Source: Odontocerum albicorne (Eukaryota > Arthropoda > Insecta > Trichoptera > Odontoceridae). From it: 64,000 nt of DNA. The notes below the pieces were generated by a model, which was not told where the DNA came from, did not search any database, and saw only the letters and a list, made by a program, of their open reading frames with translations. Positions 1 to 64,000 of the stretch are shown here, piece by piece. A program made the translations under genes and the position numbers. The first letter of the stretch is position 1; every line of letters begins with the position of its first letter. The stretch covers positions 992,001-1,056,000 of the forward strand of contig OX463838.1 in the NCBI GenBank assembly GCA_949825065.1, given 5' to 3'.

Positions 1-318
1 TACCGAAGTAGAGTGAGAGTGAGACGTGAATAACGTCGCTTCCTCACTCATAGCGGTTTTTTTAGCATGAATATACCTACGTCACACACTGGCACACGTT
101 CGATTGTATTGGTGAATTTATTCCCGATTTTCACAAAATATCTCTGATGTGGCCGATAAGTGCTAATTATTATTAATATTATTTTTTTCATTCAATGCGT
201 AAATGTATTACGGAGGAATACCTAAAATCTGAACCCAGTATTTATTATATTTATAGAGATATTAAAGTGTTTAGAAGCAATGTGTACTAGTTACACATCA
301 CAGGACAGGAAGGGTTAA
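1..318. mobile_element. piggyBac-type MITE, copy A (cut by window start)
   Basis: The sequence is over 90% alike by eye to 12055-12363. It ends in ACAGGAAGGG followed by TTAA (315-318), the same terminal motif and TTAA target as the two complete copies at 11740-12363 and 20243-20881. The left end lies outside the window. There is no coding potential. The assignment to the piggyBac superfamily rests on the TTAA target and CCC-starting ends, not on a transposase. Confidence 0.7.
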
Positions 319-710
319 CATAGTTCTCGTTGGATGGTAAATGTTGCAATATGGCAATAAGCCCGTCGTGTCGTACTTTATACGACGTGTGCGATTTCGT
401 AGACTTTTTTTCGATCGTATCTCACAGTTCGAAAAGTAAGAATTGAAAATAATAAACATTTAAAAAACGAGATATCCAATACTTTACTTTTATAACACAA
501 GACCATTGTTGTAATTCTCAAAAATATTGTTATCTGGGTCATGGTCATTCCCACGTATGTTATCTCCACTGCTCGGCTCACGTGATGCAGCGCTCCAATC
601 TCACTTATCAGGGATCTCACTATAGTATCTCCCAAAGGTCAAGCACCAGCTCTGAGACACGTTTTTTTGCTACAATTTGCATACAAAACGCCTTAAATGG
701 GGATTGCATC
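319..710. other. non-coding stretch, no feature seen
   Basis: AT-rich sequence between two MITEs. Short ORFs on both strands show no recognisable protein, and no repeat shared with the rest of the window was noticed. Confidence 0.5.
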
Positions 711-1149
711 ATCTACAGCAGTGCTCCGCAACCTTTTCTCACCTGCGACACACCAAAATTCTTCCTAAAATTCCGCGGCACACCAAAAGCTAAAATATAT
801 AGTATAACGCATGCGCATGAGTCTTTAGCGACGCGCATAAGGGTAATTTTTCTTTCTCTATGACTAATTTGGTGCGGCCATGGTGTGTACAAAGCACACT
901 ACGCAGTTTTCAACAGTTGGCACCAGGCGCTGGGGGACCATTGAAAAATTATTTAGTTATAATAATTATTCTGTACTACATTTTGAAAAATAGACAATAT
1001 TATGAAAATTAATTTGTCATTGTGTATTAAATACATAATGAAAATTTTTAAAATGTCAAATACATTGAATTTGACCGCGGCACACCTGTATCCGACTCAC
1101 GGCACACCAGTGTGCCACGGCACACCGGTTGCGGAGCACTGATCTACAG
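711..1149. mobile_element. hAT MITE (CAGTGCTCCGCAACC family), short copy
   Basis: The element itself is 719-1141 (423 bp). It has 15-bp terminal inverted repeats CAGTGCTCCGCAACC / GGTTGCGGAGCACTG and a perfect 8-bp target duplication ATCTACAG at 711-718 and 1142-1149. The 8-bp duplication and CAG...CTG ends are the hAT signature. A longer inverted relative with transposase remnants lies at 33481-34550; this copy shares its ends (about 150-350 bp each) and lacks the coding middle. Confidence 0.9.
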
Positions 1150-1735
1150 TACTGGTAAATTGAGAATTCAGATGCTTAGCTAGGTTTTTGACGCCCTTGG
1201 CCAATGCTTGATTTTGGCGCCATTTTCCTAAAATTATCGTCGTCGCTGCTGGGTCTCGCAGTCGAGGATCCCCTCGCCACTCCAATGTCAATCTTGAACC
1301 GTTCTCCCACGTCGATCGTGTGATCTTCTGCGAGAGAACAGCCCGATCTTGGATGCGCACTCCCTTCCGCAAATGCCACAGATTTTATACTTAATTACGT
1401 GGCGTAACTATAATAATAATTAAATGTAGGTTTTTTGGAATAATGTCTACGGAGATTCATCATCATACTACATGCTATTGTCACTAGACAGTACATAGTC
1501 CATGATGTAATTTATGTAGTCGATAAGTTTTAATAAAAATTGTAATACATTTCAAGTCGGAGTCGAATTCAGAATATAATAGCATCTCCCGACTTCGACT
1601 CGAATTCCGAATCCACGGCCCTGAAATTTACCGTGGAAATAGTAATTTAAAAAGAAAAAAATGATAACAAATATATTGCATAACAAAGCTAGTGTTTCTT
1701 TTTAAAAATATTTATTTATTTTTACGTTCTTCTTC
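1150..1735. other. non-coding stretch with a GTCGGAGTCG-type repeat scrap
   Basis: No gene is seen. At 1556-1624 there is a short GTCGGAGTCG...CGACTTCGACTC...GGCCCTG segment resembling the end of a repeat also visible at 35671-35726, probably a hAT-type terminus. The ORFs at 1097-1379 overlap the MITE end and resemble no known protein. Confidence 0.4.
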
Positions 1736-2345
1736 TTCCCAGTGTCATGTCAGGTCCCCCCAACGTTGAATATCACTTGAGAGAAGATATCTTTGTCCCC
1801 AGCAGCCCGAAAAAGATCTCCAACGCCCCTTACGCCAGTCCAATCACGTATATTGCGGAGCCAGGAGATTTGCCTTCTGCCAACACCTCTTCGGCCTTCA
1901 TTTTGCCTTAGATGATCAGGTGCAGTAATTTGTACTTTGCTCCTCTAAGCACATGACCCAAAGTAGGACACCTTTCGGATTTTAATATTAGTCAGCAACT
2001 CTCTATCAACTTTGGCTCTTTGAAGAACCCTCGTGTTGCTGACCATATCCGTCCAGGGTACCCCGTAGCATTCTCCGGTGCATCAACATTTCGAATGCTT
2101 CCAGTCGGTTCATACTACTTACTTTGAGGGTCCATGATTCCACTCCATGCAATAACACTGACCAAACGTTGCATGTGACTAACCGTTGTCGAAGTTTCAA
2201 GTTTAGATTATCATCGCAGAATACGCTTCTCATTTTATTAAAAGTCTCACGAGATGATTCAATTCTTCACTTGACTTCGGTTTCTGGGTCGAGGTCTTCC
2301 ACTAGGATACTTCCGAGGTTTATAATTTTTTTCACTCTATATCAG
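1736..2345 (-). pseudogene. non-LTR retrotransposon RT C-terminal fragment (family C)
   Basis: Read on the minus strand, 2233-2006 encodes MRSVFCDDNLNLKLRQRLV, VWSVLLHGVESWTLKVSSMN and RLEAFEMLMHRRML, the region behind the RT palm in endonuclease/reverse-transcriptase ORFs of insects. Frameshifted continuation runs to about 1740, where the family's 3' end (GACATGACACTGGGAAGAAG on the coding strand) is recognisable. Relatives are at 14375-14526, 16285-17132 and 35795-36352. It is 5'-truncated and dead. Confidence 0.75.
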
Positions 2346-2682
2346 CACCGTTCGATGTAAGACGTTATTTTTACATAACCGGTTAAAACCGGTTTATTGG
2401 ATGTAAAACCTGAAAACCGGTTATTCGAATCACACGATTAATTGGAAGCCCTAGCTCCGACAATAAGATAAATAACATATTATAATGCGAGAGCTGCGCG
2501 ATGTACCGAAACTGTCGGCAGATAACAGACTGTTACCGCGGTCGGACCCGAGAGATGACGCAGCATGCCATGGCACGGGAGATCATCGAAAGATAACGGA
2601 GATCTCCTGTCAAGCTTGGCGTGCAACTCGCATTTCCATTGCAGCAGCGCGACATGAGTCCAAGACTGGCGAAACCCAAAAA
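2346..2682. other. non-coding stretch with AACCGGTT motifs
   Basis: 2375-2435 carries several AACCGGTT palindromes. 2480-2680 is less AT-rich but has no convincing coding frame. Nothing further is supported. Confidence 0.3.
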
Positions 2683-3300
2683 ATACATTTGATTGTAATT
2701 TATTTTTATCAAACACTGTTTATTCCACTTTTTTGTAACGGTATAACCCTGCCGGTTTCAAGGCTTTCACCTCGTCTTCAGGGGAGCACAAACAAGACTA
2801 AATGCTGTTCGAACTGGTACCGATATACACGCTTCAACGGTTGGGGGGTGAGGGAGGCATGGGACGATTTCGGCCAAGAGCGGAGAGATTTTTGGGATAT
2901 AACATTTCACCAGATGTTCGGATCGACGCACTGACTTAGAAATGTCTAGGGCCTCTAATCTGTCCAATTTATTTCCGTTACTACTGATATGTAAGAATTT
3001 GGCATCATCGATAGAAAAAGTATGGTTTTCACGGTGACAATGATTAGTCATTTCAGAATAAATTAGAGGATTTGTTAAGGCGGATTTGTGTTCACGAAAT
3101 CTCTTTTCAAAAGATCTACCAGTTCGAACAGCATTTAGTTTTGTTTGTGCTCCCCTGAAGATGAGGTGAAAGCCTTGAAACCGGTAGGGTTATACCGTTA
3201 CAAAAAAGTAGAATAAACAGTGTTTGATAAAAATAAATTATAATGCCTTTAAACCTCCACAACGTTAATACCTTAACTATAAACAACATATACATTTGAT
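2683..3300. mobile_element. Penelope-derived element P1 with inverted arms
   Basis: The element spans 2694-3289 (596 bp) and is flanked by an exact 11-bp duplication ATACATTTGAT (2683-2693, 3290-3300). About 124 bp at each end are inverted copies of each other (2694-2817 and 3119-3243), containing AACCGGTAGGGTTATACCGT. A further 46-bp tail (to 3289) is present on the right only. Between the arms is a GIY-YIG endonuclease fragment. Sister copies are at 30671-30926, 48349-48606 and 56921-57535. The variable 10-13-bp duplications fit target-primed insertion of Penelope-like elements. Confidence 0.85.
2935..3155 (-). pseudogene. GIY-YIG endonuclease fragment of a Penelope-like element
   Basis: Minus-strand reading from about 3155 gives KLNAVRTGRSFEKRFREHKS, then ALTNPLIYSEMTNHCHRENH, then a stretch ending LDRLEALDIS. 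This is the second half of the GIY-YIG domain (the RSFEKRFREH Arg helix and the ENHTFS / LE-E-I block). The GIY and YIG strands and the whole RT are absent. The ORF at 21775-22401 has the same block order (FEKRVKEH, ENNHSFD, LDNLEILEFKKS), which supports the assignment. Confidence 0.8.
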
Positions 3301-3589
3301 TTATTTATTGACACAAAGAACACTCGAGGGTCCTTTACATAACAGTGATTACTATAAAACAAAATATAACGTACAGTACCCGGCAGTAACTAATACACAT
3401 CGTTTGTAGAGCAGTAATACACATCGTTTGTAGAAACACATCGTTTGTATGAACATCTTTAAAACATAACAATTCAGGTTACATATAGTACGTGTATCAT
3501 ATACTCGTATCTTTCATAATATGATAATACTAATATATACTATATAATACTCGTACATACATACATACTCGTATATACCATCATGCGAT
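3301..3589. other. non-coding stretch with a short repeated motif
   Basis: It contains two copies of ACACATCGTTTGTAGA within 60 bp. The reverse complement of this motif recurs near 20150 (CGATGTGTATTACTTACCGC) and 58590, so this may be part of an unrecognised dispersed repeat. No coding region is seen. Confidence 0.35.
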
Positions 3590-3960
3590 TTCCCTGTTGG
3601 GGTAGGCAGAAAGGAGAGGTAGCCAGACATTTCTATCTCGACAAACAATCCTTAACCCCTTATAGATCCATACAACTTCTACGACATCTCTGAGTTTATA
3701 CGTTTCCTTCTTTCAGAATATCCTTCACTTGATCAACCGTACTTTCTTTGACCTTTCTCGCACGCATTCCACTCACATTTACACTATATATCTGTTTTGG
3801 TAGTCATTTTTCATTAATTCGTTCCACATGTCCAAACCATCTCAGCGTGCTCTTCTTCACCTGACTCAACACATGAACATTAAGTTCACACTATCCCTAA
3901 TCATTTAATTCCATCTTCTATCATACATTGTCACTCCACATATTGTTCTCAATGTATAAC
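3590..3960 (-). pseudogene. non-LTR retrotransposon 3' fragment (family B)
   Basis: This is a degenerate minus-strand copy of the tail that reads better at 17640-18330. It includes the GGTTTGGACATGTGGAACGA block (an FGHVER-type motif), the block with ACTTGATC, and the 3' end with CAACAGGGAAAT. Other tails of the family are at 4400-4757, 26180-26660, 46790-47000, 47745-47895, 48190-48780 and 56440-56880. It is too damaged for an ORF. Confidence 0.65.
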
Positions 3961-4087
3961 ACGGAATATAATACATGGAAAATAAAAAGGAATGGAACTG
4001 CGAATGTTTATCAGTGGTCTCGAACTTAAAAAACGCTAGGCGATTACTTAAATTTAAAATAACGTAGATATTTTCTCTAGGTCGGAT

Positions 4088-4250
4088 TCCTTCACATGTT
4101 GGTTATAACAGGTAATAAATCCTTCACATGTTGGTTATAACAGGTAATAAATCCTTCACATGTTGGTTATAACAGGTAATAAATCCTTCACATGTTGGTT
4201 ATAACAGGTAATAAATCCTTCACATGTTGGTTATAACAGGTAATAAATAT
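4088..4250. repeat. 32-bp tandem repeat, 5 copies
   Basis: The unit begins TCCTTCACATGTTGGTTATA and repeats at 4088, 4120, 4152, 4184 and 4216 with essentially no divergence, which implies recent expansion or homogenisation. It lies between two family-B non-LTR tails. There are no spacers, so it is not a CRISPR array. Confidence 0.95.
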
Positions 4251-4399
4251 GTTGATTCCTTAGCAAAGAAGCATGTTCAACCGCTCGACCTCCATCTGAT
4301 ATTTTAAATAAAAGTAAATATGTCAGGAATGGGGACGTTGCCGTGAGGACATCATCCTGCAATGTATAGTATAAATAATGTTTTGAGGTGAGATGAAGG

Positions 4400-4757
4400 T
4401 CAAATTGAATACATACCATCACGCCATTCCCTTTCAGAGTAGGCAGAGATATCTCGACACACATCCCTAGCCTTTTCTATCATACATCTATACACGTTTC
4501 TCAGACTTTCTAAATTTTCTTCTTTCAAAATACTTTCCACTCACATTTATACTATATTACATATCTGCTTTGTTAGTCTTTCTTAATTAATTCGTTTTAC
4601 ATGCCCAAACCATCTCAGAGTGCCGTTCTTCATCTTACTCAACACATCAGCCTTAAGTTCACATTCATCCCTAATCACTTCATGATGTATTCTGTCATAC
4701 ATTGTCACACCACGTATTATTCTCAATGCACGCATTTCTACGGCATTTATTCGGCTC
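4400..4757 (-). pseudogene. non-LTR retrotransposon 3' fragment (family B), cut by gap
   Basis: This is a second minus-strand family-B tail, with blocks matching 3590-3960 (the CCCTTTCAGAGTAGGCAGAG 3' end, CCAAACCATCTCAGAGTG, ACATTGTCACACCACGTATT). It runs into the assembly gap at 4758. No frame stays open. Confidence 0.6.
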
Positions 4758-4957
4758 NNNNNNNNNNNNNNNNNNNNNNNNNNNNNNNNNNNNNNNNNNN
4801 NNNNNNNNNNNNNNNNNNNNNNNNNNNNNNNNNNNNNNNNNNNNNNNNNNNNNNNNNNNNNNNNNNNNNNNNNNNNNNNNNNNNNNNNNNNNNNNNNNNN
4901 NNNNNNNNNNNNNNNNNNNNNNNNNNNNNNNNNNNNNNNNNNNNNNNNNNNNNNNNN
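4758..4957. other. assembly gap (200 N)
   Basis: There are exactly 200 undetermined bases. Any reading frame crossing them is an artefact. Confidence 1.
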
Positions 4958-4977
4958 TTTGTCTATCTAAGTGCTCT

Positions 4978-5515
4978 TTTTTCTAGGAATGGAGGATGCG
5001 AAGTAAGATCCGAAGATGAATTGGAATGGCAAAAGCAGCTGTTACAAGTCTGACAAAGATATGGACTAGCGGTCTATACTCGGAAGAACCAAAATGAATC
5101 TAGTTAAGTATCTGGTATTCTCGATAGTACTGTATGGAGTGGAAACATGGACGATGAGAAAGAGAGAAACAAACATGACAGATGCCTTCAAAATGTGGTG
5201 ATGGAGGCGGGTGCTCCGTATCCGATAGTTATCAAACGTCTCTATTATGCAAGAATTGGAGATTACTGAAAAACTCTCGACAACATGCAGAAAAAGAATA
5301 CAAATGTACTTTGGGCATGTTATTAGAAAGAATTATGTAAGTCTGGAGAAGTTGGTGATCACGGAGACAGTTGAAGGAAGGCGAGTACGAGGAAGATATC
5401 CTATGAGATGGGTGGATCAAATAGAGGAGTTAACAGGGTCCGGGAGTGGCCGAGACAGGTGATGCGCCAAGAAATAACACAGAAGCACGACGCTCAGAAT
5501 TGCGATGAAGAAGAA
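4978..5515 (+). pseudogene. non-LTR retrotransposon RT C-terminal fragment (family A)
   Basis: Frameshifted readings give MAKAAVTSLTKIWTSG, then a degraded 'FKMWWRRVLR'-like block. An open stretch follows at 5247-5462: ITEKLSTTCRKRIQMYFGHV, LEKLVITETVEGRRVRGRYP, MRWVDQIEELTG. This is the usual region behind the RT palm in insect endonuclease/reverse-transcriptase ORFs. Fragments of the same family are at 23290-23530, 44575-44771 and (minus) 57550-57810. It is dead and 5'-truncated by the gap or by retrotransposition. Confidence 0.75.
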
Positions 5516-5526
5516 TAAAATCGAAT

Positions 5527-5835
5527 ACTGCTATCTGAGGTTAGCCACCATCATGGCAATTCTTATTTTGAGATGCCGTCTGGTATCTGAGGTTAGCCAC
5601 CATCATGGCAATTCTTATTTTGAGATGCCGTCTGCTATCTGAGGTTAGCCACCATCATGGCAATTCTTATTTTGAGATGCCGTCTGCTATCTGAGGTTAG
5701 CCACCATCATGGCAATTCTTATTTTGAGATGCCGTCTGCTATCTGAGGTTAGCCACCTTCATGGCAATTCTTATTTTGAGTTGCCGTCTACTATCTGAGG
5801 TTAGCCACCATCATGGTAATACTTATTTTGTTATC
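5527..5835. repeat. 52-bp tandem repeat, about 6 copies
   Basis: The unit contains TATCTGAGGTTAGCCACCAT and recurs at 5532, 5584, 5636, 5688, 5740 and 5792. The first copies are almost identical; the last two carry several substitutions, as expected at an array edge. Confidence 0.95.
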
Positions 5836-5928
5836 TGCAACCCGGCACAATTCAGTATATCCGGACCTAAACCACTTTCGCAAGTTTTTAAGCCAAGAGA
5901 TGCGGCGTCTTCCTCTTTTGGTATTTTT

Positions 5929-6383
5929 ATTTCTTGATGATCAGCTGTGTGACAATGTATATATCTTGTGCTTCTCATTACGTCAATGTTTTTATTTCTT
6001 GATGATCAGTTGTGTGTCAATGTATGTTTCTTGTGCTTCTCATTACGTCAATGTTTTTATTTCTTTATGATCAGTTGTGTGACAATGTATGTATATTGTG
6101 CTTCTCATTACGTGAATGTTTTTATTTTTTGATGATCAGTTGTGTGACAATGTATGTATCTTGTGCTTCTCATTACGTGAATGTTTTTATTTTTTGATGA
6201 TCAGTTGTGTGACAATGTATGTATCTTGTGCTTCTCATTACGTCAATGCTTTTATTTCTTGATGATAATTTGTGTGACAATGTATGTATCCTGTGCTTCT
6301 CATTACGTGAATGTTTTAATTTTTTGATGATCAGTTGTGTGACAATGTATGTATCTTGTGCTTCTCATTACGTCAATGTTTTT
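5929..6383. repeat. 65-bp tandem repeat, 7 copies
   Basis: The unit contains GATCAGTTGTGTGACAATGT and CTTCTCATTACGTCAATG. The GATCAG anchor recurs every 65 bp from 5939 to 6329. The ORFs across it (FLMISCVTMYVSCASHYVNV repeats) are translations of the array, not a protein gene. Confidence 0.95.
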
Positions 6384-7734
6384 GAATATTGAAGCCAAAA
6401 AATGAATGTGAAAATTCGTTTAGATATTTCTTTTACGCGTGCACATCATGTTCTTTTATTTTTTTAAATACTATAAATAATCCATAACTAAATATTTTGT
6501 ATTAATTTAAATCATAAATTAAGCTAAACCTGTTGCAATATCCGAATTATACAGGATACAACAGAAATAACGCCTAGTTTTGAAATGTAAATATAAAATG
6601 CGTCGTACATGTTTTGCGATATTTTATTTTATAATCTGAAAGAACGATGTTTAACTTTTTTTTAAATTTATATCAATAAAATATTGCTCTCCTCCATTTT
6701 CTATATACGTCTAAAGCCTCATTCTGAAGTTGCGTATTATTATCTCTTGGACATTTCTGATGGTATACAACCTGAGGACGAGGAGAACTGACCCCAACAG
6801 TCTTACGCAGACAGTGAGTTGGGGTGGAGCCAGGGAGAAGAAGGCCATTTCTGATGGTATTGTCCCGATTTCATGTCGGGTCGCGTCCATTAAGTTCCTG
6901 AATTGAAGGCCTGTATGGCAAGTTCTCTCCACACTCTGATCAGGCGTTCCCCTAAAATTGACTGCCGGAGTGTTCTGTATTCAATGCACATGTTCAATCA
7001 ACGGTCCGGCCGTGTTGCCTTGTACGTTTTCTCCATCGAGGAAAACGACTAAATTTAAATTATTTTATCGCATTCTTGTCAAGTGATTTAGAAAAATATT
7101 GAAATATTTAGAAAAAGTTAATTTTGTTCGCATATAAATTGAAATATAATCATGTTATATCGTATTTTTATTCTAATAAATATGTGCTATATTATTCAAA
7201 TTATCACACATGGGTAAACACAATAATGGAAAAAAAATAATAACGGTATATTTGTGCGAGTTATAAAACAGAAATACATATTTATCTTCAGCAAATATAT
7301 AAAAAGTAATATTTTTACTCCATTAAAAGGCTTGAAAAATACGAAAATAACACGTGTTATATACACGTGGCCGTCTAATACGACAATTAATACGTAAAAC
7401 TTTGTGTAAAAAGTTGAACGAATAACCTTGGCAATAATATGAAAAATGTTTTATTGCAACTTAATAACATTTTACTGTGAAATCACTTTAAACATTCTAT
7501 TCTACTGATAAACAAATGTTGTTACTATTGCTTGAGCCTAGAATGTATTCGTAGTTTAAAAAAAACAGATGCGTCAGACTCTCGCGCAGTAGAAGTGAAA
7601 CTTCTTGGCTCCTAGGAATAGTTAATTTTATGCATTGCTTTTTTCCCATTTGTTAACGATTTTTTTAGGATTAGGAAATGGTTACGTGGAATTTAATTCA
7701 AGAAAATCTCTCTTAATTAAATAAATAAACAAAA
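6384..7734. other. long non-coding AT-rich stretch
   Basis: No exon-like ORF was found. 6700-7020 is the least AT-rich part but has no recognisable protein. 7560-7615 (ACTCTCGCGCAGTAGAAGTG) matches a segment just behind the tRNA-like head of the SINE at 40284-40480, so a scrap of that SINE is probably present. Confidence 0.4.
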
Positions 7735-8009
7735 AGTATATTTTATTTTTAATAATAATTTTAATAAGAAATAATAATTTTAATAATAATATAACAAACT
7801 TAATAATATTAAATATATATTTTTTAATATTAAATATATTAATATTGTTGTGTTATTATTAATTATTTTGAAATAATTATTTGATTATTTATTTATTATT
7901 ATACATTTTTATCATATTATTCATAATATTATATTATTAATTAATTACATTCTAATTAATTATTGTATAATATATTGTTATGATAATATAATTATTAATA
8001 TTATAGTAA
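7735..8009. other. extremely AT-rich tract
   Basis: The stretch is almost only A and T, with many TTAATATTA-like words. A similar tract continues at 8543-8800, so the LTR-like unit at 8010-8542 appears to have inserted into one AT-rich block. Confidence 0.7.
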
Positions 8010-8546
8010 TGTAGCGTACCTACGTCCCCTAAATAAAATAATTGAATTGTCAAACATAATTTATTGTTAAAATTGTAAACATACAGGGTCAACGACCGAT
8101 GAACTATTTACAATTGTCACATACTAAAACGTCAACAATGTTTACTCACAAATAGTATTTGTCTGTCTCCAGCAAATAAATGTACTACCCGCTACGCTGG
8201 TGCAAGCGGGAGTGAGACAGAGTATGTGTTGCGAGCATATTCACTCACTACTATAAATTACCTACTTGTAGAGAAATAAACATTATTATTCATCCAACTG
8301 TCAAGACTTGTTATTGTTTACCCGCCATTCACTTTTGCTTTTATCCGCATTCCTGAGTTCTATATTTATTTGAATACATATCAAAATCATCACGACGTAT
8401 CAAGATAAGCAACTCGCTACATTGATGACCCCGAACGAAAAGGAACGCAGAATTCGACTAAAACAGATATAGCGATGTCAACATCAACATCATCAGCACG
8501 TCCTAATAGGACACACGCTACATGGTAACAAACATCGCTACAGTAA
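8006..8546 (+). mobile_element. short LTR-retroelement-like unit, left copy
   Basis: 8010-8421 is LTR-like: it begins TGTAGCG and ends CGCTACA (a perfect 7-bp inverted terminus with TG...CA). It contains a TATA-like ACTATAAATTACC and a following AATAAA. It is directly followed by TTGATGACCCCGAACG, which looks like the junction and primer-binding region of insect gypsy-type elements. A short gag-like start (MSTSTSSARP) follows, then another CGCTACA end at 8542. GTAA flanks both sides (8006-8009, 8543-8546), fitting a 4-bp target duplication. An inverted copy with the same compact structure is at 9756-10323. Confidence 0.65.
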
Positions 8547-8811
8547 CATATATAATATTATAATTATATATTAAATAAATATTAAAATAAATATTAAATA
8601 AAATAATTGAATATAAAATTAAAATGTTAAATATATTAATATAAAAATAATATACACCAAAAAATTTTTTTTTTATTTTTAATAATAAATAATAATATAA
8701 TACACTTAATACTTAATTATTATTAATAATAAAATAAAAATAATTAATAATAATTTATAAATAAAATATTTAATAATTATACAATAATATAATACACCTT
8801 TTCACTTTTCG
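8547..8811. other. extremely AT-rich tract
   Basis: This is the continuation of the AT-rich block interrupted by the LTR-like unit. No genes are seen. Confidence 0.6.
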
Positions 8812-9755
8812 TGACGTTCAGGCCAATTTGCCCTAGCTACCAATTATGACAGTTTCAATCTAAAACTGTCATCCCGTAAATATCACAGATAGCTGTTCGA
8901 TACACCAGCCAACTTAATCATTTTAGATACCATTTAGGGCAGTCTCAATCTAAAACTGTCATCCCATAAATACCACTGATAGCTGTTCGATACTCCAGCT
9001 AACTTTATTATTTTAGCTACCATTTAGAACAGTCTACATGTTAAAGTGTCATCCCATAAATACCACTGATAGCTGTTCGATACTCCAGCTAACTTTATTA
9101 TTTTAGCTACCATTTAGAACAGTCTACATGTTAAACTGTCATCCCATAAATACCACTGATAGCTGTTCGATACTCCAGCTAACTTTATTATTTTAGCTAC
9201 CATTTAGAACAGTCTACATGTTAAACTGTCATCCCATAAATACCACTGATAGCTGTTCGATACTCCAGCTAACTTTATTATTTTAGCTACCATTTAGAAC
9301 AGTCTACATGTTAAACTGTCATCCCATAAATAGCACCGATAGCTGTTCGATACTCCAGCCAACTTTATTATTTTAGCTACAATTTAGGACAGTCTCAATG
9401 TTAAACTGTCATCCCATAAATACCACTGATAGCTGTTCGATACACCAGCCAACTTAATCATTTTAGCTACCATTTAGGACAGTCTCAAACTTAAACTGTC
9501 ATCCCATAAATACCACTGATAGCTGTTCGATACTCCAGCCAACTTAATCATTTTAGCTACCATTTAGGATAGTCTCAAACTTAAACTGTCATCCCATAAA
9601 TACCACTGATAGCTGTTCGATACTCCAGCTAACTTTATTATTTTAGCTACCATTTAGAACAGTCTACATGTTAAACTGTCATCCCATAAATAGCACCGAT
9701 AGCTGTTCGATACTCCAGCCAACTTTATTATTTTAGCTACAATTTAGGACAGTCT
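8812..9755. repeat. 90-bp satellite array, left block (about 10 units)
   Basis: The anchor AGCTGTTCGATACTCCAGC recurs every 90 bp from 8891 to 9701. Most units differ by a few bases; the four units around 8990-9330 are nearly identical. The array breaks inside a unit at the word ACAGTCT and resumes after the inserted LTR-like unit at 10331. Confidence 0.95.
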
Positions 9756-10330
9756 TATAACGGTGTATGCTATCGGTGTAGCATGTGTTCTATTAGAACG
9801 TGCCGATGATGTTGATAGCGGCACCGTTATCTTCGTTTTAGCTGAATCTGCTTTAAATCTCGTAGAGAATCATCAATATAGCGGATTACTTATGTTCGAT
9901 TGTCGTGATGATCTTGATTAATATTGATTTATTTATAGACTCAGGAATGCGGATATATTTCAATGAGTGGACAGCAGGTAAATAAATAATACAAGTTTGA
10001 CAGCTGAATGGACGACAATAAAGTGTTGTTTATTTCGCATATTGCAGACAATTTATACCAGTGAGTGAATACATGGGTTATATATATATCTGCCTCGCTC
10101 TATCACATGGACGGAAGGTAGGATAAATATTTATATTTGGAGATCGCTAGCCAATTTGCACGCTGTAAATAGTAAATATTGTCGTTGTTTGAAATGTGTG
10201 CCAATCATTGGATTCTCGATCGGTCAATGACCCTGTATGTTTAAATCAACAATACTTAATTTAATTTATTTGTAAAATAACAATTCACTCGTTATTTTTG
10301 ACAATTCCTTTAGGTAGGTAACAGGCAGGT
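9756..10330 (-). mobile_element. short LTR-retroelement-like unit, inverted copy inside satellite
   Basis: The LTR-like part is 9877-10323 on the minus strand (TGTTACC...CGCTATA). The same landmarks as the left copy follow in the same order: the AAACATACAGGGTCA block, ATAAATTGTCTGC, AATAAAC, TATCCGCATTCCTGAG, TTGATGAT junction, and the ATCAACATCATCGGCACGTT gag-start region. It sits within the 90-bp satellite, and ACAGTCT flanks it on both sides. Divergence from the left copy is substantial (roughly 25-35% by eye), so these are two insertions, not one recent duplication. Confidence 0.65.
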
Positions 10331-10745
10331 ACAGTCTCAATGTTAAACTGTCATCCCATAAATACCACTGATAGCTGTTCGATACTCCAGCCAACTTAAT
10401 CATTTTAGCTACCATTTAGGACAGTCTCAAACTTAAACTGTCATCCCATAAATAGCACAGATAGCTGTTCGATACACCAGCCAACTTAATCATTTTAGCT
10501 ACCATTTAGGACAGTCTCAAACTTAAACTGTCATCCCATAAATAGCACAGATAGCTGTTCGATACACCAGCCAACTTGATCATTTTAGCTACCATTTCTC
10601 AGTGTTAAAGTGTCATCCCATAAATAGCACCGATAGCTGTTCGATACACCAGCCAACTTGATCATTTTAGCTACCATTTCTCAGTGTTAAACTGTCATCC
10701 CATAAATAGCACTGATAGCTGTTCGATACTCCAGCCAACTTGAAA
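10331..10745. repeat. 90-bp satellite array, right block (about 5 units)
   Basis: These units have the same sequence and orientation as the left block. The last two carry a shared deletion in the CCATTT/CAGTGTTAAA region. The block ends abruptly at CCAACTTG/AAATCCCC. Confidence 0.95.
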
Positions 10746-11149
10746 TCCCCCTCACGCCGTTATCTGATAAGACAATTTAAAGAGTAAATATTTATAATCT
10801 AGACGTGTTGGCAGTTACGTAATCGTAATATCAAGACAAACTCTTCATAAATTAGAGATAGGGAATTTATATAAATAACTTTACATATGTTATGTTAGTA
10901 AATTCCTTCTATATACCATATATATGTTATGTTAGTAAATTCCTTCCGAGTATCGTACACACATCTCAAAATAAACTGCAGAAAATAAATTTAAGAGAGA
11001 AGACATTAAAAGGTCCGGGCTCATCCCACAAACAGATGAACTATAGAGATAATGTAGCCACTAACGAACGTGTTCTGCATAATATGCAGAAGGTGACAAT
11101 ACACTTTAAAAAGTGCTTATCTGTAAATAATTCATATTTTCCGCGTCGT
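10746..11149. other. non-coding stretch
   Basis: No recognised element. TATGTTAGTAAATTCCTTC is duplicated in tandem around 10890-10945. The 98-residue ORF starting at 10892 has no family resemblance and runs into the 58-bp satellite. Confidence 0.4.
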
Positions 11150-11570
11150 AACCAAAATGAAATGCCGAGGAACGTGACTAACGCATGAACTGCTGTATGT
11201 CGTGCGTATTCTAAATGAAATGCCGAGGAACGTGACTGACGCATGAACTGCTGTATGTCGTGCGTATTCTAAATGAAATGCCGAGGAACGTGACTGACGC
11301 ATGAACTTCTGTATGTCGTGCGTATTCTAAATGAAATGCCGAGGAACGTGACTGACGCATGAACTGCTGTATGTCGTGCGTATTCTAAATGAAATGCCGA
11401 GGAACGTGACTGACGCATGAACTTCTGTATGTCGTGCGTATTCTAAATGAAATGCCGAGGAACGTGACTGACGCATGAACTGCTGTATGTCGTGCGTATT
11501 CTAAATGAAATGCCGAGGAACGTGACTGACACAGGAACTTCTGTATGTCGTGCGTATTCGTATCCAATCC
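11150..11570. repeat. 58-bp tandem repeat, 7 copies
   Basis: The unit contains ATGCCGAGGAACGTGACTGA and recurs every 58 bp from 11163 to 11511. Two unit variants (GAACTGCTG and GAACTTCTG) alternate in part, suggesting expansion of a two-unit block. ORFs across it are satellite translations. Confidence 0.95.
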
Positions 11571-11739
11571 CTTGGACATTCCGCTGTACGCACTCTGCTC
11601 TACAACTCATCGCGTCAGCGCATAAGTGGACTAACTCGGTCATGCAACCTTTTATGTTACATCGCCAGTAACGACGAGTTTTTTTTCATATTCTCTCTGC
11701 GCTAAATGTGACCGAAGAACTGATAGCCTCTCTGAGACG

Positions 11740-12363
11740 TTAACATTTCCCTTCCTGTGCTAAAAAAATCCGGCCGTTCCGGTGATGTGTATTCAATACA
11801 CATCAATACATATGTAAAAATGAGCGATTTAAAATCGAAAAAAATAAGAATATTCATAGCCAATCGTTTAAATTAATTAATCTTGAAGTCAAAAGTGATA
11901 ATAATTGAAATTTCATTGCTGAAAACATGAAAAAAAAAAACATCGGACGACGTTCACAAAACGGACGGAGCGACCACCTCGAACGAAAGCCGCCGGCTGG
12001 CTACTAAAAAGAGAGAAGCGAGCGAACTGAGATTCTATTTTTTGCGTTCCCATATACCGAAGTAGAGTGAGACGTGAATAGTGTCGCTTTTTCACCCATG
12101 GCGGTTTTTTAGAATGAATATACCTACGTCACACACTGGCACACGTTTGATTGTATTGATGAATTTATTCCCGATTTTCACAAAATATCTCTGATGTGGC
12201 CGATAAGTGCTAATTATTATTAATATTATTTTTTCATTCAATGTGTAAATGTATTACGGAGCAATACATAAATCTGAACCCAGTATTTATTGTATTTATA
12301 GAGATATTAAAATTTTCATAAGCAATGTGTACTAGTTACAGATCACAGGACAGGAAGGGTTAA
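11740..12363. mobile_element. piggyBac-type MITE, copy B (complete)
   Basis: TTAA stands at both outer borders (11740-11743, 12360-12363). The ends are imperfectly inverted: TTAACATTTCCCTTCCTGTG on the left, CACAGGACAGGAAGGGTTAA on the right. Its right half matches 1-318. An inverted relative is at 20243-20881. It has no transposase and is about 620 bp long, so it is non-autonomous. Confidence 0.8.
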
Positions 12364-12364
12364 G

Positions 12365-12650
12365 TTATTCTAAAATAGAGAGATTTGTGCCTCGTTCTAT
12401 CCACGAAATACCCAACATTCGTTTCCAGCACCACATATCGAAAGAGTCTAACCCTTCATCTTTCTCTGGCCTTCATTGTCCAAGTGTCTGAGGCTAACAG
12501 GGATTTTGAAAAAAATCGAGTTTCAACAAGACGTACATTTATTTCCTTGCGAGATATCTACTTCTCCAGACCAGTCCTAGCCTCATCATAGCATTTTTCT
12601 TCGTGTCTATTATTCTCTTGATACCAGTTTTAAATTCGTAGTTATCAGTA
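12365..12650 (-). pseudogene. non-LTR RT fragment, degraded
   Basis: The minus strand reads LDSFDMWCWKRMLGISWIER near 12460-12395, the FEMWCWRRMLRISW-type block of insect endonuclease/reverse-transcriptase ORFs. The upstream reading is shifted and interrupted. It abuts the TTAA of the MITE. Confidence 0.55.
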
Positions 12651-12651
12651 A

Positions 12652-13770
12652 TACGAGGGTTGCTACTTAAGTTTTGAGATATGGCAACGCCAGTGTAGAT
12701 ACGTCAAATCTGACATCAGCATCGTAAAGTTTGACGTTTTTAATGGTATACGTGCTCAGAAAGTTTTGTCATACGAGTGCTATTTGTGTTGTTTACAGTG
12801 AATTGAAAAAATCATCTCGGCCAAAAATGGAATTAAATCGTGAACATTTTCGTGCGATGATTTTTTATTATTTTCGACGTGGACTAACTCAACAACAGTG
12901 TGCCGATCAACTCACTTCGACTTTTGGTGATGAAGCACCATCCCGGGCCACTGTGTTTCCCTGGTTTTCCGAATTCAATCGTGGTCGTAGTTCGCTCCAG
13001 GACGAACTTCCTGAAGGTCGTCCGAAATCGGTTGTTGTGCCAGAAAACATCGATGCTGTGCGTGAACTGATATTGCAAGATCGTCATGTGACTTATCGTC
13101 ATATTGAGGCATGTTTGGGCATTAGTTCCAGTCGCATACATTCAAAATTGCATGAACATTTGACCGTCAAAAAGATTTGTTCGCGTTGGATACCGCATAA
13201 TTTGACAATCGCTAAAAAAAAAGGCTCGTGTCGATTGGTCCAAAGAAATGTTGAAAAAATTTGATCGCGGTGCTTCAAACGACATCTATAAGATCGTGAC
13301 GGGCGACGAATCATGGATCTATGCATATGAGCCAGAAATTAAACAGCAGTCAACTGTATGGGTCTTTCAAGACGAGCCAAATCCAACAAAAGTTGTTCAT
13401 GCACGAAGCACTTCGAAGCAAATGGTGGCTTGTTTCTTCGGTATAAATGGTCATGTCGCAACAATGCCTTTAGTGGAACGTCGTACGGTCAATTCTGAAT
13501 GGTATACCACCATTTGTTTGCCAGAAGTGTTCGGAGAAATGAGGAAAACCAACCGCCGAAGACAGATCATTCTCCACCACGACAATGCGAGCTCTCACAC
13601 ATCGGTTCAAACAAGTGACTTTTTGAGCACTCAAAACATCGAATTGATGGGTCATCTGCCGTACAGCCTTGATTTGGCACCCAATGACTTCTTTTTATTT
13701 CCGAACATCAAAAATAAATTGCGAGGTCAACGATTTTTGACGCCTGAAGAAGCGGTTGATGCACGGCCAT
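12652..13770 (+). mobile_element. mariner element, 3'-truncated
   Basis: The left terminus TACGAGGGTTGCTACTTAAG begins at 12652 and is typical of a widespread insect mariner group. The transposase gene runs from 12827 to about 13765 and then stops matching; the last roughly 40 codons and the right terminal repeat are missing. Downstream sequence to 14150 carries no recognised feature. Confidence 0.85.
12827..13770 (+). pseudogene. mariner transposase, frameshifted and truncated
   Basis: The start is MELNREHFRAMIFYYF at 12827. The N-terminal helix-turn-helix (RRGLTQQQCADQLTSTFGDE) and linker are complete. An A9 run at 13214-13222 looks one base too long: frame 12731-13264 is lost there, and frame 13248-13865 continues LKKFDRGASNDIYKIVTGDE. 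The catalytic triad is visible as GDESW, LHHDNASSH and PNDFFLF, the DD34D arrangement. It breaks off after TPEEAVDA. The upstream in-frame Met at 12731 is not needed. Confidence 0.9.
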
Positions 13771-14299
13771 GCATAAAATCACCTAGTCTATTAGTCACGT
13801 ATCACCGAGCGAACCACTTTGGTGTGGCCTTGGCCTTAGAGAACGGACTCTCAAGGGCGTTCTAACTCAGTTATATATTCTCCATATAGGTTGAATATTT
13901 AAAATTTCTATCTTAATTTAAACTCTGTAAATATTTTGTATCAATTTGTTAATCTACGAGTACGATCTATTCAAGTTGGGTTTGAGATAAAATATTCGTT
14001 GATAAGAACTTGAATACCTTAACCATTTTTTTAAACATGAAGTGTACTTGGATGGTGTCTTAATACTGGGGTTCAGAAGCTGATGGACGCAAGCCTCATG
14101 GTTGGCTTTCGCTGCGCTCAAGCAGACATTACCTCTTGGAATTTACTAGTTCATCACTCCTTCTTCGCGTCGTCCTTTACAGTCCATGTCATCAGACTGT
14201 GAAACCAGTTACCGGATGCCATAAGACTATTGTCCTCTTACCTTCATTTTTTTACTTTTACTGCAATGCACAGTATAGAATATTACTGCAATACACAGT
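13771..14299. other. non-coding stretch with a faint LINE trace
   Basis: 14155-14225 (CGTCGTCCTTTACAGTCCATG...) resembles the family-J LINE tail seen at 28354 and 39400, strongly diverged. Otherwise nothing is recognised. Confidence 0.35.
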
Positions 14300-14372
14300 A
14301 TAGGAGTTGCACGTTCGATTCCCATTGGAATCCAGATGTTTTTTTAAGGATTCCCAGTCTGGTTTTTATTTC
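14300..14372 (+). mobile_element. SINE fragment
   Basis: It contains a B-box-like GTTCGATTCCCATTGGAATC and the following AATTCCAGTCTGG-type block found behind the tRNA head of the SINE at 19820-20035. The head 5' half and the tail are missing. Confidence 0.55.
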
Positions 14373-14374
14373 TT

Positions 14375-14526
14375 CTTCTTCTTCCCAGTGTCATGTCAGG
14401 TCCCCACAACGTTAAATATCACCTGAGAGTAGACGTCTTTGTCCCCGGCAGCCCGAAAAAGATTTCCAACGCCTCTTATGCCAGTCCGATCACGTATATT
14501 GCGGAGCCAGGAGATTTGCCTTTGCG
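14375..14526 (-). pseudogene. non-LTR family-C 3' fragment
   Basis: This is a short 3' piece of family C on the minus strand: TTCTTCTTCTTCCCAGTGTC at its left edge, then the codons for RNIRDW...LFRAAGDKD...IFNVVGT in degraded form. It is directly abutted by a family-J LINE tail, suggesting insertion of J into C. Confidence 0.7.
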
Positions 14527-14967
14527 GTTTTTATTTATTTTATTTAACACTTTTATTGCAAATACAATTTGGCGGGCTTAGTGCCAGGCGGCAATCTCTT
14601 CCAGCCAACCAGACAAAAGTAAATGAAGCAAGGAACGTGGTCGTATAAATCATTCAAATGACTATCCATCCCCACGAAATCCATAAATATATACGTGAGC
14701 ACATGCCCACGAATCCCACAAAGACGGACGGTCACCCGAACATATTTTTTCATATTAAGTGAGATATCAATCAAAAGGAAAGGAAGGGATGGTGGAGAGG
14801 AAAGGAAAAGAAAAATCAGGAATGAAACACGTTATTTTACTGACTAGAAATTAAGAGTTTTTTCAGTCGCTTCTTAAAGCATGCCAAGGACGGAGCGAGT
14901 CTTATATTGGTTTGTAACTGATTCCAGAGTCTCACTGCATGGACAGTAAAGGACGACGTTTTTACTT
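14527..14967 (-). mobile_element. LINE family-J 3' end, copy 1
   Basis: On the minus strand this reads the end of the ORF (VRLWNQLQTNIRLAPSLACF-type codons) and the 3' UTR to TGTATTTGCAATAAAAGTGT plus an A/T-rich tail. Other copies are at 28354-28805, 39400-39747, 39811-40215 and 59450-59945. The last 70 bp of the UTR resemble the tails of the SINEs in this window. Confidence 0.8.
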
Positions 14968-15059
14968 AGGGCGTCTTAAATATTTTTTTGGTAGGTTGGA
15001 AGAGATCCCGACATGATAATAATCCAAACAGGTTGAACTGTATATGACGGAAATGTATG

Positions 15060-15280
15060 ATAATAATATAATACAACTTGTGGCTCTGGAATTGCGCATT
15101 CTCGATCCCCGGTATACTTGTACTTCTAAAATGCAATAATATAATACAACTTGTGGCTCTAGAATTGCGCATTCTCGATCCCCGGTATACTTGTACTTCT
15201 AAAATGTAATAATATAATACAACTTGTGGCTCTGGAATTGCGCATTCTCGATTCCCGGTATACTTGTACTTCTAAAATGA
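15060..15280. repeat. 73-bp tandem repeat, 3 copies
   Basis: The unit contains AATACAACTTGTGGCTCTGG and CCCCGGTATACTTGTACTTC. The anchor TGGCTCT is at 15081, 15154 and 15227. Confidence 0.95.
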
Positions 15281-15289
15281 CTTCTCCAG

Positions 15290-15777
15290 ACTTTTAAGGA
15301 ACCTTTTTGAACTGCTTTTTAATTAACTATTGTATTATTCCCCGTGCTGAAGGAGGTTTGTAAAGTGACAAATATCTGATTCCACCCTGTGTATTTTGTT
15401 TTCAATGTGTTGTTCAATGAAAGGTATTTTGTGTCTGTATTTTTAATTTATTCGCTGGAGATTGATTGAGTGGTGTGGGGAAGATTTTTATTTTTGTTGA
15501 TGCTTGCGGTATGCACATTTTGATTTTTGTTTGTGAGCATCTGTATTCCCCTTTCACACTGACGCCAAAAGTGACGCACGATTCGGTGCAGTGAGGGTTG
15601 TCTGCTTTTGGACGTCCTGTATTATATTGGTGGCTTGTATACGCCTTTTTTTGTATTTTTTTTTAAATAAATTCGATTCCTTTTTATTGTATGAAGCACA
15701 CACTACTGATTTATTATTATTGTTATAAGGTACATTGCACTATTTATAGATAAATAAAATTACAAAAAAAAAAAACC
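15290..15777 (+). mobile_element. LINE 3'-UTR-like segment (family K), copy 1
   Basis: The segment ends in ATTGTTATAAGGTACATTGC, then AATAAAATTACAAAAAAAAAA. The same end (TTGTTATAAGGTACATTGCA...AATAAATAC) closes 18400-18690, so both look like 3' ends of one non-LTR family. No ORF survives. Confidence 0.5.
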
Positions 15778-16284
15778 AGTGATGTAAAAATAAAAAATGT
15801 TCGTGTGTAATGGCAATTCCATATTCGAGCACGCACTTTCTTCAATGCTTTCGCTTTGAAAGCGTAACGCATGCAAAACCATAAGAGAGAATGTGGCAAG
15901 TGCACCAGCACAGAAGAACGAGACGCTAGAACACTTCAGAATGTGTATTTTCAGACTCAAATCGTTTATATACTTTCCAGATTTAATAAAATAAAAGTGG
16001 CCGTACTTATAGGCATCGTTATACCCATAAGATGTTTCCACTTTCAAGAGGAATAGTTTAACATGACGAATTCGACGTTTCGAATTGACGATCTTTCTGC
16101 ACAGGCGTTCTGGGCGTCCAGTGCATTAACCATAAATCCAATGCAGTAGCGTTTCTCAACTAATTTAGTCACGGAATGTTAAAATATTTTGAGCGTAATA
16201 AATAAAAAAAATTAAATGCGTCTTAGTAGGGAGATTCTTTCTTGGTTCATGGTCGAAATAATATACCTTTGGATTGAAAGTATC
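15778..16284. other. non-coding stretch
   Basis: No recognised element; short ORFs on both strands only. Confidence 0.4.
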
Positions 16285-17132
16285 TTCTTCCCAGTGTCAT
16301 GTCAGGTCCCCCCAATGTTGAATATCACCTGAGAGTAGACATCTTTGTCCCCGGCAGCCCTAAAAAGATCCCCAGCGCCTCTTATACCAGTTCAATCACG
16401 TATATTGCGGAGCCAGGAGATTTGTCTCATGTCAACACCTCTTCGACCCTCTATTTTGCCTTGGATGATCAGGTGCAGTAATTTGTACTTTGCTCCTCTA
16501 AGTACATGATCCAAATAGGACACCTTTTCGATTTTAATATTAGTCAGCAACTCTCTATCAACTTTGGCTCTTTGAAGAACCCTCGAGTTGCTGACCATAT
16601 CCGTCCAGGGTATCCGCAGCATTCTCCGGTGCATCCACATTTCGAATGCTTCCAGTCGATTCATGCTACCAACTTTGAGGGTCCACGATTACACTCCATG
16701 CAATAACAACACTGACCAAACGTAGCATTTGAATAACCGTTATCGAAGTTTCAAGTTTAGATTAACATCGCAGAATACGCTTCTCATTTTACTAAAAGCC
16801 GCACGAGACGATTCAATTCTGCACTTGACTTCGGTTTCTGGGTCGAGGTCTTCCACTAGGATACTTCCGAGGTATTTAAATGTTTTCACTCTCTCTATAT
16901 CAGCACTGTTCAATGTAAGACGTGCTCCTGCGTGATCCTGCCGGCCAAACACCATGAACTTAGTTTTACTCACGTTCATGTTCAGCCCCAGCCTCACACC
17001 GGCTCCATTAATTCTATCTATAAGCGTTTGAAGGTCGTCAATACTGTCTGCCAGAACAACCGTGTCATTTGCGTACCCGATGTTATTGACGCATACACCA
17101 TTCACTTTGACTCCCAGATTCAAGTTATATGA
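16285..17132 (-). pseudogene. non-LTR retrotransposon RT, palm to C-terminus (family C)
   Basis: This is the best family-C copy. Minus-strand 17123-16740 reads MNLGVKVNGVCVNNIGYAND, TVVLADSIDDLQTLIDRING, then NMNVSKTKFMVFGRQDHAGA. YANDTVVLAD is the RT active-site box (usually YADD; here the second residue pair is AND). After a stop or shift it continues MNRLEAFEMWMHRRMLRIPW and KIEGRRGVDMRQISWLRNIR to a TGACACTGGGAAG end. 5'-truncated. Confidence 0.85.
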
Positions 17133-17639
17133 AAGTATCTAATGCCTTTAAATTGAAAGATACGCCAGGAGGAAGCAACACGTTTCGTTCTTTTTCATGT
17201 CTCATAAATAAATGCAGTCACCCTGTAAACGTGCCTGTCAGGCAAAAATATTACAAGGCTTTTACTCTTAATTAAACGATAAATATGGTAAGGGTGGTTT
17301 TCCACTAAGCGAAACACGAATCCAAACACGGAGCGTAGCCAGTCACAGCCGTTTCTTAGTATTTACGTCGAGAGGTTTGGTAGAACACGTACACAGTGGA
17401 TGTAATGCGCAGGTTCTGGACTACAATTACAGACAGAGAAAATTTAGTACACAAGCTGTGCAGTAAGAATGACCTGACCCAAATATCGTCTCGTCCGCCA
17501 GATATCAACGTACCTAAAATATTTGTATCTTTAAACGTGTATTTTTTTTCATTTCATTATTTTTCATGGAATCCTTGATTCTGATTTACTTTTTTGCATA
17601 AAATCATCCACTCTAACTTTTGCTGAATTCTTTCAGTAT
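17133..17639. other. non-coding stretch
   Basis: No element or exon recognised. Confidence 0.4.
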
Positions 17640-18330
17640 GTTATATACTTGCCATTCCATATCCCTCTTAACGTTTCCATTGCATTATACGAGTATATAG
17701 GGGAACTTCGTTTATATAAGGTCAATGTAAACGAAATCCCCCTATACATATTGCAATGGAAAAGTTAAGATGGATATCGAACGGCGTGAAGCGATAGAAA
17801 GGGCCTCCAAAACATATATACATATTAGAACCGGCCAGTATCAAAATCTGCCAAGATGATGATCCTGAATAGTATTTTGGTGCCAATTTTAATATGTGAA
17901 ACGTGGACGTGGAAAAAAAACTGAGAGGATGCTGTAGAAATGCGTGCACTAAGAAAAACACATGGTGTGACAATGCATGACAGAATACGGAATAAAGTGA
18001 TAAGGGATGAATGTGAACTTAAGGCTGATGTGTTGAGTAAGATGAAGAACACGTTGGAATAGTTTGGGCATGTGGAACGAACGAAGATAAACAAAATAGA
18101 TATACCTTTATAGTTCAAATGTGAGTGGAAGATCAAAGAATGCATAGTTGGACCATGTGAATGGCTTTCTGAAAGAAGGAAACTTCGAAAGACAGAGAAA
18201 TTGTATAAGTTGTATGAAAAGGTGTATGGTTGAAGAAGATACTAGAGGTGTGTCGAGATAGGAAAGTATGGCGCTCTGTCCCCTCTACTTGCCTCAACAG
18301 GGAAATGGCGTGATGATATGTGTACCTTTA
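17640..18330 (+). pseudogene. non-LTR retrotransposon C-terminal fragment (family B)
   Basis: Interrupted plus-strand reading: MTEYGIK, IRDECELKADVLSKMKNTLE, then FGHVERTKINK, WLSERRKLRKTEKLYKLYEK and CVEIGKYGALCPLYLPQQGN. This block order is the tail of a common insect endonuclease/reverse-transcriptase family. The end (CAGGGAAATGGCGTGATGAT) matches the start of the reversed copies at 3590 and 4400. Confidence 0.7.
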
Positions 18331-18399
18331 AAACTTTTGATCTATAAAAGAAGGCTGATTGCAGAATATACTCGTATGTTAAAAAATGTTGAATTTGTA

Positions 18400-18690
18400 C
18401 CGTACTTTTAATTTCGCATGAATGTCAAGAGTGACACTCGGCGTGGTGATGTGCGGGCGGCCTGCCTTGAGACGGTATCGTATCGTATTAATGACTTGTG
18501 TATATTGTTATTTTTGTCTTGTGTACTTGCATATTTATGTTATTTGAATTGTTTTATTGTATATTTTATTATTATTATTATTTAATTTTGTCATTTTATT
18601 GACTCAAACAATCACTACTTGTATTTTTTAAATATTGTTATAAGGTACATTGCACTGTTGACGAAAAAAATAAATACAAAATTCGACTAC
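18400..18690 (+). mobile_element. LINE 3'-UTR-like segment (family K), copy 2
   Basis: It shares TTGTTATAAGGTACATTGCA and an A-rich AATAAATAC end with 15290-15777. No coding remains. Confidence 0.5.
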
Positions 18691-18902
18691 ATAAGTCGAA
18701 ATTGAAATCCTTGTTGCAGATGATCCTGCATTTTGAATAAACAACTTCGTACCTTTCTCATTCTTACTTTGATCTCTTTAGACTGGTCCATTTGATCATT
18801 CAGCCAGCATCTCAGGGTTGAACTCAGTTAACAATTATTATTTTTATAATAAAGGTTACCCTTGCCCGCACTTTACTTTTCCCGTCAATCGTTAGTTTTA
18901 AC

Positions 18903-19455
18903 TTGATATGTTCAATATCAAGCCTCTCTCATTACAAACCATGCTAACCCTCTCTAGTAATTATTGATATGTTCAATATCAAGCCTTCTTCATTACAAAA
19001 CATGCTAACCCTCTCTAGTAATTATTGATATGTTCAATATCAAGCCTCTCTCATTACAAAACATGCTAACCCTCTCTAGTAATTATTGATATGTTCAATA
19101 TCAAGCCTCTCTCATTACAAACCATGCTAACCCTCTCTAGTAATTATTGATATGTTCAATATCAAGCCTCTCTCATTACAAACCATGCTAACCCTCTTTA
19201 GTAATTATTGATATGTTCAATATCAAGCCTCTCTCATTACAAACCATGCTAACCCCCTCTAGTAATTATTGATATGTTCAATATCAAGCCTCTCTCATTA
19301 CAAAACATGCTAACCCCCTCTAGTAATTATTGATATGTTCAATATCAAGCCTCTCTCATAACAAACCATGCTAACCCTCTCTAGTAATTATTGATATGTT
19401 CAATATCAAGCCTCTCTCATTACAAACCATGCTAACCCTCTCTAGTAATTATTGA
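18903..19455. repeat. 61-bp tandem repeat, 9 copies, each with a hairpin
   Basis: The anchor GATATGTTCAATATC recurs every 61 bp from 18905 to 19393. Each unit carries CTTGATATGTTCAATATCAAG, an inverted repeat that could form a short stem. Units differ by one to three bases. Confidence 0.95.
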
Positions 19456-19819
19456 AGACTCTTTAAATATCCGCAATAAGAATAGTGTCAATAGCATAAC
19501 GAATGTTATTTAATTACTAATTTGACCATTTATGACTATTCCACTATTTATTGCAAATGTTAAATGTGTTAACAGTCAACGTATACAATACCTCGAAAAT
19601 ATCAACTTTCGCTTTCCATCGATTTAGTGATAACGCGGCCAAGGTCCGGTGGTTTCTAATTTACCACTCGGGCCAAAGGTCTGGGACTGGATCGCGATTG
19701 TCTGTTAACTCGATAAAGATCTTTGATAGTTTTTCAATGAGTCTTGTCCTTCCTTCTTGCTGTTTTCCTTGGTGTAAATAAAATTTGATTTATTTGGAAA
19801 TTATCTCGCGATTGCCTCC

Positions 19820-20035
19820 GTGACAACCTCTATAGCCTAGTTGGTGAGATGCCTGTTTTTCAATCCGAATGTTGCGGGTTCGATTCCCATTGATTCTTTT
19901 AAAAATAATTCCAGTCTGGTTTTCACTCAAGGTTTCATTGACATCTTTCTGGTTAGTTGCAAGAGATTGTGATATAATAAGCCCGCCAGGTTGTACTGCA
20001 TACAATGAAAAACGGATAATAAAAAAAAAACAAAG
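19820..20035 (+). mobile_element. tRNA-derived SINE, copy S1
   Basis: The head has pol III promoter boxes: A-box TAGCCTAGTTGGTGAG and B-box GGGTTCGATTCCC. The body contains ATTCCAGTCTGGTTTTCACT. The tail CTGGTTAGTTGCAAGAGATT...ATAAGCCCGCCAGGTTGTAC matches the 3' end of LINE family J. It ends in an A-rich run. The head does not fold into a convincing tRNA with a paired acceptor stem, so this is not a functional tRNA gene. Confidence 0.8.
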
Positions 20036-20242
20036 ATTAGACCACGGCTAGGCAACGTTTTAAGAGTTTTATGATAAGGATTATTATAACGCTCTACAAA
20101 GCCGAAGTTAGCCGATTATGACCGACAGTCTCTTTCTTAAGCCCGATGTGTATTACTTACCGCCGGGTACTATACGTGGTTTTAACTTCATCCATAGTTT
20201 ATATCTAGCAACGTCGATAGGGGATGGGGACAAGGGGCTTGT

Positions 20243-20881
20243 TTAACCTTTCCTTCCCTGTGTTGGGTATCTTCTACACGTTGCTTCTAATAACCATCAA
20301 TATATCTATAAATATAATAAATACAAGGTTAAGATTTTAGGTATTCCTCCATAATATATTTACGCATTGATTTAAAAAATAATATTAATAATAATCAGAA
20401 TTTATCGACTACATCGAGGTGTTTTGTAAAGATCGAAAACAAATTCGCATTTAAACGCGGCGAGTGCCTCGTCTTGATGATAGGTGAATAGTATGCGGGA
20501 AGCGCGACACTATATTCGCATCTCACTCTTGCATACTAGACTGAATTGCGAGAGCCTGAATTGTCTCAACTTCGCAAGCAAAGGCGTAAGCACCGGGGTA
20601 TGCGACTGACGTTCCGCGCCACTAGTAGCCTCTAGGCTTGCAAATAGGTTAGATGTACGCCCGTTCCGTGAGCGTTTTTTAATGTTTTCAGATGGTTTTT
20701 TAATGTTTTCAGCAAATAAATCTCAATTATTATAATTTTTAACTTCAATTATAATTAATTAAGGGGATTATCTATGAATGTTCTTATTTTTCCGATTTAA
20801 AATCGCTATTTTTTTATTGCGTACTCACTACCCAACACCGCAACACGCGTATTATTTTTATCACCGTAAGGGAAGGGTTAA
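20243..20881. mobile_element. piggyBac-type MITE, copy C (inverted)
   Basis: TTAA at both ends (20243-20246, 20878-20881) with TTAACCTTTCCTTCCCTGTG and GGAAGGGTTAA. Read on the other strand it follows copy B block by block (GCGATTTTAAATCGG, ACATTCATAGATAATC, ATTATTAATATTATTTTTT, GGAGGAATACCTAAAATCT) but is much more diverged, with its own insertions. Confidence 0.75.
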
Positions 20882-21560
20882 GATGTTTGATATTCATGAA
20901 TGCGTGAGTACCGCGACAGTTGAGCAGTAACACGTCAACAGTTACCATAGATAAATGTGTTTCCTCCCGAGATACAAAGAGAAGAAAAAAACATTTGCCA
21001 ATATAAAAGTTTAATAAATACAATACAGTAAGTCAAAATGACTGAAAATGCCGATAGATCTAACAAAAATTATGCTGTGTTATAATGACAAATAACTGAT
21101 TGCCTGCAACGCACCCAATGCAACCGTGTGCAGCGGTTCTAAAATAGCGACAAAATCCAGGTTCTTTTAGCAAGCAGCTATCTATCAAGAAGTAACGCGT
21201 GCCATTGATTTTCCCTTTCCGTTGACGCTGATTTCTTACACCGATGACACTGGCGAGTGATCCGGTCTAGAGACGCCAAGTGACAGGTGACAGTTGACGG
21301 GTAACAGGTGACGGCACGCGCGGGAATGTGGCGAGATGCCACCATCGCTGACACCGCCCACTACAGTGTCTTGGGAAGGAGGTGTGGCGCATACAAAAAC
21401 GTAAAGATCTGGAAACACTAGCGGTTCTTAATCTTTCACCATATACCTACAGAACGTCCTTGATTCACACCATATTATATGTGATTTCACTCGTTTTATG
21501 AAAAATCGTGAATCAATTAATTATAAGAGTAAAATATTCCCATATATACAAAAAAAAACT
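20882..21560. other. non-coding stretch
   Basis: 21230-21400 is locally GC-richer (GTGACAGGTGACAGTTGACG-type short repeats) but has no recognised protein on either strand. Confidence 0.4.
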
Positions 21561-21632
21561 AAATTTATGCGGATAAGAAACAGGATTTATCAATAAATAA
21601 TATAGTTGGTCCACTAATTACATTAATTCCCG

Positions 21633-22640
21633 CTGCACGTATTTCTATCTCGTATCTCGAGCCTCTCTTCAGGCGGAATGATCGGATAATTGGAATAATA
21701 AAGTCATTTATTGATAAATATGAAGGGTTAAGACGAAACCTTTGATAAAATAAATTATAAAAACAATTTTTTTCATGAATCTTCGAACAGACTATAGTTT
21801 CACTTTGTGGTGCCATTTTTTACATATAATAAACAAACTTGTATCGAAAAAACAGAAAAAAATGTTAGTAAACAAATATTTGTATCCACAAATTGATCAA
21901 ATACAACAGAAACAATGGCGCCTAATATTTTATATCAATAACGATTTAGCCCAAATGGTGTCCAAAACAATACCTAAAAATATCCAACTAGCTTTTTATG
22001 CATCCAATAAATTAAAAAATAAAATTATGAACAACAGAGACACGGAAAGTAAACTTACTCAATCCGGAGTTTACAAATTACAATGTATTGATTGTTCATA
22101 TTTTTATATTGGCAAGACGAAAAGAAATTTTGAAAAACGAGTTAAGGAACATTTAAGATATCTGAACAACAATAATTTTTCAGAGTTCGCTAACCACCTA
22201 ATTGAAAACAACCATTCGTTTGATGTTAATCGTGGCAAACCACGGATCCTCAAAAGGATTCTACATATAAACCGAGGGGGATTGCATCTTGACAATTTGG
22301 AAATTCTCGAGTTTAAAAAATCTATAAAATTAAGTCTAAATATCATCAATAACCAAACCAATTTTCATAATAGCCCTCTGCTTAATATGTTTCCTATTTA
22401 AAATCCCCCCCTGTCTTAAATTCACTTTCACATATTTTTTTCCCCGCCCCATTCACCATTGTATTACATCTCTCCCCACTTCACTCCCCTACCTCCCCTC
22501 TTTTATATTAGGTTATTTACACTTGTACAGAATATATAATATTTTAGCAACTTAGTTTATATTCACCTTAAGAAGAAGACGGTGGTCTTCGAAACTAGTT
22601 GTGAACCTAAATTAAACCTGTGGTGAACACAAAAATATAA
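21633..22640 (+). mobile_element. Penelope-like element, 5'-truncated, second family
   Basis: It holds an open GIY-YIG reading frame (21775-22401) and a 3' region with AAGAAGAAGACGGTGGTCTT, a typical hairpin-prone Penelope tail, then an A/T-rich end near 22640. The RT is missing. 21630-21690 upstream resembles one arm of the palindromic MITE at 28808-28912 and may be a separate scrap. Confidence 0.7.
21775..22401 (+). CDS. GIY-YIG endonuclease domain of a Penelope-like element (partial)
   Basis: The 208-codon open frame reads the end of a Penelope-type ORF. The linker (IPKNIQLAFYASNKLKNKIM) is followed by the GIY-YIG core SGVYKLQCIDCSYFYIGKTK (GVY and YIG strands with the characteristic CxxC between them). 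Next comes RNFEKRVKEHLRYLN with the catalytic-type Arg, then ENNHSFDVN and LDNLEILEFKKSIKLSLNII with the Glu that usually binds metal. The preceding RT is absent, so the Met at 21775 is only the first in frame. No stop or shift is seen, so this is the best-kept Penelope fragment here, but it is not a full gene. Confidence 0.85.
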   Translation: MNLRTDYSFTLWCHFLHIINKLVSKKQKKMLVNKYLYPQIDQIQQKQWRLIFYINNDLAQMVSKTIPKNIQLAFYASNKLKNKIMNNRDTESKLTQSGVYKLQCIDCSYFYIGKTKRNFEKRVKEHLRYLNNNNFSEFANHLIENNHSFDVNRGKPRILKRILHINRGGLHLDNLEILEFKKSIKLSLNIINNQTNFHNSPLLNMFPI

Positions 22641-22756
22641 AATATGTTTTTTATTTTACTTATTTTTTCCTTTTATATATAAAAACAATATTTAATTTAT
22701 TCAATCAAGAGTTACACAAATTCGTGCCAATAACTGGTTGAAAGGTTACGATGTAA

Positions 22757-23008
22757 TAGATCATTCAGCCAGAAGACTCATTTTGCAATAGTGTGAATAA
22801 CAGTGCGTTTACAAAAACTTGTCACTTTATTTTTTTAATGAAGTGAAAAAGCATAAAAATATAAAAATAATATTTTATATTTAATCATTGAAATGAACAC
22901 ACACGTTTTGTAAATTAAAAATGCTACCAGCTTAAATTGTAATAATCATAAAAATAAAATGAAAGAAAGTTTATTTCACATATTAATTGTTTAGGCATGG
23001 CAGATTCT
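22757..23008. mobile_element. half copy of the GATCATTCAGCC element
   Basis: It begins GATCATTCAGCCAGAAGACT and matches, on the opposite strand, the right half of the element at 63214-63926 down to the CATGGCAGATTCTAGGAATT word. Only one terminus is present. Confidence 0.7.
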
Positions 23009-23019
23009 AGGAATTCTTT

Positions 23020-23290
23020 GAAGGGGGTCTTCATGAATAATATGGTTTAAGCGGTCCAGAAGGAGGTGTCGAAAATGCTCACTTTCGTCTACTTGACATT
23101 CCATTTTGAAGGCTTTTAATCAAATAAAATAATATATGTAACGTAAAAGCAAACACAATATCTTGTAGAGCAGAAAATTTTATTTCAAATGACGTATAAC
23201 CTTTACCATTTTGTTTTACTTTTGGTGCTCATTTTTAAATTGAAAAAAAAAAAACGGACACAACTTACGAGTATGTTAACACCTAATACT
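23020..23290 (-). mobile_element. mariner 5' half (family with TTAGGTGTTAAC ends)
   Basis: The minus strand starts with TTAGGTGTTAACATACTCG...AAGTTGTGTCCGTTTTTT and runs into the transposase start MECQVDESEHFRHLL, then breaks off at the word ATGAATAATATGGTTTAAGC. The same half occurs at both ends of the inverted structure at 53305-53976. Confidence 0.75.
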
Positions 23291-23530
23291 ATGGGTGTGT
23301 TGCCAGAAAGACTTATTGAAGTCTAAGAAGCTGGTGATCACAGGGACAGTTGAGGGAAAACGATAAAGAAGAAGGTGTCCGATAAAATAGACGGATAAAA
23401 TAAATTAGTTGACAGGATTCTCTTTAAACGCAGCATTTAATATGGCCCAAGACCTGGAATAATCGAGACAGGTGGTGTAGCAAGTTTGAAACCATAGCTG
23501 ACGACCACGACTATCAGCATTGAGCACGCA
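23290..23530 (+). pseudogene. non-LTR family-A tail fragment
   Basis: The run AAGCTGGTGATCACAGGGAC...AGTTGAGGGAAAACGATAAA...AATAGACGGATAAAATAAA matches the KLVIT-GTVEG-R--RG--P-RW-DQI block of family A (compare 5340-5440). It is full of shifts. Confidence 0.55.
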
Positions 23531-23639
23531 AATAAGCAACAGAAGTCAACAAAGATCGGGCGAGGAGAAGATGAAAAGAAAACCAATAAAATTGGAGCTT
23601 TGTAGAAACAATAAATTTCGTCATTGAAAACAGATGTGT

Positions 23640-23770
23640 ATTCGTAAAACAGAAGCAAGTCAACGAGGGTAAGAGTCTTTTGGCTGTCAGTAACAGGTTC
23701 CAGAGTCTGGCAGGATGGACAATAAACGACGACGTGAAGGAGGAGGAACGAATTAGAATTGCCAAAAGAT
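23640..23770 (-). pseudogene. diverged LINE family-J ORF tail
   Basis: The minus strand reads RSSSFTSSFIVHPARLWNLL and LPSLTCF, a divergent relative of the family-J C-terminus (RSSFFTSSFTVHTVRLWNQL). It is short and isolated. Confidence 0.5.
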
Positions 23771-23774
23771 AATC

Positions 23775-24440
23775 TCTGTATTGATATTGGAGACTCGTGG
23801 GCTGAAATAAAAGAGTCAACAATGAAAGGTTCCTGGAAACAATTACGCCCACAAATGATGAGTGATTATATAAATTCTCAATAAACTTCGATAAATATCA
23901 CAGATGAAATAGTTAGCCTAATGAATGAACTAAATTTGGACGTCAACAACGAAGATGTTAATGAGTCGATTGAATCTCACTCAGTACTTCTGTCAAATGA
24001 ATACTTAATTGAGCAACAAGAGTTAAATGAAATACACAATGAAAGTGAGGAAGAAGAAGAAGCTAAGACAATAAAAAATATCCATTGAGATTTCATGCAT
24101 CTTGACAAATTTTTGACTATCATGGAAGAATGTGATCCCAATGGAGAACGTATATCTCAAGTACGTAGGGCGATTGAGAAAGACACAGCATGTTATAGAA
24201 TTCTGCATCAAGAAAAGAAAAAAAAAGGTGGTATTCAACTAACTCTTGACAAGTTTATAAAGAAAACACTTGAAAGCACTTAAACACGTCTCGTTAACTT
24301 AATTATGTATATTGATAAATAAATATTTTAAAATACAATTTTTGGTGTTTTTTTTACATCCCTCTACTTTCGAACATTCAACATTCGCACACATTTTCAG
24401 GGACCAATTATGTGCGAAAGTCGAGGGCCGCCCGTATTGT
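23775..24440 (+). mobile_element. Tigger (pogo-type) element, 3' part
   Basis: A decayed transposase end (next entry) is followed by a right terminus around 24360-24440 with TACTTTCGAACATTCAACAT and GTGCGAAAGTCGAGGGCCGC. That CGAAAGTCGAGGG-type end is characteristic of Tigger-like elements. The left end is missing. Confidence 0.65.
23795..24283 (+). pseudogene. Tigger-type transposase C-terminus
   Basis: In one frame with two stops: MKGSWKQLRPQMMSDY, then ITDEIVSLMNELNLDVNNED, an acidic ESEEEEEA run, and 24095-24283 MHLDKFLTIMEECDPNGERI SQ. It ends in an EKKKKGGIQLTLDKFIKK-like tail. This order (W-QLRP, acidic linker, MDPN-ERF-like block, KKK-TLD-F-KK end) matches Tigger/jerky-type transposases. 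The DDE core is lost. Confidence 0.65.
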
Positions 24441-24684
24441 TAAACATACTCATATGGAGTTTTACAAAGTTAAAGCCGAAACCTTTGATAAAAGAACAAT
24501 TACCTGAAATGGGGAAAAATAACATTTATTGATGGAGAATAAAAAAAAAAGTAAGCAAACGAATTATTTTTTATGATATGAGAAAACGGAGTCATAATGG
24601 TAATACATAAGTTGTTCGTAAACAAGGATGACGTTTGGTGGGAAAATCCAATTAAAATATCTCAATAAAGATTTAGTACCAGGA
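24441..24684. other. non-coding stretch
   Basis: It contains CCGAAACCTTTGATAAAAG, a word also found near 21735 and (reversed) 27760, so a small unrecognised repeat may be shared. Otherwise nothing. Confidence 0.3.
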
Positions 24685-24830
24685 TACCCTGGGCCTAGAG
24701 TCAGGCCGCTCGAGCCAGCGTCACGGAACCAGAGCCAGTGGGCGTGACATGCCAGACGTATGTACGTGCCTAGAATTTAAGACTGGCCGAATTCATGGAC
24801 TGATTACATTATGCACAGTTATTTTAAATG
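24685..24830 (+). repeat. dispersed repeat, copy 1 of 2
   Basis: GTCAGGCCGCTCGAGCCAGC...GGAACCAGAGCC...ATGTACGTGCCTAGAATTTA...ACTGGCCGAATTCATGG corresponds in order to 26667-26800. Both lie close to non-LTR tails. Identity unknown. Confidence 0.6.
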
Positions 24831-25037
24831 TATCGCTTAAGTACCAACAGGACAAAAACCTTCTCAGAGTGGCAGAAATGATAATTCTACGCTCCATCGA
24901 AGGCAGAACTCTTAGAGATCTCTTAGAGACCGACTTACAATATAGTCTCGCGCTGACCGCGCATAAGGTACGTTCCGTTGCGGTCGCGACACCGCACGGA
25001 TCCCAACAAACATAAAAATACCAAACAAATATCAAAA

Positions 25038-26112
25038 TACGAGGCATATCCAGAAAGTAGGTGTACTGAATTTTTGTAGGTTACAATTTTTTTTATTTAA
25101 ACAAAAAAATTACGTGGTTACCGTAGTACATATGTAAGCTATTTTTCGACATAGTCGCCATTCCTCTCAATGCAGGTGGTGAAGCGGGGTATCAACTTTT
25201 TGATGCCTTCCTCGAAGTAGTTTCCCGCCAACCCCTCCGTCCACTTCTCCACCTCCTCCTTTACCTCCTTGTCGGTTGAAAACCTTTTTCCACCCATGTG
25301 CAGCTTCAGGGAGGTCAAGAGATAGTAATCTGAAGGTGCTAGGTCAGGGGAATGCGCGGGATGGTTCAGGACATCCCATTTAAACGAGGCGAGCAGTTCC
25401 GTCTGTCATTGTCGTGCAGCAGGCAGACTCCCTTTGTCAGCATGCCTCTCCTCTTGTTCTGAATCACCCTCCGCAATTTTTTTAGGGTCTCACAGTATCT
25501 TGCAGAGTTGATGGTCTTCCCTTGAGGCATATATTCAATTAAAATTATGCCCTGACAGTCCCAAAACACGGATGCCATGATTTTCTTGGCTAAAATTGTG
25601 ATTTTGAACTTTTTGGCGGAGGGTGAAGAGGTGTGACGTGACCGTTTTTAAACTCGCGACACCACTTGTACACACTCGTACGATTCATAGCTTTATCACC
25701 ATATGCAGTTTTCACCTCATTATAAACCTCAACCGGAGGTTTTCCCTTCCAAACGAGATAACGGATGAGGTGTGACGCCACTTTTGAGACTGCCTTTTGG
25801 TTTCAGGCGTGTAGTGTGCAACCCAAGTTTCATCTCCAGTAACGATGGAGCGGAGAAATTCATCTCCATGGAGTTTGCAGCGCCTCAAAAACTCTTGCCT
25901 GGCCTCCACTCGATTCAACTTGGCGGGAGATTCGATTGACATTTTTCACGAAACGTGTTGTCGCGTCGACACTTCTCAACGTACTGACCTCGAACCGGTC
26001 TCGTTGCGGAGGGGAAGGGTCAGGCTACACGGAAGTGTAGCCAACATGTCGAAAATAAAATCCATCCGGTCGTGAGAGCCTCAGTACACTTACTTTCTGG
26101 ATACGCCTCGTA
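25038..26112 (-). mobile_element. mariner M1 (TACGAGGCATATCC family)
   Basis: The termini TACGAGGCATATCCAGAAAG and CTTTCTGGATACGCCTCGTA are inverted, and the TA at each tip fits the TA target. Four more copies are at 29511-30370, 44772-45728, 50467-51233 and 61466-62419. M1 is the only copy carrying a segment of the N-terminal DNA-binding domain, but it sits inside the catalytic domain (see pseudogene). Confidence 0.95.
25150..25942 (-). pseudogene. mariner transposase, rearranged
   Basis: Minus-strand order: MSIESPAKLNRVEARQEFLR, then FLRSIVTGDETWVAHYTPET with the first catalytic Asp, then KRQSQKWRHTS. The frame is then broken by about 170 bp encoding LIRYLVWKGKPPVEVYNEVK and TAYGDKAMNRTSVYKWCREF, a mariner N-terminal helix-turn-helix, in another frame. 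After it the catalytic domain resumes (PPPKSSKSQF..., IILIEYMPQGKTINSARYCE). The HDN block is damaged: about 30 bp with ARPH and the following residues is lost. Confidence 0.85.
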
Positions 26113-26179
26113 TAACCAAGAATCTATACACATTAAACAATTAAGAAATCAACCATAATATGTTTTATGATGACGCACA

Positions 26180-26660
26180 CGTCCGATACAGGAATGTTGA
26201 TGACATGGTAGTGTTAGCGGAGAACGAGGATGAATAACAGAGGCTGATGAGTATGAGAGATGTTAAGAGAAAGATCTGAGAATGTATGTTGTGGAATACA
26301 AAGTCATGGTGATAGAAAAGTGTGAAAGGAAAAGTAAATGTGATATATGGGTGAGTGATGAAACATTACAAGTCGAAGAACTTTACCATTTAGGTAGTAT
26401 TTTCTCAGATAATAGAAGATTTAAGAGGGATATCGAACGGTGTCTAGCGATAGGAAACAAAGTCAATTGGGTACTAAAACGTACAATATACTCGTATACT
26501 TGAACCGGACAGTATCAAAATCTGTTACGATGATAGTCACAAGCGTATTTTGGTATCAACTTTGATTTATGAAAGTGAAACGTGAACGTGACTGACACGA
26601 GCTGAATAAATGATGTAGAAATGCGTGCATTGAGAAGAATACACGGGGATACGGAATGTC
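26180..26660 (+). pseudogene. non-LTR retrotransposon RT palm fragment (family B)
   Basis: Shifted frames read NVDDMVVLAENEDE (the YADD box, here NVDD), then MVIEKCERKSKCDIWVSDET and LQVEELYHLGSIFSDNRRFK, the classic Y-LGS block, then RCLAIGNKVNWVLKRT. The later part (CCGGACAGTATCAAAATCTG) is the sequence into which Penelope-derived P3 inserted in another copy. Confidence 0.75.
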
Positions 26661-26666
26661 AGAATA

Positions 26667-26800
26667 GCCGGGGTCTTGAGTCTGGCAGCTCGAGCCTGCG
26701 TCACGGGACCAGTGCCGCTGGTCGTACCAGATGTACGTGCCTAGAATTCTATACTGGCCAAATCCATGGTTAACTCTTGGACTGATGGTCTGCAGTTATT
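26667..26800 (+). repeat. dispersed repeat, copy 2 of 2
   Basis: Matches 24685-24830 block by block (GGCAGCTCGAGCCTGCGTCA, AGATGTACGTGCCTAGAATT). Confidence 0.6.
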
Positions 26801-26869
26801 TTTATGCATATGCACTTACGGCAAACTTTTCGAATCAACCAGAACGATGTTGAAGGGGTCTTTATTGAT

Positions 26870-27118
26870 AACCTAACTAGCAACCTTTATAAAAACATCG
26901 GGAACCTAACCTAACCTAATTAGAAACCTTTATAAAAACATCGGGTACCAGCGGGAACCTAACCTAACCTAACTAGAAACCTTTATTAAAACATCGGGTA
27001 CCAGCGGGAATCTAACCTAACCTAACTAGAAACCTTTATAAAAACATCGGGTACCAGCGGGAACCTAACCTAACCTAACTAGAAACCTTTATAAAAACAT
27101 CGAGTACCAGCGGGAACC
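26870..27118. repeat. 53-bp tandem repeat carrying CCTAA runs
   Basis: About five units (first one 10 bp shorter), anchors AACCTTTATAAAAACATCG at 26882, 26925, 26978, 27031 and 27084. Each unit contains AACCTAACCTAACCTAA, i.e. three CCTAA repeats, the complement of the insect telomere motif TTAGG, plus GGGTACCAGCGGG. The context shows nothing else telomeric. Confidence 0.9.
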
Positions 27119-28353
27119 GAGCACGCAATGCTTGAGTTAGAAGATAAAAGTAGTACGTGAACATACACAGAAATAAAAAAACAGACCCCGCCGTGAGTCT
27201 ATCGTGATTTCTTAACGTAGTCGTAAACATTTAATGTAACTTCTTTAGCTTTGTAACGTCACTAGAGTTTGAATTATTATACTAGAGAAAATGTAGCATG
27301 GTCCCTGTGACAGTTCACAAATTTGCCCCAATACAACCTTGTAACGACGTTCAGTAATTTGAATTATTTTATCAACTTTAATATAAGCCTCGATTCTAAT
27401 ACAGACACATTACATAAAACTAACAATAATGACAAATTAATACATCTTGTTACAAATTAGCAAAAATATCTATATAGGTACATACAAAAAGTCACGACAC
27501 AAGAATTAAGAAAATTATCTTTGGAAAAAACAGCAGTTATATAACTTTAGGATAATCATTAAAAAGACAACTTTACAACTACTATAGTCAAAATTAATTA
27601 ACGATCCTTTATGTTAACAGTTGCATAAGATTGTTATTTTTTATTACACAGTTAAACATTTTATAGATTTTATGATGCTGTATTTGAAAATAACACGAAC
27701 TTTTTACAAATGACCGGTTAACCAGTTTGCAGCCCCTTGTTTCAAGTAAACACACTTTTATCAAAGGTTTCGGCATTAACCCTTTAACGGGCATAATCAG
27801 AAATGGGTCGCATATGCGACCACTCTTATGGCCATACTTATAAGGATTCATTTTCTTAATGAAACGTTTTTAAGTAACACAAATGTCAAATTGGCAAATG
27901 TAGTGGACTGGCAGCGGTCTTATTTAAGACGGATCGTCGTGAAGTTAGCTGCATGTTCATTAGCAACGATCTAAATATCCGATCAATTTGTCAAAAACGT
28001 AAATAGCTATTATAAGTAAATCACCATTAATTATATCTCATATAAGAATTGTATTCCCTAATACAACCTAAACTTAGATATTATTACCTAAACATTCATC
28101 GGTCACTTTTGCTCCCACTGACATAACCCCTGAAATGGGCACAGCTCTCATGTGCGATCGCCTCATTTCCAAAAAAAAATTTTTTTTAAAACACATTTTC
28201 GAAGAAATAAAGTTGATTCGATACACATAATAATGATTTGTTAAAAAAAACTCAATATCTCAAAAATAAAAACTTGCCCTATGGTTAACATTGTAGTTCT
28301 CCATATTAGAATTTAATAATAAATATTTTTGTTATTCTACTAACTGTATTGAT
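27119..28353. other. long non-coding stretch
   Basis: No exon-like frame. At 27779 TTAACCCTTTAACGGGCATA followed by CGCATATGCGACC resembles a TTAA-targeted element end, and 28120-28160 has a similar CATGTGCGATCGCC word, but no matching second TTAA end could be placed. Confidence 0.35.
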
Positions 28354-28805
28354 CTCTTCTCTTTTTTTACGTCGTCCTTTACTGTCCATGCAGTGAGACT
28401 CTGGAATCAGTTACAAACCAATATAAGACTCGCTCCGTCCTTGGCATGCTTTAAGAAGCTACTGAAAAAACTCTTAAAATTCTAGTCAGTAAAATAACGT
28501 GTTTCATTCCTGATTTTTCTTTTCCTTTCCTCTCCACCATCCCTTCCTTTCCTTTTGATTGATGATATCTCACTTTATATGAAAAATAATGTTCGGGTGA
28601 TTGTCCGTCTTTGTATGGTTCGTGGGCATATGCTCACGTGTGTGTTTATGGATTTCGTGGGGATGGATAGTCATTTGAATTATTTATGCAACCAAGTAAC
28701 TTGCTTCATTTACTTTTGTCTGGTTGGTTGGAAAAGATTGCCGCCTGACAATAAGCCCGCTAGATTGTATTTGCAATAAAAGTGTTAAATAAAATTAAAT
28801 AAATA
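28354..28805 (+). mobile_element. LINE family-J 3' end, copy 2
   Basis: The end of the ORF (VRLWNQLQTNIRLAPSLACF-type) is followed by a 3' UTR ending GATTGTATTTGCAATAAAAG TG and a TAAATAAATAAA tail at 28785-28808. The last part, GTCTGGTTGGTTGGAAAAGA...AATAAGCCCGC, is what the SINE tails resemble. The 74-residue frame at 28555-28779 is UTR, not protein. Confidence 0.8.
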
Positions 28806-28807
28806 AA

Positions 28808-28912
28808 TGATCCCCGCTGCACGTATATCTACCTCATATCTCGAGGCCCTCATTCCGCCTGAAGAGAGCCTCGGGATAGAAGGTAGAAACACGTGTAGCG
28901 GGGATTAATATA
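28808..28912. mobile_element. palindromic mini-element
   Basis: ATCCCCGCTGCACGTATATC on the left and its near-complement GTGTAGCGGGGATTA on the right, with about 37 bp of inverted arms including CTCGAGGC / GCCTCGGG. A half copy (CCCGCTGCACGTATTTCTAT) is at 21633. It lies directly at the tail of the LINE copy. Confidence 0.65.
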
Positions 28913-29294
28913 ATTAGGGAAACAACAAAGAAATTTATTGTCAAATAATCTAAACATTCTTTAGTTTTTGTAAAGAAAAAAAGTAAAATTTCGTAGAACA
29001 GTGTTATAAGAATCGCCTGGTTATAGTTTCAGACATCAAGAAGCGTCAATAATATAATATGGGTCTGAGCATTAAATTGACGATAGAACTGGTTCGGGTG
29101 GGGTTTACCGCATCATAAAATACGTGTTCTTTCTAAAAGCGATCCAGGATGCTGGGATTTCATATTTTCCTTTTATTTTTGCGCATAAATAGTCTTGTGA
29201 ACTTTGTCGAGTTAAATATCAAGGACATCTGAATGTCTTCTTCATTAAAAAAAATAATTTTAAACTGCAAACTGCCTAGAGGTGCCACCTATAC
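28913..29294. other. non-coding stretch
   Basis: No feature recognised. Confidence 0.4.
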
Positions 29295-29510
29295 CAGGGG
29301 TCGGCAAACTTTTTTCGCTAAGGGCCAGATCGTAAAAATTTTAGGGTCGACGGGCCAGGAAGCAAACTCGAGAATATTTATATAGGTAATTCTACTTATG
29401 TAGCAAAAAAAACGTTTACCTTTTTTATTGGGCGATGATAATATTTGTGCACATTTTGCTGACACAAAAAAAAACGAATGAAATATTTATATTTATTAAT
29501 TAAGGTATTA
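29295..29510. mobile_element. hAT element left end only
   Basis: CAGGGGTCGGCAAACTTTTT at 29295 is a hAT-type terminus, close to the CAGTGGTCGGCAAACTTATT end at 31610. The rest is cut off by mariner M2 at 29511, and nothing hAT-like follows M2. Confidence 0.6.
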
Positions 29511-30370
29511 TACGAGGCATATCCAGAAAGTAAGTGTACTGAATTTTTGTAGGTTGCAATTTTTTTTATTTAAACAAAAAAATTACGTGGTTACCGTAGT
29601 ACATACTATATGTAAGCTATTTTTCGACATAGTCGCCATTCCTCTCAATGCAGGTGGTGAAGCGGGGTATCAACTTTTTGATGCCTTCCTCGAAGTAGTT
29701 TCCCGCCAACCCCTCCGTCCACTTCTCCACCGTTTCCTTTACCTTCTCGTCAGTTGAAAACCTTTTTCCACCCATGTGCAGCTTCAGGGAGGTAAAGAGA
29801 TAGTAATCTGACGGTGCTAGGTCAGGGGAATGCGCGGGATGGTTCAGGACATACCATTTAAACGAGGCGAGCAGTTCCGTCTGGCATTGTCGTGCAACAG
29901 GCAGACTCCCTTTGTCAGCATGCCTCTCCTCTTGTTCTGAATCGCCCTCCGGAATTTTTTAGGGTCTCACAGTATCTTGCAGAATTGATGGTTTCCCCTT
30001 GAGGCATATATTCAATTAAAATTATGCCTTGACAGTCCCAAAACACGGATGCCAGGATTTTCTTGGCTGAAATTGTGGTTTTGAACTTTTTGGCGGAGGG
30101 TGAAGAGGTGTGACGCCACTGTTGAGACTGCCTTTTGGTTTCAGGCGTGTAGTGTGCAACCCAAGTATCATCTCCAGTAACGATGGAGCGGAGAAATTCA
30201 TCTCCATGGAGTTTGCAGCGCCTCAAAAACTCTTGCCCGGCCTCCACTCGATTCAACTTGGCGGGAGATGGGATTGACATTTTTCACGAAACGTGTTGTC
30301 GCGTCGACACTTCTCAACGTACTGACCACGAACCGGTCTCGTTGCGGAGGGGAAGGGTCAGGCTACACGG
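29511..30370 (-). mobile_element. mariner M2, one end missing
   Basis: The TACGAGGCATATCCAGAAAG end is at 29511. The other terminus is lost after GGGTCAGGCTACACGG at 30370 (about 75 bp missing). Transposase frame 30280-29915 on the minus strand has the GDDTW first catalytic block and IILIEYMPQGETINSARYCE. The HDN block is shortened as in M1. Dead copy. Confidence 0.9.
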
Positions 30371-30554
30371 TCAGAATAAAATTCTCAAAAAATCCAATTT
30401 TTGTCCTATGTAACATAAGCGTTATTTCACTAAAAATAAATGTGAGTTCTTTACCTTTATAAAATAAGTCTTCTACAATTACGTAAATCTACTTGGTGAA
30501 GTTTGGTAATATTTTGTGGTATACATACATATATTGAACTCAAATATACATATA

Positions 30555-31022
30555 ATTATTAAAAAAATTTAAAACAATGACTGTAATTTATTATTACTAC
30601 TGCTTTTTGTATCTTCTTGTTAGTTTAAGATAAAGTTTTGTATTATTATATTTGTCAATAATTTTAAGTATTTGTAATTTATTTTTACCAAACACTGTTT
30701 ATTCCACTTTTTTGTAACGGTATAACCCTACCGGTTTCAAGGCTTTCACCTCATCTTCAGGGGAGCACAAACAAGTATTTGTTTGTGCTCCCCTGAAGGT
30801 GAGGTGAAAGCCTTGAAACCGGTAGGGTTATACCGTTACAAAAAAGTGGAATAAACAGTGTTTGATAAAACAAATTACAATGTCTTTAAACCTCCACAAT
30901 GTTAATGCCTTAACTATAAACAACATAATTTTAAGTACTTGTATAACCTGTCAAATGTTCATTTGTATATGAAGACACGGTTGTGTCGTTAATTAAATAA
31001 AAATAAAATATAATTAGAAATG
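30555..31022 (+). mobile_element. LINE 3' end (family L), interrupted by P2
   Basis: ACAATGACTGTAATTTATTA...TAAGATAAAGTTTTG...GTCAATAATTTTAAGTA, then a 256-bp insertion, then AATTTTAAGTACTTGTATAA...TGTGTCGTTAATTAAATAAA. The uninterrupted relative at 44063-44245 is the empty site. The (AATA)n-type end suggests a non-LTR 3' terminus. No ORF. Confidence 0.75.
30660..30937. mobile_element. Penelope-derived element P2 (palindromic, no internal region)
   Basis: The element is 30671-30926 (256 bp). The 11-bp duplication AATTTTAAGTA lies at 30660-30670 and 30927-30937. It is two inverted arms back to back (GGTATAACCCTACCGGTTTC ... GAAACCGGTAGGGTTATACC) plus the right-hand tail AACGTTAATGCC-type sequence ending AACAACAT. 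There is no GIY-YIG fragment between the arms. The empty site is present at about 44155-44175. Confidence 0.9.
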
Positions 31023-31601
31023 TAAATAAAAGCAAACAAGAAAAATTTGATTTGAATTATTATCATATGTTAAATCTTACCTTATTAATAAAAATACGAG
31101 TAGAAGCATCCCTTATTTAAGTTTGTTTACCTCAAGTAATAAAAAACGTTAGTTGACAAAATTGCCTAATTTTATCAACTCAGTGTAATTTTAAGTTTTT
31201 ATTGAAATCAAAGATTGCGACCTCGATGTTGAATTAAAATTAAGATGAAATGCGATTGTTTAAATCTTAAATATGTCTGACTTTTAAACTTTTCCATGAT
31301 TTGAGTTCAAACCGGCGTACTAACTATCAAAGGTCAATAAACTTATTCATAATACCCGTTACCGGCTATGCACTAATCAGTTATTGACCTGAGGCCAAAG
31401 AATACTTTACCCTGTCTGTGTTTAGATGCAAACGTAACTATGTCGTTGTATTAATTATTTTGCAATCGATAAAGTTTGGCCCAATTATGTTATTTCTTTA
31501 ATTTATTGGCAAAAATAGCACTTATTGCGCTGTTGACCTTGTTATCCACAGCAATACGCCTTACCATATGTTTTAATATCTTCAAAATATATATATCTGT
31601 A
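31023..31601. other. non-coding stretch
   Basis: AT-rich, no feature recognised. Confidence 0.4.
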
Positions 31602-33354
31602 CCCTAGAGCAGTGGTCGGCAAACTTATTAGCCAAAGAGCCAAATATGTACATTACAACGATTAAAAAAAAATTTGAGAGCCAAATCTGTTTATTATTTT
31701 GCAAACCTTTATTATAATTTTAGCACTTCATTAAATTACGGGTACACTGGATAAAACTTGATTTCGTACTTAATAAACATTTTATTCTTTGATAAAAAAT
31801 ATTATGTCCTTTAGGAATCCATAAATTTAAATCATGACAATGACTGACAAATACTTAATGCGAACAATGTCCTTGCATCTCCTTGGAAAGTTTAAGTAAG
31901 TCAGGTTTGTATGTTTTTATTCTTAATTTTAGGCACGATTCCTGGTTCTCATCAATAAGACGACTTCTCAGTTTACTCTTGATAAAGTTCATGCTTGAAA
32001 ACGATTGTTCGCATGAATATGTAGAACCGAAAAGTTTTTTCAACTGATCATAAGAGTCAGGTATATTATATTATTCCAGGCGTTGAAGATGATCATGTCT
32101 CCCTTCTCCAGGTATTTCGAAGCAGACCACTTGTGTTGTGAACTAAGCTCACATTTGTTCTTCTCCAATATTTCCAAATCAACACAAAGACATTCAAATT
32201 AAGAGCTCCATATTTCCTTGTCCAGCAATTGTATTTCAAAGTTACCAATGTCAATGCCAAAAGGAGAAAATTTCAAACCTGTTATCGTAGCATTAAGAGG
32301 GTGGTTAACGAATGCTAAGGTCGCTCTGCTGTTTTTAAATTCCTGAAACCTGCTGAAAAATGCTTCCCTCATATTTAAAATGGTTGTTTTGAAAAAGTGT
32401 TTGTCAATAGATGAATTATTTTCTTGACGATGCTTCAGCAGACTCGGAAAGTGAAACAATGTTTGCCTTTCAAAATCTTGAGCAAAAAGGGATAATTGGT
32501 TTTCGAATGAAATGACTTCTTCTAACATCGAAAAAATTGTGTTTCCTCTCTTCACACTCCATTTAACTAAAAATTCTTTGAATTGTCGATGATTAAGAGC
32601 TTTAGCTTAAATGGAGTTGATAATCGTAATCACCAATTCCATAACTTTACAAATTTCTTCTGGAAATGTCTGCGCACAAAGCGCTTCTTGATGAATGATG
32701 CAATGGTAAGAAAGTATCTCGTGATTAATTTTTTCTTTCAAAATAGCAACAAACCCCTTTCTTACGCCGGTCATACTTTTGGCCCCGTCTGTTGAAATCG
32801 ACATAATTTTATCGAGAGGAATATGATGTTTATCCATACATTCAATTACAGCATTTGCGATATCCTCTCCGCGCGTCTGCCCTTTGAGTGGCAATAATCC
32901 TAAAAGTCCTTCTTTAGGACCTGTATGAGAAATAAATCTTACAAAAAGCGAAACTTGCGCTGTATCATTTATGTCACAAGACTCGTCAACTGCTATTGAT
33001 AAAGCCGAAACCAATTTCAGCTCTTCGATTTGCTGGATGGTTATATTCGAAGGCATTTTAATTGTTCTATCTTTCATTGTTTTGGCAGACAATGGTAACT
33101 CTTAATTTTTTTTAAATATCTGCTTTGTTCTTAAAATGCCGAAATAGCTTTTCGGATGCCTTGGCTAACGCCAACCAGACTTGTTGAAACGCGCGAGTCT
33201 CCCCCGCGCCGCGTACCTCGCAGTTGACACCCGACCGATATCATCAACGCGTCTTGCGCGCTTGCCCGTGGATATTTGTGCCAGAGCCGCACTTAAGGGG
33301 CCAAAGAGCCGCATGCGGTTCCGGAGCCGCACTTTGCCGACCTCTGCCCTAGAG
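31602..33354 (-). mobile_element. hAT element 1 (CAGTGGTCGGCAAAC)
   Basis: The element is 31610-33346 (1737 bp) with ends CAGTGGTCGGCAAACTT / ACTTTGCCGACCTCTG and a perfect 8-bp duplication CCCTAGAG at 31602-31609 and 33347-33354. It carries a decayed transposase on the minus strand. The right subterminal 230 bp are GC-rich and include GAGCCGCATGCGG words also seen in the hAT at 55831. The target octamer is the tip of a palindromic MITE. Confidence 0.95.
31855..33110 (-). pseudogene. hAT transposase (GTF2IRD2/EPM2AIP1-like group)
   Basis: Pieces in order: 33092-32607 has KLVSALSIAVDESCDINDTA (first acidic motif), then GLLPLKGQTRGEDIA, MSISTDGAKSMTGVRKGFVA (second motif) and YHCIIHQEALCAQ (the conserved C-H-x-x-H box). 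32555-32199 covers the insertion region. 32043-31855 has KLFGSTYSCEQSFSSMNFIK and SKLRSRLIDENQESCLKL, the hATC dimerisation domain. Separated by stops or shifts. The N-terminal BED finger is missing. Host proteins such as GTF2IRD2 contain related domains, but the TIRs and TSD make this a transposon remnant. Confidence 0.85.
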
Positions 33355-33480
33355 GATAAACCACGGAGGTCACTTTGCACCCTAGCGGATAAACGTCATA
33401 TGCGTCATACATGAATTGTATGATGCAACGTCGTTTATACTCTGGGGTAAAATGTGACTTCCGCGGTTTATCCTCTAGGG
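33347..33480. mobile_element. palindromic MITE with both tips hit by hAT elements
   Basis: CCCTAGAGGATAAACCACGG at the left and CCGCGGTTTATCCTCTAGGG at the right are inverted, with roughly 48-bp arms. Removing the two hAT insertions restores GTA-CCCTAGAGG...CCTCTAGGG-TAC, so this was a small element with inverted repeats, probably TA-flanked. Confidence 0.85.
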
Positions 33481-34558
33481 CAGTGCTCCGCAACCGGTGT
33501 GCCGTGGCACACTGGTGTGCCGTGAGCCGGATACAGGTGTGCCGCGGTCAAATTCAATGTATTTGACATTTTACAATTTTTATTATGTATTTAATACACA
33601 ATGACAAATTATTTTTCATAATATTGTCTATTTTACAAAATGTAATATAGAATAATTATTATAACTAAATAATTTTTCAATGGTCCCCCAGCGCCTGGTG
33701 CCAACTGTTGAAAACTGCGTAGTGTGCTTTGTACACACCATGGCCGCACCAAATTAGTCATAGACAAAGAAAAATGACCCTTATGCGCGTCGCTGAAGAC
33801 TCATGCGCATGCGTTATACTACATTTGCAGGCGTTACATCACGTTCACTCGTCCGTCATTACTGTCGTGTGCAGAGCTGTCACTATTTTAACAACACAAA
33901 GTTAAATAAACAAGTTTCTACCATTAACGATAATTACTATTAATTGTGTTGCTGAATTGTGTGTGGTTAGCGTTCTTCGTGTGATACACATTTAGTTTTA
34001 TACCCCTTTAAATATGGATACATTTTACGTAGAAAAGATCCGTCTTCACGTACAGATGATGAAGAACCCAGCACAAGTGTTACAAAAAAACCAAAGAAGA
34101 TAGTGAAAAGAAAGTACAACGAAGACTACATTAAATATGGATTCTCGTGGTGTGGTGACGAAACGGCTCCAAAGCCACAGTGCATATTTATGTGAGCAAA
34201 GTTTTCAACTCTTGTATTAATTAAAAATGATAAGCGGCCATGCTTAAAAGGTCTTGACCGAGAACTTCGGGTTGCGCTGTCAAAAATCGAGCCGATTATA
34301 AAACTTTTGTGTTCATTGAAACAAGCGCAGGTATCACATTAATTAATTATTATTTTATAATAATTATTAAGATTGCGTAAAAATAAATATGTTATAGTTT
34401 TATATATGTATACTTTTCAAATAAAAAACAAAAATTTATTGTAAAATTTGTGTATCAATTTAATACCTATATATTTTAGCTTTTGGTGTGCCGCGGAATT
34501 CTAGGAAGAATTTTGGTGTGTCGTAGGTGAGAACAGATTGCGGAGCACTGCTCTAGGG
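33473..34558 (+). mobile_element. hAT element 2 (CAGTGCTCCGCAACC family), long copy
   Basis: The element is 33481-34550 (1070 bp), TIR CAGTGCTCCGCAACC / TTGCGGAGCACTG (outermost bases CAGTGCTCCGCAA conserved). It has a perfect 8-bp duplication CTCTAGGG at 33473-33480 and 34551-34558. Its outer parts correspond, inverted, to the short MITE at 719-1141. The middle carries transposase termini. Confidence 0.95.
34014..34342 (+). pseudogene. hAT transposase N- and C-terminal ends fused by internal deletion
   Basis: From ATG 34014 shifted frames read a leader, then KRKYNEDYIKYGFSWCGDET and APKPQC, the start of a BED-type zinc finger. After a stop it reads CLKGLDRELRVALSKIEPII, then KLLCSLKQAQVSH and a stop at 34342, which is the extreme C-terminus of ZBED/SCAND3-like hAT transposases. 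The catalytic core is deleted. Confidence 0.7.
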
Positions 34559-35670
34559 TACATACGAATATAATATATGTACTAATTTCGACTATTGAAT
34601 TATCTTAAATCCGTTCAAACGATTGATTTACGCCTCTCAATCGCTTTATTCGCCATTCGGGTTTTCCCCAACTGGCACGATCACTAACTGGGTAATCCCA
34701 TTTACGGTTTTATATTTTTGTATCTTACGCATGTGTCTTTAAAAAAAACAAATCAAACAACAATGGAAAAAGCATAATGTTCTTAAAAAATGTGTCTTCT
34801 ATGTGCCTGATTTACTACAGCACACCAACGAAAGCGAATTAATTTAAGCCTCCGTCGAGCGCAATACAAATCCTAACACGTTCGGGCGCAACTCATCTGT
34901 GAGATTAAAAATTAAATTTACGCTTAGGCTTAAGGGAAAGCTTATCAAACTGAACTTTTGACTCAAACATGATTATATAACATTTGTACATTTCTTTGCA
35001 CTTTTCAATAGCAAAATTTTTAATTTTCTCATATTGTTTTTTCTTAAAATAGAAGATAACTAGTTTACAGCATTCTCAGTCTTTTGTTGGCAGCTTATCA
35101 ACACAACTAATGCGATTCAGTAACATCACCGTTTTTTTCGGTCATTTAACACCCACAATAGGTTTGTAAAAAAGATTTAGCACAATAAAAAGTATGCGGA
35201 ATTGATTGTCACATCTCCATAAGGAAGGTGTTCATGTGACGAAAATAAAACCAATAACTTAACATTAGAGAACACCATGATAGCACTTTTTCAAACATTA
35301 TTTAGAATGTAAAATTCGAATTCACTTGTGATCATAAACCGTCTTCACAAAAACAAAAGGGAGTAATCAAAATATGATTAGAAAGTTATTTTTTTGTCAG
35401 GAAGCTACTATAAGCCTCACCTCTTTGTCGGTAAACCTCGCCCATTGGTACAAAAAAAAACTAGTTACCTCATCTCACAGATTAGATGCGCCCGCCCAAG
35501 GGTTAAATTCACTTAGGTAATACTCTAAGCTCGAAGGTAAGTCCTTGGCTCGAAGTTGAATGACGCAAAAAAAGAGAACTGTGAGATAAAAAGCTCGAAA
35601 TAGATTTTTCTAAAGAACGTCACCAACCAACGCCATTTGCTGCAGAGCAAATGGATATTATAGTATTTCT
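34559..35670. other. long non-coding stretch
   Basis: No element or exon recognised on either strand. Confidence 0.45.
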
Positions 35671-35726
35671 TGCCAGCTCCCGATTCCAACTCCACAAAAA
35701 ATCTACCGACTCCGACTTACAGCCCT
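35671..35726. mobile_element. hAT-type terminus scrap (ACTCCGACTT...AGCCCTGG)
   Basis: AATCTACCGACTCCGACTTA followed by CAGCCCTGG; the complement CAGGGCTG...GTCGGAGTCGG is a common transposon terminus form. A related scrap is at 1556-1624. The second end is not visible. Confidence 0.4.
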
Positions 35727-35794
35727 GGTGAATTCTATATTCTCAATGACACGATTACAATTGTAATCGTGTCATTGAGAATAGAGAATTCACC
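35727..35794. repeat. 68-bp near-perfect palindrome
   Basis: Two 34-bp arms around AATT (35727-35760 and 35761-35794). The left arm starts GGTGAATTCTATATTCTCAA and the right arm is its complement with a single mismatch. There is no spacer, so cruciform or hairpin formation is possible. Confidence 0.95.
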
Positions 35795-36352
35795 CTCGAC
35801 CCAGAAACCGAAGTCAAGTGCAGAATTGAATCATCTCGTGCGGCTTTTAATAATAAAATGAGAAGCGTATTCTGCGATGATAATCTAAACTTGAAACTTC
35901 GATAACGGCTAGTCAAATGCTACATTTGGTCAGTTTTATTGCATGGAGTGGAATCGTGGACCCTTAAAGTTGGCAGTATTAACCAACCGACTGGAAGCAT
36001 TCGAAATGTGGATGCACCGGATAATGCTACGGATACCCTGGACGGATATGGTCAGCAACACGAGGGTTCTTCAAAGAGCCAAAGTTGATGGAGTTGCTGA
36101 CTAATATTAAAATCCGAAAGGTGTCCTATTTGGGTCATGTACTTAGAGGAGCAACGTACAAATTACTGCACCTGATCATTCAAGGCAAAATAGAGGGTCG
36201 AAGAAGTGTTGGCAGGAGGCAAATCTCCTGGCTCCGCAATATACGTGATTGGATTGGTATAAGGAGCGTTGAGGATCTTTTTCGGGCTGCCGGGGACAAA
36301 GATGCCTACTGCCAAGTGATATTCAACGTTGGGGGGACATGACATGACACTG
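35795..36352 (+). pseudogene. non-LTR retrotransposon RT C-terminus (family C), to 3' end
   Basis: Shifted reading: PETEVKCRIESSRAAFNNKM and RSVFCDDNLNLKLR, then 36085-36342 MELLTNIKIRKVSYLGHVLR, GATYKLLHLIIQGKIEGRRS and VGRRQISWLRNIRDWIGIRS, ending in QVIFNVGGT and TGA. This is the intact C-terminal end of the family. The 3' terminus GACATGACACTGGGAAGAA runs straight into the 35-bp array. Confidence 0.8.
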
Positions 36353-36645
36353 GGAAGAAAAATGACACGATGTAACTATTAACTAGAAGAGGGAAAATGA
36401 CACGATGTAACTATTAACTAGAAGAGGGAAAATGACACGATGTAACTATTAACTAGAAGAGGGAAAATGACACGATGTAACTATTAACTAGAAGAGGGAA
36501 AATGACACGATGTAACTTTTAACTAGAAGAGGGAAAATGACACGATGTAACTATTAACTAGAAGAGGGAAAATGACACGATGTAACTATTAACTAGAAGA
36601 GGGAAAATGACACGATGTAACTATTAACTAGAAGAGCGAAAATAC
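36353..36645. repeat. 35-bp tandem repeat, 8 copies, in intron next to an exon
   Basis: ATGACACGATGTAACTATTA recurs every 35 bp from 36362 to 36607, nearly identical. The first unit overlaps the LINE 3' end (GGGAAGAAAAATGACACG versus array GGGAAAATGACACG). The array ends about 30 bp downstream (in gene direction) of the splice donor of the exon at 36672-36898. Confidence 0.95.
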
Positions 36646-36671
36646 GAATATGTAATTATGGAAGAGCTCAC

Positions 36672-36898
36672 CTTCTTATACATTTCGAAGGAGGTGAACT
36701 GCGTGGCGGCGTAGGGGAAGATGCGCACCATCTGCGCGCCGTTACCCTTGTACAGCGCCAGCACGGACTCGTCGCGCACGATGGCCGCCAGCCCCTGCGG
36801 CACGCGCAGCGACCGGTAGCGCGGCTGGTGCGCCTGCAACAGGATCTTCAGCCTGTCCAGCGGCGCCACAGCGGACTTGGAGCACATGCCGGCCACGC
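36672..36898 (-). CDS. SLC25A16: mitochondrial carrier exon, SLC25A16-like
   Basis: This is a minus-strand internal exon of 227 bp, about 65% GC in AT-rich surroundings. The acceptor TTCCAG precedes GCGTGGCC (AG at 36900-36899) and the donor AAG/GTGAGC follows (GT at 36671-36670). It enters in phase 1 and leaves in phase 0 after 75 whole codons. It encodes VAGMCSKSAVAPLDRLKILL, then LYKGNGAQMVRIFPYAATQF and TSFEMYKK. PLDRLK is the carrier signature Px[DE]xx[KR]x[KR] of repeat 1. LLQAH, LYKGNGA and RIFPY are the words of SLC25A16 (Graves disease carrier protein, implicated in mitochondrial coenzyme A import), an inner-membrane protein. SLC25A42 is a less good match. Other exons are outside the window or unrecognised. 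Confidence 0.88.
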
Positions 36899-37079
36899 CT
36901 GGAACACGACACACCCTTTACTCTCTTGACCTCCTGCTTCCATATTTTTCTTATTAGATCTTCAGAAAAATTGAGAAGAATATCCTGTTCATGCAATATG
37001 ATCTTTAGCGGTGTATATTTGAAATTCTATTGTTCTTTAACCTAAGTATTACGTGATAAGTTTTGAGAAGAGTAAAGTA

Positions 37080-37480
37080 TTGTAGCATCGAGAATCTGGT
37101 GTCTCGTGCTCGTCAGTGTTGGTCTGGACACGTGACTTTCAAGAAATATCCTCTTTGGTGATCTGACGAAAGGTAGAAAAAAGCACGGTGGGCAACGCAA
37201 GAGATATAAGAACGTACTGCATGAGACGTTTTAAAATGTTAATGCTCAGCATAATTAGGAGCAAACAGCAGCAGATAGAGCCAAATGGCGTAGAACTGTT
37301 GCTGGTTATTATCAGGGACCCAGTAGAGAGAGAAGACGCAGACACGCTGCAAATACTGAAGCTCCTTGCCCTATATGCGACAGGATATGCCTATTGCAAA
37401 TTGGCTTCCATAGTCATCTCCGGTGGCAACAACATCAAGTACCTTGTTTCCCCACATTGTATTATGCCTTTTAATATACT
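37080..37480 (+). pseudogene. non-LTR ORF C-terminus with zinc-knuckle
   Basis: Shifted frames read LRWSGHV, GQRKRYKNVLHETF, AADRAKWRRTVAGYYQ and PCPICDRICLLQIGFHSHLR. The last is a CxxC...HxxxH-like finger closing a widespread group of metazoan LINE ORFs. It lies in the presumed upstream intron of the carrier gene. It is degenerate and no ORF survives. Confidence 0.65.
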
Positions 37481-37789
37481 CGTCACGGGTAATGGATATT
37501 GATTCATTCAAGATTTTTATTTATTTGTAACCTGTCCTAGGACATACGTTTGAGAAAGATTATATTTTTATTTGTAACTTGTTCTAGGACATACCCTTGA
37601 GAAATATTATATTTTTATTTGTAACCTGTCCTAGGACATACCCTTGAGAAATATTCTATTTTTATTTGTAACCTGACATACATATAAACAATGAAATGAA
37701 ATTTGTGCATTGTGTTAACAAAAAACCACAAGATTATTACTTTGGACCAATTTACTTATAAGACATTGTGAAATAAGAACATTTTCACC

Positions 37790-38007
37790 CGCTGTATTCA
37801 CCAGACATTGCTCCTTCTGATTTTCACTTGTTTCGATCGATGACGCATGACCTGTCTGAGCAGCACTTCACATCATATGAAGATACCAAAAATTGGGTCG
37901 ATTCGTGGATAGCCTCAAAAGATGAAGCATTCTTCCGACGCTGTATCCGTATGCTGCCAGAAAGATGGGAAAAGGTAGTGGCAAGCGATGGGCAATACTT
38001 CGAATAA
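37790..38007 (+). pseudogene. mariner transposase C-terminus
   Basis: It reads YSPDIAPSDFHLFRSMTHDL, EDTKNWVDSWIASKDEAFFR, RCIRMLPERWEKVVASDGQY and FE-stop at 38007. It contains the third catalytic Asp (PSDF) and the normal C-terminus. No start. Different from the other mariner families in the window. Confidence 0.8.
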
Positions 38008-38086
38008 AACATGAGGTTCCGTTCTTTCACAATAAATGCCCAATTTTTGATAAAAAACGGCGGAAACTTATTTGTACACCTAATAA
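37790..38086 (+). mobile_element. mariner 3' fragment inside the 47-bp array
   Basis: It starts abruptly in the transposase (YSPDIAPSDFHLF) and ends in the terminal GGCGGAAACTTATTTGTACA CC. Only the last quarter of the element remains. Confidence 0.8.
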
Positions 38087-38640
38087 CTTGTTCTAGGACA
38101 TACCCTTGAGAAATATTATATTTTTATTTGTAACCTGTCCTAGGACATACCCTTGAGAAATATTCTATTTTTATTTGTAACCTGTCCTAGGACATACCCT
38201 TGAGAAATATTATATTTTTATTTGTAACCTGTCCTAGGGCATACCCTTGAGAAATATTATATTTTTATTTGTAACCTGTCCTAGGGCATACCCTTTTGAA
38301 ATATTCTATTTTTATTTGCAGTCTGTCCTAGGACATACCCTTGAGAAAGATTATATTTTTATTTGTAACTTGTCCTAGGACATACCCTTGAGAAATATTA
38401 TATTTATTTGTAACCTGTCCTAGGACATACCCTTGAGAAAGATTCTATTTTTATTTGTAATCTGTCCTAGGACATACCCTTGAGAAAGATTCTATTTTTA
38501 TTTGTAACCTGACATACATATAAACAATGAAATGAAATTTGAGCATTGTGTTATATACAAAAAACCACAAGATAATTACTTCGGACTAATTTACTTATAA
38601 GACATTGTGAAATAAGAACCACATTTTCACTTGAAGTGGT

Positions 38641-39252
38641 CATAAAACGAGCTTGCTTGTGCAAACTTCAAAAAAGTTACAGAAAGGCAACCTAACAATC
38701 TGACTTGATAGACCGTGTAAAAAAAAGTATGCATACCCTGTCAAACCACCTTGTGACCAGCTTGTTGTCTATCGCAGTCTAGTGGGAATTCAGCCAAGTC
38801 AACTGAATACACATATTCGTAAGAATAGCCAAAAAATTTATGCGAGAAAAATTACATGAATCAACCGAAAATCCCAGAAATATTAAATTAACCTTTTCCC
38901 TGCCAATCGTTAAATATGTGGTGTGTATCGTCTATAGGTCAGAATGTCAACAAACCGTGAGTGATAACCTTTTAACTTATTCTAATGATTTAAATAATTT
39001 TTAAAACAAAAATAAAAATACCGAAAAAAAGATTGACCTAAACACCACCTACTCAATGCTTGGCAAGGAAAATATTAAAAAGTAATATGCATGTTTGCAT
39101 AGTGTTTGAGAGTCGATGAAGGAATATAACATGTAAGATAAATATACAAAACGCACAAGGACATATATAACGTATGCAATAGGCACAAGAGCAATACAGC
39201 AAACAGGTCAACTGAAAATACGACCTTCAGATGGAGAGGTCGCCATAAAGGT
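38641..39252. other. non-coding stretch
   Basis: No recognised feature. Confidence 0.4.
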
Positions 39253-39399
39253 GTGAACAGGAAACTATTGTACTCGTGCTTCAGCGAGCGCGCCTTGTGT
39301 GCCGCTCTGTGTACACAGATGGGACGGGTCTGCTATACTATACATATGGAAGTTGCCTCATTGTTATGCTCACTAGACATAATAATCAATATTTTTTGT

Positions 39400-39747
39400 A
39401 GGATGAATGTTAGAAATAGACGGCAAATTCACACACTGTATCTATACATCCTTAACCATCCCGCTGCACCCTCTTATCTCGCAGAAAATTTTCAGCGTCT
39501 TTCCAATCATGGATTAGCGCTACGCTCAAACAGAGATTGTTTATTGGCCTTTCCAGTTCACCGCTCCTCTTTTTTTACGTCGTCCTTTACTGTCCATACA
39601 GTGAGACTCTGGAATCAGTTACAAACCAATACAAGACTCGCTCCGTCCTTGGCATGCTTTAAGAAGCGACTGAAAAAACTCTTAATTTCGAGAAACGAGT
39701 ACTATATGTTATATGTACTTAAGTTTTTAAAAGGAAATGTTGACTAA
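39400..39747 (+). mobile_element. LINE family-J ORF end, copy 3
   Basis: This is the best family-J protein end, within the open frame 39253-39747: NHPAAPSYLAENFQRLSNHG, LALRSNRDCLLAFPVHRSSF and FTSSFTVHTVRLWNQLQTNT, then RLAPSLACFKKRLKKLLI. This block (P-YL---F, R---L--P--R, FS---LWN-LP, F---LK) closes many insect non-LTR RT ORFs. The UTR is replaced after CTTAATTTCG. The frame upstream of about 39400 is not convincingly LINE. Confidence 0.75.
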
Positions 39748-39810
39748 GGTAAAGTAAACGGAAATAAAATTTTATTTTGCAAATGCCTTTTCATAGGAAG
39801 GATAAATAGT

Positions 39811-40215
39811 TGGCCTTTCCAGTTCACCGCTCCTCTTTCTTTACGTAGTCTCCTTTACTGTCCATGCAGTGAGACTCTGGAATCAGTTACAAACCAATAT
39901 AAGACTCGCTCCGTCCTTGGCATGCTTTAAGAAGCGACTGAAAAAACTCTCAATTTCTAGTCAGTAAAATAACGTGTTTCATTCCTGATTTATGTTTTCC
40001 TTTCCTCTCCACCACCCATTCCTTTTTCCTTTTGATTGATGATATCTCACTTTATATAAAAAAATAATGTTCGGGTGATTGTCCGTCTTTGTGGGGTTCG
40101 TGGGCATGTTCTCACGTATATGTTTATGGATTTCGTGGGGATGGATAGTCATTTGAATGATTTATGCGACCATGTAACTTGCTTTATTTACTTTTGTCTG
40201 GTTGGTTGGAAGAGA
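39811..40215 (+). mobile_element. LINE family-J 3' end, copy 4
   Basis: It repeats from TTGGCCTTTCCAGTTCACCG (also in copy 3 at 39541) through the ORF end and UTR to GTCTGGTTGGTTGGAAGAGA, where it stops short of the terminal CCCGC...GCAATAAAAG part. It is a direct neighbour of copy 3. Confidence 0.8.
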
Positions 40216-40283
40216 TATAAATGATTGCATAAAAAATGTAGGATTATTATTTTGAAATCAGTATCAACTGTGGATTAGAGCAA

Positions 40284-40480
40284 AATATGTGCATGGTCGC
40301 GCGGTAGCGTACTGGACTTCCGTGCGGAATGTCGCCGGTTCGAACCCCGCGCTGTGTTACTCCCCTCGAATGACACGGGTATTTATTTGTTCCACACCTA
40401 GCATTCGGGGGTATAAGGATACTGGAGATAAAAAAACAGAAGCGTGAGTGAGACTCTCGCGCGGTAGAAGTGAAACTTGG
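40284..40480 (+). mobile_element. tRNA-derived SINE, second family
   Basis: A-box-like TGGTCGCGCGGTAGCGTA and B-box CCGGTTCGAACCCC, 30 bp apart, are followed by an unrelated body including ACTCTCGCGCGGTAGAAGTG, which recurs at 7560-7615. The acceptor and T stems do not pair, so it is not a tRNA gene. The downstream end is uncertain. Confidence 0.6.
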
Positions 40481-40524
40481 TGAGAGTAGTAAACATTAAA
40501 CTCTGTGATGATGATAAGGTGGAA

Positions 40525-40560
40525 CCTTGAAACCGGTAGGGTGATACCATCACATTTAGT
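40525..40560 (+). repeat. scrap of Penelope-derived arm
   Basis: GAACCTTGAAACCGGTAGGG TGATACCATCAC matches the conserved arm of P1-P4. It is isolated and without ends. Confidence 0.5.
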
Positions 40561-40639
40561 TGATATATAGAAAAACCTAAAACCTCTAGCTTAGTGGTAC
40601 ATTCTTAACTTCCACCAGGGGATTTCGAGTCCGACTTCC

Positions 40640-40985
40640 GATAATACCCAAAAAAGGTCGTCCGATACTACTGCTCTGGCGCACCATCTTGCTGTCACTA
40701 TACCTCTGGTGTGTCCTCGACTGCAGGACGCACGAAATTCTCTAGCATTTCTCGATACCTTTCACCATTGACGGTTAGTGGGTTTTTTGCCTCATCTTCA
40801 AAGAAATAAGGTCCAAGAACTCTCTCCGCATTTACACCACACCAAACCGTTACTTTTACGTGGTGCAGACTACGTTGGTGGACTATTCTTGGATTTTCTG
40901 TCCCCCAAAATCGCATATTTTGTTTATTAACAAATCCGTTTAGGTGGAAGTGGGTCTCGTCACCCAAAATGGCAGTTATTTAAAG
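40640..40985 (-). pseudogene. DDE transposase fragment
   Basis: 40967-40698 minus reads MGDETHFHLNGFVNKQNMRF, WGTENPRIVHQRSLHHVKVT and VWCGVNAERVLGPYFFEDEA, then NPLTVNGERYREMLENFV. Two stops follow and then QQDGAP. DETHFHLNG supplies the first Asp and QQDGAP the second of the DDE/D triad. This is the type annotated in insects as Tc3-like or DUF4817-linked transposases. The third acidic residue region is absent. Confidence 0.75.
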
Positions 40986-41595
40986 GATGTTTAGCGGAAT
41001 GTCCTTGAAGGACGCGATGATGATTTTGATTGTTTGGTATTTAAATAAAATACGTCAATTAGCAATGCGGAAAGAGAGAGTGAATGAGTCAATGAATAAT
41101 AAATAATAATTAATGATGCTTTATTTATCGGTAATTGGGTATTTATACATTTCAGAATGGGCGCGGGAGTGCGCCCGAAATATATTTTTATCTCGCTTCT
41201 GTGCGTGCAGAAATGGTCGATTGAAATATTGCAGACATCGCAAATAATATTGTGGGTAGACAATTTGTTGGCGAAAACGGCGAGATAGCGTGATGCGTTC
41301 TCTTTCTACTGTGGAATGTATCGTAAATAGTATTTGTGGGTAAACAATTTCAATGTTTTGGTATGCGACCTTTGGACATATCCAAAGGTCGTTTCGTCGG
41401 TCGTTGACCGTGTGTGTTGACAATATTCAGCGACGACAGTAGTTCCTACAGATGTAATTTTAAAAACTAATTAAAATTTATTTTCAAGAAGTGTGTTTTC
41501 TGTTTATTAAAGAATAAATGTGAATTATTAAGAAATAAAAAAGTTATTTCATTTTAAAATGGAGAAGTGACTTTTGGGCCACTCTGTATGACAAA
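40640..41595 (-). mobile_element. DDE (IS630/Tc1-mariner-related) element, decayed
   Basis: It carries a transposase fragment (next entry). About 600 bp upstream of it (in coding direction), at 41556-41595, AATGGAGAAGTGACTTTTGG GCCACTCTG looks like a terminal sequence of such elements. The interval contains only short frames. The other end is not located. Confidence 0.5.
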
Positions 41596-41861
41596 CATTT
41601 GTTTATATATGTATTATGAAACTGATGATTAATTACATTATGAATGCACCAATAAATATTTTTAAAATAAAAAAATAATTATGAACGATAAAATAAAGCA
41701 CATTAGAAAATCCTTCAAACGTTTTTCTTTTGAATAGTGGCGTTAGGTGATGATGCAAATCGATTTTCTTTTTAGAAAAGTGAAAAATACCACAGACCGC
41801 AATAAAATGGGCTTGAGAAATACACGCAGGTGTGCACGACCAGCCGTGGCCTACGATGGTG
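41596..41861. other. non-coding stretch interrupted by hAT element 3
   Basis: The flanks of hAT element 3 (41596-41861 and 42888-43090) form one continuous ordinary sequence once the element is removed; no gene recognised. Confidence 0.35.
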
Positions 41862-42887
41862 CTGTAGACCAGTGGTCCCCAACCCCCGGGCCGCGGCCCG
41901 GTACCGGGCCGTGGACCAAATGGTACTGGGCCGCGCAAGGGCCTGCTTAAAAATCAAAATTACTTTTGAAAAATCGAACATACCCAATAAAACTTAATTA
42001 TAAGGTAGCCTTAAAACTATGTTCTAGACAACAACTCTGCCGGTGTTCTGGATTAGAGTCATGGCGGAATACCCTGAGATTGCCACCACAGCACTAAAAT
42101 CCCTATTGCCATTTCCGACATCCTATCTATGTGAAGCGGGGTTTTCTGCAGTGACAGCAACCAAAACAAAACAAAGAAATAAACTGGGCATAAGCAAGAC
42201 ACTTCGGGTGTCACAATCTCCTATTACCCCCAGATGGAACCATCTCGTTTCAATGAAGCAAGCTCAGGGTTCTCATTGATTTAGCATTAAGTTAAAATAT
42301 TAAATCTGTTTTTATTCATTTTTAAGGGGTAACTGTATTTTATTTTTAAGGCATGTTAAATCACGATTCAATTAAAAATATTAAATCAAAACATATAAAA
42401 CTTCAACATCAAAACTTTTAAAGAAAATAGATAAATAACTTTCAAGTGAATATACTATATCTGCAAGATATCAGAATAACATTAAAATCCCGATATTAAA
42501 CCCTAAGCATTCTCAAAATTCTTTTCTCTATCTTGGAAAAAAATACTTTCAACCTTCCGTTGAACCTTAAAAATATTGAAAATACCCATGAATCCAAAAG
42601 AAAATTAAAAAATTATCTGAAACTTAATAATCCTTCATTGTTATTATATATTTTTTCATCATTTTTCCCAAAAACCTTGTGTTTTCTCTACTATTATTTG
42701 TCACTATAACTTATGTACTACAGTTGTAAATTTTATTATTATATATTGTACAAATATATTGTTCTTAAATTAAAAAAAAAAACTACATTCAATGTGTCCC
42801 CCCTCCCTCCCCCAGTGGGCCGTGGTAAAATTATGAAACGTTGACCGGTCCGCGGCGACAAAAAGGTTGGGGACCACTGCTGTAGAC
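41862..42887 (+). mobile_element. hAT element 3 (CAGTGGTCCCCAACC)
   Basis: The element is 41870-42879 (1010 bp) with TIR CAGTGGTCCCCAACC / GGTTGGGGACCACTG (15 of 15) and a perfect 8-bp duplication CTGTAGAC at 41862-41869 and 42880-42887. It keeps the transposase C-terminus only, so it is an internally deleted derivative. Confidence 0.95.
42043..42279 (+). pseudogene. hAT transposase C-terminal dimerisation domain
   Basis: It reads FWIRVMAEYPEIATTALKSL, LPFPTSYLCEAGFSAVTATK and TKQRNKLGISKTLRVSQSPI, ending MKQAQGSH-stop. This is the complete hATC end typical of SCAND3/ZBED5-like elements; FPTSYLCEAGFSAV is the core. The frame has no start of its own (upstream parts deleted). Confidence 0.9.
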
Positions 42888-43094
42888 TATGTAGAGACGC
42901 GCCTTAAGCATTGGCTTAACAATTCTAGATGGTCATTTCTGATCAGGAGCAGGTTTTTTCCAAACCAAAATTCGCTGTTACTAAAGACAACACTCATCGA
43001 ATGCATTTTAATGTTTTTTTTTAGGAAATATATTGAGGTTTCTGTAAAATGTTTATAATTATCGGGAAAGTGTTTTATCGTAGGCTTAAAATTT

Positions 43095-44062
43095 GACATG
43101 TTCGTTTTTAAACTTGTATAACATGGCGGATTTATTACCATGTAGCAATCGCTTCCAACCAAATAGAAGTATGTTATAGAAGCCTTTAGAGAAAACCATA
43201 CTGTTTTATTTCAATGGGGATCGAACCTGCAGGTTGGAGGACATGGGGTCTTACCAACTAAGTTACGGATGTAATCTATTGTTATAATAAATATCTACCA
43301 TTTTTCAGTGGGGATCGAACCTGCAGGCTGGAGGACAGGGGGTCGTATCAACTAAGTTACGGAGGTAATTTATTGTATTATAATACATATCTACCATTTT
43401 TCAGTGGGGATCGAACCTGCAGGCTGGAGGACAGGGGGTCGTATAAACTAAGTTACGGAGCTAATTTATTGTGTTATACTAGTAATACATATCTACCATT
43501 TTTCAGTGGGGATCGAACCTGCAGGTTGGAGGACAAGGGGTCTTACCAACTAAATTACGGAGGTAATCTATTGTTATAATAAATATCTACCATTTTTCAG
43601 TGGGGATCGAACCTGCAGGCTGGAGGACAGGGGGTCATATAAACTAAGTTACGGAGGTAATTTATTGTATTATAATACATATCTACCATTTTTCAGTGGG
43701 AATCGAACCTGCAGGCTGGAGGACAGGGGGTCGTATAAACTAAGTTACGGAGGTAATTTATTGTATTATAATACATATCTACCATTTTTCAGTGGGGATC
43801 GAACCTGCAGGCTGGAGGACAGGGGGTCTTATCAACTAACTTACGGAGGTAATCTATTGTGTTATACTAGTAATACATATCTACCATTTTTCAGTGGGGA
43901 TCGAACCTGCAGGCTGGAAGACAGGGGGTCTTATCAACTAAGTTACGAAGGTAATCTATTGTGTTATACTAGTAATACATATCTACCATTTTTCAGTGGG
44001 GATCGAACCTGCAGGCTGGAGGACAGGGGGTCTTATCAACTAACTTACGGAGGTAATCGATT
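43095..44062 (-). mobile_element. SINE with tRNA-like head amplified into a 9-copy tandem array
   Basis: On the minus strand each unit has A-box-like TAACTTAGTTGGTAAGAC and B-box CTGCAGGTTCGATCCCC. Nine units start their B-box region near 43216, 43310, 43404, 43506, 43602, 43698, 43794, 43896 and 43997, spaced 94-102 bp. Only the unit at 43202-43285 is followed (minus direction) by a SINE body and a tail TTTGGTTGGAAGCGATTGCT...ATAAATCCGCCATGTTATAC (43180-43095), similar to the LINE-J and SINE tails elsewhere. The long plus-strand frames (NTYLPFFSGDRTCRLEDRGS repeats) are shadows of the array. Confidence 0.85.
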
Positions 44063-44245
44063 ATTAAATAATTTTAAAACAATGACTGTAATTTATTATT
44101 ACTACTGCTTTTTGTATCTTCATGTTAGTTTAAGATAAAGTTTTGTATTGTTTGTCAATAATTTTAAGTACTTGTATAACCTGGCACATGTTCATTTGTA
44201 TATAAAGACACTGTTGTGTCGTTAATTAAATAAAATAAATAAATA
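44063..44245 (+). mobile_element. LINE 3' end (family L), uninterrupted copy
   Basis: It matches 30555-30670 joined to 30938-31022. GTCAATAATTTTAAGTACTT reads straight through the place where P2 is inserted. It ends in TTAATTAAATAAAATAAATA. Confidence 0.8.
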
Positions 44246-44574
44246 TGTATATACCTATGTGTGTATAATAATAATTATTATTAAGGTACAGCAATACTTC
44301 TTGCATACGGGAGTGACGGTCGTGAGATAGGCAGGTCACCAGTGACCAATGACCAGCCACGTGTCGGAGGCATTGTGACGTCACAGCGGGCACGTCAGCA
44401 GGTCGGCCCACTAGGCCGGTTGCGTCGGGAGAAAGTGCTGGGTGCTGTCCGCTGGTGGTTCCGTGATGGCATGTCGCGCTCCCTGCCGAGGGAGACGGTC
44501 GACTTGACAGGGGCTGTCTCGGGGTCCAGTGCGCCAGACAAATTGTTCTTCTCTCGATATTCATTTTGCGCCAT
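44246..44574. other. GC-rich stretch of unknown nature
   Basis: 44270-44570 is markedly GC-rich for this window, with an open plus frame 44342-44617 (VRWWFRDGMSRSLPRETVDL) and open minus frames. No family is recognised and no good splice sites frame it. It could be a LINE 5' region, a decayed exon or a transposon subterminus. Confidence 0.35.
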
Positions 44575-44771
44575 CATATCGGCAAAATCAACTATGATTA
44601 ATCTGATAAAGATATGAACTAACTGATCTATACTCAGAAGAACCAAAATTAGTTTAGTCTCTAGTATTTTCCATAGCACTATACAGAGTAAAAACATAGA
44701 CACTGAGAGGAAAGGAAAGAAACATGATAGATGCCTTTGAGATTTGGTGTTGCAGACGGATGCTTCGTATC
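44575..44771 (+). pseudogene. non-LTR family-A fragment, cut by mariner M3
   Basis: AKSTMINLIKI, SILRRTKISLV, then a CWRRMLRI-like block (TGTTGCAGACGGATGCTTCG) ending where the mariner starts at 44772. Compare 4995-5230. The continuation is not found beyond M3, so the target was already truncated or later deleted. Confidence 0.65.
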
Positions 44772-45728
44772 TACGAGGCGTATCCAGAAAGTAAGTGTAC
44801 TGAGGCTCTCACGACCGGATGGATTTTATTTTCGACATGTTGGCTACACTTCCGTGTAGCCTGACCCTTCCCCTCCGCAACGAGACTGGTTCGAGGTCAG
44901 TACGTTGAGAAGTGTCGACGCGACAACACGTTTTGTGAAAAATGTCAAACCAATCTCCCGCCAAGTGCGAAATTTTGTAAAAAGGCAATAGTTTTTGAGG
45001 CGCTGCAAACTCCATGGAGATGAATTTCTCCGCTCCATCGTTACTCGATATGAAACTTGGGTTGCACACTACACGCCTGAAACCAAAAGGCAGTCTCAAC
45101 AGTGGCGTCACACTTCTTCACCCTCCGCCAAAAAGTTCAAAACCACAATTTCAGCCAAGAAAATCATGGCATTCGTGTTTTGGGACTGTCAAGGCATAAT
45201 TTTAATTGAATATATGCCTCAAGGGGAGACCATCAACTCTGCAAGATACTGTGAGATCCTAAAAAAAATGCGGAGGGCGATTCAGAACAAGAGGAGAGGC
45301 ATGCTGACAAAGGGAGTCTGCCTGCTGCACGACAATGCAAGACCACACACGGACAACGCCACGAAGGAACTGCTCGCCTCGTTTAAATGGGATGTCCTGA
45401 ACCATCCCGCGCATTCCCCTGACCTAGCACCTTCAGATTACTATCTCTTTACCTCCCTGAAGCTGCACATGGGTGGAAAAAGATTTTCAACCGACGAGGA
45501 GGTAAATGAGGAGGTGGAGAAGTGGACGGAGGGGTTGGCGGGAAACTACTTCGAGGAAGGCATCAAAAAGTTGATACCCCGCTTCACCACCTGCATTGAG
45601 AGGAATGGCGACTATGTCGAAAAATAGCTTACATATGTACTACGGTAACCACGTAATTTTTTTGTTTAAATAAAAAAAATTGTAACCTACAAAAATTCAG
45701 TACACTTAGTTTCTGGATATGCCTCGTA
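44772..45728 (+). mobile_element. mariner M3
   Basis: Both termini are present: TACGAGGCGTATCCAGAAAG at 44772 and TTTCTGGATATGCCTCGTA ending 45728. Length 957 bp, about 300 less than a full mariner; the missing part is the transposase N-terminus. The subterminal hairpin GGCTACACTTCCGTGTAGCC lies next to the deletion. Confidence 0.95.
44995..45627 (+). pseudogene. mariner transposase catalytic domain, first Asp lost
   Basis: The open frame is 210 codons. SIVTRYETWVAHYTPE replaces the GDETW block, so the first catalytic Asp is Tyr. CLLHDNARPHTDNATK and HSPDLAPSDYYLF keep the second and third Asp. The C-terminus RFTTCIERNGDYVEK-stop is complete. The N-terminal helix-turn-helix domain (about 110-130 residues) is absent. 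Confidence 0.9.
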
Positions 45729-46477
45729 TTAAGGTGCCATTCCACTGAGGCAACATTAAGGCAACATGTAGCATGCGGCATTGACGCATGCTACACACAG
45801 TCTTTTAATCTAAGGAACACGAAGCGACAAGAAGCAAGTATTTTTGTAGCCTGCTACATGTTGATTGTTGTTGCCGGGACGCATGCGTCACCTTTCGACA
45901 TGTTTCAGCGTGTCGAACAATGTCGCCGTTATCCGAAAGTCAGCGGATCGGTGCGGTTTGTAGCGTGCGACATGGAGTGGAATATTGATAAAACTACCTT
46001 GTTTATTGAAGATTATCATAATTCACCGGAGTTATGGAATAATAACATTAGTGATTATAAAGACAACAGGATAAAAAAATGATAAACTGAAGCAGTTAGT
46101 GAGTAAATACGATTGCACTGTAATCGATGTGGAAAAAAATCAAGAATTTGCGTTCAGCTTTTCATCATTCTGAGCTTCTTGACTACCAACATATAATTCT
46201 CTTCTCCAACACCGTGGCTTTCTTTTTTTTCAACGATTCAAAACTATTACCAAATATGCAGCCGCCTCGGTTGTTTGTAAATACATAATGTACCAAACTG
46301 ACGTTGCCTCTATGGAATTGTTTAAGACGCATGCTACACGTATTGACGAGTCAAAATCCGCATGCGACATTGTTAACATTTGTGGCACATAGTCGCACAC
46401 CTAGGAACAGGCAACACTAGGAAAAATGTTCCATGCCTCATGTCGTTAAGTGTTGCCTCAGTCGAATTGCGCCTTAA
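45729..46477 (+). mobile_element. PIF/Harbinger-like element with MADF gene remnant
   Basis: The element is 45733-46473, termini GGTGCCATTCCACTGAGGCA AC and GTTGCCTCAGTCGAATTGCG CC, flanked by TTAA on both sides (45729-45732, 46474-46477). Subterminal GACGCATGCTACAC words occur at both ends. Harbinger targets are usually TWA; a TTAA flank also permits a TAA/TTA reading. Its left flank touches the end of mariner M3. Confidence 0.7.
45973..46210 (+). pseudogene. MADF-domain protein, decayed
   Basis: It starts MEWNIDKTTLFIEDYHNSPE, then LWNNNISDYKDNRIKK. After an A7 shift it continues KLKQLVSKYDCTVIDVEKK and an IKNLRSAFHH-like block. F-E-Y-----LW------YK---- is the MADF (Myb/SANT-like) fold often encoded beside the Harbinger transposase. 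A nuclear DNA-binding accessory role is inferred from the family. No DDE transposase remains. Confidence 0.65.
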
Positions 46478-46789
46478 GAGTGCGCGCGGCATGGCCGGCC
46501 CAGTTGGACGACAGCTGCCGGTTGCCGTCTGCCAGCTTCCGGATGGGAGACGTGTTGCGGGCCATTCCGTGGGCCCGAAGAAGCCGAGGAATGCGGAGTG
46601 CCGCTGTCACAATGCGCGCTATGCTACCTTGGCTTGACCCCGGACTACTTAATACAGCTCGTCTAGTGAGAAATTTCGTTTTCCACTAATTTAAAGAGAT
46701 GATTCACTAAAAAGCTAACATTCAAACCAAGCTATGTTGAGATATACTAAATTATTGTTCTCAACAGCGTATTATTGCATACATTCGGA
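46478..46789. other. GC-rich then AT-rich non-coding stretch
   Basis: 46480-46640 is GC-rich (GCATGGCCGGCCCAGTTGGA, GGGCCCGAAGAAGCCGAGGA) with two overlapping plus-strand frames and no recognised domain. No splice-framed exon is evident. Confidence 0.35.
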
Positions 46790-47000
46790 AAGCGGAATGA
46801 ACACATCAGAAATGAATGCATGGATCAAATGGATATTTTAAAAAAGATGAAGAAAGGGGACTTTAAGACGGTTTGGACATATAGAGAGAATGAATTATGA
46901 AAGAATGACTAAGAGAGTATACAAGTACGAAGTGCAAGGTGTGAGTGGAAAAAAGTAGACCGAGGAAAGCGAAGATGAATCAAATTGTCGTTGTTCTGCG
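46790..47000 (+). pseudogene. non-LTR family-B fragment
   Basis: AGCGGAATGAACACATCAGA, GGTTTGGACATATAGAGAGA and AAGTGCAAGGTGTGAGTGG follow the order of the R-N--I-EE / F-GH-ER / EV-G-VG block of family B. Fully degraded. Confidence 0.55.
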
Positions 47001-47328
47001 AAAATCATTTAAGTCCAAATATTGAGTTAACATAAAAGAAATTAAAGTTTCGGAAGGTGATGTAAAATCAAGTTTTTAAGAAAATAAAATGCAAACAGAT
47101 GTTATTTAAAGACAGTTTACTTATTTATAAGAATAACTAGAAAAAAATGAGTAACTTAAAAACATATTACCTAAAAATTTAAAATACGGACACCTGTTTT
47201 GGACTTAAAGAAAACAACTGTAAAAAGGTGACTAAAACGCTTCTAAAATATTGTTTTTTTCTATATTATTTAATTATTTATTCCGAATGACTCGATGTGT
47301 CGTGGATTCACGTCACGAACTCTTGTGC
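47001..47328. other. non-coding stretch
   Basis: AT-rich; nothing recognised. Confidence 0.4.
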
Positions 47329-47570
47329 TGGTCGGCAGGGATGGCAGGGTTGGCAGGGATGCCAGGGTTGGCAGGGTTGGCAGGGATGGCAGGGTTGGCA
47401 GGGTTGGCAGGGTTGGCAGGGTTGGCAGGGTTGGCAGGGATGGCAGGGTTGGCAGAGTTGGCAGGGATGCCAGGGTTGGCAGGGTTGGCAGGGATGGCAG
47501 GGTTGGCAGGGTTGGCAGGGTTGGCAGGGTTGGCAGGGATGGCAGGATTGGTAGGGATGAATACCAATTA
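47329..47570. repeat. GGCAGGGTT/GGCAGGGAT minisatellite (9-bp units)
   Basis: About 25 units of TGGCAGGGT with scattered GGGATGCCA variants. The period is a multiple of three, so frames stay open on both strands ([60 protein letters not shown]). None of these should be read as a protein. Confidence 0.95.
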
Positions 47571-47744
47571 TGGAATTGCACGGGGATGATATGCTTTTTA
47601 ATCTTTTCATAACAGCGAAACCATATAGTATAACGTAACTTTTGAACATAAATGTTTTTTTCCATGTGTAGATATATTTATTTTAAGTAAAATGTATCAA
47701 AAAGTAATTTTAAGCAAAAATGGACTTTTTCGCAGAGCAACGAT

Positions 47745-47895
47745 GAAATGGTCCAAACTTCGAAAGAAGGTAAAGGAGTATGAATAATAGATGATTGTGA
47801 ATGACGAAATGTATGAATCTAGCGGAGGTCAAAGTTGTGTACTTGGAGATACGTCCTCTCTACCTACCCCGCAAAGAAATTATATGTATGTATGT
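47745..47895 (+). pseudogene. non-LTR family-B 3' end
   Basis: MNLAEVKVVYLEIRPLYLPRKE corresponds to the C-R-R--W--V-SAYP-GK- end of family B in decayed form, followed by a TATGTATGTATG-type tail. Confidence 0.55.
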
Positions 47896-48189
47896 ATCAA
47901 TAATAAAAGAAAAAAAATATATAAAGGCAATTTATATTTCGTCATTTAGAGAGCAAATTCTTCTCAAAGGCGCTCTAGCTCGGGACTAGAAACCACAATT
48001 ATTGACAGATTAAAAACATTACAAAATAAATATAAGTTGAGTGAAATGGTAGGAAGGTGATGGCTGCGGCATTAAGATAAGGTACTTCCCCGCTTTTGCA
48101 TATATTAAGAATAACATATTTGATAAGAAAACTTACCAAGGGAAGACGAACTACTAAGTTTATTTCTTCCCTGATAAATTTCATATTCT

Positions 48190-48780
48190 GTAATGCATTG
48201 TCACCCCGCTTATTATATTCAGTGCACGCATTTCGACAGCATATATTCGGCTCCTTTCAGTATTTTTCCACGTCCACATTTCACATTCATAGATCAAAGT
48301 TGGTACTAGAATACTTCATAGTTGACTATCATGATACATTTTGATACTTTGTAATTTATTTTTAACAAACACTGTTTATTCCACTTTTTTATGACGGTAT
48401 AACCCTACCGGTTTCAAGGCTTTCACCTCATCTTCAGGGGAGCGTAAACAAGACAAGTCTTGTTTACGCTCCCCTGAAGATGAGGTGAAAGCCTTGAAAC
48501 CGGTAGGGTTATACCGTCATAAAAAAGTGGAATAAACAGTGTTTGTTAAAAATAAATTACAATGTCTTTAAACCTCCACAACGTTAATGCCTTAACTATA
48601 AACAACATTTTGATACTGTTGTCCGATTAGAGTATAGCCTATGTTTTAGTGCCCCGTTGACTTTGTTTTTTATCGCTACATGTCGTTCGATATCTCTCGT
48701 AACTCTTCCGTCAACCGAGCAAATACTTCCCAAATAACAGGATTCCTAAACTTGTTCTTATCTTTCAATGTTCACCTATA
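48190..48780 (-). pseudogene. non-LTR family-B RT fragment split by P3
   Basis: 48195-48348 and 48618-48780 are the two halves, minus strand, of a family-B copy (compare 17820-17960 and 26390-26640). The P3 insertion falls in CAGTATCAAAATCT (coding strand). An (AAT)n run follows at 48780. Confidence 0.65.
48338..48617. mobile_element. Penelope-derived element P3
   Basis: The element is 48349-48606 (258 bp) and the 11-bp duplication ATTTTGATACT is at 48338-48348 and 48607-48617. It has two inverted arms (GACGGTATAACCCTACCGGT / ACCGGTAGGGTTATACCGTC) meeting near 48458 at GACAAGTC, plus the right-hand tail ending AACAAC. It is close to P2 in length and sequence. Confidence 0.9.
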
Positions 48781-48962
48781 TAATAATAATAATAATAAAA
48801 AAGGACAATTATATAGCGCCGTTTAGAGAGCAAACTCTCTTCAAGGGTTGATGACTATGATTTTGGATTTCGCAACATTTAATTCTCAGATTTTCCTCAT
48901 CGCATGTTTCGTACAATTAACTTTTTTAAATCAATACAAGTACTACCTTGATCAAAAAGTTT

Positions 48963-49209
48963 TAGGACCGGCCGTTTTATTTTTATTTTTTATTAAACAA
49001 AGTAAATTTGTCAAGGCTATACCTATATACAAATTTATTAATTAACTAATCTTAATTATATGTTATAATTTATGGACTTACTTAATCTTATTTTCCTACA
49101 TATCATTTTATTTTATTTATTCAATCTTAATATATGAGATCTTAGAAATAATTAAAACCTACATACTACTTATAACTAGATAACAATTCTTACACTAATA
49201 GGACCGGCC
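48963..49209 (-). mobile_element. 5'-truncated non-LTR insertion (family R) in mariner end
   Basis: The inserted 225 bp (48974-49198) is flanked by the 11-bp duplication TAGGACCGGCC (48963-48973 and 49199-49209). Its T-rich left edge (TTTTATTTTTATTTTTTATT) is a minus-strand A-rich tail. The body matches 58680-58890 closely (AATCTTAATTATATGTTATA, ATATGAGATCTTAGAAA). Confidence 0.9.
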
Positions 49210-49399
49210 ACCGTGTGGCGCTGTCAGTCACCTGATTAGAATTATTTTTTTGTTACGAGTAGGTTACCACATCTATCATTGACACTTCCCTCCAAATTTC
49301 AGCGTCATAGGTTGACATTTGTAAAAGTTACGCTGTACTGAGTACATCTACCTTTGTGCGTGTTTTCGATTTTTTACAAGTTTGAAAATGGCATCAACG

Positions 49400-50003
49400 A
49401 GTTTGCATTAAATTTTGTGTGAAAAACGGATTTAACGGGCACGAACGCTTCAGAAGTGGTCGTGAGTCGGTCGAGGATGACGAACGCAGTGGCAGTCGAA
49501 AATCGATGAAAACATCCATAAAATCAAATAAATGTTGGCCGAAAACCGCAAATTGACCATCAGAGAGCTGGCAGAGGACTTGAACATCGCTTATGGATCC
49601 GCTCAAGACATTTTGGTTAATGATTTGGGCCTCAGACGTGTCGCTGCAAAACTGGTGGCGAAAGACCTCAATTTCATGCAAAAAAAGGACCGCGTTGAAA
49701 TCGCGAAATACATGATTTCCATGAGTTTTTGACCAAAAACAACACGAATACTATCCAGCAGCCTTCGAATTCACCTGATCTGGCTCCCTGCGACTTTTTC
49801 CTGTTCAACCGACTTAAAAAACCGCTTCGCGGAACGCGTTACGGCACCCGAGAGGATGTCATGAAAAAATAAAAAACGGCTCTGATGGACATACCGAAAA
49901 TTGAGTACCAGCGGTGTTTCGAGGATTAGATCAAGCGCTGGCGTAAGTGCGTTGCAGTCGATGGGGAGTATTTTGAAGGGGACCATATCGATTTTGATGA
50001 ATA
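49400..50003 (+). pseudogene. mariner transposase with catalytic core deleted
   Basis: 49532-49732 reads MLAENRKLTIRELAEDLNIA, then LRRVAAKLVAKDLNFMQKKD, the second DNA-binding helix-turn-helix and linker. It jumps to a frame-broken SPDLAPCDFFLFNRLKKPLR and IKRWRKCVAVDGEYFEGD at 49770-49998. About 300 bp holding the first two catalytic Asp blocks are missing. Confidence 0.8.
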
Positions 50004-50059
50004 AACTTGTATTTTCGATTTTATGAATAAAATCCTAAAACTTTTTGATCAAGGTAGTA

Positions 50060-50466
50060 TATTGATTTATAACTTTGCAATGATAATTCTGCGCCGTAAA
50101 AATATTTCTGTGAAGTGCTCGTACTTCGTAGAAACATGTGTCACGCACACTTGTGAACAATTAAACAATAAAGTCATATTGCAAAATAAATCTCGAGAAC
50201 CGAGCACGTGTTTAAACATCCTCCAAATGGTAAATAAACATTTTAAACAAAGACAAATTGTTTAACACAGAGGTGACCAATAATTTTAAGCCGCGTGCTA
50301 AAACCTGCATTGGGTTGGTAAAACCTGCAAGACTCGTGGGTCGGGATTTTTTTTTCGTTTTAATTAATAGGTTTATCAATATCTGAATACTTGAAAACGA
50401 GGTAACATACACGTATGTAACTCTGAACGGTGCTCCCAAGTCCAGCACTTCTCCACGTTTTAAATG
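50060..50466. other. non-coding stretch
   Basis: A weak hAT-like word (CAGAGGTGACCAATAATTTT near 50269) was noted but no second end. Otherwise nothing. Confidence 0.3.
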
Positions 50467-51233
50467 TACGAGGCGTATCTAGAAAGTAAGTGTACTGAGG
50501 CTCTCACGACCGGATGGATTTTATTTTAGACATGTTGGCTACACTTCCGTGTAGCCTGACCCTTCCCCTCCGCAACGAGACCGGTTCGAGGTCAGTACGT
50601 TGAGATGTGTCGACGCGACAACACGTTTCGTGAAAAATGTCAAACCAATCTCCCGCCAAGTGCGAAATTTTGTAAAAAGGCAAGAGTTTTTGAGGCGCAT
50701 CAAAATCTATGGAGATGAATTTCTCCGCTCCATCGTTACTGGAGATGAAACTTGGGTTGCACACTACACGCCTGAAACCAAAAGGCAGTCTCAACAGTGG
50801 CGTCACACCTCTTCACCCTCCACCAAAAAGTTCAAAACCACAATTTCAGCCAAGAAAATCATGGCATCCGTGTTTCGGGACTGTCAAGGCATAATTTTAA
50901 TTGAATATATGCCTCAAGGGGAGACCATCAACTCTGCAAGATACTGTGATCTCTTTACCTCCTTGAAGCTGCACATGGGTGGAAAAAGGTTTCAACCGAC
51001 GAGGAGGTAAAGGAGGAGGTGGAGAAGTGGACGGAGGGGTTGGCGGGAAACTACTTCGAGGAAGGCATCAAAAAGTTGATACCCCGCTTCACCACCTGCA
51101 TTGAGAGGAATGGCGACTATGTCGAAAAATAGCTTACATATGTACTACGGTAACCACGTAATTTTTTTGTTTAAATAAAAAAAAATGTAACCTACAAAAA
51201 ATCAGTACACTTACTTTCTGGATATGCCTCGTA
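50467..51233 (+). mobile_element. mariner M4, doubly deleted
   Basis: TACGAGGCGTATCTAGAAAG at 50467, CTTTCTGGATATGCCTCGTA ending 51233; 767 bp. It lacks the N-terminal domain like M3 and M5, and also about 190 bp of the catalytic domain. Confidence 0.95.
50600..51131 (+). pseudogene. mariner transposase remnant
   Basis: FLRSIVTGDETWVAHYTPET keeps the first catalytic Asp. The frame then runs from INSARYC straight into DLFTSLKLHMGGKRF, deleting the HDNARPH and SPDLAPSDY blocks, i.e. the second and third Asp. A shift after KRF lets only pieces of EEVKEEVEKWTEGLAGNYFE follow to the stop near 51131. Confidence 0.9.
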
Positions 51234-51439
51234 ATAAATTTATTTATTGAACACCTCATTGTAAAAACAATTTGGAGGGCCATGCGCAACACTATGGCGG
51301 GCCCGCGGGTTGGTCATATTTGTTTTACAACACAATAAACAAGGTCACAATCTCAAAAGATATTCTGAAATATACATTTTATTTTATTTTACTACATATT
51401 TTTTAATATTTGCTGCCATTTAACATTATTTTTCTTATG
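51234..51439. other. non-coding stretch
   Basis: AT-rich spacer between mariner M4 and the large hAT element; nothing recognised. Confidence 0.3.
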
Positions 51440-51735
51440 CGTTAGATCATAGTTTCCCAAACTTTTTCGGCCCGTAGACTACTTGCTGATTTTTTTTATT
51501 TTCCGTAGACCCCCTGCCTGCCTAATATTGAATTTTTCTACACTTATTAACTTCAAATGTGTTTTTGACAGCTGACCCAATGCTGTTCAACTTGATAAGG
51601 TTTTTGTGTAGAGTGGACAATTGTAAAAAAATAAAAACATGTACAATTTTTATTCATACCTTTATTCAAAGACACAAAATGCAAGTAAATATTTGGCTTT
51701 GGAACGAAACAAATCGAAACCTAGTAAAATTTCTA

Positions 51736-53022
51736 TTAGGTCCTTACATATGAAATTGGCGTTTTGTTTGGGAGGAACATAAAGTTGATTTTTTTTTAAT
51801 ATAATATATTTATTTAATCAAAGTATGTACCATTGCTATCTATGCACTTTTGCCATCTCATAGGTAGTTCATCGATCCCTTTACTAAAAAAACCATTCGG
51901 ACGGGAATCAATAAAATCTTTGAAGTCGGTTTGGACTGCCCCATCGGAGTTGAATTTTTTCCCTTGCAAGAAGTTATCCAAATTTCGAAAAAAATAGTAA
52001 TCTGTTGGGGCAAGGTCCGGAGAGTACGGTGGATGTCTTAGACATTCCAATTGAAGCTCTTCTAATTTGGTAGCCGTCTGTTGTGCAGTGTGTGGTCTAG
52101 CGTTATCATGAAGCAGCAGTGGCCTAGAGCGATTAACCAGCCTCGGTTGTTTAGCAGCTAGCTTTTCCATCATGGTTTGCAGTTGCTGACAATAGACATC
52201 TGCCGTAATCGTCTGGCCAGATTTAAGAAAGCTGTAGTGAACGACACCAGCACTAGTCCACCAAACGCTCACAAGTAACTTTTTTGGAGTCAATTTTCGC
52301 TTGGGGCATGGTTTGGCTGGTTCGGCAGGGTTCAGCCATTGCGATGAGCGCTTCCGATTATCATACAGGATCCACTTTTCATCACAGGTAATGATTCGAT
52401 TCAAAATCCCTTCATTATTGTGCCGGTTGAGTAATGCAACGCAGCAGTCAACGCGCGTTTGTTGATTTGCTTCACTCAATTCGTGAGGTACCTACCTTTC
52501 AAGCTTTTTCACCTTCCCAATTTGCTTCAAGTGGATTAAAACAGTTTTATCACTAACACCGCAGCCTGCAGCTAACTCGGACGTGGTTTGCGATGGATCC
52601 GCTTCCACAATAGCCTTCAATTCTTCATTATCAACTTTGGTCTCCGGCCGTCCACGGGGCTTTTTCTGCAGGTCGAAATTTCCAGAACGAAAACGTTGGA
52701 ACCTAAAACGCACTGTGTTTTCTTTTCCGGCACCGTCGCCATACACATCATTAATCCTTCGAGCCGTTTCTGCAGCACTGGTGCCACGGTGGAACTCGTA
52801 CTCGTAAATAACGCGATATTTCAAGTTTTCCATTTTGTAAACTGAGTGACGCAAAGAAAAAAAACAATTGAGGAAAAAACAAATGAATTATAATTTTCGA
52901 AACACAAATACTTGAGTAAATAGCTGTATAAATTTTAATTTGGAATTCCTAACCAAAGAGAAGATATTTGAGATCAAAGTTGCCAGTACGGCAAAACGCC
53001 AATTTCATATGTAAGGACCTAA
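51736..53022 (-). mobile_element. near-intact mariner (Hsmar1/cecropia-like)
   Basis: It is 1287 bp long, the canonical mariner length, with TTAGGTCCTTACATATGAAA at 51736 and its complement ending at 53022. TA target copies are at 51734-51735 and 53023-53024. It is the only full-length mariner in the window and looks young: both terminal repeats match over at least 25 bp. Confidence 0.95.
51814..52854 (-). pseudogene. mariner transposase with one nonsense codon
   Basis: The frame is continuous from Met at 52854 to the stop at 51814 except for one in-frame TAG at about 52491-52489. There the family has Trp (GKVKKLER-stop-VPHELSEANQQ). The N-terminal domain (YEYEFHRGTSAAETARRIND) is complete, as is the second helix-turn-helix (SQTTSELAAGCGVSDKTVLI). 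The DD34D triad is intact: TCDEKWILYDNRKRSS, LLLHDNARPHTAQQTA, SPDLAPTDYYFF. The C-terminus is RWQKCIDSNGTYFD. It resembles the transposase half of human SETMAR (Hsmar1). Inactive unless the stop is read through. Confidence 0.95.
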
Positions 53023-53045
53023 TATATAAAATTAATACACAAGTA

Positions 53046-53300
53046 ATACTGTTAGGTGTTAAAATAAGTTGTGTCCGTTTTTTTTTTCAATTTAAAAATG
53101 AGCACTAAACGTAAAACGAAATGGTAAATGTTATACGTCATTTGAAATAAATTATTATATTTGATTACAAGCCTTCAAAATGGCAATGAGTTGATAATAT
53201 TTTTTAACCTTATAAAATATTCTAAAACACTTTTTTACACGTGTATGTATCTAATTTGTTACAAAGCAAAATTGTCGATAAAATCACCTTAAAAACAAAT
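53046..53300 (+). mobile_element. mariner left-end fragment (TTAGGTGTTAAAAT)
   Basis: TTAGGTGTTAAAATAAGTTG followed by the 5' UTR of the family at 53305, up to CCTTCAAAATGGCAATGAG, then unrelated A/T-rich sequence. It lies directly before a second left end in the same orientation. Confidence 0.7.
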
Positions 53301-53301
53301 A

Positions 53302-53977
53302 TTAGGTGTTAACATAAGTTGTGTCCGTTTTTTGTCAAATTAAAAATGAGCACCAAAAGTAAAACAAAATGGTAAAGGTTATACGTATTATTTTATTTGA
53401 TTACAAGCCTTCAAAATGGAATATCAAGTAGACGAAAGTGAACATTTTCGACACCTGTTCGCGTTCAATCGAGGGAATAAAACTGCCAAAGCTGCTCGCG
53501 ATATTTGCGAAGGTTTTTGCGTTTCAAAGACGGTAATTTCGACCTGAAAGACATGGAGCGTTCATGAATAATATGGTTTAAGCGGTCCTCATCGAAGTCT
53601 ACTGGTCATCCGGAACGCTCCATGTCTTTCAGGTCAAATAACCGTCTTTGAAACCCAAAAAACCATCGAAGAGCTATCCTTTAAGTCATAGCATCTTCCC
53701 GTACACTTCGCAAATATCGCGAGCAGCTTCAGCACCTTCATTCCTTCGATTGAACGCGAACAGAAGGAGGTGTCGAAAATGATCACTTTCGTTTACATGA
53801 CATTCCATTTTGAAGGCTTGTAATCAAATAAAATAATATATGTAACGTAAAAGCAAACACAATACTTGTAGAGCAGAAAGTTTTCTTTCGAATGACGTAT
53901 AACATTTACCATTTTGTTTCACTTTTGGTGCTCATTTTTAAATTGAAAAAAAAAACGGACACAACTTATGTTAACAT
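53302..53977. mobile_element. head-to-head mariner 5' halves (fold-back)
   Basis: The left half (53305-53560) runs from TTAGGTGTTAACATAAGTTG through MEYQVDESEHFRHLFAFNRG and NKTAKAARDICE. The right half (53975-53590) is the same 5' region on the other strand (MECHVNESDHFRHLLLFAFN). They meet near 53560-53640, where GACATGGAGCGTTC faces GAACGCTCCATGTC. Both outer ends are left-type termini and there is no right half of the transposon. A single half copy is at 23020-23290. Confidence 0.85.
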
Positions 53978-53983
53978 CCAATA

Positions 53984-54297
53984 TTAATGAGAGGGATGGA
54001 CCTGATGCTCTGATAGCACTGGTTCAATATTTGGCTTCAAATTAGTAAGGTACAGTCTTAAATCTTCACGTTCAGTGATTTGCACTCGATTTCTTTTTTT
54101 CATAAGAAGATTGTCAACCGCCCTATAACCTCTTTCCACGAGGTATGAAGATGGAAAAGCTAACAAAAACTTTTATGCTGTAGTCCATAATGCAGGATAA
54201 GCAACAGGAATATCTTTCTGAAGCCAGAACTGCTGATACTTCTTTCTGAACTGCACCTTAAGTTCTTCGTTTGTACTTATTCCAATCAGTTCTTCTT
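53984..54297 (-). pseudogene. hAT transposase C-terminus of the composite element
   Basis: Minus strand: EELIGISTNEELKVQFRKKY, QQFWLQKDIPVAYPALWTTA, one stop, KFLLAFPSSYLVERGYRAVD, NLLMKKRNRVQITEREDLRL and PNIEPVLSEHQVHPSH-stop. This is the hATC dimerisation region of the SCAND3/ZBED5-like group. It belongs to the surrounding 51448-55227 element. Confidence 0.9.
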
Positions 54298-54299
54298 GT

Positions 54300-55022
54300 A
54301 ATATATATTTTTTTTTTATCCACTTTGCACGGATTTCTCCTGTTACACAAAGAGGGTTTGCTTCTAGCGTTAGCTTATTCGTTAGGAATAATATCAGCCA
54401 GGATTCTTCTCATACTGCTAGACGGTACCGAGAATATATCAACCGTGTCATTCAGTTGGTTCAATATCTCTATACCACGCGTGACTGAGTGTTTAGCCAT
54501 GATATTCGTCCTGTAAGTTGGTATGTAGAACAGAGGGTGATTCCTTGCACGGATATATTTATTGGGTACATATAAACTTAGTGCTTCTAGAATCGCGGGA
54601 CAGTTAAAGCAACCTTGGAAGACCTTTATTAGGAATATCGCAATGGATTCTTGCCTTCTTGTTTCAAGGCTTCTATAGTTACACACCGTGAGAAGTTCGG
54701 CATGGTGAGCATATTTTGGGTAATCGCCCTTTGTTCTGTACCATAGATATCTGAGGAATTTTTTTTGTATTTGTTCTATATTGTTTTTATATTTGAGCTG
54801 GTGAGGAGCCCAAACCGTAGATGCATATTCTAATTTGGTTCTAATTAGATAATTATATAAGTTTCGGAGGATATCGGTGCTGTTAAATTCTCTTGATATT
54901 CTCATTACAAAACCGAGTAGTTTGTAACAGTCCGATATCAAACGTGAGACATGGTTAACGAACGTGAGTCCGACATCGAAGGTTACGCCCAAATCCTTGA
55001 ATTCAGAAACTCTGTTCTACAT
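54300..55022 (-). pseudogene. non-LTR retrotransposon RT C-terminus (CR1/jockey-like)
   Basis: The open minus frame from about 55022 reads NRVSEFKDLGVTFDVGLTFV, NHVSRLISDCYKLLGFVMRI, NLYNYLIRTKLEYASTVWAP and QIQKKFLRYLWYRT, then LETRRQESIAIFLIKVFQG and HPLFYIPTYRTNIMAKHSVT, ending RRILADIIPNE-stop at 54375. KDLGVTFD...H...LG and LEYAS-VW-P are the standard region behind the palm in CR1/jockey ORFs. The minus-strand tail ends in A10 (poly-T at 54308). 5'-truncated. Confidence 0.9.
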
Positions 55023-55235
55023 ATATGTACACACAATCTGTGTTAGGTGTAATAAGACATTTACGGAACGCCTAAATATTGATGATGACGATGATTAAAT
55101 GAGATCCGCTCACGTGGACCCCTATTTACATCTCGTGCACCCCCATTCTCTTTTCTAGCTGACATAGACCCCCTGCAAGTCAAAATCTACCCTTGGGGGT
55201 CCATATAGACCACTTTAGGAATCTTTGCGTTAGAT

Positions 55236-55822
55236 CCTCACGCGCGGCATATTCTCCAATCAGTTTAAAGCATCCGGTATAAGATCATGTATGTTAGTTG
55301 CTGAACGTATCTAGAAAACCATATAATGGGCAGCTGTTTACGATGCGGTTCGTAGTCTGGATTTTCCCACACTCATAGAAAGGCGACTCTATATCCACTT
55401 GTGTATATGCCATGTATGTTATTATGGTCCATTTCGCATCTGGCCCTATTCAGAATACACCATTCCTTCCGATGAAGGGGGAAAACCCAAGCAACGTCAT
55501 CCTATGTTATAAGACGTCTGTTTGTCATATTTCATCATTTATGGCCTGTTACCGATTTGCTCCAGCATTCTAGATTAGTCGACAGGAGGTGAGATGGAGT
55601 GGCGGTGGTTCTTTTATTTCCGCAATAAAAGTCAGTTGGTCGATTTCTATCCCACACCCTATCCCACTCTTTAATGAGAATTTCTTCAAGACTTTTAAGT
55701 ATCAGAAGGTGGGATATTTTATAAGACTGGAAAGTCAACATGTGGGTGAAGGCTTCAGAGCTCCCCCGACAATACGCTTCGCTCCATGTATTTGCGTGTC
55801 AACTAAGTGCGTGTGCGCAATG
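55236..55822. other. non-coding stretch
   Basis: Unremarkable; no recognised gene or repeat. Confidence 0.4.
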
Positions 55823-56413
55823 ATGTATACCAGACGTGGGCAAATGCGGCTCCGAAGCCGCATGCGGCTCTTCGTTGGGTTAAGTGCGGCTCCCAATGTC
55901 TCTTATAAAAAAATACAATCTGGACTTCTTAAACAACAAGGACCCTTGTCTTCTTTTACACGCGAAGATGACACAATAAAGGAAGCTAGTTTTTTTAATA
56001 GCGTGGAATATTGGTCGTGCCATGGAGAAACGTCCATATGGAGATGGAGAATTTATTAAGAGAAACTTCAAGCTTTGTATCCAATAATACAAAACTATAC
56101 AAATTGATGGCACAGATGCGAGATTTAGCTAAAACTGATAAATACACTTTTTATCATAATATATTATATTTTATTAAATAAATTTTGAACTAATTATTTT
56201 GTGTTTTCTTTTTCATTTTTATATATTTATATATGTGTATTTTTGATACTTTATATAGCAATTAAGATTTGTGTAGAAAATGTAATAAATTAGAATTAGT
56301 GTATTTAATACTACGTGAGAACGTGACTATGGTGTGGCTCTTTATATACGAGTATATGAAAATCCAGAATGTGGCTCTCGTTGACCTCATGTATGCCCAC
56401 CCCTGATATATAC
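55823..56413. mobile_element. hAT MITE (CAGACGTGGGCAAA)
   Basis: The element is 55831-56405. The left end CAGACGTGGGCAAATGCGG is complementary to ATGCCCACCCCTG on the right with a few mismatches. The flanks ATGTATAC (55823-55830) and ATATATAC (56406-56413) match in 7 of 8. AGCCGCATGCGGCTC near the left end recalls hAT element 1. No transposase. Confidence 0.7.
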
Positions 56414-56439
56414 ACACACACAAGGATAGTACATATACT

Positions 56440-56880
56440 CGTAATATAATATACATATCAACATGCCATGTCTCTTGCGGGGTAAACAGAGTGCAGAGAG
56501 AACAGATCTCCATTTTCTATCTAAGAAGATAACTTTCACCACCTCCACATTCATACATCTCATCATGAACAATCTTCTATTATTCATAATTCTCACATTT
56601 TGTTTTTCAAAATCTGGTCCACTTGATCTAGCCATGTTTCCCTCTCGGTCTACCTCTTACAAGCACACCTTGCATTTTTGACGTGTATACTCGCTTAGTC
56701 ACTGTTTCGTCATTAATTTTCTTCACATGTCCAAACCGTCTTAAATATCCTTTATTCATATTATTCAAAACACCAATTTTATCCATGCATTCATTTCTGA
56801 TGTCATCATTCCGCCTTCATTCACTCATTGACATTCCGCGAAAATTTATTAGTACACGCACGTCCTGGGTCATAATGAAA
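56440..56880 (-). pseudogene. non-LTR family-B 3' fragment
   Basis: Minus-strand family-B tail (CATGTCTCTTGCGGGGTAAA, ATGTCCAAACCGTCTTAAAT, GCATTCATTTCTGATGTCAT). It is the region into which P4 may have inserted further downstream. Frames are broken. Confidence 0.6.
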
Positions 56881-56907
56881 GAAGCGTTTGAAAGGGATTT
56901 TGTTAAC

Positions 56908-57548
56908 TCCTTTATTTTATATTATTTAAAGTTAAGGCATTAATATTGTGGCGGTTTAAAGACATTATAATTTGTTTTTATAAAACACTGTTTATTTCAC
57001 TTTTTATAACGGTATAATTCTACCGGTTTCAAGGCTTTCACCTCATCTTCATGGGAGCACAAAGAAGACTGAATTACGTTCGAACTGTGTGTTAAGGCGG
57101 ATTTAGTGAACACAAATCCGCCTTAAAAAATCCTCGAATTTATTCTGAATAATCATTTTCACCGTGAAAACCATACATTTTCTATTGATGATGCCAAATT
57201 TGTACATATCAGTAGTAACGAAAATAAATTGGACAGATTAGACGCCCTAAAAATTTCTAAGTCAGTGAGTGCATCGAGGTGAACATCTAGCAAACGCATA
57301 TATTCCAATAATCTCGGCGCTGCTCGCTTAGGTTGTCTCCTCCCTCCCTTCACCCATAGTCCCCAACACGAATGTTTACCGTTAGAAGCGTGTATGTCGG
57401 TACAAGTTCGAAAATAATTCAGTCTTGTTTCTGCTCCCTTGATGAAGAAGTGAAAGCCTTGAAACCTATAGGGTAGGGTTATACCGTTACAAAAAAGTGG
57501 AATAAATAGTGTTTGATAAAAAACAAATAACAATGTCCTTTATTTTAT
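56908..57548. mobile_element. Penelope-derived element P4 with GIY-YIG fragment
   Basis: The element is 56921-57535 (615 bp) and the 13-bp duplication TCCTTTATTTTAT is at 56908-56920 and 57536-57548. Inverted arms carry TATAATTCTACCGGTTTCAA on the left and AAACCTATAGGGTAGGGTTA on the right. Here the GTTAAGGCATTAATATTGTG tail is on the left arm. The core 57100-57280 is a plus-strand GIY-YIG remnant (ENHTFSIDDAKFVHIS-like, KLDRLDALKISKS). Confidence 0.85.
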
Positions 57549-57549
57549 T

Positions 57550-57810
57550 TGTCCAACTTCCTCTTGTTCACCTTCCCTCAACTGTCCCCTCAATCAACAA
57601 CTTGCATCATTCTTTCTAGCAACGTGCCAAAGTACGTAAGGGTTCTTTTTCAGTACGTTATCGAAAGTCTTTCGGTGATTTTCAATTCTTGGATGATAGA
57701 CAAGTTGGCGCGCCTTGTGGTCCATGGCATACGGAGCATCCGCCTTCAACACCACATCTTGAAGGCATCTATCATGTTTATTTTCTCTTTTCTCATCGTC
57801 CATTATCCCA
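57550..57810 (-). pseudogene. non-LTR family-A fragment
   Basis: The minus frame 57803-57594 MDDEKRENKHDRCLQDVVLK parallels the shifted reading of 5150-5215 (MDDEKERNKHDRCLQNVVME). It then continues toward the FGHV and TVEGRR blocks in broken frames up to P4's right border. Confidence 0.6.
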
Positions 57811-58642
57811 GTTATTATTACAGAGCTGCCTTAGTTCATTCATCAGGAACTCGAATATAAACACTAAGTATTAGTTCAATTTTGTTCTAACAAAATAATG
57901 TAAATAAAAAAAGTTTTTGTAATTTGAAACCTGCATACATATATAGAAAGGATGAAAAGCTAAGAATAAAAATACGACTGAGAAATTTAGGTCATACCGA
58001 TCTGCGTCATTCCCATAGTAAGTCCTGCATTATATTTAGATGTCCGACGTTATTCACACGGTGCATAAGATGCATTTATACTGTCTTACAGCACTTACTA
58101 AGCACTTATATATCGTCCGATTTCTGGCACTAATTGGTAGCTGACATTTTACACTTTCAGAGATATTTCTGTACAAAAGTTGAAACTTTTCCCACCATAT
58201 ACGAGTATGCGTCTGTCTGTCTGGACACAACATATTTTTCGATTGTGTGAAAATAGTATTTCCAAATAGAATATCATATTAGCCAGAATATCACTAAGGC
58301 CTCAGCCACACAGGTAGGAGCCTCGCTTGGTGATAAGAGCTACGTTGCGAGCTAGGTGACATATCCTAGCGAATCAACGCACCCCACACTAACGCAATGA
58401 TCACACTGCACGCTTCGCGCCACGCTACATGACGAATAGTCACCTAGTGAGTCTCCTAGTCCAACAGACGTGTTGGTTAATTTTATTCTGTCACCAAATG
58501 ATTTTACACCGATATCGTAGTCACGTATTGTAGTCACGATACCGGACTGTTAGCGCATCGTGTGACAGAGACGACGCTCTACAAACGATGTGTATTACTA
58601 ACCGCCTGTACTGTAATATCGTCATCCTCTACCAGAAGTAGG
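57811..58642. other. non-coding stretch
   Basis: 58300-58560 has MITE-like flavour (TAAGGCCTCAGCCACACAGG at the left; several CTAGGTGAC / GTCACCTAG inverted words), but a matching right end was not found. Confidence 0.35.
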
Positions 58643-59209
58643 GGTTGAAATCCTTTTTTTTTTATTAAATAGTAAATTATTGTACAAACATTTGTCAAGG
58701 CTAAACCTATATACACATTTATTACTTAACTAATCTTAATTATATGTTATCATTTATGTTATGAACTTACTTAATCTTATTTTCCTACATGGCATTTTAT
58801 TTTATTTTTTCAATCTTAATATATGAGATCTTAGAAAGAATTAACACCTACATACTACTTATAACTAGATAACAATTCTTACACTAATTATTTAGCAAAA
58901 CAAGTCCACTCGTTCAGGCTACTTGTATTCCATCACATTCACTCGGACCTTGGTCGTCCCAGCTAATACTGTAGCTGGACTAGTCAGGCAACAGATAATG
59001 CTTCGGGAGCTTGTGCTTATAACGGAAGGGTAGGTCGGATTTACTCTCGCAAGCCCCCAGGGCAGCGACTAAGGGATTTCTGTGATTTTGTTGACGTTTA
59101 TAGAACTTCACGGTCCAAGCGAGGATGCGGTGTTGTAGGGTTTCTTCTCGCTGTTCGGCGTGAAGTCGGGTAAGGTTTGTTCTGGGATGGGTGTTGGTTG
59201 AAATCCTTT
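58643..59209 (-). mobile_element. non-LTR element (family R), longer copy
   Basis: The inserted 539 bp (58657-59195) is flanked by the 14-bp duplication GGTTGAAATCCTTT (58643-58656, 59196-59209). A poly-A tail is seen as T-run at 58655-58663. The 3' 200 bp match the insertion at 48974-49198. It carries the end of an ORF. Confidence 0.9.
58980..59195 (-). CDS. open ORF tail of the family-R non-LTR element (no start)
   Basis: The minus strand is open from the 5' truncation point to TAG at 58982-58980, about 72 codons: NTHPRTNLTRLHAEQREETL, QHRILAWTVKFYKRQQNHRN, PLVAALGACESKSDLPFRYK, HKLPKHYLLPD-stop. It lacks a Met and so is easy to overlook. The position in front of a 3' UTR with poly-A suggests the C-terminus of the element's RT or other ORF. 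I do not recognise the domain. Confidence 0.6.
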   Translation of the reverse strand, partial: NTHPRTNLTRLHAEQREETLQHRILAWTVKFYKRQQNHRNPLVAALGACESKSDLPFRYKHKLPKHYLLPD

Positions 59210-59259
59210 AAAAAACCCTGGAAATTCCGAGAAAAATATGACCACTTTAGGGTAAATTA

Positions 59260-59420
59260 TAATACAATACATATGATATATTTCGTTTTCAAGAATACAT
59301 TTTTCGTTTGTTTCTTCTCAAATACCGTTTTATAATATAACAGTTCATGAACATTATTAAAAATATCTGAAACCGGGCAAGGCACGAGTTAATCGTCTAG
59401 ATATACATTATATAGGTCTA
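59260..59420 (+). repeat. local direct repeat, copy 1
   Basis: TTTGTTTCTTCTCAAATACC...ATAACAGTTCATGAAC...CGAGTTAATCGTCTAG corresponds to 60240-60345 (TTTGTCCTCAAACACC...ATAACAGTTCAGAAAC...CGGGTTAATCGTCTAG). Confidence 0.7.
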
Positions 59421-59449
59421 TTCGGAACGCTCTAAAGTTTATTATTATT

Positions 59450-59945
59450 GTTATTTAACACTTTTATTGCAAATACAATCTGTCGGGTTTATTGCCAGGC
59501 GGCAATCTCTTCCATCCAACCAGACAAAAGTAAATGAAACAAGTTACGTGGTCGCATAAATCATTCAAATAACTATCCATCCCCACGAAATCCATAAACA
59601 TATACGTGAGCACATGCCCACGAACCCCACAAAGACGGATAATAACCCGAACATTATTTTTCATATAAAGTGAGGTATCATCAATCAAAAGGAAAGGAAG
59701 GGATGGTGGAGAGGAAAGGAAAAGAAAAATCAGGAATGAAACACGTTATTTTACTGACTAGAAATTAAGAGATTTTTCAGTCGCTTTTTAAAGCATGCCA
59801 AGGACGAAGCGAGTCTTATATTGGTTTGTAACTGATTCCAGAGTCTTACTGCATGAACAGTAAAGGACGACGTAAAGAAAGAAGAACGGTGAACTGGAAA
59901 GGCCAATAAACAATCTCTGTTTGAGTTCGTTCGAATAGGAAAAAA
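59450..59945 (-). mobile_element. LINE family-J 3' end, copy 5
   Basis: Minus strand: ORF end SNRDCLLAFPVHRSSFFTSS, FTVHAVRLWNQLQTNIRLAS, SLACFKKRLKNLLISSQ within 60095-59751, then UTR to the AATAAAAGTGTTAAATAA tail at 59450. It is the most complete family-J UTR. Confidence 0.85.
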
Positions 59946-60239
59946 AATGTAAAATATAAAAACAGATGTCGCCCAAATAGCACATATTTGTTCAAATAAT
60001 AATTTTAATAGTTCTGATTTGTAATAACAGAAGTCGCATGATTTGTTTTTCACTTTTATAAATAATACGTGTCGCGCGCTGCAATGATATTCCATAAATA
60101 TAAAATTGAAATCATTTTTTTATCCACGTTCTGATAGACTGTTGAATAAATAATAGTCGCCTGTGAAAAAAATATAGTTATGACATTCAGCTGTCAGTTG
60201 ATGTATCGTGGCGGTATTGTTGTGCATGTATATATACAT

Positions 60240-60345
60240 GTTTTGTTTGTTTGTCCTCAAACACCATTTTATAACAGTTCAGAAACGTTAAAAAAAAACT
60301 CTGAATCTGCGCACGGCTCGGGTTAATCGTCTAGTATTTTAATAT
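60240..60345 (+). repeat. local direct repeat, copy 2
   Basis: Partner of 59260-59420; the family-J LINE lies between the two copies. Confidence 0.7.
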
Positions 60346-61204
60346 TTATTTGGCACAGTATTGCTGTGGTCAAAGTTCGCAGAGACTTGTTTGTATCACA
60401 AAATGGATTTTTTTGAGCTTACCTTTCAAGCCTTGTTATCTTTAGTTACGTATTTAAATGCAATAAAATACCAAATAACATCTGATTTTAAAATTTGCGA
60501 GTTTAAGTAAATACTTTCTAAAGTAAAACTGACCTTTACGTTTGCACGATGGAAATATATATATGTATATATAAAAATGTTTTTTCTTAATTCTAAATTT
60601 TGATGTGCATATCACATGAGGAAAAATAAATATTAAAACTTTAGTTTAAAAAAAATCATCACTTTTAGTAAATGGGATACAAGTCGATTCACTTGTAAAA
60701 ACAGGTTTTTGGCTACATTGCAAACTAATATTGCAAAACCAAAATGACAAAAAAGCATGCATCGGCACAAGATCGGCACAAGATCGGCCCAAGCTGACGG
60801 CAGAAACCAGACGCATTAGCACACCAGAGACTTGATATCTGATACTATTCTGCTAACAGCAGTCGGTAACATGAGCATATGCAAACTGTTTGGTCTCGGG
60901 TCTTCGGTAAGTTCGAGTACAAACAGTCGAAAAACTAGATCTTAGAACTAGAACTGTATTGCTACACATACATATCATAAAGCTATATCCCTTTTGGTGC
61001 AAGCAGAGAAGACAGAGCGCCACACCATTCTATCCACGTACACAATCTTTGTCCGGTCCACATTTTTTTTCTTCTTTCATTCCTGCCACGGTCTGCATCT
61101 TTCTCACTCTTCATTAAATATCCAACGTATATTTTATTTGAATTATAAGTCTTTCGCAATTTATTCTCTTAATGTGGCCAAATCATCTCTTATTTTTTCT
61201 TATT
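60346..61204. other. long non-coding stretch
   Basis: AT-rich; AGATCGGCACAAGATCGGCC near 60770 is a tiny tandem. No exon or element recognised. Confidence 0.4.
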
Positions 61205-61410
61205 ATATTGAGACATCCTCCGTGGCCTAGTTGGTAAGACGACTGTCTCTCGACCCGGAGATTGCGAGTTCGAATCCCGATGAAATCCAGATTTAAGAAA
61301 AAAACTTAAGGTCTCCTTAATATCTTTCTAATTGGCTGGAAGAGATTGTCACATGGATATACGCCCGTTGGGTAGTACCGTATACAACGAAAGTGTAATA
61401 CAACACAATT
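61205..61410 (+). mobile_element. tRNA-derived SINE, copy S2
   Basis: A-box TGGCCTAGTTGGTAAGACGA, B-box GAGTTCGAATCCCGATGAAA, body ATCCAGATTTAAG, tail TCTAATTGGCTGGAAGAGAT TG...ATACGCCCGTTGGGTAGTAC. It has the same layout as S1. The tail again follows the LINE-J 3' end. Confidence 0.8.
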
Positions 61411-61424
61411 ACATTGCCTTATCT

Positions 61425-61465
61425 GATGTATGTATGCATGCATGCATACATACATAATGCATACA
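61425..61465. repeat. ATGC/ATAC microsatellite
   Basis: GTATGCATGCATGCATACAT followed by further CATA units, immediately at the border of mariner M5, whose TA target lies in it. Confidence 0.85.
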
Positions 61466-62419
61466 TACGAGGCATATCCAGAAAGTAAGTGTACTGAATT
61501 TTTGTAGATTACAATTTTTTTTATTTAAACAAAAAAATTACGTGGTTACCGTAGTACATATGTGAGCTATTTTTCGACATAGTCGTCATTCCTCTCAATG
61601 CAGGTGGTGAAGCGGGGTATCAACTTTTTGATGCCTTCCTCGAAGTAGTTTCCCGCCAACTCCTTCGTCCACTTCTCCACCTCCTCCTTTACCTCCTCGT
61701 CGGTTGAAAACCTTTTTCCACCCATGTGCCGCTTCAGGGAGGTAAAGAGATAGTCTGAAGGTGCTAGGTCAGGGGAATGCGCGGGATGGTTCAGGACATC
61801 CCATTTAAACGAGGCGAGCAGTTCCTTCGTGGCGTTGGCCGTGTGTGGTCTGGCATTTTCGTGCAGCAGGCAGACTCCCTTTGTCAGCATGCCTCTCCTC
61901 TTGTTCTGAATCACCCTCCGCAATTTTTTTAGGGTCTCACAGTATCTTGCAGAGTTGATGGTCTCCCCTTGAGGCATATATTCAATTAAAATTATGCCTT
62001 GACAGTCCCAAAACACGGATGCCATGATTTTCTTGGCTGAAATTGTGGTTTTGAACTTTATGGCGGAGGGTGAAGAGGTGTGACGCCACTGTTGAGACTG
62101 CCTTTTGGTTTCAGGCGTGTAGTGTGCAACCCAAGTTTCATCTCCAGTAACGATGGAGCGGAGAAATTCATCTCCATGGAGTTTGCAGCGCCTCAAAAAC
62201 TCTTGCCTTTTTACAAAATTTCGCACTTGGCGGGAGATTGGGTTGACATTTTTCACGAGACGTGTTGTCGCGTCGACACTTCTCAACGTACTGACCTCGA
62301 ACCGGTCTCGTTGCGGAGGGGAAGGGTCAGGCTACACGAAAGTGTAGCCAACATGTCGAAAATAAAATCCATCCGGTCGTGAGAGCCTCAGTACACTTAC
62401 TTTCTGGATACGCCTCGTA
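61466..62419 (-). mobile_element. mariner M5
   Basis: TACGAGGCATATCCAGAAAG at 61466 and TTTCTGGATACGCCTCGTAC at the other end; 954 bp. It has the same N-terminal deletion as M3, with the same short junction, which suggests that M3, M4 and M5 descend from one deleted copy mobilised in trans. Confidence 0.95.
61567..62286 (-). pseudogene. mariner transposase catalytic domain, second Asp changed
   Basis: 239 open codons: VRNFVKRQEFLRRCKLHGDE, FLRSIVTGDETWVAHYTPET (first Asp kept), CLLHENARPHTANATK (the usual HDN is HEN, so the second Asp is Glu), HSPDLAPSDYLF (third Asp kept, one residue shorter than in M3), C-terminus RFTTCIERNDDYVEK-stop. The DNA-binding domain is missing. Long frame but not expected to be active. 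Confidence 0.9.
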
Positions 62420-63213
62420 CATACACACACACACATTTGAAAAATCTAGATTCGAAGATTTGAAAAATCCTTACACCTCAGCTTCAGACACAGATACAAT
62501 AATTAATAACAAACACAATATACAATATTCCCGCACCAAAGGACAACGTGTTGACGCAAATCTGGCTGGGATATGGAATGAGGTACGAATATGTAGTTAC
62601 CGGTTCGTGATGGACGCATTCATGTTACAGGCGCACTCTTAATTCTCGAGTTATATGCTCTAAAAATTCCACTAAGACGCATTCTCCAACAACAATCACT
62701 GACTACCTTCGAGAAAGAGCCACGTCAATTATCTCAAATTTGAGCGAGACAATAAACACTGTACCTACACAAGTTTTGTTTAGTCTGTCACGACTGATTT
62801 TTTAAAATAACAAAGCAATGGCGGATCTCGTCCAATCAATGTTTCATTTTCCATATCGCAGCGCCGATTTCTGGACTATGGACCATAACATAAAACACTG
62901 TTAAAAACTACAGTGAAATCTCGATCGTTCTTCGAATTATCGTTTTCCCGCATGTATCGTTTAGTTACCCCAGTTCTGAAATTAATTCCATATAAAACAA
63001 GCAAAAATAGATCGCATTGATCATCGTTCTTCTATGCATCGTTTTGCTCCAATATTATTTTGGAATATCGAAGATTTTTTGTGCTGTTTTACTCGATAGA
63101 GCGTTATTCAAAAATGTTAAACCATATTTCGTAATAAAATATAAATGCCGAGTTTATATAAACAATGACTGTAATATTCGAAATGCGCGTGTTTCACTTC
63201 AATACTAGTCATT
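62420..63213. other. non-coding stretch
   Basis: Begins with a short (CA)n run. The frames at 62379-62642 and 63017-63208 are not recognised. Confidence 0.4.
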
Positions 63214-63926
63214 ATAGATCATTCAGCCAGAAGACTCATTTTGCAATAGTGTGAGTAACACTATCTGTATTACACAACTTGTGTAGTTGTATTGGTTTTA
63301 GAATGCCACACGATTGGTTCGCGCAGAGCGCACGTTTTTATTGTTGTTAAAATACTCGGTAATTAGAAAAACACTACCATGTCAAAATTAGGAGTGCGAT
63401 TCTTGTTTAACGTAATGTATAATTCAAAATATTTCGAAAGTTTAGAATGCACTTTGTTATAACTTAAAGTATCCTAGAATTTATTATTTTAAAACTTTAT
63501 TATTTGGCATTGTAATTATGATACATTAATATGTTAAATAATCTTACATTCATTTTATTTTTATGCGCTATAATCTAATTAAAGCTGACGAACATTTTTA
63601 CTTTATAATACTTGTACTTACTTATATTTATTTTTAATCTTGAAAAATTTCATTATTGTTATTTAATGTTTCCTAGAATTGCCATGCCTAAACGATTAAT
63701 ATGTTAAATAAACTTACTTTCATTTTATTTTTTATGATTATTACAATTTAAGCTGACAGCATTTTTAATTTACAATACGCGTGTGTTCATTTCAACGTTT
63801 GAATATAAAATATTATTTAAATATTTTTTTGCTTTTTTTACTTCATTAAAAAAGGTAAAGTGACAAGTTTTTGCAAACGCGCTGTTACTCACACTATTGC
63901 AAAACGAGTCTTCTGGCTGAATGATC
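63214..63926. mobile_element. element with about 40-bp inverted ends (GATCATTCAGCC)
   Basis: The left end GATCATTCAGCCAGAAGACT CATTTTGCAATAGTGTGAGTAAC is mirrored on the right by GTTACTCACACTATTGCAAA ACGAGTCTTCTGGCTGAATGATC; about 42 of 43 bases match. The inside contains two tandem related pieces (63515-63620 and 63695-63780, TTAATATGTTAAATAA...AATTTAAGCTGAC). A half copy is at 22757-23008. No coding; superfamily unknown because no clear target duplication is visible. Confidence 0.8.
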
Positions 63927-64000
63927 TTTACAAGATGGTCACCGCTGCCGCATACACCACCCCCACCCACCCTTGAAAAAATAGTGGGAGGATGAAGGGT
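63927..64000. other. window end, nothing recognised
   Basis: Short unique sequence; CACCACCCCCACCCACCC run. Confidence 0.3.

Follow-up and report, generated by a model that had tools for sequence, protein, structure and literature searches.

Buster-type hAT transposons are described as inserting at a central TA. In Drosophila, the element Mar duplicates targets of the form nnnTAnnn (PMC3517528), and in human cells TA was found in 26,871 of 27,985 TcBuster insertions (PMC3499496). In the latter study, TcBuster was no more attracted to fossils of related transposons than other transposons were (PMC3499496). On the protein level, a tree places a GTF2IRD2-like protein near Mar (PMC3517528), and on the DNA level GCGGCTC is a motif described for Buster2 (PMC4298943). 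Among elements with CCC tips, TRC from Tribolium starts CCCTAGTAGC and is accompanied by 2-bp repeats (PMC1636069). Here we compare these systems with a nested locus at 31602-34558 of the window (the whole 64-kb stretch of DNA that was analysed), where three elements - a 134-bp palindrome and one hAT per tip - are inserted into one another.

Results

The window has a G+C content of 37% and is rich in transposon remains. ORFs at 29915-30280, 44995-45627, 50600-51010 and 61567-62286 give four closely similar translations, and the one of them that was scanned (44995-45627) matches Pfam Transposase_1, i.e. a mariner-type transposase. A 205-aa ORF at 54375-54992 has two unnamed matches.

At the centre of the nested locus lies the palindromic miniature element (134 bp, 33347-33480, assigned to neither strand) with tips CCCTAGAGGATAAACC on both strands. 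Each of its tips carries a hAT with an exact 8-bp duplication, and the coordinates and octamers given in the initial annotation proved exact to the base. The left target duplication of hAT 1 (31602-31609, plus strand) and its right counterpart (33347-33354, plus strand), which is at the same time the left tip of the palindromic element, both read CCCTAGAG. Likewise, hAT 2 is bordered on its left by the right tip of the palindromic element (33473-33480, plus strand) and on its right by 34551-34558 (plus strand), both reading CTCTAGGG. The two octamers are indeed reverse complements, as had been noticed, and represent one target read on opposite strands. This removes the surprise that was initially seen in the same target being chosen twice: a palindrome has the same sequence at both tips, and the mirror relation of the octamers needs no cause for that very reason.

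When both hATs are removed, the palindromic element is left with the flanks ..ATCTGTA / TACATAC.., which hold a TA duplication of its own (left TA at 31600-31601, right TA at 34559-34560, neither assigned a strand), and it is the oldest of the three nested elements. The palindrome is imperfect, with 62-nt arms that are 82% complementary and extend a few bases into the adjoining hATs, and the tip motif recurs in weaker form from about position 34 of each arm. In single-stranded form its DNA folds from end to end (-44.4 kcal/mol, z -12.1), a stability attained by none of 200 shuffles. Within the 64-kb window, BLAST found no second copy. As for its origin, the CCC tips and the 2-bp duplication would fit TRC/CACTA, and the TA alone would fit Tc1/mariner; we know of no Tc1/mariner tip that matches it. 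Tips of piggyBac start CCCTAGA and thus look similar, but we reject a piggyBac origin because the flanks (TGTA / TACA) lack the TTAA duplication. The 15-base tip of the element was matched by 12 stretches in public viral contigs, all 12 with an exact match of 15-17 bases only, and since the next 45 bases agree with the palindromic element at just 6-13 positions in each case, these matches are to be regarded as chance. In public prokaryote genome contigs the tip pattern had no matches.

The element at the left tip, hAT 1 (31610-33346, 1737 bp), is a degenerate, Buster-like copy with the tips CAGTGGTCGGCAAA and CAGAGGTCGGCAAA, whose terminal bases match at 12 of 13 positions between the ends, and the heptamer GCGGCTC occurs three times near one end. 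Its duplication, CCCTAGAG, is exact on both sides and fits nnnTAnnn. It is placed on the minus strand by a transposase fragment of 161 aa (32607-33092, minus strand), which has relatives named ZBED8, GTF2IRD2 and FAM200C. The six best of the 234 matches to this fragment are 83-88% identical over 91-100% of its length and are named ZBED8-like, GTF2IRD2-like or uncharacterized; against Pfam DUF4371 the fragment scores 22 bits, below the curated cut-off of 32.1. The best matches come from Myotis, Hydra, Trichonephila and Parasteatoda, and such close similarity to bat, Hydra and spider proteins suggests horizontal transfer. Public contigs gave nothing in addition: 17 viral stretches contain a hAT 1-type tip, none of which is preceded by a central TA or has a matching partner end; a protein scan of viral contigs with the fragment yielded three candidates, none confirmed as relatives; and none of 13 candidates from prokaryote genome contigs was confirmed with the Hydra relative of the fragment (P0002).

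At the right tip, hAT 2 (33481-34550, 1070 bp) is a non-autonomous, Buster-like element with CAGTGCTCCGCAA at both ends (13 of 13 terminal bases matching). The plus strand, to which we assign it, holds a coding remnant of 74 aa (33971-34192, plus strand) with relatives named SCAND3 or BED: 11 of its 15 matches are SCAND3, one is a BED zinc finger and three are unnamed, and a Pfam search with the remnant gave no match. SCAND3 is presumably a member of the Buster clade. A short copy of hAT 2 at 719-1141, 95-97% identical, has the duplication ATCTACAG, which fits nnnTAnnn, as does CTCTAGGG at the locus; in public viral contigs the hAT 2 tip had no matches. A third Buster-like family is found at 41870-42879, with CAGTGGTCCCCAACC at both ends and the exact duplication CTGTAGAC; a second copy of it is absent from the window, and the one 83-aa fragment of it that was scanned has no match in Pfam.

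Though they are different families, hAT 1 and hAT 2 both look like members of the Buster clade, an assignment based on names, tips and targets rather than on a tree. This contradicts the earlier description of the two as unrelated: the families differ, yet tips and duplications fit the Buster clade in both cases, and the names of the protein relatives would be in keeping with it.

The whole window was scanned for elements of the form CA[GA]...[CT]TG up to 4.5 kb in length that have an exact 8-bp duplication and agree at 9 or more of 13 terminal bases. Four complete hATs were found, compared with a total of four chance elements in 20 first-order Markov shuffles. In all four, positions 4-5 of the duplication are TA (ATCTACAG, CCCTAGAG, CTCTAGGG, CTGTAGAC), and BLAST added two one-ended relatives of hAT 1 with a central TA in the octamer before them, ACCTATAC before 29295 (a weak match, E 0.015) and ATGTATAC before 55831. 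As central TA makes up 8.4% of positions in the background, its presence at four out of four sites outside the locus would be expected by chance about 5 times in 100,000. The tip pattern matched 14 places, namely the eight ends of the four complete elements, the one-ended relative at 29295 and five others (22035 and 24716, and on the minus strand 55014, 41586 and 14114), which we took as chance matches and left out of the counts; one of these five (55014) has a central TA and the other four do not. The initial annotation had proposed that a CTAG core draws the transposases. The part of this proposal that stands is a role for the sequence around the central TA, in line with the Buster consensus nnnTAnnn and with the other sites in the window, whereas CTAG itself is not needed: the four target sites outside the locus are centred on CTAC, GTAG, GTAT and CTAT. 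MER1/Charlie elements probably favour the motif NTCTAGAN; a literature search for it found nothing related, and the titles and abstracts retrieved do not state a preference of hATs for the tips of MITEs.

A target weight matrix built from both strands of the four sites outside the locus ranks the two tip octamers joint first among the 14 TA octamers of the palindromic element and its surroundings, the tie being given by construction for a mirror pair, and places them in the top 1.7% of the 5,344 TA octamers of the window. Among 2,000 matrices made from four random TA octamers, 2.2% give the tips both the first rank and such a top placing. The matrix is thin, with one of its four sites from the family of hAT 2 and two one-ended, and in leave-one-out form it puts the tips first in only two of four cases, while their place within the window varies from 0.5% to 4.6%. 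For two insertions into the palindromic element, the chance that both tips are taken is 1% if all TAs are equal, 7-12% if CTAG is favoured 5-10 fold and 26% with the matrix. Since this case was selected for being neat, two hit tips are no strong surprise.

Discussion

The nesting is very probably explained by the known target preference of Buster elements acting on a palindromic host element that offers one good target twice. Accordingly worded as a sequence of events, a palindromic miniature element would have inserted at a TA, and each of its tips would then have offered one copy of the octamer (CCCTAGAG, or CTCTAGGG on the other strand), which should suit Buster-type transposases by its central TA and nearly palindromic surround. 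Later, a different Buster-type hAT would have inserted at either tip and duplicated the octamer there. Directly observed are the anatomy of the locus, its duplications and, at the window's other Buster-like sites, the central TA. Presumably, both hATs came in through the staggered cut that hAT transposases usually make and independently of each other, and the palindrome most likely matters only as the supplier of two copies of one good target. The arrangement is ordinary nesting, neat yet predicted by a target preference that was already known.

Could the tips have been hit for structure rather than sequence, with a hairpin or cruciform of the palindromic element attracting the transposases, as the initial annotation had it? 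The full-length fold of the element as single-stranded DNA (z -12.1) and the presence of both hATs precisely there speak for this idea, but other inverted repeats in the window do not bear it out. A scan for arms of at least 40 nt, no more than 600 nt apart - which would overlook repeats whose arms a long insert has separated - gave eight pairs, one being the palindromic element and the other seven lying at five places (three overlap, 53328-53953). None of the four complete hATs lies in any of these seven pairs, which are all better matched than the palindromic element (85-98% vs 82%) and in five cases have longer arms. This control is weak in that the best TA octamer in the arms of the other repeats scores 5.4, as opposed to 6.6 for the tips of the palindromic element: with no arm octamer reaching the tip score, sequence preference predicts empty repeats as well, so that a hairpin would not be enough, albeit compatible with a helping role. 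Nor do the targets outside fold in any remarkable way. When the flanks of the two outside complete copies are joined, 23% or more of random window segments are as stable (RNA parameters), and by the same measure the two target sites at the palindromic element are likewise unremarkable (22% and 17%). Based on the empty inverted repeats and the unremarkable folding of the targets, we reject hairpin attraction as a sufficient cause and consider it a very improbable account of the locus.

Even less credible, to our minds, is a scenario in which hAT 1, palindrome and hAT 2 form one composite element that is mobile or has been duplicated as a unit. This compound has no second copy in the window (BLAST), its outer TA duplication is consistent with the palindromic element having inserted on its own, and the two hATs are each bordered by an exact 8-bp duplication of their own, which leaves such a unit highly improbable. 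Another option is that the palindromic element serves, through sequence preference alone, as a landing pad throughout the genome, with Buster elements at the tips of many copies. While the matrix does assign two near-best targets to each copy, BLAST detects no further copy of this element within the window, and we give this account little credence. The related generalisation, that tips of the palindromic family are landing pads for Buster elements genome-wide and that copies, each with two near-ideal targets, collect tip insertions, strikes us as doubtful; if true, such insertions would immobilise the palindromic element and divert hATs from other sequence. Taken together, the reading we prefer remains that of a known preference meeting two copies of one target.

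Inverted repeats at 30683-30870, 48339-48572, 2692-3244 and 57020-57471 are long, well matched and have one sequence in common (88-98% identical). They make up a fold-back family, represented at no fewer than four places in the window.

With target preference and palindromic host as the explanation, the locus is a clean fossil of that preference: the same octamer served two different Buster-type families, once on either strand of the host element. Mainly it holds a caution, as insertions at mirror-image tips catch the eye although a palindromic host and a shared preference are enough to produce them. Were other copies found to be hit repeatedly at their tips, the palindromic element family would provide a natural assay of hAT target choice.

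How do the three elements compare with known systems? The palindromic element is like TRC (CACTA superfamily) in its CCC tips and its 2-bp duplication, both of which are found here, although the likeness to TRC is confined to seven leading bases (CCCTAG and one more position aside). It also differs from TRC/CACTA in that no transposase was found; a TRC/CACTA assignment would imply an autonomous partner with a TRC transposase and the same tips (CCCTAGAGGATAAAC). With miniature elements of the Tc1/mariner type it has the TA duplication in common, as seen in its single copy. Turning to the hATs, the published tips of Buster1 and Buster2 differ from those of hAT 1 and hAT 2, both of which are degenerate copies here. 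The relatives of the hAT 1 protein bear GTF2IRD2-like names, and it is a protein of this name that has been placed near the Buster element Mar (PMC3517528). Both hATs are like the Buster elements TcBuster, Mar and Buster1/Buster2 in combining CAG..CTG tips with 8-bp duplications that have TA at their centre.
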